A DNA stretch of 36,141 nucleotides from Candidatus Saccharimonadota bacterium (GTDB taxonomy: Bacteria > Patescibacteriota > Saccharimonadia > Saccharimonadales > Saccharimonadaceae), in the NCBI GenBank assembly GCA_017652765.1, contig JAGCAJ010000013.1, positions 1 through 36,141 of the forward strand, given 5' to 3'. The notes beneath the pieces are model-generated. The model saw only the letters and a program-made list of their open reading frames with translations, was not told the DNA's origin and searched no databases. Both the position numbers and the translations under genes were made by a program. This document shows positions 1 through 36,141 of this stretch, piece after piece; position 1 is the stretch's first letter; each line of letters opens with the position of its first letter.

Positions 1-2
1 AC

Positions 3-1142
3 TATAACTGGTACACGGCTACTGCTACGTATGGTGGATACAATACTACTACCGATACTAGCTACTCCATTTGTCCTAAGGGCTGGAGACTACCAAAAGA
101 TGGTGGCTCTGGAGAGTTCCAAGCCCTAAGAAACGTATATTCTAGTTCTGCCTTTGGTGATGACTGGCGTAATACCCCACTCAACTTTATCTTCGCCGGC
201 AACCGTAGCGGTGGCTCTACGAACAATGCCAGTACGAGCGGTAACTATTGGTCTAGTACGGCGAGCAATAATAACTTCGCATACCACTTGGACTTGATGA
301 ATAGTTCCAATGTCTACCTGGGCATCAACGCCAAGTTCCGCGGGCTCTCTGTGCGCTGTATTGCCGAGCAAGATTTTTGGAGTATAACTTATATGCAACA
401 AATGACCCCAGAGTTAGCAAACAGTGTTACTGCTCCAACCGATTCTAGTGTCACTACCCTCGCCACCACTAGCGCAGAATACAACGCTGCCACTCCAGGC
501 TCCGTCGTTCCGCAAAGAACCTTGACCGATTCCCGCGACAGCAAGACCTACACCATTAGAAAACTTGCTGATGGTAGGGTTTGGATGGCGCAAAATCTCC
601 GGCTAGTCGGTCCAATCTCTGCTTCTGATCTTAACCCTGCCAATACTAACGTCACTTCTCGTAGTACTTTCGCTCTTACCGCTTCCAACTCTGGTACCTG
701 GTGTACTACCAACTCTTCTGCTTGTGATGACCAATCTATGGTCCTAGATTCCGGAAACGATAACTATGGCGCCTATTACAACTGGTATGCCGCTACAGCT
801 GGCACTGGTACATATGAAACTACTACCGATACAAGCTACTCCATTTGCCCTAAGGGCTGGAGACTACCAAAAGGCGGTGACTCTGGAGAGTTCCAGACAT
901 TATATGGTAAGTACAACTCATCTACACTATTGAGCGGCGCTAACGGTCCTAACTTCACATTCGCCGGCTGGCGTATCGGTGGCTCTATGAGCTATACCGG
1001 TACGGAGAGCTACAATTGGTCTAATACGGCGTACTATAATCACTCCGCATACACCCTGTACTTGAGTATTTGGGATGTCTACCCTGCGCGCAACGCCTAC
1101 AAGTACCAAGGGAGTACTGTGCGCTGTATAAATGCCAATTAG
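3..1142 (+). CDS. FISUMP-domain surface protein, 5' truncated by window edge
   Basis: This frame is open from the window edge to the TAG at 1140-1142 and encodes the last 379 residues; the real start lies outside. It carries two tandem FISUMP (Fib_succ_major paralogous) domains. The first lacks its N-terminal part and ends near residue 120 at GLSVRCIA. The second runs from about residue 176 (KLADGRVWMAQNLRL) to the C-terminus (STVRCINAN). Both share YNWY followed by SYSICPKGWRLPK. FISUMP domains occur in secreted or surface proteins of Bacteroidetes, Fibrobacteres and CPR bacteria, and their function is unknown. The DNA around both SICPKGWRLPK segments (about 52-120 and 827-893) is nearly identical, which suggests recent domain duplication. 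A second FISUMP gene lies at 26166-27989. No membrane segment is visible in the part present. Confidence 0.85.
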   Translation, partial: YNWYTATATYGGYNTTTDTSYSICPKGWRLPKDGGSGEFQALRNVYSSSAFGDDWRNTPLNFIFAGNRSGGSTNNASTSGNYWSSTASNNNFAYHLDLMNSSNVYLGINAKFRGLSVRCIAEQDFWSITYMQQMTPELANSVTAPTDSSVTTLATTSAEYNAATPGSVVPQRTLTDSRDSKTYTIRKLADGRVWMAQNLRLVGPISASDLNPANTNVTSRSTFALTASNSGTWCTTNSSACDDQSMVLDSGNDNYGAYYNWYAATAGTGTYETTTDTSYSICPKGWRLPKGGDSGEFQTLYGKYNSSTLLSGANGPNFTFAGWRIGGSMSYTGTESYNWSNTAYYNHSAYTLYLSIWDVYPARNAYKYQGSTVRCINAN

Positions 1143-1174
1143 CTACCTACATTAGCATCCTACCCTAGCATCCC

Positions 1175-1200
1175 AAATCCCCCATTTCTGGGGGATTTTT
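1175..1200 (+). terminator. Rho-independent terminator after the FISUMP gene
   Basis: A perfect 9-bp stem (1175-1183 with 1190-1198, five C paired to five G) has a 6-nt loop and ends in a T-tract at 1196-1200. The T-tract runs straight into the next gene's promoter. Confidence 0.85.
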
Positions 1201-1210
1201 GTGCTATAAT
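1199..1210 (+). promoter_or_regulatory. Extended -10 promoter (TTGTGCTATAAT) of the FtsA-like gene
   Basis: TATAAT at 1205-1210 is preceded by TTGTGC. The ATG at 1217 is only 6 nt downstream, so transcription should begin at or next to the start codon, giving a leaderless mRNA. The same 12-mer recurs at other promoters in the window. Confidence 0.75.
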
Positions 1211-1216
1211 ATAACT

Positions 1217-2491
1217 ATGAGCATTATCAAAGGCAAAAAACCCGCCATAAAACCCACCCCTCCCCCAGATGACGTCCTATTATCTCTAGACATCGGTACC
1301 GAATTTGTCAAAGCTGTGATTGCCAGACAAAAAAAGGATAATACCTTAGAAATCATCGGTGTTGGCCGTGCGCACCAAGACCCGTCTAATATGCACGCTG
1401 GCGCGATTGCGGACATCGGCGCCGTCGTCGGCGTTTGTGAAAAAGCCCTCTCCGACGCAGAAAAGCAGGCCGGCGTTACTTGTAAACTTGTCTCTGTTGG
1501 CATCGCCGGAGAACTAGTAAAAGGAAACACTACCACTGTTCATTACCGTAGAAAAAACGGTAATCGCCCTCTCTCAGAACAAGAAATGTCCCTGATTATT
1601 AAGCGTGTCCAGGACAAAGCCGGCGAAATCGCTAGAAAAGAAGTGGCGCTAGAGACTAATAATCCCGACATAGAGGTCCGCCTAATTAACTCCGCTATCG
1701 TCAGCCTAGTTATCGACGGATACAAGGTAGCCAATCCTATCGGGTTTAAAGGGTCAGACCTCACGATTCAATTCTATACTGCCTTTGCGCCCCTGGTCCA
1801 TATCTCCGCCATAGAAAAAGTCTGTGCAGAGCTAAGTCTAGACCTGCTCTCTGTTGCGGTAGAGCCTTTTGCGGTTTGTCGCGCCTGCCTGGGCGACGAT
1901 CCAGATTCTAACCTCTCTGCTATTGTGATGGATATCGGTGGTGGCACTACGGATATTGCTATCGTAGATGACGGTGGCGTAGACGGGACCAAGATGTTTG
2001 GCATCGGTGGCCGTAGCTTTACGCACCAGATTGCCGAGGCCCTAGGCGTAGATTACGACACTGCGGAATTTTTCAAGCTAAACCCAGAATCCGATGAGCT
2101 CCCTGCCCAAGCCAAAGAACGTATGGAGGCGACTATCGCCAAAAACATTGAAGTCTGGCTCGGCGGCGTAGAGCTAGCGCTTTCGGAATTTGATTTATTA
2201 GAAGTCTTACCACAAAAGGTCCTCCTCTGTGGCGGTGGCGCCGGTCTAATGCAAATCCAAGAGACTCTCGCTACCTCCGATTGGTACGAGGAATTACCGT
2301 TTAATCGTCGCCCAGTCATTCATATCGTAGAATCAGGAGACATCCCAGGCATGGAGAATAAGACCGACGTCGAGCTAGATCATTCGTTCATTACGGCGCT
2401 AGGTCTCCTTCGTGTCTCTCTAGATACTCTTGCCGGCTCTCCAGAAGGTGGCACAATTAAAGAGCGCATCGCCAAGATTCTCCAAAACTAA
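1217..2491 (+). CDS. FtsA/PilM-type actin-fold ATPase
   Basis: This 424-residue protein has the actin-like ATPase (ASKHA) layout of FtsA. Phosphate loop 1 is SLDIGTEFVKAVI (residues 23-35), an SHS2-like insertion spans roughly 95-180, and phosphate loop 2 is MDIGGGTTDIAIV (238-250). A third glycine loop, LLCGGGAG, lies near 325. The last 13 residues (GTIKERIAKILQN) form a short amphipathic helix like the membrane-targeting tail of FtsA. FtsA tethers FtsZ to the membrane, while PilM is the type IV pilus paralogue; the tail favours FtsA, but no ftsZ or pil genes are adjacent. An upstream TTG in frame at 1199 lies inside the promoter, so ATG 1217 is taken as the start. There is no Shine-Dalgarno site, as expected for a leaderless message. 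The gene ends convergently with the pseudouridine synthase, overlapping it by 4 nt. Confidence 0.8.
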   Translation: MSIIKGKKPAIKPTPPPDDVLLSLDIGTEFVKAVIARQKKDNTLEIIGVGRAHQDPSNMHAGAIADIGAVVGVCEKALSDAEKQAGVTCKLVSVGIAGELVKGNTTTVHYRRKNGNRPLSEQEMSLIIKRVQDKAGEIARKEVALETNNPDIEVRLINSAIVSLVIDGYKVANPIGFKGSDLTIQFYTAFAPLVHISAIEKVCAELSLDLLSVAVEPFAVCRACLGDDPDSNLSAIVMDIGGGTTDIAIVDDGGVDGTKMFGIGGRSFTHQIAEALGVDYDTAEFFKLNPESDELPAQAKERMEATIAKNIEVWLGGVELALSEFDLLEVLPQKVLLCGGGAGLMQIQETLATSDWYEELPFNRRPVIHIVESGDIPGMENKTDVELDHSFITALGLLRVSLDTLAGSPEGGTIKERIAKILQN

Positions 2492-3162
2492 TCTATTTCT
2501 ACAAACTTCCCGGGCGCCAGCCCATCTAATCTATATTTCCCAAATTGTATTCGGTGTAGCTTTTTTACGGTATACCCTAGCGCCGAGAACGTCCGCCGTA
2601 TCTGGCGATTCCGCCCCTCGCTCATGGTGACTAGCCAGCGCCTCCGCCCGTCGTCTAGATGGGCCAGCCCTAGTTTAGACACCCCGTCCGTTAGCTCTAC
2701 CCCATAATCACTTATCATCTGCTGGTGTAGTGGCTCTAGGTCGCGGTTTAGCTCTACCTCATATTGTTTCTCTTTGACAAATTTCGGATGTGTGTGCTGA
2801 TAAGAAAAATCCCCGTCATTGGTGAGTAGAATTAGTCCAGAACTGTCTTTGTCTAACCTTCCCACCGTTTTTAATTCCTGATATTTCTTGGGCAGTAGCT
2901 CATAAATCGTCGGCGTGTCCCCCTGGCGCTTCTTAGAACAGACATATCCCACCGGCTTGTTCATCGCCAAATAAGTATATCCCATGTCAAATGGGATTAT
3001 ACTACCATTATAGCACACTTTTGTATTTTTGTCAATACGTGCGCCTAGCACGGCCGGCTTCCCGTCTACTAGGACCTTGCCGGCGCTGATGGCATTATCG
3101 GCCTCACGCCTAGAGATTCCTACGCGTTCCGCTAGAAATTTATTTAGCCTAAATTGTTCCAT
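2488..3162 (-). CDS. RsuA/RluB-family rRNA pseudouridine synthase
   Basis: The 224-residue protein has an N-terminal S4 RNA-binding domain (about residues 4-50, RLNKFLAERVGISRREAD) followed by a pseudouridine synthase domain. The family signature VGRLDKDSSGLILLTNDG contains the catalytic Asp. The late motif SEGRNRQIRRTFSALG is typical of RsuA/RluB/RluE/RluF enzymes, which isomerise single uridines in 16S or 23S rRNA. RluB-type specificity is plausible but cannot be settled from sequence alone. It is the third gene of an operon with the histidine kinase and response regulator: only 2 nt separate it from the regulator's stop. No Shine-Dalgarno site is evident, so translation is probably coupled. 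Confidence 0.9.
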   Translation of the reverse strand: MEQFRLNKFLAERVGISRREADNAISAGKVLVDGKPAVLGARIDKNTKVCYNGSIIPFDMGYTYLAMNKPVGYVCSKKRQGDTPTIYELLPKKYQELKTVGRLDKDSSGLILLTNDGDFSYQHTHPKFVKEKQYEVELNRDLEPLHQQMISDYGVELTDGVSKLGLAHLDDGRRRWLVTMSEGRNRQIRRTFSALGYTVKKLHRIQFGKYRLDGLAPGKFVEID

Positions 3163-3164
3163 AA

Positions 3165-3812
3165 TTACTGGTTAGTGGCGGTACCAGGCCATTGTTGAGC
3201 TTGCGCACCTGCGTCTTCGTTTAGTACGGCTTCCATTTTCATCTCCGCCTCAGACGGCTGTGGCGCTACTGGCGCGGGAGCAGGAGTCTCCACCGGAGTA
3301 GGAGCAGGGGTTTCAGTAGGCATTGAGGATACCTCTGCGGAGGATGGATTCAAGGAATCAGGAGAAGCGGAGTGAGGCGTACTATCGGTACGCTGAGCGA
3401 GCATCGCATCTGATGACGCCGAAGACGCCTCCGCAGTGGTATTCTTGTCGCCCATGACTTCGTGCACTGCGTTGATAACATCCTCAATTCCTACTTGCGA
3501 TTTTACTAGATACTTATTTGCCCCCAAATTTTCTCCGCGTTGCCTCTGGTCCTCGGAGCTTAGTGCTGTCATCATAATCACCTTAATATCTTTTGTCTCT
3601 GGTGTAGAGCGGAGGATATCTAGCATATCAAACCCAGAAATCTTTGGCATCATCACGTCTGATAGAATTAGGTCTGGCTTTTCTTGTACAGCCATAGCTA
3701 GGGCCTCTTCACCATCTCCAGCAGAAACTACGTCATAGCCCTCGGCTACCAAGCGAATACTGTAAATCTCGCGTAAACTTTTATCATCCTCGACTAGCAT
3801 TATTTTTGCCAT
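3165..3812 (-). CDS. Receiver-only response regulator with Pro/Ala/Thr-rich tail
   Basis: Residues 1-120 form a CheY-like receiver domain with acidic pocket E8-D9-D10, phospho-acceptor D52 (LILSDVMMP), switch T82 and conserved K104 (KYLVK). No DNA-binding or other output domain follows. Residues 123-215 are instead low-complexity Ser/Ala/Pro/Thr sequence, including runs of the PAPTPVETPAPAPVAPQP kind. A strong AGGAGG site lies just before ATG 3812. It is 17 nt downstream of the histidine kinase and cotranscribed with it, so they are a cognate pair. With no output domain it probably acts through protein contacts; the partner is unknown. The kinase has a similar tail. Confidence 0.9.
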   Translation of the reverse strand: MAKIMLVEDDKSLREIYSIRLVAEGYDVVSAGDGEEALAMAVQEKPDLILSDVMMPKISGFDMLDILRSTPETKDIKVIMMTALSSEDQRQRGENLGANKYLVKSQVGIEDVINAVHEVMGDKNTTAEASSASSDAMLAQRTDSTPHSASPDSLNPSSAEVSSMPTETPAPTPVETPAPAPVAPQPSEAEMKMEAVLNEDAGAQAQQWPGTATNQ

Positions 3813-3829
3813 TATTCCTCCTATTTTCC

Positions 3830-5239
3830 TTATTGTATAACACTTGTGGTATTTTGACTAGACTGGGCCGGCGCCGTTGGTCGAGCCACCGTCACAGACT
3901 GGGCCGGCGCCATCGTCGGCACAGGCGCGACTGCTGGTTGCGGAGCGGTCGTTGGCTGAGGTACCGGTGTCGGTTGCGACACTACGGCCTTTACTGCTAC
4001 CCCAGATAATGCTACCTCTGTTGGGGATACTGGTGGTTTTATCGGCATCATCTGCGTATTGCGCTGGACCGTCATCTGGCGCTCATATTCTTCCTGAGAA
4101 ATCCGAGGCAAAGCCACATAGAACGTTGACCCTTCTCCAAACACGCTTTCCGCCCAAATTCGTCCACCCATCGCCTCTGTCCTGGCTTTGGCTAGATATA
4201 GCCCTAGGCCCGTTCCGCCAATAGTCCGCGTCGCGGAGTTGTCCACCCGATAAAATTTCTGAAAAATATGCGACAAATTCTCTGGCGGAATCCCAATCCC
4301 GCTATCGGTGACGTTAATTAGCACGTCGTCTCCGTCCGCGCGCACGCTCACCCAAATCCTACCGCCCTCCTCGGTGTATTTAATTGCGTTTCCAACTAGG
4401 TTATTGATAATTTCTGTTAAGAAATCAACATCCACCATTGCGTACGTTAGCTGGTCTATTTGCATCTTGTCGCCACCCCCATCTTCTACACCAAATGTGT
4501 ATTGGATATGCTTATTATTCTGCGCCGTCATCTGGCGCCCGGCGATTTCTCTCACCGCGTTCGTTACGTCTACCGGCACTAGGTTCATTCGTACGCGTTT
4601 ATCATCCAATTTTGTTACGTCGAGTAGGTCCTGGAATAGCTTGCCCAGGTGTTGCGAAGCATTATGCGCCTCTGTTAGATATTGCCTAGCGCGGTCATCT
4701 ATCGTCGCCGTCTGTGGATTTAGCGCCAGCCCCAGATACCCCTCAATCGACGCCACCGGCGTACGCATCTCGTGGCTCGCCGTAGAGATAAACTCCGTCT
4801 GCTCGCCTTCCTTAGCTAATTCCTCGGCAATATTACGGAAGGTAATAATCCTATCCGCCGTCCGCCCGCCCGAAGGTGTCAGCGTAATCATCACTGGCGT
4901 TTTTCCACCCTGTGGCGTAACTAGGTAATAGTTCCTAGACTCCCAAGCCTGGTTATTCACTACGGCCTTGGCTAGCGGATTTTGGCTATCTGGTACGGCC
5001 ATTCCTTCCCCTGTTTCTAGCTTCATTAGCGACAAATATGATAGTCCTAGCGCATCAGAATAATCCGCATTTCCAGTCATCCGTGCCGCCGCCGGATTTA
5101 GCAGTTTTACTAGCCCGTTTTGGTCAATAATCACTACTCCATCGTTTATGGAGTTTAACACAAGTTCGGCAAGAAGCAGTCGATTCGTCGTTTGCGGATC
5201 CAGCCCAGCCACCATGGGTTTCTTCTGGAAAATATTCAT
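3830..5239 (-). CDS. Soluble PAS-domain sensor histidine kinase
   Basis: This 469-residue kinase has a PAS domain (about 20-135), a HisKA dimerisation domain with H-box STASHEMRTP (phospho-accepting H156), and a HATPase_c domain with N-box NNLVGNAIKYTEE (N284), G1 DSGIG (312-316), F-box FQKFY and G2 GGTGLGLYLAK (341-351). No transmembrane segment or signal peptide is present, so it should sense a cytoplasmic cue. Residues from about 400 to the end form a Pro/Ala/Thr/Gln-rich tail echoing the tail of the partner regulator. The ATG at 5239 is 7 nt from a TAAAAT -10, so its mRNA should be leaderless. Its promoter overlaps and mirrors that of the divergent membrane-protein gene. Confidence 0.92.
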   Translation of the reverse strand: MNIFQKKPMVAGLDPQTTNRLLLAELVLNSINDGVVIIDQNGLVKLLNPAAARMTGNADYSDALGLSYLSLMKLETGEGMAVPDSQNPLAKAVVNNQAWESRNYYLVTPQGGKTPVMITLTPSGGRTADRIITFRNIAEELAKEGEQTEFISTASHEMRTPVASIEGYLGLALNPQTATIDDRARQYLTEAHNASQHLGKLFQDLLDVTKLDDKRVRMNLVPVDVTNAVREIAGRQMTAQNNKHIQYTFGVEDGGGDKMQIDQLTYAMVDVDFLTEIINNLVGNAIKYTEEGGRIWVSVRADGDDVLINVTDSGIGIPPENLSHIFQKFYRVDNSATRTIGGTGLGLYLAKARTEAMGGRIWAESVFGEGSTFYVALPRISQEEYERQMTVQRNTQMMPIKPPVSPTEVALSGVAVKAVVSQPTPVPQPTTAPQPAVAPVPTMAPAQSVTVARPTAPAQSSQNTTSVIQ

Positions 5240-5246
5240 TAATATT

Positions 5247-5280
5247 ATTTTAACACAAACGGAATAACTTGTGTTAAAAT
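5247..5280. promoter_or_regulatory. Back-to-back divergent promoters forming a perfect inverted repeat
   Basis: ATTTTAACACAA (5247-5258) and TTGTGTTAAAAT (5269-5280) are exact reverse complements separated by 10 nt. Each contains an extended -10 (TGTTAAAAT). The minus one lies 7 nt before ATG 5239 and the plus one 6 nt before ATG 5287. The -35 position of each promoter falls on the -10 of the other, so both should not be occupied by polymerase at once. The repeat could also be an operator. Confidence 0.75.
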
Positions 5281-5286
5281 TGAGGT

Positions 5287-6960
5287 ATGAATAAGGATGT
5301 TGTTTATATTGAGCCGGAAGATGACATCACCGATATCATCGCCAGAGTCAAAAACTCCAAACAAAAACTCGTTGCGCTCGTCCCGCCAAAAAAGATTGGT
5401 GTTTTGCGTAGTGCCGTAAACACAAAACTTATTGCCAAGACCGCCAAGGCATCTGGCAAGGTCGTAGTCATCGTTACTACTGATAGCTCCCTAGTCAAAC
5501 TCGCTGCTTCTGCCCAGATTCCCGTAGCTAAGACCCTCCAATCCCGTCCAAAGCTCCCATCGGAAATTATTAAAGAAGAGCGCGCTCATGGCGAGCAATT
5601 TATTGACGAAAAAGATTTTGACGACGAAGAGTTTGACCCAAATAACAGCGTCAAGCCTAACAAACCTCGCCCTGTCGCCCAGAGTACTAAAAAACCAGAC
5701 CAAGAAATCTCTTCCGACGACATCGAAAAAGACGAAGAAAAAACCAACAAATCCGACAAAAAGCCAGGCAAAAACGGCAAAAACATCATCCCAACCTTAG
5801 AAAAATATCGCAAATGGATTATCATAGGCGCTGGCGCATTTGTGCTTCTAATTATCTTCCTAGTCTGGGCCTTTGCTTTTGCCCCAGGCGCGGACATCGC
5901 CGTCGCTATCAGAACTACGGCTAACAACTTCTCAGAAAACGTCTCCTTCGTCACCAAATCCGGCACAGAGAATACCTCTGACGGTAAGTTCCTCTTAGAG
6001 CAGAAAAAGGTAGAAAAAACCAGCTCCGTCGAATTCCAGGCCACCGGCCAAAAAGACATCGGCGAAAAGGCTCATGGCACACTGAAGGTGTCTTACACAT
6101 TTACGAATTCTACTCAGGAAGGCTTTACTATTCCGGCCGGTTCCACATTCTCTAGTGGCTCAGCTACCTTCACCTCCAACTCCGCCATTTCTTTTGAAAA
6201 CCCTGATGGCTGTACTCGTGCAGACTATAGTACTGGCAAATGTGTAGATACAAAAACCGCCGAGCTTACTGCTACCGCTCCTGGTGACCAGTACAATGTT
6301 GCGGCTTCTTCCTCTTGGTCTTCGCCAAACGGCACTTCCGCCTCTAACACCTCCGCCTTCTCTGGCGGTACCTCTAATGTCGTCACCGTCGTCTCCGATG
6401 ATGACTTCAAGAAGGCTAAAGAAAAGTTAGAAAGTCAAGGTAGAGAAGACGGCAAATCCGAGTTAGTCAAAGAATTTGGCGATGATATGATTGTTATAGA
6501 GTCTAGCCTAGAAGTTAGCACCTCCGATCCAAAGTCCTCCCCGGCCGTCAACGAAGAAGTCAAATCCGGCACCACCCCAAAAATCGAGGCCACGACCACC
6601 TTTACCATGTATGCCGTCGACAAGGTCAAGGTAGAAGACTACATCAAAGAAAAAGCTTCCATGAGCCTAGCTAACGACCAGAGAATTTACGCCGTTAATA
6701 AGCCATTCTTTGAAAACTTCTCTAAAGTTTCTGATGGTAATTACACTGCCAAGCTAAAAAGCTCCACCGAAACCGGTCCAAAGGTGAGCGAAGAAGACAT
6801 CCTAGAAAAATCCAAAGGCAAAAAATTCGGCGAAGTCCAATCTATCTTAAAGTCTATCAACGGCGTCAGCTCTGTTAAGCTTACTCCGTCTTTCCCATGG
6901 GTTAGCACCGTTCCAAACGATCCAAACAAAATCACAATAGAACTTAAAGTGGAGGAATAA
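5287..6960 (+). CDS. Large single-TM membrane protein (baseplate J-like type)
   Basis: The 557-residue protein begins with a cytoplasmic region (1-90) of alternating strands and helices (KLVALVPPKK, VVVIVTTDSS), then a charged Lys/Asp/Glu-rich linker (about 90-175), one membrane segment (about 177-198) and a long Ser/Thr-rich outer domain. This layout matches proteins in Saccharibacteria and other CPR that automated pipelines call baseplate J/gp47 family. That name reflects a weak domain match in the outer part, and the real function is unknown. It heads an operon with ruvX-mltG and the LysM-CHAP gene, so a role in cell-wall or envelope biogenesis is plausible. Its TAA shares one base with the next ATG, and GGAGG just before the stop serves as that gene's ribosome site. 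Confidence 0.65.
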   Translation: MNKDVVYIEPEDDITDIIARVKNSKQKLVALVPPKKIGVLRSAVNTKLIAKTAKASGKVVVIVTTDSSLVKLAASAQIPVAKTLQSRPKLPSEIIKEERAHGEQFIDEKDFDDEEFDPNNSVKPNKPRPVAQSTKKPDQEISSDDIEKDEEKTNKSDKKPGKNGKNIIPTLEKYRKWIIIGAGAFVLLIIFLVWAFAFAPGADIAVAIRTTANNFSENVSFVTKSGTENTSDGKFLLEQKKVEKTSSVEFQATGQKDIGEKAHGTLKVSYTFTNSTQEGFTIPAGSTFSSGSATFTSNSAISFENPDGCTRADYSTGKCVDTKTAELTATAPGDQYNVAASSSWSSPNGTSASNTSAFSGGTSNVVTVVSDDDFKKAKEKLESQGREDGKSELVKEFGDDMIVIESSLEVSTSDPKSSPAVNEEVKSGTTPKIEATTTFTMYAVDKVKVEDYIKEKASMSLANDQRIYAVNKPFFENFSKVSDGNYTAKLKSSTETGPKVSEEDILEKSKGKKFGEVQSILKSINGVSSVKLTPSFPWVSTVPNDPNKITIELKVEE

Positions 6961-8582
6961 TGAAGATAATTGGCTTAGATGTTGGTACTCGTCGTATTGG
7001 TGTAGCTACCGCCGATACTAGCGTACGCATCGCCGTCCCAAACACTACGGTCATCGTTAATAACGGCCTAGAATTTACCGAAATCGCCCGCATTGCGCGC
7101 GCAAACAACACCGATTGGTTTGTTTTAGGGCTCCCTCGTAGCAATGAAGGCAAAGAAACCGCCCAGTCCGACTACGTTCGCGAATTTGCCAAAGCTCTAA
7201 AAAAGGCCATTCCTAGCGCCAAAATTCGCTTCCAAGATGAGTCTCTCACCTCTGTTGAAGCAGAAAAACGCCTAAAAGCTCGTAAACGTGGCTACCGCAG
7301 GGAAGAAATCGACGCCGAAGCCGCCTCTATTATCCTCCAAGATTTCATCGAATCCATGGCTACCGCCACTCACGGCAACAATACTTCCGACGAGCCATAT
7401 GATAGCACAGATGATATAATAATTGACGACACCAAAAAGAAAAAAGGTGATAAAAAGGGAAACCCAATGCTAAGAAAAATAGTCCTGTTTATAGTGATTG
7501 CGATTGTCGCCCTCGGCATTGGCGGTGGTATTGCTTTTGCTTGGTACAATTCCGCGCTTGGCCCAGTTTATGACATTGATTGTAGCGCTAGTGGCAAAGA
7601 AGACGCCCGCTGTGAATTTATTGATTTTACCGTCGAATCCGGTGAGTCTCTCCAAAAAATCAGCGACAACCTAGAGGCCGCCGGCCTGATTAGGAGCTCC
7701 TTTGTCTTCCAGATTTATATGCGCACCCAGAGTTTGTCCGAACAAATCAAAATCGGTGATTATCAATTCCGTCGCAATATGAGCGTTGCCCAGATTGGCG
7801 CCCAGCTCGTCGAAGGAGCTAAGAACCCTAACGTCTTCTCCTTTACTATTCTCCCTGGCGCCACCGTCAAGGATATCAAAGCCGACCTTCTTAAACTCGG
7901 CTACTACACAGAGAGCGAGATTAACTCCGCCTTCGCTAAGGATTATCGTGGCACTAGCCCAGCTATTGACAGTCTCCTCCAAGATTGGCCGGGTAATAGC
8001 AATCCATACGGTGCCGAACCTCTAGAGGGCTACCTCTTTGGCGACACGTACGAATTCTACAAGACCGACAAAGTAGAAAAAATTATCACTACCGCTATGA
8101 CCGCTCTCTGGGATGTCATAGAGGGCAACGATATGGTTAATAAGTTCGCTTCTCACGGCCTTAATCTCTATCAGGGAATCACCCTCGCCTCTATCGTCCA
8201 GCTAGAGTCCGGTACTACCGGCCAAGCTACCGTCGCCCAGATTTTCTATTCCCGTCTCTCTCAGAACATTATGCTTGGTTCTGACGTTACCACTAAATAC
8301 GCCGTTGACCTCGTCGATCCGGATCGCACAACCTATACCGATAACAGCGCTTCTCTAGAGGTAGATAGTCCATACAACACCCGCAAATACCAAGGTCTCC
8401 CTCCTGGCCCTATCACTAACCCCGGTGTTTCCGCGCTTCTCGCTGTCGCCAACCCTGCTGATACCTCTTATCTTTACTTCTTGACAGGTGACGATGGTGT
8501 GATGTATTATAGTTACACAGAGGATGAGCACAACCGTAACATTGTCGAGCATTGCCAGAAACTCTGTAACGTTCAACTATGA
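6960..8582 (+). CDS. mltG: RuvX (YqgF) nuclease fused to MltG endolytic transglycosylase
   Basis: One uninterrupted 540-codon frame encodes two proteins that are normally separate. Residues 1-132 are a complete YqgF/RuvX RNase H-fold nuclease (GLDVGTRRIGVA with D7, QDESLTSVEAE with E94, and D118), involved in pre-16S rRNA processing. A charged linker follows (about 133-170), then one membrane helix (173-194) and an MltG/YceG domain. The latter has LEGYLFGDTYEF, the catalytic Glu E416 in ASIVQLES, and SPYNTRKYQGLPPGPITNPG. MltG cuts nascent peptidoglycan strands outside the membrane. The nuclease would thus be tethered on the inner face. Internal initiation at M170 could release separate MltG: the upstream AAGGG is a weak ribosome site. 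The stop overlaps the LysM-CHAP start (ATGA). Confidence 0.9.
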   Translation: MKIIGLDVGTRRIGVATADTSVRIAVPNTTVIVNNGLEFTEIARIARANNTDWFVLGLPRSNEGKETAQSDYVREFAKALKKAIPSAKIRFQDESLTSVEAEKRLKARKRGYRREEIDAEAASIILQDFIESMATATHGNNTSDEPYDSTDDIIIDDTKKKKGDKKGNPMLRKIVLFIVIAIVALGIGGGIAFAWYNSALGPVYDIDCSASGKEDARCEFIDFTVESGESLQKISDNLEAAGLIRSSFVFQIYMRTQSLSEQIKIGDYQFRRNMSVAQIGAQLVEGAKNPNVFSFTILPGATVKDIKADLLKLGYYTESEINSAFAKDYRGTSPAIDSLLQDWPGNSNPYGAEPLEGYLFGDTYEFYKTDKVEKIITTAMTALWDVIEGNDMVNKFASHGLNLYQGITLASIVQLESGTTGQATVAQIFYSRLSQNIMLGSDVTTKYAVDLVDPDRTTYTDNSASLEVDSPYNTRKYQGLPPGPITNPGVSALLAVANPADTSYLYFLTGDDGVMYYSYTEDEHNRNIVEHCQKLCNVQL

Positions 8583-9661
8583 CGATTAAGAAAAAATTTC
8601 AGTTTATAAAGAACTACTGGGCCTATCTTTTGATTTTCGCCGGCGTTATTGCTGTTGCCGTCTTTGGCTCCCAGGACAAGCTCGCCGTCTCTGATCAGTC
8701 TATGAGTATGGACTCTATCGTGGCGTCCAATTACCAGGTCTCCACCGACCAAATTACCCAGTTTTATATGGTCGCAGAAGTCGCCGACTCTCTAGAGCTG
8801 GCCTCTGCTAACCTTGCTTCGATTAACTATTCCACCATCCAGATTCTCCAACAAAACAACCAAATCGTCAGCGACACCGGTAAAATTTCTAAACCTACCG
8901 TGGTCAACCCTGCCGACGTTTCTCGTGGCGTGATTAGCTATACCGTAAAAGACGGCGAGACAATGGAGCAAATCGCCGCACGCTATGGCCTCACTACCGA
9001 CCAAGTTCGCTGGTCTAATAACTTAAAGACCACCTCTATTTCTGCCGGCCAGACCCTCCTGATTCCGTCTGTCGCTGGTATCGCTTATAAAGTTAAGAGT
9101 GGCGATACTGTGGACTCGCTTGCTTCTAAATACAACTCCTCTGCCGAGCAAATTATCTCTGTTAACGACCTAGAAAAAGACCCAACATTGAAACCTGATA
9201 CTATCATCCTGATTCCTTCTGGCGTCCTCCCAGAAACAGAGCGCCCAGAATACGTCGCCCCTACCCAGAACTACACCACTAGCACCGTCGCCTACTCTCA
9301 CTATTCCGCTGCCTATGCCTCTGGTAACCGCTATGCCTATGGTTGGTGTACTTGGTATGCTTGGCAATGGCGTCACGATAATATGCCAGCCAACTACGAT
9401 CTCCCATCCAACATGGGTAACGCCAACACTTGGGCTTCTGCTGCTGCTGCTGCCGGCTTCGTAGTTAATCATACGCCGGCTCCGGGTGCCGTCTTCCAGC
9501 GTGGTGGCGGTCTTGGTCACGTCGGCATCGTCCAAAAAGTCAACGCCGATGGCTCTGTTGTTATTTCTGATATGAACGGTGTAGCCGGCTGGGGCCGCGT
9601 TGGTACTACTACTTGGACTGCCGCCCAGGCTGCTGGCTATAATTACATCCACGGTCGCTAG
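8579..9661 (+). CDS. LysM-CHAP cell-wall hydrolase
   Basis: The 360-residue secreted or membrane-anchored protein has an N-terminal hydrophobic helix (about 13-29) and two LysM peptidoglycan-binding modules (about 119-163, SYTVKDGETMEQIAARYG; and 169-213, AYKVKSGDTVDSLASKYN). A C-terminal CHAP domain (about 245-360) has catalytic C257 in YGWCTWYAW, H314 in GHVGIV and polar N333 in SDMNG. CHAP enzymes are amidases or endopeptidases that open peptide cross-links. Translation is coupled to mltG by an ATGA overlap, so a strand-cutting transglycosylase and a peptide hydrolase are made together. This fits a role in wall growth or daughter-cell separation. Remodelling of a host cell wall is an alternative for an epibiont. 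Confidence 0.9.
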   Translation: MTIKKKFQFIKNYWAYLLIFAGVIAVAVFGSQDKLAVSDQSMSMDSIVASNYQVSTDQITQFYMVAEVADSLELASANLASINYSTIQILQQNNQIVSDTGKISKPTVVNPADVSRGVISYTVKDGETMEQIAARYGLTTDQVRWSNNLKTTSISAGQTLLIPSVAGIAYKVKSGDTVDSLASKYNSSAEQIISVNDLEKDPTLKPDTIILIPSGVLPETERPEYVAPTQNYTTSTVAYSHYSAAYASGNRYAYGWCTWYAWQWRHDNMPANYDLPSNMGNANTWASAAAAAGFVVNHTPAPGAVFQRGGGLGHVGIVQKVNADGSVVISDMNGVAGWGRVGTTTWTAAQAAGYNYIHGR

Positions 9662-9681
9662 TAAAAGTCGTTAAATTATGT

Positions 9682-9687
9682 TATAAT
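9682..9687 (+). promoter_or_regulatory. Extended -10 promoter of obg
   Basis: TATGTTATAAT ends at 9687, and ATG 9697 follows after 9 nt. The leader would be absent or only a few bases. No clear -35 is seen. Confidence 0.6.
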
Positions 9688-9696
9688 AGGGGTATT

Positions 9697-11040
9697 ATGT
9701 TTGTCGACACAGCAAAAGTTAGTGTAAAAGCCGGAAAAGGTGGCAACGGTGCCGTCTCTTTTCGCCACGAAATCTATATTCCCAAAGGTGGTCCAGACGG
9801 CGGAGATGGTGGCCGTGGTGGCTCCGTGATTTTTCGTGCCGACAAAGACACTAATACTCTTCTAGATTTCCGTTTTACCCCTATCCTCACCGCCGAAGAC
9901 GGCAAAAACGGCTCCGGCACTCGCTCTGCTGGCCGCTCCGGCAAGGATTTAATTGTTGATGTCCCTATCGGTACAATAGTCAAAAAAGAGGGAAATATCA
10001 TCGCCGATCTAACAGAGGACGGTCAGATTGCAATCATCGCTAAAGGTGGCGACGGTGGATTTGGTAATGCGCATTTTAAGAGTAGTGTCCGCCAAACCCC
10101 TAAATTTGCCGAACTCGGCGAGCCTGGCGAAGAGTTCGAAGCGGAACTAGAACTAAAACTCCTAGCCGACGTCGGCCTAGTCGGTCTGCCAAACGCCGGC
10201 AAATCTACTTTTCTCTCTGTTGTTTCTAATGCCAAGCCAGAAATCGCCGACTATCCGTTTACTACTATTACGCCTAACCTTGGCGTCGCCACGATTGACG
10301 GCCAAGATCTCCTAATCGCCGATATTCCGGGGCTTATCGAAGGCGCCTCCGAGGGTAAGGGTCTAGGCCACGATTTCTTGCGCCACGTCGATCGTACGGC
10401 AGCATTGCTCCATCTTGTCGATGTCTATTCCGACGACGCTGGCAAAGATTATCAGACTATCCGCCATGAGCTAGAAAAATATTCTGACTTAAAGGACCGC
10501 CCAGAAATCGTCGCCCTCACCAAGTGTGAAGGTCTAGACGAAGACATTATCAAAATGCAAACGGCTAGTATTTTGGCCATCAACCCCGACGCCCGCGTCT
10601 ATCACATTTCCTCCTCCGCCCACCAAGGCCTAGACGACTTGCTTAGGGCGTTGAGCGCCGAGTTGCAAAGTCCTTTCGGCAAACGTCTAGCGACAACGGG
10701 AGCGTCTGCGCAAGCTTCGCCCGTAACGACGGGCCGAAGCGAAGCGCGTTTGCCGAAAGGAGCTTTGAACTCGGCGCTCCCTGTAATAGAATTGTCTAAA
10801 GAAGCCGTCAGCGACTCATGGACTGTCGAGGCCGAGGACGACAAATTCATCGTCCGCGGCGCTAAAATCGAAAAATTTGCCCGCCGCACCGACTTCTCTA
10901 ATTACGCTTCTGTTAACCGTCTCCGCGACATCATGAAAAAAATGGGCATCCGCGCCGAACTTACTACTCGTGGCGCCAAAGATGACTCCATCATCTCTAT
11001 CGCCGGCCACGAATTCACCCTCGTCGAAGAAGACTGGTAA
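9697..11040 (+). CDS. obg: GTPase Obg (ribosome assembly), with in-frame palindrome insert
   Basis: The 447-residue protein has the glycine-rich Obg fold (1-157), a G domain (158-315) and a C-terminal OCT domain (about 375-447). G1 is GLPNAGKS (163-170), G3 DIPG (209-212) and G5 SSSAHQG. G4 reads TKCE (275-278) rather than NKxD. Obg binds the 50S subunit and links ribosome maturation to growth. Residues 320-361, between the G and OCT domains, are encoded wholly by a long inverted repeat (10654-10778). Its cores also occur between genes at 24204-24254, so this segment is an inserted element kept in frame. The first and last parts of the protein are otherwise full length. Confidence 0.95.
   Translation: MFVDTAKVSVKAGKGGNGAVSFRHEIYIPKGGPDGGDGGRGGSVIFRADKDTNTLLDFRFTPILTAEDGKNGSGTRSAGRSGKDLIVDVPIGTIVKKEGNIIADLTEDGQIAIIAKGGDGGFGNAHFKSSVRQTPKFAELGEPGEEFEAELELKLLADVGLVGLPNAGKSTFLSVVSNAKPEIADYPFTTITPNLGVATIDGQDLLIADIPGLIEGASEGKGLGHDFLRHVDRTAALLHLVDVYSDDAGKDYQTIRHELEKYSDLKDRPEIVALTKCEGLDEDIIKMQTASILAINPDARVYHISSSAHQGLDDLLRALSAELQSPFGKRLATTGASAQASPVTTGRSEARLPKGALNSALPVIELSKEAVSDSWTVEAEDDKFIVRGAKIEKFARRTDFSNYASVNRLRDIMKKMGIRAELTTRGAKDDSIISIAGHEFTLVEEDW
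10654..10778. repeat. Palindromic element, copy A, inserted in frame in obg
   Basis: The outer arms 10654-10685 and 10747-10778 (32 nt each) are near-perfect reverse complements. The inner part carries two cores found again at 24204-24254: a 24-nt core at 10686-10709 (starting TCTAGCGACAACGGGAGCG) and a 17-nt core at 10719-10735 (GCCCGTAACGACGGGCC). The second core is flanked by GCTTCG and CGAAGC, which form an inner stem. Outer and inner stems differ in sequence between the two copies but stay self-complementary in each. Confidence 0.85.
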
Positions 11041-11081
11041 CCCCCGCCAAGCCCACCCTCCCGCATTCGCCTCTGTTATTC

Positions 11082-11110
11082 TTGACTTTTACTCTGTTTT
11101 GTGCTATAAT
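11082..11110 (+). promoter_or_regulatory. Promoter of the 163-residue membrane protein
   Basis: TTGACT (11082-11087), a 17-nt spacer and TATAAT (11105-11110), with TTGTGC directly before the -10. A leader of about 35 nt with an AGGAGGT site follows. Confidence 0.8.
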
Positions 11111-11152
11111 GGAGTCATAGGTGGGTGTTCTTTAATTTTTAGGAGGTGTAGC

Positions 11153-11644
11153 ATGATTTTTGAAGTGATTTTAGCTATTGTTTTAGCATTCTGTACCGCA
11201 ACTTGCTTTGCGCTGGCCATCGGCCACAAAAAGCACCGCTTTACCAGGACTATCGTAGGTATCATCTTCCTGGTTTTTGCCTTTTATTTTCTCTATCATC
11301 TCGGCTATGATTATGGTTCTAATACTCCCAACGAGTACGCCGACATAGCCCCAGAGAAGGCTACGGTTAACCTGGCTTTTTATATCCAGGATGACCAGCC
11401 AGAGAGTGAAAGCTATTACCTAGAAATCACCAGCAAGGGAACATACAAGTTCTGCTATTTTCTAAACGACGGCGTTTCTATCGGCAAAATTGAGGCTCCA
11501 ACCGACAAATGCGAGCTCTTGCCTTCGGACGATGATTTACCTTATCGGGTAGAGATGTATAGAAAGGACAAACAGATTTACCTCTATCGTATCCACATCC
11601 CAGACAGCGCTAGCGCTATCCAATACGACACCGATGGCAAATAA
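11153..11644 (+). CDS. Hypothetical membrane protein, two TM segments
   Basis: This 163-residue protein is not recognised. It begins with two hydrophobic helices (about residues 2-23 and 31-52) joined by a short basic loop (GHKKHRFTR). A soluble C-terminal part of about 110 residues follows, rich in Tyr, Asp and Glu (for example ESESYYLEITSKGTYKFCYF). The AGGAGGT site at 11141-11147 fixes ATG 11153 as the start; the frame is open further upstream, but that stretch overlaps the end of obg and the promoter. A bidirectional terminator follows at 11656-11680. It appears to be a single-gene unit. Confidence 0.75.
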   Translation: MIFEVILAIVLAFCTATCFALAIGHKKHRFTRTIVGIIFLVFAFYFLYHLGYDYGSNTPNEYADIAPEKATVNLAFYIQDDQPESESYYLEITSKGTYKFCYFLNDGVSIGKIEAPTDKCELLPSDDDLPYRVEMYRKDKQIYLYRIHIPDSASAIQYDTDGK

Positions 11645-11653
11645 CACCCCTAT

Positions 11654-11808
11654 AAAAAAGACCGTGAATCACGGTCTTTTCTTTTGCGCTGAAGCGCGCC
11701 CACCCATGGGGCACATTGTTTTGTTTTAATCCGCTGTGTTTGTTTTTAATGTAAGTCTCCACACTCCACTAAATGTTCAGTGGAACCCCTGTGAAGCGTT
11801 TCAGCTTA
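11654..11808 (-). ncRNA. Candidate small RNA, unrecognised family
   Basis: On the minus strand a near-consensus promoter (TTGACA, 17 nt, TACAAT) faces a region with no gene. It ends about 155 nt later at a perfect hairpin followed by T residues on this strand. The predicted RNA starts near 11807. GCTGAA close to its 5' end can pair with TTCAGC near its 3' end, GGGG with CCCC just inside, and TCCACT with AGTGGA as a local hairpin. This gives one overall rod-like fold with internal bulges. No SRP, tmRNA or RNase P signature is seen. The rod shape and size are loosely like 6S RNA, but that is not established. No useful reading frame exists on this strand here. Confidence 0.45.
11656..11680. terminator. 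Bidirectional terminator
   Basis: AAAAGACCGTG (11656-11666) pairs perfectly with CACGGTCTTTT (11670-11680) around a 3-nt loop. It serves the membrane-protein gene on the plus strand and the candidate small RNA on the minus strand. Confidence 0.85.
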
Positions 11809-11813
11809 TGTTT

Positions 11814-11842
11814 ATTGTAATTTACAAAAAGGCTTTTGTCAA
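11814..11842 (-). promoter_or_regulatory. Minus-strand promoter of the candidate small RNA
   Basis: On the minus strand, a perfect TTGACA (11837-11842), a spacer of exactly 17 nt and TACAAT (11814-11819). No TG precedes the -10. There is no gene start downstream before the terminator. Confidence 0.7.
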
Positions 11843-11891
11843 GGCATAAAACCGCAATATTCAACACAATTTTTGGCCTTTTCCACAGTAT

Positions 11892-11920
11892 TTGACATCA
11901 TAAAATAATAATGCTATAAT
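11892..11920 (+). promoter_or_regulatory. Promoter of the CHAP-like gene
   Basis: TTGACA (11892-11897), 17 nt, TATAAT (11915-11920) with TGC before the -10. It is the closest to full consensus in the window. Confidence 0.85.
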
Positions 11921-11945
11921 GTAAAAAGAAAAGGGGGTGTACATT

Positions 11946-12593
11946 ATGAAACAGATGACAGAATTGGCTAATTTTTTTGCCAAAAACTCAATTATAGCTG
12001 ACAAAGACTGCATTACAAGGGGCCTTTGTCGCAAAGCGTACCAGGCCATGCCTACTTGTTGGATGACCATATCTCCAAAATACATGGAGATACAAAGACG
12101 CGTAAAACAGGGTCATGTCATGGATTCTTATCCTTGGCCCTACTCCGATCCAGAGTTTGCAATCTGGTCAGAAGGTAATAGCCAGGTTTTGGACCATCTT
12201 GGCTTCCCGGTCAAAGATTGTACCAGCTATTGTGCCTGGAAAATAGAGGAGACCACCAGTCGCCTTATTTCAAAACCTAGCGATTTGCCAGACTGCAGTC
12301 CAAAATATTGGCAGACGTTGCTCAGAAGAAACGGTTTTTATCGCGTTTTGAAACGTCCAGAGGCGGGCTATCCGCACATTGGCATTCCTTCTCCTAACAG
12401 ACATATCATAAACGAAGTCGTTTGGTTTGAGGGATTTTATGCTGGTTTTGACGGGATAGAACGAGAAGAAGATAACGGTGGCAATATCATCTTTTCCACC
12501 TACAAGAACAAAAAGTTTTTCCATGGTTTGACCATGCCCGACAGCTTCATCTGGGTTCAGGTTGGTAGGCATATGACCTATCCAGAAATCTAA
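11946..12593 (+). CDS. Hypothetical protein, possibly a divergent CHAP-like cysteine peptidase/amidase
   Basis: This 215-residue protein is not firmly recognised. The order of motifs hints at a CHAP/NlpC-P60 fold: DCTSYCAWKI (candidate catalytic Cys), then about 60 residues later AGYPHIGIPS (candidate His), then NEVVWFEGFYAGF. There is no signal peptide or membrane segment, unlike the LysM-CHAP protein at 8579-9661. A strong promoter and an AGGGGG site before ATG 11946 imply good expression. The alternative GTG at 11937 lies inside that ribosome site and is rejected. The stop codon overlaps the 5' side of a terminator. It could be an intracellular enzyme, a substrate of a non-Sec export route, or unrelated to CHAP. 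Confidence 0.6.
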   Translation: MKQMTELANFFAKNSIIADKDCITRGLCRKAYQAMPTCWMTISPKYMEIQRRVKQGHVMDSYPWPYSDPEFAIWSEGNSQVLDHLGFPVKDCTSYCAWKIEETTSRLISKPSDLPDCSPKYWQTLLRRNGFYRVLKRPEAGYPHIGIPSPNRHIINEVVWFEGFYAGFDGIEREEDNGGNIIFSTYKNKKFFHGLTMPDSFIWVQVGRHMTYPEI

Positions 12594-12617
12594 GGCGCTA
12601 TTAGTAGCGCCTTTTTC
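12593..12617 (+). terminator. Terminator before trmD
   Basis: AGGCGCTA (12593-12600) pairs with TAGCGCCT (12605-12612) around a TTAG loop, followed by TTTT. It begins at the last base of the upstream stop codon. Confidence 0.8.
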
Positions 12618-12646
12618 TTGTAAAATAACCATAATTATGTTAAAAT
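12618..12646 (+). promoter_or_regulatory. Promoter of trmD (leaderless)
   Basis: TTGTAA (12618-12623), 17 nt, TAAAAT (12641-12646) with ATGT before the -10. ATG 12653 is 6 nt downstream. Confidence 0.7.
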
Positions 12647-12652
12647 ATACAT

Positions 12653-13468
12653 ATGCCAAAAATCAAATTCACCATTATTACACTGTTTGAAGACGCTATC
12701 CGCCCTTATCTAGAGACTTCTATGATGTGGAAGGCAAAGGAAAAGGGAATTGCCGAATTTGATTTTGTAAACTTACGTGATTTTGGCCTCGGTCCGCACA
12801 AGAGCGTGGATGATACTCCTTATGGCGGTGGCGACGGTATGCTCCTCCGTTGCGAGCCGGTCTTTAATGCTATCGAGAGCGTCAAAGAAAAAGACCCCTC
12901 CGCCAAAGTCATCCTCCCGACCCCCGCCGGCGACCTCTGGACCCAGGACTGGGCAAAGAGGCTATCGGGAATGTCGAGCGCAAGCAAGTCGGAGATTAGC
13001 GACGGGCTGGGAGGGGTGACAGGCGATGGGCGCCCAGAAGCTGAGGACGAGCTTCGCTCGTCCGAGGATTCATGGGCAAGCGCCTGGCAGGACCCCGAAC
13101 ACCCAGTCGCGATTGAACCGACTTGCGCTCCTAGCCACTATATTATCCTCTGCCCGCACTACGAGGGCTACGACGAGCGAATTTTGAGCATTGTTGACTA
13201 CAAATTTAGCTTAGGCCACTACGTCTTGACAGGTGGCGAACTTCCTGCTCTTATTATGATTGACAGCATTGTTAGATTATTGCCTGGCGTATTAGGTGGC
13301 GAAACCTCCGCCGAAATCGAGAGCTTCTCCGACGGCGACAATATTGAATTTCCGCAGTATACCAAGCCTGCCGATTTTCGTGGCATGAAAGTTCCAGAAG
13401 TTCTTCTCTCTGGTCATCACGGCAAAGTCGCCGAGTGGCGAAAATCCCACGAGCGCAAAGCTAGCTAG
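12653..13468 (+). CDS. trmD: tRNA (guanine-N1)-methyltransferase TrmD with in-frame palindrome insert
   Basis: TrmD methylates G37 in tRNAs with a G at position 36 to prevent frameshifting, using AdoMet held in a trefoil knot. Family motifs are clear: DDTPYGGGDGMLL (53-65), LPTPAGDLWTQ (88-98), LCPHYEGYDER (166-176), SLGHYVLTGGEL (187-198), RLLPGVLG and PQYTKPADFRG. Between the first two knot motifs, after AKRLS, about 55-60 residues (103-162) are inserted that normal TrmD lacks. They are encoded by a long imperfect DNA palindrome (12960-13136). All motifs on either side are intact, so the protein is probably active. The C-terminus (WRKSHERKAS) is a little short for the family. Confidence 0.93.
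   Translation: MPKIKFTIITLFEDAIRPYLETSMMWKAKEKGIAEFDFVNLRDFGLGPHKSVDDTPYGGGDGMLLRCEPVFNAIESVKEKDPSAKVILPTPAGDLWTQDWAKRLSGMSSASKSEISDGLGGVTGDGRPEAEDELRSSEDSWASAWQDPEHPVAIEPTCAPSHYIILCPHYEGYDERILSIVDYKFSLGHYVLTGGELPALIMIDSIVRLLPGVLGGETSAEIESFSDGDNIEFPQYTKPADFRGMKVPEVLLSGHHGKVAEWRKSHERKAS
12960..13136. repeat. Palindromic element inserted in frame in trmD
   Basis: A perfect hairpin, GGACGAGC (13045-13052) and GCTCGTCC (13056-13063), sits in the middle. Further out, a left GAGCGCAAGCAAGTCGG (about 12975-12991) matches the reverse complement of a right CCGACTTGCGCTC (13118-13130), and GGCTA (12960-12964) matches TAGCC (13132-13136). The stretches between are also partly complementary. The whole 177 bp can fold as one long hairpin and adds 59 in-frame codons to trmD. 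It lacks the long cores of the obg copy. Confidence 0.7.
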
Positions 13469-13477
13469 TGCTATAAT
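13466..13477 (+). promoter_or_regulatory. Extended -10 promoter of recG (leaderless)
   Basis: CTAGTGCTATAAT ends at 13477; ATG 13484 is 6 nt downstream. The promoter overlaps the stop codon region of trmD. Confidence 0.7.
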
Positions 13478-13483
13478 ATCCCT

Positions 13484-15580
13484 ATGGATTTATCCTCGGA
13501 GGTAACCACTGTTTCTGGTATCGGCGAAAAACTCGCCGAAAAACTAAAAAAAGCCGGGATTTATACCCTGCGTGATTTTTTGTATTTCCTCCCGCGCGAT
13601 TACGAGAATTTCCAGAACACCGTCAAGATTTGTGATCTTCGCCCCGGCAAAGTTATGGTGCGGGGCCGTATTTCCGACCTAGAAACCACCGCTACTCGTC
13701 GCCGTGGCCTTTCTATTACCTCTGGCACTATCTCTGATGAGACTGGTTCTCTTCGTGTAGTTTGGTTTAATCAGCCCTATCGTGCTAAGCAGTTCGATGA
13801 TAATCGCGACTACTATTTTACTGGCACTTATGACCTTAAAAACGGCCGTTATCAGCTCACTTCTCCATCTGCTACTTTGGCCAAAGATGCCGATACTACC
13901 GGCTCCGACCTTAACCCGATTTATCGCGCCGTCTCTGGTATCCCCTCTGTTAAACTCGTTCAACTTTTCGAGAATTTCCGCGAGAATTTTGCCTTTATCC
14001 CCGATCTTCTCCCCGGCACTCTAGAAAACGACAGTCTAAAAAACCTAGATTTGCCCGATTTTGTCTATCCCGGCGCTCGCGCCGACGCTCTATTTAAATC
14101 TCATTTCCCAGATAACTCCGTAGAAATCGGCGAGGCGCGTCGCTATCTAGCTTATGAGGAGCTTTTTGAGCTACTTCTCTCTGCTAATTTGTCAAAACAA
14201 GAGAATCATAAGCTAAAGTCCGAGAAACTCCCCTTTAACGCTAGTAATACTAAAAAAGTCATCAGCTCTCTCCCCTTTAAACTCACTGACGCCCAGCGCC
14301 AGGCTACCTGGGATATTTTACAGGATTTAGACAAATCTACCCCTATGAACCGCCTCCTCCAGGGTGATGTTGGCTCTGGAAAGACCGTAGTTGGCGCTAT
14401 TTCGGCCATGCAGGCCATTTCTAGCGGTTTTCAGGTGGCCCTGCTCGCACCTACGGCTATCTTGGCCCTTCAACACGCAGAGGGCCTAGACAAGCTCCTA
14501 CGGCCTCTAGGGGTAAAAATCGCCCTCCTCATCGGCTCCACTAAACACAAGGACCTTGTTAAGCGCCAAATTGAACAGGGAAACGTTGATTTAGTCATCG
14601 GCACGCACGCCTTGATTACCGATGATTTGGTGTTTAATCGCCTAGCTTTCTGTATTATAGATGAACAACATCGCTTTGGGGTTAATCAACGCCAAAAACT
14701 CCTCTCAAAAACCGCACATAACGTAGTTAAAAACCCCGCTGGCACAATGGCTCCACATCTGTTATCTATGACTGCCACCCCTATTCCGCGCTCGCTCCAG
14801 CTTACGGTGTTTGGCGACCTTGACGTCTCTGTTATTAACCAGCTTCCTGCTGGTCGCCAACCTATTATTACCTCTGTTATTAAAGAGACCGACCAAAAAG
14901 AAATCTTATACCCCAAAATCCGCGAAGAAATCAAAAAAGGCCACCAAGCCTACTGGATTTGTCGCAAAATTGAAGAGGGAAAACACAATGACAGCTCTAG
15001 CGTCAAGCGCCAGGCCACTAAACTCCAGGGTATTTTTCCGGAACTTAAAATAGAATATCTTCACGGCAAGATGAAGCCAGAAGAAAAAGACGCCATCATG
15101 GACCGCTTCTCTAGGGGAAAAATCAATCTCCTCGTCTCTACCACCGTAGTAGAAGTTGGGGTTAATGTCCCTAATGCTACTCTGATGGTAATTATGGACG
15201 CCGAGGGTTATGGTCTAGCCCAGCTCCATCAGCTTAGGGGTCGCGTCGGAAGAGGCGACGCCGAGAGTTTTTGTTATCTGATTTCTACCTCAGAACATCC
15301 CAGCAAGCGCCTCCAGGCGATGGAAAAAAGTACAGACGGCTTTTATCTGGCAGAAATGGACCTAAAAATCAGAGGCCCCGGCGAGATTTATGGTAGTCTC
15401 CAGCACGGCGCCCTAGATCTCCAGATTGCTTCTCTCTCTGATACTGCCCTAATTTCCCAGGCTTCCCGCCAAGCCAAATCCGTCGCCAAAATTTTCGTAA
15501 ACGACCCTTCCGCCATGCTAAAATATAAAGAGCTGGGAGAAAGCATCTCCCACTACCAACAATTAACTACGCTAAACTAA
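13484..15580 (+). CDS. recG: ATP-dependent DNA helicase RecG
   Basis: RecG (698 residues, typical length) remodels stalled replication forks and Holliday junctions. The N-terminal wedge/OB domain spans about 50-135 (KVMVRGRISD). The helicase core has Walker A GDVGSGKT (294-301), a DExH-type box IIDEQHRFGV near 388, motif III SMTATPIPRSLQLT, and C-terminal motifs VGVNVPNATLMVI and QLRGRVGRGDAESFCYL. The RecG-specific end (GPGEIYGSLQHG) is present. The start ATG lies 6 nt after a TATAAT with no ribosome site, so the message should be leaderless. It heads an operon: its TAA shares a base with the ATG of the next gene, and rsmD follows with another overlap. Confidence 0.96.
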   Translation: MDLSSEVTTVSGIGEKLAEKLKKAGIYTLRDFLYFLPRDYENFQNTVKICDLRPGKVMVRGRISDLETTATRRRGLSITSGTISDETGSLRVVWFNQPYRAKQFDDNRDYYFTGTYDLKNGRYQLTSPSATLAKDADTTGSDLNPIYRAVSGIPSVKLVQLFENFRENFAFIPDLLPGTLENDSLKNLDLPDFVYPGARADALFKSHFPDNSVEIGEARRYLAYEELFELLLSANLSKQENHKLKSEKLPFNASNTKKVISSLPFKLTDAQRQATWDILQDLDKSTPMNRLLQGDVGSGKTVVGAISAMQAISSGFQVALLAPTAILALQHAEGLDKLLRPLGVKIALLIGSTKHKDLVKRQIEQGNVDLVIGTHALITDDLVFNRLAFCIIDEQHRFGVNQRQKLLSKTAHNVVKNPAGTMAPHLLSMTATPIPRSLQLTVFGDLDVSVINQLPAGRQPIITSVIKETDQKEILYPKIREEIKKGHQAYWICRKIEEGKHNDSSSVKRQATKLQGIFPELKIEYLHGKMKPEEKDAIMDRFSRGKINLLVSTTVVEVGVNVPNATLMVIMDAEGYGLAQLHQLRGRVGRGDAESFCYLISTSEHPSKRLQAMEKSTDGFYLAEMDLKIRGPGEIYGSLQHGALDLQIASLSDTALISQASRQAKSVAKIFVNDPSAMLKYKELGESISHYQQLTTLN

Positions 15581-16464
15581 TGTATTCAACCGTCGGTTTA
15601 CTCAAAAATTCTAAACATTCAGGCAAACTTATCGGCACACACCAGCGCCTAGATAAGATTGCCCGTGCGCTTTTTGCTCGCCTCGCCCCAGAGGACGTAG
15701 ATTTCCCGACGTATAAAGAAATCGTCCATTTTGAGGGCACGCGTGGCCCAGACGGCCTAAAAAGAAAATCCCCAGGAGTAGATGAGCCGATGCATTTTAT
15801 TTTGCCAGATGACGATGATGGCAAATTGGTCCAGATGATAAAAAATCACCATCACAACCTTAAAATCGCCCTAAAAGATCATAATCGCGAGCGTTCTGCT
15901 TTTGAAGCGTCCTGGCTGGCGCACGCTATTACAGACGGCCTTACCCCGGCCCATCATTTCCCCTACGAACAGGCTATTTCCGAGCTAATGAGCGACAAAG
16001 ATTATGTCACGATTTTTGGTCAGCCAATTAAGGGAATTATGCGGGGCGACAGTCTAAAACAGACCGCGCACAATAACTGGCTTTACTGGGGTCCAGAAGG
16101 CTATATGACTAAACATATCGCCTATGAATACCGTGTCGCGATGATTACCAAGAGAAAGACTATGAAATCTCTCACTCCTAAGCTCTCTCGTAAGGAAATT
16201 TCCCGCCTTAAAGATTATTCTAGCCTTGATTTGACCGCCGAATTTTATAACTCCCTCAAGAAGATTCATGAGTTAAAGATGTATGACACTTTCCGCGAAG
16301 AAGGCTGGACCACCGACTTGTCCAGAGATACCGCACAAATTCTCTTACCAGAAATAGTCAAAATGATTACTATCGGCTGGTTATCCGCCCTCCCAGAGAA
16401 GCCTATAACAGAGAAACCTGCAGATAATCATATAACAGATAAGGACCAAAATGCCAAAGCCTAG
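15580..16464 (+). CDS. Hypothetical His-rich protein, possible zinc-dependent hydrolase fold
   Basis: This 294-residue protein is not recognised. Its middle has a His/Asp-rich array: H90-H92 (KNHHHNLKIAL), H101, H115 and D119 in SWLAHAITDG, and H125-H126 in LTPAHHFP. An H-x3-D followed by TPAHH resembles metal-binding patterns in zinc phospholipase C/S1-P1 nuclease-like proteins. That is only a motif likeness. No signal peptide or membrane helix is apparent. The C-terminal 20 residues are low complexity (PITEKPADNHITDK). It is translationally coupled to recG (one-base overlap) and overlaps the start of rsmD by 14 nt, so it belongs to a DNA repair/RNA modification operon. Confidence 0.75.
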   Translation: MYSTVGLLKNSKHSGKLIGTHQRLDKIARALFARLAPEDVDFPTYKEIVHFEGTRGPDGLKRKSPGVDEPMHFILPDDDDGKLVQMIKNHHHNLKIALKDHNRERSAFEASWLAHAITDGLTPAHHFPYEQAISELMSDKDYVTIFGQPIKGIMRGDSLKQTAHNNWLYWGPEGYMTKHIAYEYRVAMITKRKTMKSLTPKLSRKEISRLKDYSSLDLTAEFYNSLKKIHELKMYDTFREEGWTTDLSRDTAQILLPEIVKMITIGWLSALPEKPITEKPADNHITDKDQNAKA

Positions 16465-17011
16465 AAAAATCCACAACGATATTCACGTTACAGGAGGTAG
16501 ATTCAACGGTAGTCTACTTAAGTCCCCAGAGGGGAACACTACTCACCCTATGGGCTCGCGTGAGAGATTAGCCCTATTTAACGTCCTAAACAGCCTGAGA
16601 GGCCCTATGACAGGCACAGAAACTATACTCGACGCTTATTGCGGTTCGGGTGCTATCGGTATAGAGGCGCTCTCTCGTGGCGCTAGAATGGGTGTTTTTA
16701 TTGATAACGACTGGGATGCTGGCGAAATTTGCGCCGACAACCTAGCCAAACTCGGCATAGAAGATACCGCCACCGTCGCCGACGGCGATATTGCCAGGGT
16801 ACACGGCCTAGAATTTGACCTGATTTTTGCCGACCCGCCTTATGATAATTTCCCGTCCTCTCTAGAAAACCTAGCCGATATGCTAAACCCCGACGGAATC
16901 CTAGTCTTGTCCCACCCCGATTCAATCGATCCAATAAAGTATTTTAAGAACCTAAAACTCCTCACCACTAAATCCTACGCCTCCGCCCACCTCTCCTTCT
17001 ATAGTCACTAG
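16451..17011 (+). CDS. rsmD: 16S rRNA (guanine966-N2)-methyltransferase RsmD
   Basis: The 186-residue protein has the class I AdoMet methyltransferase fold of RsmD: ILDAYCGSGAIGIEALSRGA (AdoMet-binding motif I), an acidic end of strand 2 (FIDND), and motif IV FADPPYDNFP typical of amino-methylating N6/N2 enzymes. The N-terminal substrate region (VTGGRFNGSLL, then RERLALFNVL) also fits. RsmD methylates G966 of 16S rRNA. The start codon lies inside the end of the preceding gene, indicating coupled translation. It is the last gene of the recG operon. Confidence 0.92.
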   Translation: MPKPRKIHNDIHVTGGRFNGSLLKSPEGNTTHPMGSRERLALFNVLNSLRGPMTGTETILDAYCGSGAIGIEALSRGARMGVFIDNDWDAGEICADNLAKLGIEDTATVADGDIARVHGLEFDLIFADPPYDNFPSSLENLADMLNPDGILVLSHPDSIDPIKYFKNLKLLTTKSYASAHLSFYSH

Positions 17012-17020
17012 ATTAGCGTG

Positions 17021-17049
17021 TTGACTTTCTAGCACTAGCGTGATATAAT
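17021..17049 (+). promoter_or_regulatory. Promoter of the VPETG-anchored protein
   Basis: TTGACT (17021-17026), 17 nt, TATAAT (17044-17049) with GTGA before the -10. The leader is about 25-30 nt and contains GGAG before ATG 17083. Confidence 0.8.
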
Positions 17050-17082
17050 AGTGGAAAATAAAGGTCATTTATTGGAGTTTTT

Positions 17083-17499
17083 ATGGAAGTTAATCCTTAT
17101 ACTACCGATGATAAAGAGCAACGTCGCCGTATCATCATTGTCGCCACGACTATCGCTGTGATTATTCTTGGTATTGCAGTTTGGTCTATTATTGCTATTG
17201 TTGGTGGCTCAAAAAAGAACACTACCGCCGATCAACCGGCTCAGGTCGCCAACGTAGACGATGGCAAGGGCAAATCTACCGAGATTTCTACCGTCCCAGC
17301 CGAGTCTAACGCCCCATCTACAGAAGGCGTTAGCAAGACTGCCCAGAGCAATACTACTAACAAGCCAGCCACTACTACAGCTTCCGCCCAGAGCGCCGTC
17401 CCAGAGACCGGCCCAGAGGAAATCCTTCCTCTCGCCCTCGTCCTTGGTGGCCTCACGGCTTATGTTTCCTCAAAGAAACTTGCCACTCGCGAAGCTTAA
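17083..17499 (+). CDS. Small Ser/Thr-rich surface protein with VPETG anchor-like tail
   Basis: This 138-residue protein starts with a cytoplasmic stub and one hydrophobic helix (about 16-40, IIIVATTIAVIILGIAVWSI), then a Thr/Ser/Ala/Lys-rich extracellular stalk (45-108). It ends with VPETGPEE, a second hydrophobic stretch (LPLALVLGGLTAY) and a basic tail (SSKKLATREA). That ending copies the tripartite LPXTG sorting signal of Gram-positive sortase substrates, with V in place of L. The N-terminal helix resembles a signal anchor more than a cleaved signal. No sortase gene is in the window. A comparable VPNTG ending occurs in the large surface protein at 17760-20057. Confidence 0.7.
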   Translation: MEVNPYTTDDKEQRRRIIIVATTIAVIILGIAVWSIIAIVGGSKKNTTADQPAQVANVDDGKGKSTEISTVPAESNAPSTEGVSKTAQSNTTNKPATTTASAQSAVPETGPEEILPLALVLGGLTAYVSSKKLATREA

Positions 17500-17523
17500 A
17501 ATTACTCTAAGTCTGGCAAAATT

Positions 17524-17553
17524 AAAAAGACGGCTAGTAATGGCCGTCTTTTT
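17524..17553 (+). terminator. Terminator between the VPETG protein and tRNA-Leu
   Basis: AAAAAGACGGC (17524-17534) pairs with GCCGTCTTTTT (17543-17553). The T-tract runs directly into the tRNA promoter. Confidence 0.85.
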
Positions 17554-17563
17554 GTGTTATAAT
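17552..17563 (+). promoter_or_regulatory. Extended -10 promoter of tRNA-Leu
   Basis: TTGTGTTATAAT at 17552-17563, 8 nt before the first base of the tRNA. No clear -35. Confidence 0.65.
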
Positions 17564-17571
17564 AGACTTAT

Positions 17572-17656
17572 GCCCGAGTGGTGAAATTGGTATACACGTA
17601 TGCCTTAGGAGCATATGCCGCAAGGCGTGCTGGTTCAAGTCCAGTCTCGGGCACCA
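17572..17656 (+). tRNA. tRNA-Leu(UAG)
   Basis: The 85-nt cloverleaf has acceptor arms GCCCGAG/CTCGGGC, D-stem GTG/CAC, anticodon stem TATGC/GCATA around loop CTTAGGA (anticodon TAG, reading CUA), a long class II variable arm (TGCCGCAAGGCGTGC) and T-arm CTGG-TTCAAGT-CCAG. The CCA end is encoded (17654-17656). The anticodon matches the frequent use of CTA for leucine in surrounding genes. The tRNA sits at the left edge of a stretch that may be horizontally acquired. Confidence 0.96.
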
Positions 17657-17699
17657 AACCTAGTTCTGTTCCGAGGAGCCTGGTTAAAGACGTTTTCAA

Positions 17700-17733
17700 G
17701 AGGTTTCTTCCATCTGAAGGAGACCTCATTTTT
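17700..17733 (+). terminator. Probable terminator of tRNA-Leu
   Basis: GAGGT at 17700-17704 pairs with ACCTC at 17723-17727. The inner bases (TTCTTCC with GGAGA/GAAGG) continue with G-U pairs and a mismatch, and TTTTT follows at 17729-17733. Confidence 0.6.
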
Positions 17734-17759
17734 GTTGTATGCAGAACTTGTTCTTAAAC

Positions 17760-20057
17760 TTAAGCACGGTGTTTACGGATAAGACAACCACTGACGAGAC
17801 TTAGAATAAGCATCATTGCTACAATACCAGAGTATGCCATTGTGGCGCCATCAATGCCAAGGAAGTTGGCACCAGTGTTCGGAACGGCAGGGGTTTCTGT
17901 TTCTTCGGATTCATCTTCATCGGCATCGGTATCATCTTCGGATGGAGTAGGCTCTTCCCGATCTTTCCAGACGGCATAGATATAATTAAGATTGACAAGT
18001 GGAGTTTCGTCGGTAATGTTCGGCTCAGTGGCGTCTGCCCGAGTGGCGAAGCCAGCAAATTCTTTCGTGTCATCATCTGGAACAATCGGAGTACCGGTGC
18101 GCGCTAAAATATCGCTCAAGGAGAAAGTTGAATCTTCATCTTCATAGGGCACTTCGGCGCGAATAATCTCGGCACCGCCGATACCGCCGTTCGGGAAGAG
18201 ACCACCATTAGCAAATGCGGTGAGTTGGTAATCAAGAACGGCGGTAAAAATCGACTCGCCATTAACATGATAATTTGAATCATATTCAGAGGTTTCGTAG
18301 ATTCGCTCTCCATTCTGATCAATCCAGCCAGAATGCTTGATATTTTCATTGTCATGCATAACCGCCATGCCATAGAAGATGTGACCTTTGCCGATTGAGG
18401 TCTCGAAAACAGTGATATTCGGATCGTCAACCATATAACCACCACCATGTACAACAAAAGTGACTGGAACTTTTTCACCATAAACTGCGTAAAGAGTTTG
18501 GTTTTTTAAACTACCAGCATCCATACCGCCTTCTATAATGTCGCTGTCTGGCTCGGTTGCAGATTGATTGCGAGACCAGCCCACAAAGCTAATTGCAGGG
18601 TTGCTAATTGACGGGTCAACTGGGGTTTGGAAAGGTCGGCCAGGGATAAACTTTGCTGCATAAGAGGGGGCCTTTGTGAACGGGTCGTAACCTCCGTTAT
18701 AATCAAGGTAAACGGTGGTCATCTCAACATAAGAAGCATAGAGATCAGTCGTATCTTCTGTGATAAGTAGATAACTGTGACCGTCATCATTTTCGGTCCG
18801 CCAAGTGCCGAACTGATAGTTTTCTTCATCGTAGTTTAAGCCATCGATACTCTTAGTTCGGATATCATAGCCGACAGGAAAAGCAATGGTTTCGGTGAGC
18901 TTTGTAGGATCACCGTTGAAATAGGCGCCAGTTTCGCCGGGGAGGTTGGCATGAAGATTGACATTGACCATGGTTGGTTTACGGACAGCTATTTTAGCAC
19001 TGAGATATTTACCACTAACCTCGCCAACGCGAATGTAATAAGTTTCACCAGCCTGCATTTCATAGTACGTATGAACATCACCCCAGCCCTCCGCAGGATT
19101 CATCTGTTCTTCAATGGAGAGACCGCGGTCAAAGATATTACGAACTCGGACCATCCCCTGATAGCTGTCAGCCTCGGTGTCTCCACTGACGATGCCATCA
19201 GTATAGACTTCGTAGATGGCGGTCTCAGGTGCGGTAAAGGTAAAGATTGGAACGGAAACGCCGGCAGTAAAATCGTATTCTGTATTAAGCTCCATTCGGT
19301 TATCGATTTTCTCGACATTATAATTCCAGGCAGAATAGACATCAGTGATGAATTTGTCGATAACTGTACTAGTGGTATATTCTTCGCCTTGACCGCTCAT
19401 CTGCTCATACCAGCCGACAAAGTCGTAAACATTTTCGACTGTGCGTGGGGCAGGAGTTAAATTCTGGAAAGTGGAGCCAGAATTGTATTCCATGATGATT
19501 TCCGAATAAACTTCACCGTCTGCTGGATTTTCCCAGAAGCCATTTATAATATGATAATAGACATAAGCTTTGTTACTCCAAACGGCATAGAGATCGGTAC
19601 CGACATTACTGACCCTAGTCTCTCCAGCGACGACATCAACCGAAGTCGCTTCAGGACTCTTTGACCAGCCCGCAAAGACGTAATCGCTCCTTTCTGAAAC
19701 TGGCTTAGTATAATCGTCGAAGCTGTCCCTAAAATAGAATTCTTGACTATGCGTCAATGGGTCAGTTTCTCCATCAAAATGTCCTTCACCACTATTGACG
19801 TGCATAGTGACCGTGACAATGTTGCTAGATGACGTTCCAGAAAGTGCCTCTGAGGAATTGGAACAGAGAGCTGAAAAAAGGCTCTTTGCGCTTTCATCAC
19901 AATAAATGCGACCTTTGCCATTGACTGCGGTGGTATGAAGCCACGGTTCGTCATCTGTTTTTTCGTCACCCATGGCACTGACGTTTAGGCTCGACATAAG
20001 TGAGAACATTAACGCAAAAAACGTTAAACCAGCTCGTTTAATATAATTCATATTCAT
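17760..20057 (-). CDS. Large InlB B-repeat surface protein with VPNTG cell-wall anchor
   Basis: This 765-residue protein has a signal peptide (about 1-28, ending NVSA) and at least six InlB B-repeat (Listeria-Bacteroides, Flg_new) modules. They are marked by the pattern F-x-GW ... LYAVW: VFAGWSKSPEA/LYAVW, DFVGWYEQ/VYSAW, QFGTWRTEN/LYASY, SFVGWSRNQ/LYAVY, HSGWIDQNG/FTAVL and EFAGFATRA/IYAVW. An acidic spacer (about 705-722, EDDTDADEDESEE) leads to VPNTG, a hydrophobic helix and basic end CLIRKHRA, a sortase-type sorting signal. B-repeats act as stalks or adhesion modules. AGGTGG precedes ATG 20057. It stands alone on the minus strand, and its codon use looks less CTA/GCC-biased than the neighbours, consistent with transfer. 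Confidence 0.85.
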   Translation of the reverse strand: MNMNYIKRAGLTFFALMFSLMSSLNVSAMGDEKTDDEPWLHTTAVNGKGRIYCDESAKSLFSALCSNSSEALSGTSSSNIVTVTMHVNSGEGHFDGETDPLTHSQEFYFRDSFDDYTKPVSERSDYVFAGWSKSPEATSVDVVAGETRVSNVGTDLYAVWSNKAYVYYHIINGFWENPADGEVYSEIIMEYNSGSTFQNLTPAPRTVENVYDFVGWYEQMSGQGEEYTTSTVIDKFITDVYSAWNYNVEKIDNRMELNTEYDFTAGVSVPIFTFTAPETAIYEVYTDGIVSGDTEADSYQGMVRVRNIFDRGLSIEEQMNPAEGWGDVHTYYEMQAGETYYIRVGEVSGKYLSAKIAVRKPTMVNVNLHANLPGETGAYFNGDPTKLTETIAFPVGYDIRTKSIDGLNYDEENYQFGTWRTENDDGHSYLLITEDTTDLYASYVEMTTVYLDYNGGYDPFTKAPSYAAKFIPGRPFQTPVDPSISNPAISFVGWSRNQSATEPDSDIIEGGMDAGSLKNQTLYAVYGEKVPVTFVVHGGGYMVDDPNITVFETSIGKGHIFYGMAVMHDNENIKHSGWIDQNGERIYETSEYDSNYHVNGESIFTAVLDYQLTAFANGGLFPNGGIGGAEIIRAEVPYEDEDSTFSLSDILARTGTPIVPDDDTKEFAGFATRADATEPNITDETPLVNLNYIYAVWKDREEPTPSEDDTDADEDESEETETPAVPNTGANFLGIDGATMAYSGIVAMMLILSLVSGCLIRKHRA

Positions 20058-20111
20058 TTAGCCACCTTTCTACACAATTATGACGAGCACCACGATAATA
20101 CTACTGTCTAT

Positions 20112-20140
20112 ATTATATATAGTTTTCTTTAATATGTCTA
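20112..20140 (-). promoter_or_regulatory. Minus-strand promoter of the InlB-repeat protein
   Basis: Read on the minus strand: TAGACA (20135-20140), 17 nt, TATAAT (20112-20117). A leader of about 45-50 nt leads to the AGGTGG site. Confidence 0.6.
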
Positions 20141-20398
20141 TGCTTTTTCTTATTCTATTGATATTAGATATTCAAAAAACCTCTGTTTTCCGCAATTGAG
20201 TGTGCCACAGCGTCAAGAATATTTTTCTCAGTTTGCTTTCGCTGTCATGCGCTTAGTATATGAAATCTTGCAGTTCAGGGTTAAGTTTACTTTCGGCCAA
20301 ACTAAGGTTCGGTCGCCAAGTTGGATTCACAATAACGTATTCAACCACTCCACAGAGTGGTTCATAAAGGTTTAGATTCCGGGCACCATCTTAGAACA

Positions 20399-20432
20399 TG
20401 AAAACAGGCGCCAATTTGGCGCCTGTGTTTTG
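20399..20432 (-). terminator. Terminator of the 80-residue protein gene
   Basis: ACAGGCGCCAA (20404-20414) is the exact reverse complement of TTGGCGCCTGT (20416-20426). On the minus strand it is followed by TTTT. T residues also lie on the plus side, so it could work both ways. Confidence 0.75.
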
Positions 20433-20440
20433 ATTTGGGA

Positions 20441-20683
20441 TTATTTCCCGTTTCCGTAGTTAGTGTGATCGCCGTTGTCGCGGGTTGTGTGCATGTTTGT
20501 AACGTTTCCGTCACTATCCTCATCCCAAGAACAGCGGTCCGTACGACCCTTATCGTTAAAATGACCGGTGTAGTGAGTACTACCATCATCATTTGTCTTA
20601 GACTCAATCGTTCCACCGTTGTTGATGAAACTTGCTTTAAGAGCCTCAGTGTTAACCTTACCAGGGTTGTTGTAACTTGACAT
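20441..20683 (-). CDS. Small hydrophilic protein of unknown function
   Basis: This 80-residue protein is not recognised. It is rich in Asn, Asp, Gly, Thr and His. The second half holds repeated polar turns (GSTHYTGHFNDKG, DRCSWDEDSDGNV, TTRDNGDHTNYGNGK) resembling a small beta-sheet protein. There is no signal peptide or membrane helix. A good GGAGGT site (20691-20696) lies 7 nt before ATG 20683. The longer frame starting at 20698 would begin inside that site and is rejected. It has its own consensus promoter and strong terminator, so it is an independent unit probably made at high level. Confidence 0.75.
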   Translation of the reverse strand: MSSYNNPGKVNTEALKASFINNGGTIESKTNDDGSTHYTGHFNDKGRTDRCSWDEDSDGNVTNMHTTRDNGDHTNYGNGK

Positions 20684-20727
20684 TTTCTTTACCTCCATAA
20701 ATGTACGACTTTTTCAGTAACCAACAT

Positions 20728-20756
20728 ATTTTATCACAGAGTATAAATAAAGTCAA
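20728..20756 (-). promoter_or_regulatory. Minus-strand promoter of the 80-residue protein
   Basis: Read on the minus strand: TTGACT (20751-20756), exactly 17 nt, TAAAAT (20728-20733) with TGTGA before the -10. Confidence 0.8.
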
Positions 20757-20787
20757 GTACTGTCAAGCAAAATTTTCTAATTTTCTT

Positions 20788-20816
20788 TTGCATTTCCAAA
20801 ATTCTTGTGCTAAAAT
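20788..20816 (+). promoter_or_regulatory. Promoter of the FAD-linked oxidase
   Basis: TTGCAT (20788-20793), 17 nt, TAAAAT (20811-20816) with CTTGTGC before the -10. Confidence 0.75.
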
Positions 20817-20846
20817 GAAATAAGTAAGAAAGTTATAGGGTGGTTT

Positions 20847-22442
20847 GTGAATAAAATTGCAAAATACATTAATCAGCACATCATCGGCAATGTTTTTGAT
20901 TCGCCATCTATTCTAGAAAAATACTCTACCGACCGTTCCGCGCTCAAGATTACTCCGCGCATGGTCGCCATCCCAGAAAATACTTCTGACGTCCGCCGGA
21001 TTGTGCGTTTTGTGAATCAGCTTTCCAAGAAGTCCGTTCATCTTCCTATCTCTGTTAGGGGCTCCGGATTGGATAAAACCGGCGCCGACCTTGGTACTGG
21101 CCTTGTCCTTTCTACCGAGCATCTCAACAAAATCCTAGAAATCGACGACCATTCTCGCCTTGTCCGTGTTCAGGCCGGCGTAACTCTCGGCCAGCTTAAC
21201 TCCGCCTTGGCGCTTTATGGCCTTACCGTCCCTGTTCTCGCCGACCCGCGTGAGACTATTGGCGGCCTTATCTCTAATTTCACTACCGACGCTGGCGCTG
21301 GTAAATACAACGGTATCTACTATTATGTTGACTGCCTAGAAGCTATAGTTTCTACGGGCGACGCCATCCAGACCAACCGTTATAACCGCCGTCATCTCAC
21401 CAAAAAACTCGACCTCACCTCCTACGAGGGCGAAATCTACCGTGAAATTGACCAACTCATAGAGGACAAATCCGAGCTTATCGCCGAGCTTGGCGGTAGA
21501 AACACCGTCGACGCCGCCGGCTACCAGATGATTACCCAGGTCGTGCGCGACCCAGTTAGGAGCTTTGATTTACTCCCATTATTCTACGCCGCCCAGGGCA
21601 CGCTCGGCGTTATTACAGAGGTAATTTTACATTGTAGTGTCCTCCAGCCAAGCGTTCGCCATTTTGTCGCTGCCTTTGAGTCTATTAGCTCCGCCGAGAG
21701 CTATATCCAAGAAATCATGCCTCTCATGCCAGAAGAGCTTAACCTCTACGACGCCAGGATGTTCAAGACCTCTGCCGATCACGGCAAGGATCCCGCTCTC
21801 TTTGCGCCAAAGTTCAACAAAGGCTATTTTGTCTGGGCTGGTTTCGACGACAAACCTCGCCACATTAACAAAAAGCTCAAAAAATGTCTAAAACTTCTGC
21901 CCCAGAACGCTGCCGCCGTTACAGAGACGGATGATAACACGACCGATTTCCAGCGTTTTTACTCTGCTATCGTTAGCTATTTGAACAACGATGTTTCCGG
22001 CGAGCGCACCCCTATTTGCGACGATTTTTATGTTCCATCCGAGCATCTTTCTAACTTCCTAACCGACCTCCGCGACCTAGAAAAGACTTATGGCCAAGAG
22101 CTTCCGGTCTTTGGCTCCTTCTCTACGTCTAATTATTCCGTCCGTCCAGATATCCAGCTAAACACCGTCGAAGGTCGCCAATTTGTCCTTAAATTCATCA
22201 ATGATTTTGACTCGCTCCTTCGCGAGCATAGCGGTTCCATCACCGGTGGCGCCCCAGAGGGTCGATTAAAGGCCGTCGTCGCCGAAAAGCATTTTACCGA
22301 CGAAGAAGTCGCCCTCTATACTAAGATTAAGAATATTTTTGACCCAGAAGAAATCTTTGCTCCAGATATTAAACTCGGTGCCACCACCAACGCCACCGTC
22401 CGCCACCTTCGCGCCTCTTATCTAAATGATGTAATTAGCTAA
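20847..22442 (+). CDS. FAD-binding oxidoreductase, GlcD/D-lactate dehydrogenase type
   Basis: The 531-residue flavoprotein has an N-terminal PCMH-type FAD-binding domain (about 35-215): PISVRGSGLDKTGADLGTG forms the pyrophosphate-binding loop and RVQAGVTLGQLNSAL and TIGGLISNFTTDAGAGKYN the conserved following segments. A C-terminal FAD-oxidase domain ends in the usual helix (IKNIFDPEEIFAPDIKLG). Enzymes of this family oxidise 2-hydroxy acids such as D-lactate or glycolate. The substrate here cannot be named. The likely start is GTG 20847, preceded by AGGGTGG. A terminator follows at 22471-22494. It stands alone, so context gives no pathway. Confidence 0.85.
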   Translation: MNKIAKYINQHIIGNVFDSPSILEKYSTDRSALKITPRMVAIPENTSDVRRIVRFVNQLSKKSVHLPISVRGSGLDKTGADLGTGLVLSTEHLNKILEIDDHSRLVRVQAGVTLGQLNSALALYGLTVPVLADPRETIGGLISNFTTDAGAGKYNGIYYYVDCLEAIVSTGDAIQTNRYNRRHLTKKLDLTSYEGEIYREIDQLIEDKSELIAELGGRNTVDAAGYQMITQVVRDPVRSFDLLPLFYAAQGTLGVITEVILHCSVLQPSVRHFVAAFESISSAESYIQEIMPLMPEELNLYDARMFKTSADHGKDPALFAPKFNKGYFVWAGFDDKPRHINKKLKKCLKLLPQNAAAVTETDDNTTDFQRFYSAIVSYLNNDVSGERTPICDDFYVPSEHLSNFLTDLRDLEKTYGQELPVFGSFSTSNYSVRPDIQLNTVEGRQFVLKFINDFDSLLREHSGSITGGAPEGRLKAVVAEKHFTDEEVALYTKIKNIFDPEEIFAPDIKLGATTNATVRHLRASYLNDVIS

Positions 22443-22470
22443 AGTCATGAAACCCGTAGGAGCCGAGTGA

Positions 22471-22494
22471 AGAGAAAGCTTGCTTTCTCTTTTG
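22471..22494 (+). terminator. Terminator after the FAD-linked oxidase
   Basis: AGAGAAAG (22471-22478) pairs perfectly with CTTTCTCT (22483-22490) around CTTG, followed by TTT. Weaker complementarity outside it (GAAACCCG left, CCCGGATTTC right) suggests a larger palindrome of about 70 nt. Confidence 0.75.
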
Positions 22495-22528
22495 AGGCGA
22501 CGCCCGGATTTCTCTTTTGATTATATCT

Positions 22529-22538
22529 GTGATATAAT
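22529..22538 (+). promoter_or_regulatory. Extended -10 promoter of tig (leaderless)
   Basis: GTGATATAAT ends at 22538 and ATG 22545 is 6 nt downstream. No ribosome site is present. Confidence 0.7.
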
Positions 22539-22544
22539 CAAAAG

Positions 22545-23819
22545 ATGAAGACTACAGTTAAAAAAATCTCAGATACCCGGGTGGAAATCAAAGTCACTCT
22601 AGATAAGAAAGAACTATCAGAAGCTAAGAAAAAAGCTATTGAGCGTCTTTCCAAAGAAGTCAAAATCCCAGGCTTTAGAAAAGGCAAAGTCCCAGCCGAC
22701 ATGGCCGAGAAACACCTGAATCCTAACGACGTTTCTCAGGTTGCTTTGGATATCGCCGTTCGTACTGCGGTGCCACAGGCCTTTATTTCTAACAAACAGA
22801 ACCCATTAGTTATCCCAGAAGTCTCTGTTAACAAATACGCCCCAGACGAATCCGCCGAATTTACCGCCACCGCCGACATTCTCCCAGACGTAAAATTAGG
22901 CGATTTTAAGAAGCTAGGCGTCAAAAAACCAGAAATTAAGGTCTCCGAAAAAGATATCAAAGATGTCCTAGACAACATCGCCTCCGCCTACGCCGAAAAA
23001 AAGGTCGTTAAGCGTTCCGCTAAGCTAGGCGACGAAGTTATCATCGATTTCACCGGCAAAAAAGACGGCAAGCCTTTTGATGGTGGCTCCGCCCACGATT
23101 ACACTCTAGCCCTTGGCTCTAAATCCTTTATCCCAGGCTTTGAAGAGGGAATCGTCGGTCATTCCGTTGGCGACAAATTCGACCTCGACCTTACTTTCCC
23201 TAAAGACTACCACGCCGAGAATCTCGCTGGAGAGAAAGTTGTCTTTGAGGTACTTTTGAAACAAATTTCCGAGGTAGTAAAGCCGAAGTTGGATGACGAA
23301 CTCGCCAAAAAATGTGGCCCATTCAAGACTATTGATGATTTGAAGGCTGACATTAAGAAGAACCTCTCTGCCCAGAACGAGCACAAAGTCGCAGAGAAAT
23401 ACAAAGATGACCTCGTAGAAGCCCTAGTCAAGAAATCCAAGGTTTCTGCCCCAGAAATCCTTATCTCTGATCAGATGAGATTCATAAAAGACGACATTAA
23501 CCGCAACGCCGCCGCCCAAGGGTTGAAATTTGAAGATTTCCTCAAACAAATCGGCAAGACCGAAGAAGAATGGGAAAAAGAAGCTAGAAAGGTCGCCGAG
23601 GCTCGCGTCAAGGCTTCTCTCGTCCTCCAGATTCTCGCCCGCGACCAAAAGATTACCGTAGCTGACGACGATGTCTCCGCCAAGATTGCCGAGCTCCGTG
23701 ACGTTTACAAGAAATCCCCAGAAGCCCTAAAGAATCTTAAGGACCCACGCGTCCGCCAGGATGTTAAAAATCGCATGACGATAGAAAAGACCCTAGAGTT
23801 CCTCGTAAACGCCCAATAA
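22545..23819 (+). CDS. tig: Trigger factor, ribosome-bound chaperone and prolyl isomerase
   Basis: This 424-residue protein is full length. The ribosome-binding domain (1-115) has the signature GFRKGKVP (43-50), which docks on protein L23. The FKBP-type PPIase domain (about 150-235) shows DEVIIDFTGKKDGKPFDGG, SKSFIPGFEEGIVGHSVGD and FPKDYHAENLAGEKVVFEV. The helical C-terminal chaperone arms fill the remainder. Trigger factor meets nascent chains at the exit tunnel. Neither clpX nor clpP follows, unlike in many bacteria. The message should be leaderless, with a -10 6 nt from ATG. A 12-bp terminator follows. Confidence 0.97.
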   Translation: MKTTVKKISDTRVEIKVTLDKKELSEAKKKAIERLSKEVKIPGFRKGKVPADMAEKHLNPNDVSQVALDIAVRTAVPQAFISNKQNPLVIPEVSVNKYAPDESAEFTATADILPDVKLGDFKKLGVKKPEIKVSEKDIKDVLDNIASAYAEKKVVKRSAKLGDEVIIDFTGKKDGKPFDGGSAHDYTLALGSKSFIPGFEEGIVGHSVGDKFDLDLTFPKDYHAENLAGEKVVFEVLLKQISEVVKPKLDDELAKKCGPFKTIDDLKADIKKNLSAQNEHKVAEKYKDDLVEALVKKSKVSAPEILISDQMRFIKDDINRNAAAQGLKFEDFLKQIGKTEEEWEKEARKVAEARVKASLVLQILARDQKITVADDDVSAKIAELRDVYKKSPEALKNLKDPRVRQDVKNRMTIEKTLEFLVNAQ

Positions 23820-23827
23820 CAGGCTAA

Positions 23828-23859
23828 AAAATAACCCCTAATATCAGGGGTTATTTTTA
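23828..23859. terminator. Bidirectional terminator between tig and the convergent small gene
   Basis: AAAATAACCCCT (23828-23839) pairs perfectly with AGGGGTTATTTT (23846-23857) around AATATC. Both strands show a T-rich 3' side. Confidence 0.88.
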
Positions 23860-23868
23860 TTGGAAAGG

Positions 23869-24144
23869 TTATTTCTTAGCGGTTTTCTTGGCGTCGTCTT
23901 TCTTCTCTTTGATAGAAATGAGGTATTCTACCCCAGTTTTTACTAGCGCCCAGGTAACGATATTCATTACGCCAGCAATTAGGGCGATTAGCGGAATTAT
24001 TAGCACGCTCACACCGAGAGACTGAGAAAACAGCGCAATAATCCCTGCAATCACGAAAGAGAGCACCGTTACAAAGAAATAAGCAATTTCAACGAGCTTT
24101 AACTCGTTCTTGTTCTTGTATAACTTGATAATATCATTTACCAT
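23869..24144 (-). CDS. Small membrane protein with Lys-rich tail
   Basis: This 91-residue protein is not recognised. A short basic N-terminus (MVNDIIKLYKNKNELK) is followed by two or three hydrophobic helices (about 18-42 and 44-72) and a charged tail (KEKKDDAKKTAKK). The ATG at 24144 is 6 nt from a TATAAT -10 with a matching -35, so the message should be leaderless. It is a single-gene unit, convergent with tig and divergent from the DUF5684-like gene. A palindromic element begins at its -35. Confidence 0.7.
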   Translation of the reverse strand: MVNDIIKLYKNKNELKLVEIAYFFVTVLSFVIAGIIALFSQSLGVSVLIIPLIALIAGVMNIVTWALVKTGVEYLISIKEKKDDAKKTAKK

Positions 24145-24150
24145 ACTTCA

Positions 24151-24179
24151 ATTATACCACGAATAATGTCAAAAGTCAA
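24151..24179 (-). promoter_or_regulatory. Minus-strand promoter of the small membrane protein
   Basis: Read on the minus strand: TTGACT (24174-24179), 17 nt, TATAAT (24151-24156) preceded by GTGG. The -35 overlaps the left arm of the palindromic element at 24175-24295. Confidence 0.75.
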
Positions 24180-24295
24180 GAAGAAACTGCGCTCTGCGTG
24201 CGCTCTAGCGACAACGGGAGCGTCTGCACTGCACTCCGCCCGTAACGACGGGCCGGAGTGCTGTGCGCGCATGCAGAGTGTCAGTTTTTCTTGAC
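24175..24295. repeat. Palindromic element, copy B, between divergent genes
   Basis: The left arm 24175-24203 and right arm 24267-24295 are imperfect reverse complements (both contain GTCAAG/CTTGAC ends, AAACTG/CAGTTT and CTCTGC/GCAGAG). Inside are the same two cores as the obg copy: 24 nt at 24204-24227 and 17 nt at 24238-24254. The second core is flanked by ACTCC/GGAGT where the obg copy has GCTTCG/CGAAGC, so stems differ but pairing is kept. The arms also contain TTGAC strings used as, or close to, -35 elements. Confidence 0.85.
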
Positions 24296-24311
24296 CTGTA
24301 CACTATTTTGC

Positions 24312-24340
24312 TTGACATATAAGCATAAGCGATTTACAAT
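24312..24340 (+). promoter_or_regulatory. Promoter of the DUF5684-like gene
   Basis: TTGACA (24312-24317), 17 nt, TACAAT (24335-24340). It has no TG before the -10, like the other promoter with a perfect TTGACA and TACAAT at 11814-11842. Confidence 0.8.
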
Positions 24341-24372
24341 AAAGGTAAAATAACAGCATAAAAGGAGTAAAA

Positions 24373-24906
24373 ATGCTAACTTCATCAACAGAAACCCTTA
24401 CAACCGCCGAAGCCGCAACTGCGGGCGCGCTTGCCGGTGGACTACTTGGCACAATCATCGTCGCCAGTATCGCCGTCGCTATCCTTATGATCGTCGCAAT
24501 GTGGAAACTCTTCACAAAAGCTGGCGAAAAAGGCTGGAAATCCCTCATTCCTATTTATGACATCTATATCCTCTTCAAGATTTCCGGCGCCAAGAGCTGG
24601 TTCTGGGGCCTAGTCGTAGCAGAAATCATTGTCTTCGTTGATACAATTATCGCGACAAACAATGGCGGTGTCGTTACTGACGCCAACGGCAATGTTACCG
24701 AAATTAAGGATATTTCCTTTGCTATCGTTGTTGCAGCTATGGCTATCTTTGAGCTTATTTGCTACATCGTCCTCTGTGCCAAGCTCGCAAAAGCCTTCAA
24801 GCGTGGCGCTGGTACGGCTATTGGCCTCTTCTTCCTACCAAATATCTTTACCCTCATCCTCGCCTTCGGCTCCGCCAAGTACGACAAAAAGGTTTTGAAG
24901 AAATAA
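24373..24906 (+). CDS. DUF5684-like multi-pass membrane protein
   Basis: The 177-residue protein has four hydrophobic segments (about 19-42, 71-93, 112-137, 146-165). The conserved pattern MWKLFTKAGEKGWKSLIPIY, then ILFKISG, and a late AKAFKRGAGTAIGLFFLP matches the family annotated DUF5684, small membrane proteins of unknown role common in Saccharibacteria and other bacteria. The N-terminus is Thr/Ala-rich, and a loop near residues 95-110 (NNGGVVTDANGNVTE) faces one side of the membrane. AAGGAG precedes ATG 24373. The stop codon lies inside the left arm of the long inverted repeat that follows. Confidence 0.75.
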   Translation: MLTSSTETLTTAEAATAGALAGGLLGTIIVASIAVAILMIVAMWKLFTKAGEKGWKSLIPIYDIYILFKISGAKSWFWGLVVAEIIVFVDTIIATNNGGVVTDANGNVTEIKDISFAIVVAAMAIFELICYIVLCAKLAKAFKRGAGTAIGLFFLPNIFTLILAFGSAKYDKKVLKK

Positions 24907-25060
24907 TGCAAGAGGATTGCGTCGCATAAAAGAGCGCAACCCAAGAAGTAAAAAACTTGCTACAGTGTTTGTGTAAGCGTCCCATCCGCGTCGCAAACCT
25001 GCCTAGCAAGTTTTTTGCTTCCTGGCGTGAGCGACCGTGACGCAATTCTACTTGCATTAT
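24903..25060. repeat. Long nested inverted repeat between the DUF5684-like gene and rpsL
   Basis: Outer arms at 24903-24925 and 25038-25060 match with few differences (ATAATGCAAG...TTGCGTC). Inner arms at 24941-24962 and 25004-25025 match at 20 of 22 positions (AAAAAACTTGCTA/TAGCAAGTTTTTT). A 41-nt apical part can pair GTTTG with CAAAC. The inner stem with its T6 run can act as terminator of the upstream gene. The right outer arm supplies the TTGCAT -35 of rpsL. The cores of the obg/24175 family are not seen. Confidence 0.75.
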
Positions 25061-25080
25061 TTCTTTATTTGTGCTATTAT
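25052..25080 (+). promoter_or_regulatory. Promoter of rpsL-rpsG
   Basis: TTGCAT (25052-25057), 17 nt, TATTAT (25075-25080) with TTGTGC before the -10. A leader of about 70 nt follows. Confidence 0.7.
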
Positions 25081-25097
25081 TGTCGTAAGAGTTTCAA

Positions 25098-25136
25098 GCT
25101 TGTCCGCATTGCTGTAAACGGACAGGCATCAGCAAT
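25098..25136 (+). promoter_or_regulatory. Structured rpsL leader with two interleaved stems
   Basis: Stem 1 pairs GCTTGTCCG (25098-25106) with CGGACAGGC (25119-25127; one G-U). Stem 2 pairs ATTGCTG (25108-25114, in the loop of stem 1) with CAGCAAT (25130-25136). The linker between the two 3' arms is only 2 nt, too short to cross a 9-bp stem, so the stems should be alternatives, not a stable pseudoknot. An AAAGGA ribosome site follows before ATG 25159. Confidence 0.5.
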
Positions 25137-25158
25137 ATAATCTAAAGGAAATATTTTA

Positions 25159-25572
25159 ATGCCAACTATTAATCAGTTGATTCGCAAGCCTAGAAAAAAG
25201 GCTGCCAAAAAATCCAAGGCACCAGCTCTCGGCTCCATTGTAAATACGCTTAAAACCCGTTATTACAACCAGCCATCCCCATTAAAGCGTGGCGTCTGTA
25301 TTAAGGTCACCACTAAGACTCCAAAGAAACCTAACTCCGCTCTCCGTAAGGTTGCCCGTGTGCGCCTAACAAACGGTCAGGAAGTTTGGGCTTACATCGG
25401 TGGCGAAGGCCACAATCTCCAGGAACACGCTGTTGTGCTAGTTCGTGGCGGTCGTGTCCCAGATCTCCCAGGTGTTCGTTATCACATTGTCCGTGGTACT
25501 TTGGACCTCCAAGGCGTCCAGGGTCGTAAACAAGGCCGTTCCAAATACGGCGCTAAGAAGGAGGACAAGTAA
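25159..25572 (+). CDS. rpsL: Ribosomal protein S12
   Basis: S12 helps monitor codon-anticodon pairing in the 30S decoding centre. The sequence is canonical at [29 protein letters not shown] (decoding loop with the streptomycin-contact Lys), [19 protein letters not shown] and [11 protein letters not shown], ending in [10 protein letters not shown]. At 137 residues it is longer than the E. coli protein because of extra residues at about 25-42 ([18 protein letters not shown]), an N-terminal insertion of a kind also known in some other lineages such as mycoplasmas. Its stop shares a base with the rpsG start. EF-G and EF-Tu genes, usual in the str operon, do not follow. Confidence 0.98.
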
Positions 25573-26051
25573 TGCCACGTAAAACTACTACTTCTCTAGT
25601 TAGAAAAGTTTCCCCAGATCGTAAATACCAGAGCATCTTAGTCCAGCGCCTTATTAACAAATCTATGTTAGACGGCAAAAAACAGGCCGCCGAGCGCGCT
25701 GTCTATGAGGCCCTAGAGGGCGCCGCTAAGAAATTAAAGAGCGAAGACCCAGTCGCCGTCTTTGAGAAAGCTCTTGCTAACATTAGTCCAGATTTTGAAG
25801 TTAAATCCCGCCGCGTCGGTGGCGCTAACTACCAGATTCCATTCCCAATTTCTGGCCACCGTCAGCAACATTTTGCCTTCTCTTGGCTAGTCCAGTCTGC
25901 TCGCGCTCGCAAGGGTATGCCTTATGCCAAGCGCCTAGAAGCCGAAATTATCGACGCCTACAACGAAACCGGTGCTGCCTTCAAGAAAAAAGAAGATTGT
26001 CACCGTATGGCCGAAGCCAACCGCGCCTTCGCACACTTTGCCCGCGCCTAA
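25572..26051 (+). CDS. rpsG: Ribosomal protein S7
   Basis: S7 nucleates assembly of the 30S head and contacts mRNA and tRNA near the E site. The 159-residue sequence shows the family's MPRK start, LINKSMLDGKKQAAERAVYE, the conserved VGGANYQIPFPI block and the end EDCHRMAEANRAFAHFA. It is translated with rpsL through a TAATG overlap. A terminator closes this two-gene operon right after it. Confidence 0.98.
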   Translation: MPRKTTTSLVRKVSPDRKYQSILVQRLINKSMLDGKKQAAERAVYEALEGAAKKLKSEDPVAVFEKALANISPDFEVKSRRVGGANYQIPFPISGHRQQHFAFSWLVQSARARKGMPYAKRLEAEIIDAYNETGAAFKKKEDCHRMAEANRAFAHFARA

Positions 26052-26062
26052 GCACAAAAACA

Positions 26063-26097
26063 AAAAAGAGCTCCGAACTTAATCGGAGCCTTTTTTG
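26063..26097 (+). terminator. Terminator of rpsL-rpsG
   Basis: GCTCCGA (26070-26076) pairs with TCGGAGC (26083-26089) around ACTTAA, with an A-tract before and TTTTTT after. Confidence 0.88.
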
Positions 26098-26114
26098 TGG
26101 GTTTTTTAAAAGGC

Positions 26115-26126
26115 TTGTGCTATAAT
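26115..26126 (+). promoter_or_regulatory. Extended -10 promoter of the second FISUMP gene
   Basis: TTGTGCTATAAT at 26115-26126, with no clear -35. A second TATAAT lies at 26132-26137. The leader to ATG 26166 is about 30 nt and lacks a strong ribosome site. Confidence 0.65.
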
Positions 26127-26165
26127 GATACTATAATAAAATAGAAAATACGTAGAGTGCGAAAA

Positions 26166-27989
26166 ATGACAATTCAAAAGGGTAAACGCTTATTAAATGG
26201 CTTATTTGTCGCTTCTGTTTCTGCTTTTTTGTTCTCTTTTATGCATTTTGCGACCTCGCCAATTAAGAACGTTAGTGCGGAAGAGATTGAAGGAGACCAA
26301 ACAGTTATGGTTCAAGTTGAACGACCAACTTCTATCGTTGCGATTTCTGTCCCAGAGATAGTTCCACTTGAACTTACTCCAGACATTAACGGTCTCATGA
26401 CGGTGGCCTCATCGAATATTTATGTCGGCACCACCTCGACTACCGGATATCAACTATATCTAGAAATGGCTGGTAGTAATGGCACGACCAACTCTCTGCT
26501 TAATAACGCAGATAACGATAAAGAAATCACGTCCACCGGGACTTTCACTGATCCAGTACCCCTCACAAACGGTAGGTGGGGATACGCTTTCTCTAGCTCC
26601 GAAGATGCACTCGTTGACTCAAATGGCTTCGATGCAAACTATGACACTATGCAAAGTGGAACACCGAATGATAACAAATTCGCTGCCATACCTGAAAGCG
26701 ACCAGCCTGCTCAAAAAATCGCCGAAACCGATAGCTATGGCGAAGATATCTTGACCGTTTATTATGGGCTTCGAGCCGGCTACGAAACTGCTGCTGGGAC
26801 CTACTCAAACAAGGTACTCTATACGGCAATTGCCGATGACGCGGCTAGCCCAGACCTATACTTTACTCCGGCCGCAATTTTTGAACGTGGTGGCGAAACT
26901 TTGCAGATCACCACATCACTCTATTCAACGACTCCAGAAATCGAAACTCACGTCTATCTTCTAACCGCCGCAGAGTATGAAGATGTAACGAATAATGGCA
27001 CGCCAGCATCAACTTATTCTAATAAGGAGCTCGAATGCAGTAGAACAGAACAAATCGCCCTACAACTAAATTGCACTACCATCGAAACGTCGCTTGGCGA
27101 GAATCATATTTATATAGACATTCCACATTATAATCAGGTCTATTCAGAAGTCATCCCAATCAAGGATACCACACCGGACAATATCTGGACCCTAAAAACC
27201 CTACAAGGCTTCGCTGACTGGCCAGAGTTTTGCGATGACCTAGTTACTCCGTCCGCCTCTGCTACTAGAGATGTAACGTCATGGGCCGAATATTCTGCCG
27301 TGGCCGACAAAACCACCGTCGTCCCGACCCATACCATGATTGACGTGCGCGATGGTAAGGCTTACCAAGTCAAGAAATTGGCTGATGGTAGATGCTGGAT
27401 GACAGAAAACCTCCGCCTAGAAGACATTACTATCACTAGCGCCGACTCAAACCTTCCGTCGGGTAAAACCGTTGCAATTCCATCTTCGAGCGATAGTGTG
27501 AATAGATGGTGCAACGGTAACAGCGCCGGATGCTATGAACGCCTTATCACTATGAACTATATTGATGCTGGTAACTCCAACCACCCAGAATATGGCAACT
27601 ACTATAACTGGTATACTGCTACCGCAACTTATGGCAAACGTAGTACAAATACTGATACAGAGTATTCTATCTGCCCAGCCGGCTGGAGACTACCGAAAGG
27701 CGGTCCAAATGGCGAGTTCCAAGCGCTCTACGATGCCGGCTATAACACTCCAGCCCTCATGATGAAAGATGCTGGCGGCCCACACTTTGTCCTGTCTGGC
27801 GCTCGCGAGGCTGGAAACACGCAGGCTTCCGGAGAGATTGGCCGCTATTGGTCTAGCACGCCAGTAGCTAACGACCAGAAACGCGCCTACCGTCTTTATG
27901 TCAGTAATTCCAAAGTTGAACCAGCCGAGCCTAACATTTACGGCAAACACCGTGGTCTTAGTGTCCGTTGTATTAATGCCAACTATTAA
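26166..27989 (+). CDS. Secreted FISUMP-domain surface protein
   Basis: This 607-residue protein starts with a signal peptide (about 1-38; basic KGKR, hydrophobic core, then VSAEE). The middle (about 50-350) is Ser/Thr-rich beta-type sequence without a recognised family. A single FISUMP domain fills the C-terminal part (about 390-607): VRDGKAYQVKKLADGRCWM, YYNWYTATATYG, TEYSICPAGWRLPKG and GLSVRCINANY. The domain closely resembles both domains of the protein at the start of the window, so the two loci are paralogues. A GTG at 26157 would add three residues; ATG 26166 is preferred, though neither has a clear ribosome site. Surface localisation is expected; the role is unknown. Confidence 0.85.
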   Translation: MTIQKGKRLLNGLFVASVSAFLFSFMHFATSPIKNVSAEEIEGDQTVMVQVERPTSIVAISVPEIVPLELTPDINGLMTVASSNIYVGTTSTTGYQLYLEMAGSNGTTNSLLNNADNDKEITSTGTFTDPVPLTNGRWGYAFSSSEDALVDSNGFDANYDTMQSGTPNDNKFAAIPESDQPAQKIAETDSYGEDILTVYYGLRAGYETAAGTYSNKVLYTAIADDAASPDLYFTPAAIFERGGETLQITTSLYSTTPEIETHVYLLTAAEYEDVTNNGTPASTYSNKELECSRTEQIALQLNCTTIETSLGENHIYIDIPHYNQVYSEVIPIKDTTPDNIWTLKTLQGFADWPEFCDDLVTPSASATRDVTSWAEYSAVADKTTVVPTHTMIDVRDGKAYQVKKLADGRCWMTENLRLEDITITSADSNLPSGKTVAIPSSSDSVNRWCNGNSAGCYERLITMNYIDAGNSNHPEYGNYYNWYTATATYGKRSTNTDTEYSICPAGWRLPKGGPNGEFQALYDAGYNTPALMMKDAGGPHFVLSGAREAGNTQASGEIGRYWSSTPVANDQKRAYRLYVSNSKVEPAEPNIYGKHRGLSVRCINANY

Positions 27990-28026
27990 TCGCTCGCGCC
28001 TAGCGTGGACGCGCTACCGCGCAAGG

Positions 28027-28057
28027 AAAAAGACCGCAAATCACTTGCGGTCTTTTT
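28027..28057. terminator. Bidirectional terminator between the FISUMP gene and a convergent gene
   Basis: AAAAAGACCGCAA (28027-28039) pairs perfectly (13 bp) with TTGCGGTCTTTTT (28045-28057) around ATCAC. Confidence 0.9.
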
Positions 28058-28075
28058 GCGTGTAGCTACGGAACT

Positions 28076-28708
28076 TTAGTCGGAGATTTCCAAGAGCTCT
28101 CTCATTCTACCGATGACATAGCCATAGTCATCTTTAAGAAAACTTCCAGCCGAGTCATTTTCTGCCACAGCCTGACAGAATACGGCCAAATCGTCATAGA
28201 CTCCGCGAAGCTTCCCATATCTTAGCCTAATAAACTGAGTCAACGTCGACTCCAGTCCTCTTTCTCTATGTCTGAGATATTCTAATGTGATTAGATATCC
28301 AGAGAAGAGTGCCCGGCTATAGATTTTCTGAGCAGGAATCATACTGTCTAGGAATAGTCTTACTTTTCCGTTACTGTCAGCTCTATCGTCTAGATAGTTG
28401 TTTGCAACCAGGTCTGTTGCTAGTGTATAAACCATATTTTTGGCTTTGTGGTCAAACACCGCGTCGGCTTCGTCAAGCCAACTCTGATAAGCCGTTCCGT
28501 TCCAGGCCTCTTTTGATGCCTGATGTGAGATATGGTCCATCTCTCTCTCGGAAACTCCGAGGTAGGTGTATAAATCTACCTTGGTCGGATATTTTCCGAT
28601 GGTCGCGGTCATAACGGCCGCTCCTACTGCATAGTCCAGACTAGTTCCAGTCAGTCCCGTGAGTTGTTGGACGCGTTCCACAACTCGCTTTTCGCTACTT
28701 TCTCGCAT
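28076..28708 (-). CDS. Hypothetical soluble helical protein
   Basis: This 210-residue protein is not recognised. It looks mostly alpha-helical and soluble, with an N-terminal part (TGLTGTSLDYAVGAAVMTAT, then KVDLYTYLGVSEREMDHI) and a later Leu/Arg-rich region (YLITLEYLRHRERGL). No signal or membrane helix is present. The AGGAGGT site just before ATG 28708 is embedded in the palindrome AGGTGCACCT (28711-28720). The leader upstream holds complementary GGAGG/CCTCC strings that could mask the ribosome site. It has its own consensus promoter and is a single-gene unit. Confidence 0.7.
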   Translation of the reverse strand: MRESSEKRVVERVQQLTGLTGTSLDYAVGAAVMTATIGKYPTKVDLYTYLGVSEREMDHISHQASKEAWNGTAYQSWLDEADAVFDHKAKNMVYTLATDLVANNYLDDRADSNGKVRLFLDSMIPAQKIYSRALFSGYLITLEYLRHRERGLESTLTQFIRLRYGKLRGVYDDLAVFCQAVAENDSAGSFLKDDYGYVIGRMRELLEISD

Positions 28709-28710
28709 AA

Positions 28711-29878
<1,168 letters not shown>

Positions 29879-30325
29879 ATGGATCAGGCAGAGGTTTTTG
29901 TTGCTAGCGACCACCGCGGATACGACGCCAAAAACGCCCTTGTTTCTGCGCTAAATGGCGAATATTCTATCTCTGATTTGGGTCCATTTGAACTAAACCC
30001 CGACGACGACTATAATGACCCGGCTATCGCCGTGGCAAAAGCCGTTAAATCTACCAGCGGGTCTAAGGGTATTTTGCTCTGTGGTTCGTCGCACGGCGTA
30101 GCGATTCAGGCTAATCGTTTTAAAGGTATTCGTGCCATAGAAGGATTTACCCCAGAGCTAGCCAAACTAGGTCGCGAACATAACGACGCTAACATTCTTT
30201 GCCTCCCGGCCGATTTCTTAGATAACCATAAAATTGCAGAAATAGCAAGAATATTTCTTAATACTAGTTTCTCAGGGGAAGAACGGCACGTTCGCCGAAT
30301 TAATCGCCTAGACGAGGAGGTATAA
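29879..30325 (+). CDS. rpiB: RpiB/LacAB-family sugar-phosphate isomerase
   Basis: The 148-residue protein matches the RpiB family, which interconverts ribose-5-phosphate and ribulose-5-phosphate: ASDHRGYDAK near the N-terminus, then LLCGSSHGVAIQANRFKGIRA, and REHNDANILCLPA. The canonical CGTGxG loop reads CGSSHG, keeping the catalytic Cys but altering the phosphate-side residues. It begins directly after the gapA stop with no gap. Its own stop overlaps the next gene (TAATG), with GAGGAGG just before. Ribose-5-phosphate isomerase is the best call; another sugar-phosphate isomerase is possible. Confidence 0.85.
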   Translation: MDQAEVFVASDHRGYDAKNALVSALNGEYSISDLGPFELNPDDDYNDPAIAVAKAVKSTSGSKGILLCGSSHGVAIQANRFKGIRAIEGFTPELAKLGREHNDANILCLPADFLDNHKIAEIARIFLNTSFSGEERHVRRINRLDEEV

Positions 30326-30972
30326 TGGCAGAAATCGTACCAACCATCCTAACCAACGATGCCGAGGAATACAAAAAACAAATCGGCGTTCTCCAGCCGT
30401 TTGCTAAACACATCCAGGTTGATATTTCTGACGGCACTTTTGCGCCTAGTACAACTATTCCGGTTAATAATGTTTGGTGGCCAGAGGGCTGGCAGGTAGA
30501 TTTACACATGATGGTGGTACGTCCGTCCGAACATCTCCCTACAATTTTGCAGTTAAAACCTTCACTTTGTATTTTTCACGCTGAGGCTGGAGAAGATTTA
30601 CTCCCACTTTTTGAACAATTAAAGGGCGCCGGAATCAAAGCCGGTGTAGCGCTAATGCCCACTACTTTTCCGGGTGGTGTTAAACAGTACATTGAGCGGG
30701 CCGACCATGTCCTAGTTTTTGCTGGCGAAATCGGTAAACAGGGAAGCCAAGCTGATATGCTCCAGACCGAAAAAATCCCCCTCATAAAAGAGATTAATAG
30801 TGATGTAGAAATCGGCTGGGACGGTGGCGCTAACCTCCGTACCGTGAGAGCAATTTATCGTGCCGGCGCCGATATTATTAATGTTGGTTCAGCGCTTTCT
30901 ACTGCTTCTGATCCTAGTGCTATGTACGAGGCGCTTGTTGCCGACCTCGATAAGAGAGGGGTAGTATTATAA
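30325..30972 (+). CDS. Ribulose-phosphate 3-epimerase-like protein, divergent
   Basis: This 215-residue TIM-barrel protein follows Rpe throughout: VPTILTND (for PSILSAD), QVDISDGTFAPSTT (for HxDxxDGxFxPxxT), VDLHMMV (for DxHLM), EIGWDGGANLRTV (for VDGG) and NVGSAL at the end. Three of the four usual metal/catalytic positions are kept (D33, H61, D166), but the first metal His is Gln (Q31). The NPGFGGQ loop is replaced by FAGEIGKQGSQAD. It may be an Rpe with altered metal use or a related epimerase. It sits between rpiB and a PfkB kinase with one-base overlaps on both sides, which supports a pentose-phosphate role. Confidence 0.75.
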   Translation: MAEIVPTILTNDAEEYKKQIGVLQPFAKHIQVDISDGTFAPSTTIPVNNVWWPEGWQVDLHMMVVRPSEHLPTILQLKPSLCIFHAEAGEDLLPLFEQLKGAGIKAGVALMPTTFPGGVKQYIERADHVLVFAGEIGKQGSQADMLQTEKIPLIKEINSDVEIGWDGGANLRTVRAIYRAGADIINVGSALSTASDPSAMYEALVADLDKRGVVL

Positions 30973-31955
30973 TGGCTCGTATCGTTAGTTTAGGTTCCGC
31001 CCTCCAGGATATTTTCCTGATTGACCGCGATGATTTTACTGCTACCGAGTTTTGTGACACCAAGAAAAAGGCCTGTAAATCCGTTTTTGGCGAACTTGCC
31101 ATTGGGTCCAAGGTAGACATAGATAAGCTAATTTACGCCGTAGGCGGTGGCGGTACTAATTCCGCCGTTGAATTTGCTCGTCATAATCACAAGAGTACCT
31201 ATCTTGGTAATATTGGCCACGACGAAGCCGGCGACGCCGTTCTGGCCTGTCTCGATGAAGAAGGTGTGGATAATAGCTATGTCAAATACGCCAAAGGTAA
31301 GAGCACCGGTTGTTCCATTGTTATGCTAGACGCTAAATCCGGCGAACGCACAATTCTCACTTATCGCGGTGCCTCCGCCAAGTTTGATAACCTCGACGAA
31401 AAAGTCCTTGACGAGATTAAACCTAACTGGCTCTATGTTACTTCTCTAAAGGGTGACATGGATACCTTAGAGAGATTTTTTAAAAAAGCCAAAGAAATCT
31501 CATGCAAAGTCATGTTTAATCCCGGTAAGCCAGAGCTCGCCGAGAAAAAAAGATTAACCAGCCTCCTACAATACGTCGATATCCTACTTGTCAACAAATC
31601 CGAATCTGCCCAAATCGTCCCCGGCAAGGTTTTATCCGAGCTAATTTCTAGGCTTTCTAACTATGTAAAGACCGTAATCATTACCGATGGCAACATGGGC
31701 GCTATCGCGACCGATGGCGACAAGACCTATCGTTTTGGTATTTATGAGGATTTGCCGGTAAGGGACACTACTGGCGCTGGCGACGCTTTTGGCTCTGGAT
31801 TCTTAGCTCACCTAGCAGATGGCCATTCTTTCTACGATTCGCTAGTCTATGCCTCTGCTAATTCCACCTCTGTTGTTTCCGAATTTAGCGCTAAGGCTGG
31901 ACTTCTCTCTGGTACAGAAAAACTACATCAAATGGCAATTCAGGAGGTAAAATGA
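30972..31955 (+). CDS. PfkB/ribokinase-family sugar kinase
   Basis: The 327-residue protein shows both PfkB signatures: an N-terminal GGGGTNSAVEFARHN (58-72) in the sugar-binding lid region and C-terminal DTTGAGDAFGSGF (265-277) with catalytic base D271 and the anion hole. PfkB kinases phosphorylate sugars or nucleosides with ATP. The exact substrate is not readable from sequence. In this operon ribose, or the ribose of a nucleoside, would feed straight into RpiB and the epimerase. Its TGA overlaps the next ATG (ATGA). Confidence 0.9.
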   Translation: MARIVSLGSALQDIFLIDRDDFTATEFCDTKKKACKSVFGELAIGSKVDIDKLIYAVGGGGTNSAVEFARHNHKSTYLGNIGHDEAGDAVLACLDEEGVDNSYVKYAKGKSTGCSIVMLDAKSGERTILTYRGASAKFDNLDEKVLDEIKPNWLYVTSLKGDMDTLERFFKKAKEISCKVMFNPGKPELAEKKRLTSLLQYVDILLVNKSESAQIVPGKVLSELISRLSNYVKTVIITDGNMGAIATDGDKTYRFGIYEDLPVRDTTGAGDAFGSGFLAHLADGHSFYDSLVYASANSTSVVSEFSAKAGLLSGTEKLHQMAIQEVK

Positions 31956-32686
31956 ACGCAGATTTTGAAAAACGTTTAAAGGCTCTTGCCGCTAGCTTGG
32001 CCCCAGAAGATTTAGACCGCGCCGCCGAGTATGCCCACGATCTTTCCCAGGGGCTTAACCTCTTGCGTACTATTCCGCAGGGCGTAACCGTCTTTGGCTC
32101 TGCCCGCGTGCGTGAGGGCGACAAATACTATAACAAGGCTCGCGAGCTTGGCGCCGAACTAGCTAAGAATGGCCACGCTATTACTACTGGTGGTGGCCCC
32201 GGTATCATGGAGGCTGCCAACCGTGGTGCCTATGAATACGGCGGGCGCTCTGTTGGTCTTAATATCACCCTAGAGCACGAGCAATTCGCCAACCAATACC
32301 TAACTGACGTCCTAGAGTTTAAATATTTCTTTGCTAGAAAGGTCATGCTTTGTATGGCGAGTAAGGTCTTTGTCTATTTTCCGGGCGGATTTGGCACTTT
32401 TGACGAATTTACCGAGATTCTCTGTCTCATGCAAGAAAACAAAATGCCTCGTATGCCAATGTATCTCTTTGGTAAGTCCTATTGGAAAGGTTTAGACAAG
32501 TTTTTCCGCACCAAGGTTGCCGGCCACAACTATATCCATCTCGCCGATACTCATATCTATAAGATGACTGATAATATCGACGAAATCGTTCGCGCCGCCA
32601 ATAGAATTGGCCATCCGCGCGTTAACGAGAATCTCTATGATAACTTTGACCCTAGAAAATCCATGCCTGCCATTCGTAAAGGCTAA
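31952..32686 (+). CDS. LOG-family protein (nucleotide phosphoribohydrolase type)
   Basis: The 244-residue protein has the Rossmann-like LOG fold with GGGPGIMEAANRGA and PGGFGTFDEFTE (the PGGxGTxxE motif), both needed for AMP binding and hydrolysis. LOG enzymes release ribose-5-phosphate from nucleoside monophosphates, producing free bases. Older annotations call them lysine decarboxylases in error. As the last gene of the gapA-rpiB-rpe-pfkB operon it could feed ribose-5-phosphate from nucleotides into the same pathway, attractive for a host-dependent bacterium. The C-terminal 20 residues (NENLYDNFDPRKSMPAIRKG) are an extension. Confidence 0.85.
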   Translation: MNADFEKRLKALAASLAPEDLDRAAEYAHDLSQGLNLLRTIPQGVTVFGSARVREGDKYYNKARELGAELAKNGHAITTGGGPGIMEAANRGAYEYGGRSVGLNITLEHEQFANQYLTDVLEFKYFFARKVMLCMASKVFVYFPGGFGTFDEFTEILCLMQENKMPRMPMYLFGKSYWKGLDKFFRTKVAGHNYIHLADTHIYKMTDNIDEIVRAANRIGHPRVNENLYDNFDPRKSMPAIRKG

Positions 32687-32689
32687 AAT

Positions 32690-32701
32690 TTGTGGTATAG
32701 T
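32690..32701 (+). promoter_or_regulatory. Extended -10 promoter of the acidic protein
   Basis: TTGTGGTATAGT at 32690-32701 (core TATAGT 32696-32701). A leader of about 45 nt ends in a GGAAGGGGGG site before ATG 32752. Confidence 0.6.
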
Positions 32702-32751
32702 GTAGTCAGAACTTAGGTTAGCACTTTGACGCTTGGAAGGGGGGTATAGCT

Positions 32752-33786
32752 ATGTCAGAAACTAGGTTAGTTGAGTACAATAAACAAAACGCAGAGCATT
32801 TTCCTGCAGATTTTCGTCAAAACGTAGATGATTATCTCATTATAGAGACTGGCGCCGACGCTAGTATTCTCTGGCAACTTGGTGGTAGAATTACCATTCT
32901 TTTAACTATTAACGGCGAAAACGTCACATTTGAACTTCATACGTTTGAGATTGCTTCTGGCTATAATGCTGAGCTCGGGCTATACGTCCTGGGCGGCAAA
33001 GTCTATGTCGAAGACGATTATGACTGGAACGAAATCCCCGATCTCATGATGGATGCCTACGCCCAGACGGTTTATTCCGATTCGGTAGACGAAGCATACT
33101 ATGAGGACGAAGAAGTCTATGCTGACGAAGACGACGAAGACGACGAATCTGACGACGAATATTGTGACGAAGCCAGTAGTTCGTCTCCAGTCGCAGAAAA
33201 ATCCGCTACGTCATACGGTATGAACGGCGCTTTTCCGGTAAACTATTTCAAGGAAAGTTACAGAGATGTTACAATTTCTTACGAACCGCTCGTAGTTAAT
33301 AATTTTAACCTCGACCATCCGATTTTGAAGGTAGAAGAGGCCTATCGCAACGCGCTTTGCGAAATCGAGTCCTATCCTACTTGCGGGTATATTGTTTTGT
33401 TTCATGGCGGACATTTCTATATCCCAGTTGAATCAATCGAGGACCCGGTCAACCGTGATGTTTTCTATTTCATCAAGATTTTCAACTCTTATCCGGTGGC
33501 GGTTACTTCTGGTCGCATTTCGGTACTAGCTAGCGCAGAAATTTTTAACCAGACCTACAACGTCGGCATCCGTTTCCGTCCTGGCTACTGCGTAAATTGG
33601 CGTAAATTGTTCATTGAGCATCTCTTGCCGGATAACTATCTGGACATGATTCCGGACCTTTATAGTGTTACCGACAAGCCTTATGGTTCGCCGGAATACG
33701 AGGATTTTGACGACTATGACGGATTCAAGCTCCGTGAACAGGACGACGATTTTGACGATTCCGACGACGATTCCAACGATTCTTAG
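32752..33786 (+). CDS. Hypothetical highly acidic protein
   Basis: This 344-residue protein is not recognised. It has a structured N-terminal part (about 1-105) with beta-rich stretches such as GGRITILLTING and GLYVLGGKVYVED. A strongly acidic low-complexity linker follows (about 113-145, including EDEEVYADEDDEDDESDD). A second structured part (about 165-320) contains CGYIVLFHGGHFYIPVES and IRFRPGYCVNWRKLF, and the end is again acidic (QDDDFDDSDDDSNDS). No signal or membrane helix is present. Acidic tails of this kind occur in nucleic acid mimics and chaperones, but there is no positive evidence for either. It is a single-gene unit with its own promoter and terminator. Confidence 0.75.
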   Translation: MSETRLVEYNKQNAEHFPADFRQNVDDYLIIETGADASILWQLGGRITILLTINGENVTFELHTFEIASGYNAELGLYVLGGKVYVEDDYDWNEIPDLMMDAYAQTVYSDSVDEAYYEDEEVYADEDDEDDESDDEYCDEASSSSPVAEKSATSYGMNGAFPVNYFKESYRDVTISYEPLVVNNFNLDHPILKVEEAYRNALCEIESYPTCGYIVLFHGGHFYIPVESIEDPVNRDVFYFIKIFNSYPVAVTSGRISVLASAEIFNQTYNVGIRFRPGYCVNWRKLFIEHLLPDNYLDMIPDLYSVTDKPYGSPEYEDFDDYDGFKLREQDDDFDDSDDDSNDS

Positions 33787-33793
33787 TCCAAGC

Positions 33794-33822
33794 AAAACCG
33801 AGAGTAACGCTCTCGGTTTTTT
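33794..33822 (+). terminator. Terminator before uvrB
   Basis: AAAACCGAGAG (33794-33804) pairs perfectly with CTCTCGGTTTT (33810-33820) around TAACG, followed by TT. Confidence 0.88.
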
Positions 33823-33823
33823 A

Positions 33824-33832
33824 TGGTAAAAT
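33824..33832 (+). promoter_or_regulatory. Extended -10 promoter of uvrB
   Basis: ATGGTAAAAT ends at 33832; ATG 33845 is 12 nt downstream, leaving a leader of only about 5 nt and no ribosome site. Confidence 0.55.
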
Positions 33833-33844
33833 ATATGTTATAGT

Positions 33845-35848
33845 ATGCCAAAATTTAAGCTTGTCAGTAAGTACCAACCCACCGGCGACCAGCCCCAAGC
33901 TATCGCCACTCTTTGTGATGGCCTAGACAAAGGCATCCGTGAACAGACCTTGCTTGGCGTTACCGGCTCCGGCAAGACTTTTACCATGGCTAACATTATA
34001 GAGCACTATCAGCGCCCTACACTCATCCTCGCGCATAACAAAACTCTCGCTGCCCAGCTCTATTCCGAGTTTCGCGAGTTCTTCCCAGATAACGAAGTGC
34101 ATTATTTTGTCTCCTACTTTGACTATTACCAGCCAGAAGCCTATATCGCAAGCAGTGATACTTATATAGAAAAAGACAGCGCTATTAATGATGAAATCGA
34201 CCGTCTCCGCCACGGCGCCACCGAAGCTCTTTTAACGCGTGACGACGTCATTATTGTTGCCTCCGTCTCCTGTATCTATGGCATCGGCTCCCCCGAGCAC
34301 TACACCGCCATGTCCCTCCCGCTATGGAAGAAAGAGTCCGGCTGGAAGGACGCAGAAGAAAAAGTCATCACCCAGTCCGACTTTATTTATTACTTAGTTT
34401 CAATGCAATACCACAGGAACGACTTAGCCTTTGAGCGTGGCAACTTTCGCGTCATGGGTGACACTATCGACGTTTTTCCTGCTTCCGGCGAATACGCCTA
34501 CCGCTTTGAATTTGGCTTTGACGAGCTAGAAATGGTAAAGATTATTGATCCATTAACTGGCGAAATTAGAGAAAAACCCGACCACATTCATATTTTCCCA
34601 AACACTCATTACGCTACGCCGCGCGACCAGCTCGACCGCGCCCTAGAAACTATTAAGGCTGAATTTGATGCGCGCCTTAGCTTTTTTGAGCGCCACAACA
34701 AATTCCTAGAGGCCCAGCGTTTGTCTCAGCGCACTAAATATGATCTAGAAATGCTAAAAGAAACCGGTTTTGTCAAAGGTATTGAGAATTATTCTCGCCA
34801 CCTTGACGGCCGTCGCGCGGGCGAGCCTCCTGCTACGCTTCTTGACTTTTTTCCAAAAGATTTTCTATTATTAGTAGACGAATCTCATATGACCTTGCCT
34901 CAGGTTCGCGGGATGTACAACGGCGACCATGCTAGAAAAGAGGCTCTAGTAGAATACGGCTTCCGCCTGCCTTCCGCCCTGGACAACCGTCCTCTGACTT
35001 TTAATGAATTTGACCGCCACGTGAGCCACGCGATTTATGTTTCTGCTACGCCCGGAGAATACGAGCTAGAACATTCCCCAGAGCCCGCCGAGCAAGTCAT
35101 CCGCCCAACCGGCTTACTAGACCCAGAAATAGAAGTACGCGGTACCGACGGCCAGATTGATAACCTCATGGAAGAAATCGACCAGCGTATCGCCAAAGGT
35201 CAGCGCACCCTAGTTACTACCTTGACAAAACGCATGGCCGAGGACCTAACAGACCATCTAAAAGAGCGCGGTGTCAAGACCGCCTATATCCACTCTGACG
35301 TCGATACTTTGGAGCGTGGCGATATCTTGCGCGATCTTCGCGCTGGTGTCTATGATGTCCTAGTCGGCATTAATCTCTTGCGTGAAGGTCTAGATCTCCC
35401 AGAAGTTTCTCTTGTTGCGATTCTTGACGCGGACAAAGAAGGCTTCCTTCGCTCCGAGAGTGCTCTGATTCAGACTATTGGTCGTGCCGCTCGCCATGTC
35501 GAGGGCAAGGTCATCATGTATGCCGACCACATTACAGAGAGTATGGAAAAGGCTATTTCGGAAACTAATCGCCGTCGCGAAATCCAGCAAGAGTACAATA
35601 AGAAACATCACATCACCCCAAGGGGAATTAACAAGGAAATTTCTGCCGGCCTCCGTGCTATCATCCCAGAAAAAGAACAGAAAAACGCCCTCAATCTGAA
35701 GAAGGTTCCACCAGAAGAAATTCCAAAGTTAATAAAACAGCTAGAAAGCGAAATGAAGCTCGCCGCCGCCAACCTGGAATTTGAGCGCGCCGCCTCCCTC
35801 CGTGATCTTATTGACGATATCAAATCTGGCAAAGCCGACAAGAAATAG
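33845..35848 (+). CDS. uvrB: Excinuclease ABC subunit B
   Basis: UvrB (667 residues, normal length) verifies DNA damage in nucleotide excision repair and recruits UvrC. Visible parts: Walker A GVTGSGKT (38-45), [13 protein letters not shown], the beta-hairpin region [15 protein letters not shown], DExD-box motif [33 protein letters not shown], the helicase motif VI region [18 protein letters not shown], and a C-terminal UVR coiled coil (ELESEM-type, [20 protein letters not shown]) that binds UvrC. uvrA and uvrC are not nearby. A terminator with an embedded promoter follows 8 nt after the stop. Confidence 0.98.
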
Positions 35849-35850
35849 TC

Positions 35851-35879
35851 TTTACAAAATAACAGTAATCTGATATAAT
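35851..35879 (+). promoter_or_regulatory. Promoter embedded in the uvrB terminator
   Basis: TTTACA (35851-35856), 17 nt, TATAAT (35874-35879) with CTGA before the -10. The -10 lies in the loop of the terminator hairpin. The predicted start near 35886 leaves only the 3' half of the stem in the new transcript. Confidence 0.65.
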
Positions 35880-35903
35880 ATATCGGTTACTGTTATTTTT
35901 TTT
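35856..35903 (+). terminator. Terminator of uvrB with an 18-nt loop
   Basis: AAAATAACAGTAA (35856-35868) pairs perfectly (13 bp) with TTACTGTTATTTT (35887-35899), and T residues continue to 35903. Confidence 0.8.
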
Positions 35904-35932
35904 ACAGTCGTACCAAAGGGGGTGCTGACAAC

Positions 35933-35995
35933 ATGACTTTTGCATCTAAAATTGATACAGACTTAGAGGAGGTGGAAGAAGATGAATCAAATTGA
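35933..35995 (+). CDS. Possible 20-residue leader peptide
   Basis: An AAAGGGGG site precedes ATG 35933, which opens a 20-codon frame ending in TGA at 35993-35995 (MTFASKIDTDLEEVEEDESN). The frame contains the GAGGAGG site of the next gene and overlaps its start by 14 nt. Translation of it would therefore pass over the next ribosome site. It may be a leader peptide for translational coupling or a small acidic protein; chance is also possible. Confidence 0.4.
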   Translation: MTFASKIDTDLEEVEEDESN

Positions 35996-36141
35996 TGTAA
36001 TGGAACTCTATAAACTTTACCAGATGAACCCGGATTCCTTCCCGGTGATTCTAGAGAACTTATTTAGTCGCGAAATCTATATAATTCTTGAGTCTATAGC
36101 CGAGACTGTTAAATTTATCAAAAGCGAAGACGGCAAAGACG
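35982..36141 (+). CDS. Hypothetical protein, 3' truncated by window edge
   Basis: GAGGAGG lies about 10 nt before ATG 35982. The frame stays open to the window end (53 residues: starts MNQIDVMELYKLYQMNPDSF, continues with helical, hydrophobic-patterned sequence). It is not recognised; no signal peptide is apparent in the visible part. Confidence 0.55.
   Translation, partial: MNQIDVMELYKLYQMNPDSFPVILENLFSREIYIILESIAETVKFIKSEDGKD

What the first reader, a model, noticed from the sequence alone, without database searches (positions are those of the whole stretch)
11654..11842. Strong orphan promoter driving an unannotated minus-strand RNA of about 155 nt
TTGACA-17-TACAAT opens into a gene-free region and a perfect hairpin terminator closes it. 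The 5' and 3' parts of the RNA can pair (GCTGAA with TTCAGC, GGGG with CCCC), giving a rod with a side hairpin. I cannot assign it to SRP, tmRNA, RNase P or any riboswitch. A rod of this size might be a divergent 6S-like polymerase decoy RNA, or something new.
Basis: partly seen in the sequence, partly recalled or inferred. Interest (0 to 1): 0.68.

Follow-up and report, generated by a model that had tools for sequence, protein, structure and literature searches.

The report
Conserved orphan RNA of Saccharibacteria
A small structured RNA with its own promoter and terminator is carried, normally as a single copy, by most genomes of one order of ultra-small parasitic bacteria (Saccharibacteria/TM7) and matches no known RNA family, so these stripped-down cells appear to keep an important RNA whose job nobody has looked for.

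Summary
TTGACA-17-TACAAT (11842-11814, minus) precedes an RNA of about 154 nt (11807-11654) that ends in a hairpin terminator. All 30 aligned same-genus homologues keep a promoter at the same distance from the RNA core. A covariance model finds the RNA in 313 of 393 genomes of the order, one copy each, across 118 of 156 genera. It finds none in about 350 Patescibacteria genomes outside the order. Two helices are proven by covariation: all 15 pairs show double-sided changes across 94 sequences. GGUGGGC is invariant in 94/94, and an A-rich motif (AAAACAAACA type) usually occurs twice. Nothing in Rfam matches. It is not SRP RNA, RNase P or tmRNA, and not a gene leader; a 6S-like decoy is unlikely, because members are 73-123 nt with a 10-bp closing stem. 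Contig titles place it in Candidatus Saccharibacteria. Best reading: a new family of autonomous trans-acting RNA, most likely a protein-binding scaffold or regulator using the GGUGGGC strand and A-rich loop. Existence is nearly certain; mechanism is inferred. It is not universal: one complete genome of the order lacks it.

The parts
11814..11842 (-). sigma-70-type promoter TTGACA-17-TACAAT of the RNA gene
   Evidence: same position in 30/30 same-genus homologues
11654..11807 (-). predicted RNA transcript, about 154 nt (start inferred from the -10 box, end from the terminator)
   Evidence: promoter and terminator positions; no transcript data
11688..11808 (-). conserved RNA core (covariance-model match)
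11796..11805 (-). helix P1, 5' strand GCTGAAACGC
   Evidence: all 10 pairs have double-sided changes in 94 sequences
11688..11697 (-). helix P1, 3' strand GCGCTTCAGC
11785..11789 (-). helix P3, 5' strand GGGGT
   Evidence: all 5 pairs have double-sided changes
11708..11712 (-). helix P3, 3' strand GCCCC
11698..11705 (-). GGGUGGGC strand of the internal loop; GGUGGGC invariant in 94/94 homologues
11737..11746 (-). A-rich motif 1 (AAAACAAACA)
   Evidence: commonest 10-mer at this motif in 94 homologues; two or more copies in 71 of 94
11718..11727 (-). A-rich motif 2 (AAAACAAAAC)
11765..11784 (-). side hairpin (TCCACTGA/TTAGTGGA), restricted to this genus and near relatives
   Evidence: absent from the short form in other genera
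11654..11680 (-). intrinsic terminator hairpin and T run
   Evidence: terminators in 25/30 of the genus and 80/94 order-wide against 11% in shuffled downstream sequence

Best explanation
The locus is one copy of a new family of autonomous, trans-acting structured RNA conserved across one order of Saccharibacteria/TM7 (Saccharimonadales, order name from own knowledge). Shown by comparison: it has its own sigma-70-type promoter placed so that transcription starts at helix P1, and usually its own terminator. Its 5' and 3' ends pair in P1 (about 10 bp). An asymmetric internal loop (typically 4 nt against 8 nt that contain the invariant GGUGGGC) separates P1 from P3 (5 bp). A 31-76 nt apical loop carries one to three, usually two, A-rich motifs (AAAACAAACA type). 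Inferred: it works as a housekeeping RNA that presents the GGUGGGC strand and the A-rich motifs to one or more proteins, as a ribonucleoprotein scaffold or as a decoy that regulates an RNA-binding protein. In many families other than that of the window, a hairpin CACCC/GGGUG competes with P3, a hint that the RNA may switch between two shapes. The protein partner is not identified.
For: Single copy in 313 of 393 genomes of the order, 118/156 genera, and none in the genomes outside the order. P1 and P3: 92.7% of cells paired, 15/15 pairs with double-sided changes, covariation score 0.421 against 0.137 in shuffles and at most 0.066 when slid. Promoter in 30/30 of the genus at fixed distance. Terminator in 80/94 order-wide. 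GGUGGGC invariant in 94/94; A-rich motif at least once in all 94 and at least twice in 71. The strongest conservation lies in predicted loops, as expected of a binding surface. Downstream neighbours vary (tRNA-Ala, CorA-like gene, pilin-like gene, Mur-ligase-like gene, opposite-strand genes), which argues for action in trans.
Against: No transcript, protein partner or phenotype is known. The protein-binding step is inference. About 20% of genomes in the order give no match, including complete genome G094, so it is not strictly indispensable. The RRM-protein gene divergent from the RNA in many same-family loci is absent from the window's own genome, so it cannot be the obligate partner.
Confidence: 0.5

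Rival explanations
1. Trans-acting base-pairing small RNA: the invariant GGUGGGC strand is a seed that pairs with complementary GCCCACC in messages or stable RNAs.
For: The seed is invariant, predicted single-stranded in the P1+P3 fold, and in several families can be sequestered by CACCC upstream, as regulated seeds are.
Against: GCCCACC is not concentrated near translation starts of 595 ORFs in the own genome (3 occurrences within 100 nt) and is not over-represented (55 occurrences on both strands, against about 90 by simple 7-mer arithmetic). No E. coli 16S, 23S or 5S site matches the full 7-mer. tRNA matches are few (2 of 45).
Confidence: 0.22
2. A ligand-binding or catalytic RNA: the GGUGGGC internal loop plus A-rich strands form a pocket, and the RNA acts as a free-standing aptamer or ribozyme.
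For: The strictly conserved asymmetric internal loop next to two covarying helices and A-rich strands resembles aptamer architecture.
Against: No conserved downstream gene to control; own terminator in most loci; no Rfam ribozyme or riboswitch match.
Confidence: 0.12
3. A divergent 6S RNA, a rod that mimics an open promoter and sequesters RNA polymerase.
For: Single copy, strong promoter, closing stem plus internal loop, and no 6S RNA found in the own genome by RF00013.
Against: No similarity to RF00013. Members are 73-123 nt with a 10-bp closing stem and a 5-bp inner helix; 6S RNAs are roughly 150-230 nt with long arms (own knowledge).
Confidence: 0.05
4. A cis-acting leader or a by-product of a neighbouring gene.
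For: In a few loci (L142, L162, L195, L200, L206) no terminator is found and an ORF starts a short distance downstream.
Against: Those downstream genes differ between clades, most loci have a terminator, an opposite-strand gene or a tRNA downstream, and in the window the next gene is convergent.
Confidence: 0.04

Closest known systems
6S RNA (Rfam RF00013)
   Same: Free-standing, single-copy, promoter-driven RNA with paired ends and an internal loop
   Different: No covariance-model match; much shorter; A-rich apical loop and invariant GGUGGGC strand instead of a long promoter-like rod
Bacterial small SRP RNA (RF00169)
   Same: Comparable size, single copy
   Different: No match in the own genome and none over the cut-off in 80 relatives; the SRP proteins themselves are not detectable in these genomes
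Orphan structured bacterial RNAs of unknown or poorly known function such as raiA, OLE, ROOL (own knowledge)
   Same: Autonomous, strongly covarying, clade-restricted, function unknown or little known
   Different: No Rfam match; different size and architecture

Membership tests
6S RNA (RF00013) | Match to the covariance model | tested here: not met
   Own genome, E <= 0.001: none, although 5 of 14 controls ring; homologues scanned at permissive E-values: none
6S RNA (RF00013) | About 150-230 nt rod with large central bubble and long flanking arms | tested here: not met
   Core 73-123 nt, P1 10 bp, P3 5 bp, loop 31-76 nt
6S RNA (RF00013) | Binds RNA polymerase holoenzyme and templates product RNA | not testable with these tools
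   needs biochemistry
SRP RNA (RF00169) | Covariance-model match / domain IV hairpin | tested here: not met
SRP RNA (RF00169) | Partner protein Ffh encoded in the genome | tested here: not met
   PF02978 absent, PF00448 only below cut-off in 60 relatives with 14/14 controls positive, E. coli Ffh tblastn without a real hit
RNase P RNA / tmRNA | Is this locus the genome's rnpB or ssrA? | tested here: not met
   Separate genes found: rnpB at G000:C18:61420-61766, tmRNA at G000:C18:64959-65314
Riboswitch / cis-regulatory leader | Conserved gene directly downstream in the same transcript | tested here: not met
   Variable downstream features in 94 loci; terminator in 80/94
Any Rfam 15 family | Match at gathering score or a credible match at permissive E-value | tested here: not met

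The most novel reading that the evidence does not exclude
A core housekeeping ribonucleoprotein RNA peculiar to Saccharibacteria, performing a general function (for example in transcription or translation control, or in protein targeting in cells without a detectable SRP) by a mechanism with no counterpart in other bacteria.
Probability: 0.15. Interest if true: 0.9.

Novelty: categorically new. Interest (0 to 1): 0.72.

Why it matters
Saccharibacteria have genomes of about 1 Mb or less and keep little that is dispensable, yet most of the order keeps this RNA as a single copy with its sequence core and structure under strong selection. It is not in Rfam 15 and I found no paper describing it. 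Saccharibacteria include cultivated members of the candidate phyla radiation, so deletion, pull-down and structure probing could be done if a cultivated strain carries it (not checked by name here). Finding its partner could reveal a regulator of the parasitic life style or an unknown piece of core machinery in cells that have no recognisable SRP or 6S RNA. 'Categorically new' refers to the RNA family: the general format, a small autonomous structured RNA, is familiar.

Tried and rejected
Rfam at gathering and at permissive thresholds on the window and on 39 homologous loci: nothing credible at the RNA. 6S, SRP, RNase P and tmRNA were each checked. An SRP replacement or divergent SRP RNA was considered because RF00169 is silent in these genomes, but Ffh and FtsY are not detectable either. 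Leader or riboswitch was rejected by changing neighbours. Base-pairing through GGUGGGC: no enrichment near ORF starts, no full-length site in E. coli rRNA; the own genome and the complete genome G094 gave no rRNA sequence by my patterns, so Saccharibacterial rRNA was not tested. Complementarity of GGUGGG to CCCACC in 7 of 45 tRNAs looks like chance, probably acceptor ends, whose stem is double-stranded. The RRM protein encoded divergently in many same-family loci was considered as partner, but it is absent from the own genome. Viral contigs: no exact match to a core pattern. A descriptor search and model R2 on complete genome G094 gave no credible copy. Minimum-free-energy folding alone is a poor guide: P1 appears in 53 and P3 in 44 of 94 single-sequence folds; covariation is the evidence.

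Full report
Observation. On the minus strand the window reads TTGACA (11842-11837), a 17-nt spacer and TACAAT (11819-11814), then a stretch without a gene that ends in AAAAGACCGTG-ATT-CACGGTCTTTTTT. The next gene in that direction, 10970-11644, is convergent, and the gene upstream (from about 11943) is divergent with its own perfect promoter TTGACA-17-TATAAT on the plus strand. The predicted RNA (11807-11654) folds with z = -5.7 against dinucleotide shuffles.

It is a conserved gene. BLASTN of 211 bp finds it in 56 of 60 genomes of the same genus and in none of 40 genomes from other families. The 30 aligned homologues have 90% mean column identity over about 120 nt, while the promoter spacer, the flanks and the terminator stem sequence vary. 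All 30 keep a promoter of at least 9/12 matches with the -10 box 5 nt from the core; a strict script finds terminators in 25. A first covariance model reached other genera and showed that the usual form is about 84-98 nt, lacking the side hairpin of this genus. A second model built from 28 divergent members found one copy in each of 313 of 393 genomes of the order, in 118 of 156 genera; by my count of the table these span 25 families. It found none in the roughly 350 genomes of the phylum outside the order. At a looser threshold a few genomes show a second, very weak match. A core pattern searched in GTDB contigs returned records titled Candidatus Saccharibacteria almost exclusively; a few are titled only 'bacterium' and two bear another candidate-phylum name, possibly mis-titled.

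Structure. On 94 members from many families helices P1 (10 pairs) and P3 (5 pairs) have double-sided changes at every pair, 175 cells with changes on both sides against 43 in shuffles, and a covariation score of 0.421 against at most 0.066 when the partner strand is slid. This alignment was fitted to the model's structure, which favours the helices somewhat, and one P1 pair (8/148) is unpaired in half the sequences, but the margin is large. Wobble pairs U-G at P3 and G-U at P1 fit RNA from the minus strand and not from the plus strand. Between P1 and P3 lies an asymmetric loop, usually 4 nt on the 5' side and 8 nt on the 3' side; the latter contains GGUGGGC in 94 of 94 sequences. The apical loop (31-76 nt) carries an A-rich motif, most often AAAACAAACA or AAAACAAAAA: two or more copies in 71 sequences and one in 23. 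In many families outside that of the window, CACCC just before the P3 3' strand can pair with GGGUG just after it, so P3 and this hairpin either form a tight pseudoknot or alternate; my data do not decide.

Context. Neighbours change: ligA upstream on the same strand in 14 of the 94 loci (identified from its sequence by eye), tRNA-Ala as first or second downstream feature in 54 of 94 by my count of the table, a CorA-like gene in 7, and an RRM-type RNA-binding protein gene divergent in 22. In the window the order is obg, a DUF4131-like gene, the RNA, a gene without a Pfam match, trmD, recG. No gene is constantly downstream, and 80 of 94 have a terminator within 70 nt, against 11% of shuffled sequences. 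The RNA therefore most likely acts in trans.

What it is not. It matches no Rfam family at gathering or, credibly, at permissive thresholds, in the window or in 39 homologous loci. RNase P RNA and tmRNA have their own genes in this genome. SRP RNA is excluded by lack of a model match and by the lack of any detectable SRP protein; that SRP subunits are absent from many CPR bacteria has been stated before (PMC8080830). A 6S RNA is unlikely on model score, size and architecture. The three surveys of structured RNAs that I opened do not mention Saccharibacteria in their main text (PMC8040213, PMC8632094, PMC11109978).

How it may work. Shown: a conserved autonomous gene arrangement, two helices, an invariant loop strand and conserved A-rich motifs. 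Inferred: the invariant unpaired elements are a binding surface. A general base-pairing role of GGUGGGC is not supported by target counts in the own genome or by E. coli rRNA. I therefore favour binding to protein, as a scaffold or as a decoy, at about 0.5, with base-pairing at 0.22 and an aptamer or ribozyme at 0.12.

Limits. No expression data exist here. About 20% of the order's genomes lack a match, and in complete genome G094 neither the model nor a structural descriptor found a credible copy, so loss or extreme divergence occurs. E-values from the short calibration are rough, and the multi-genome searches used strict filters that lose weak matches.

Noticed in passing
whole genome G000 and 60 relatives: The SRP system appears to be absent: no Ffh M domain in the own genome (PF02978), only below-threshold PF00448 matches in 60 genomes of 25 genera, no SRP RNA match over the cut-off in 80 genomes, although the control genomes ring for the protein families. 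A CPR paper says SRP subunits are missing in many CPR bacteria (PMC8080830).
   Followed up: partly
11892-11920 (+): A perfect 12/12 consensus promoter TTGACA-17-TATAAT with TG before the -10 box, divergent from the RNA and facing the gene that starts near 11943, which has no Pfam match.
   Followed up: no
L063, L065, L073, L144, L174 and other same-family loci, upstream of the RNA: A glycine-rich RRM RNA-binding protein gene lies divergent from the RNA, typically about 100-250 nt away; it is not found in the window's own genome.
   Followed up: partly
homologues in other families such as L199, L213, L217, L220: CACCC-GCCGC-GGGUG: a hairpin flanking the P3 3' strand that competes with P3 or forms a pseudoknot with it.
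   Followed up: partly
L065:297-414 (-) and L004:2292-2339 (-): Rfam families LOOT RNA and DUF3800-XI RNA occur near the RNA locus in two relatives.
   Followed up: no
L253, L256: Two GTDB-listed contigs with the RNA are titled Candidatus Nomurabacteria; possibly mis-titled Saccharibacteria.
   Followed up: no
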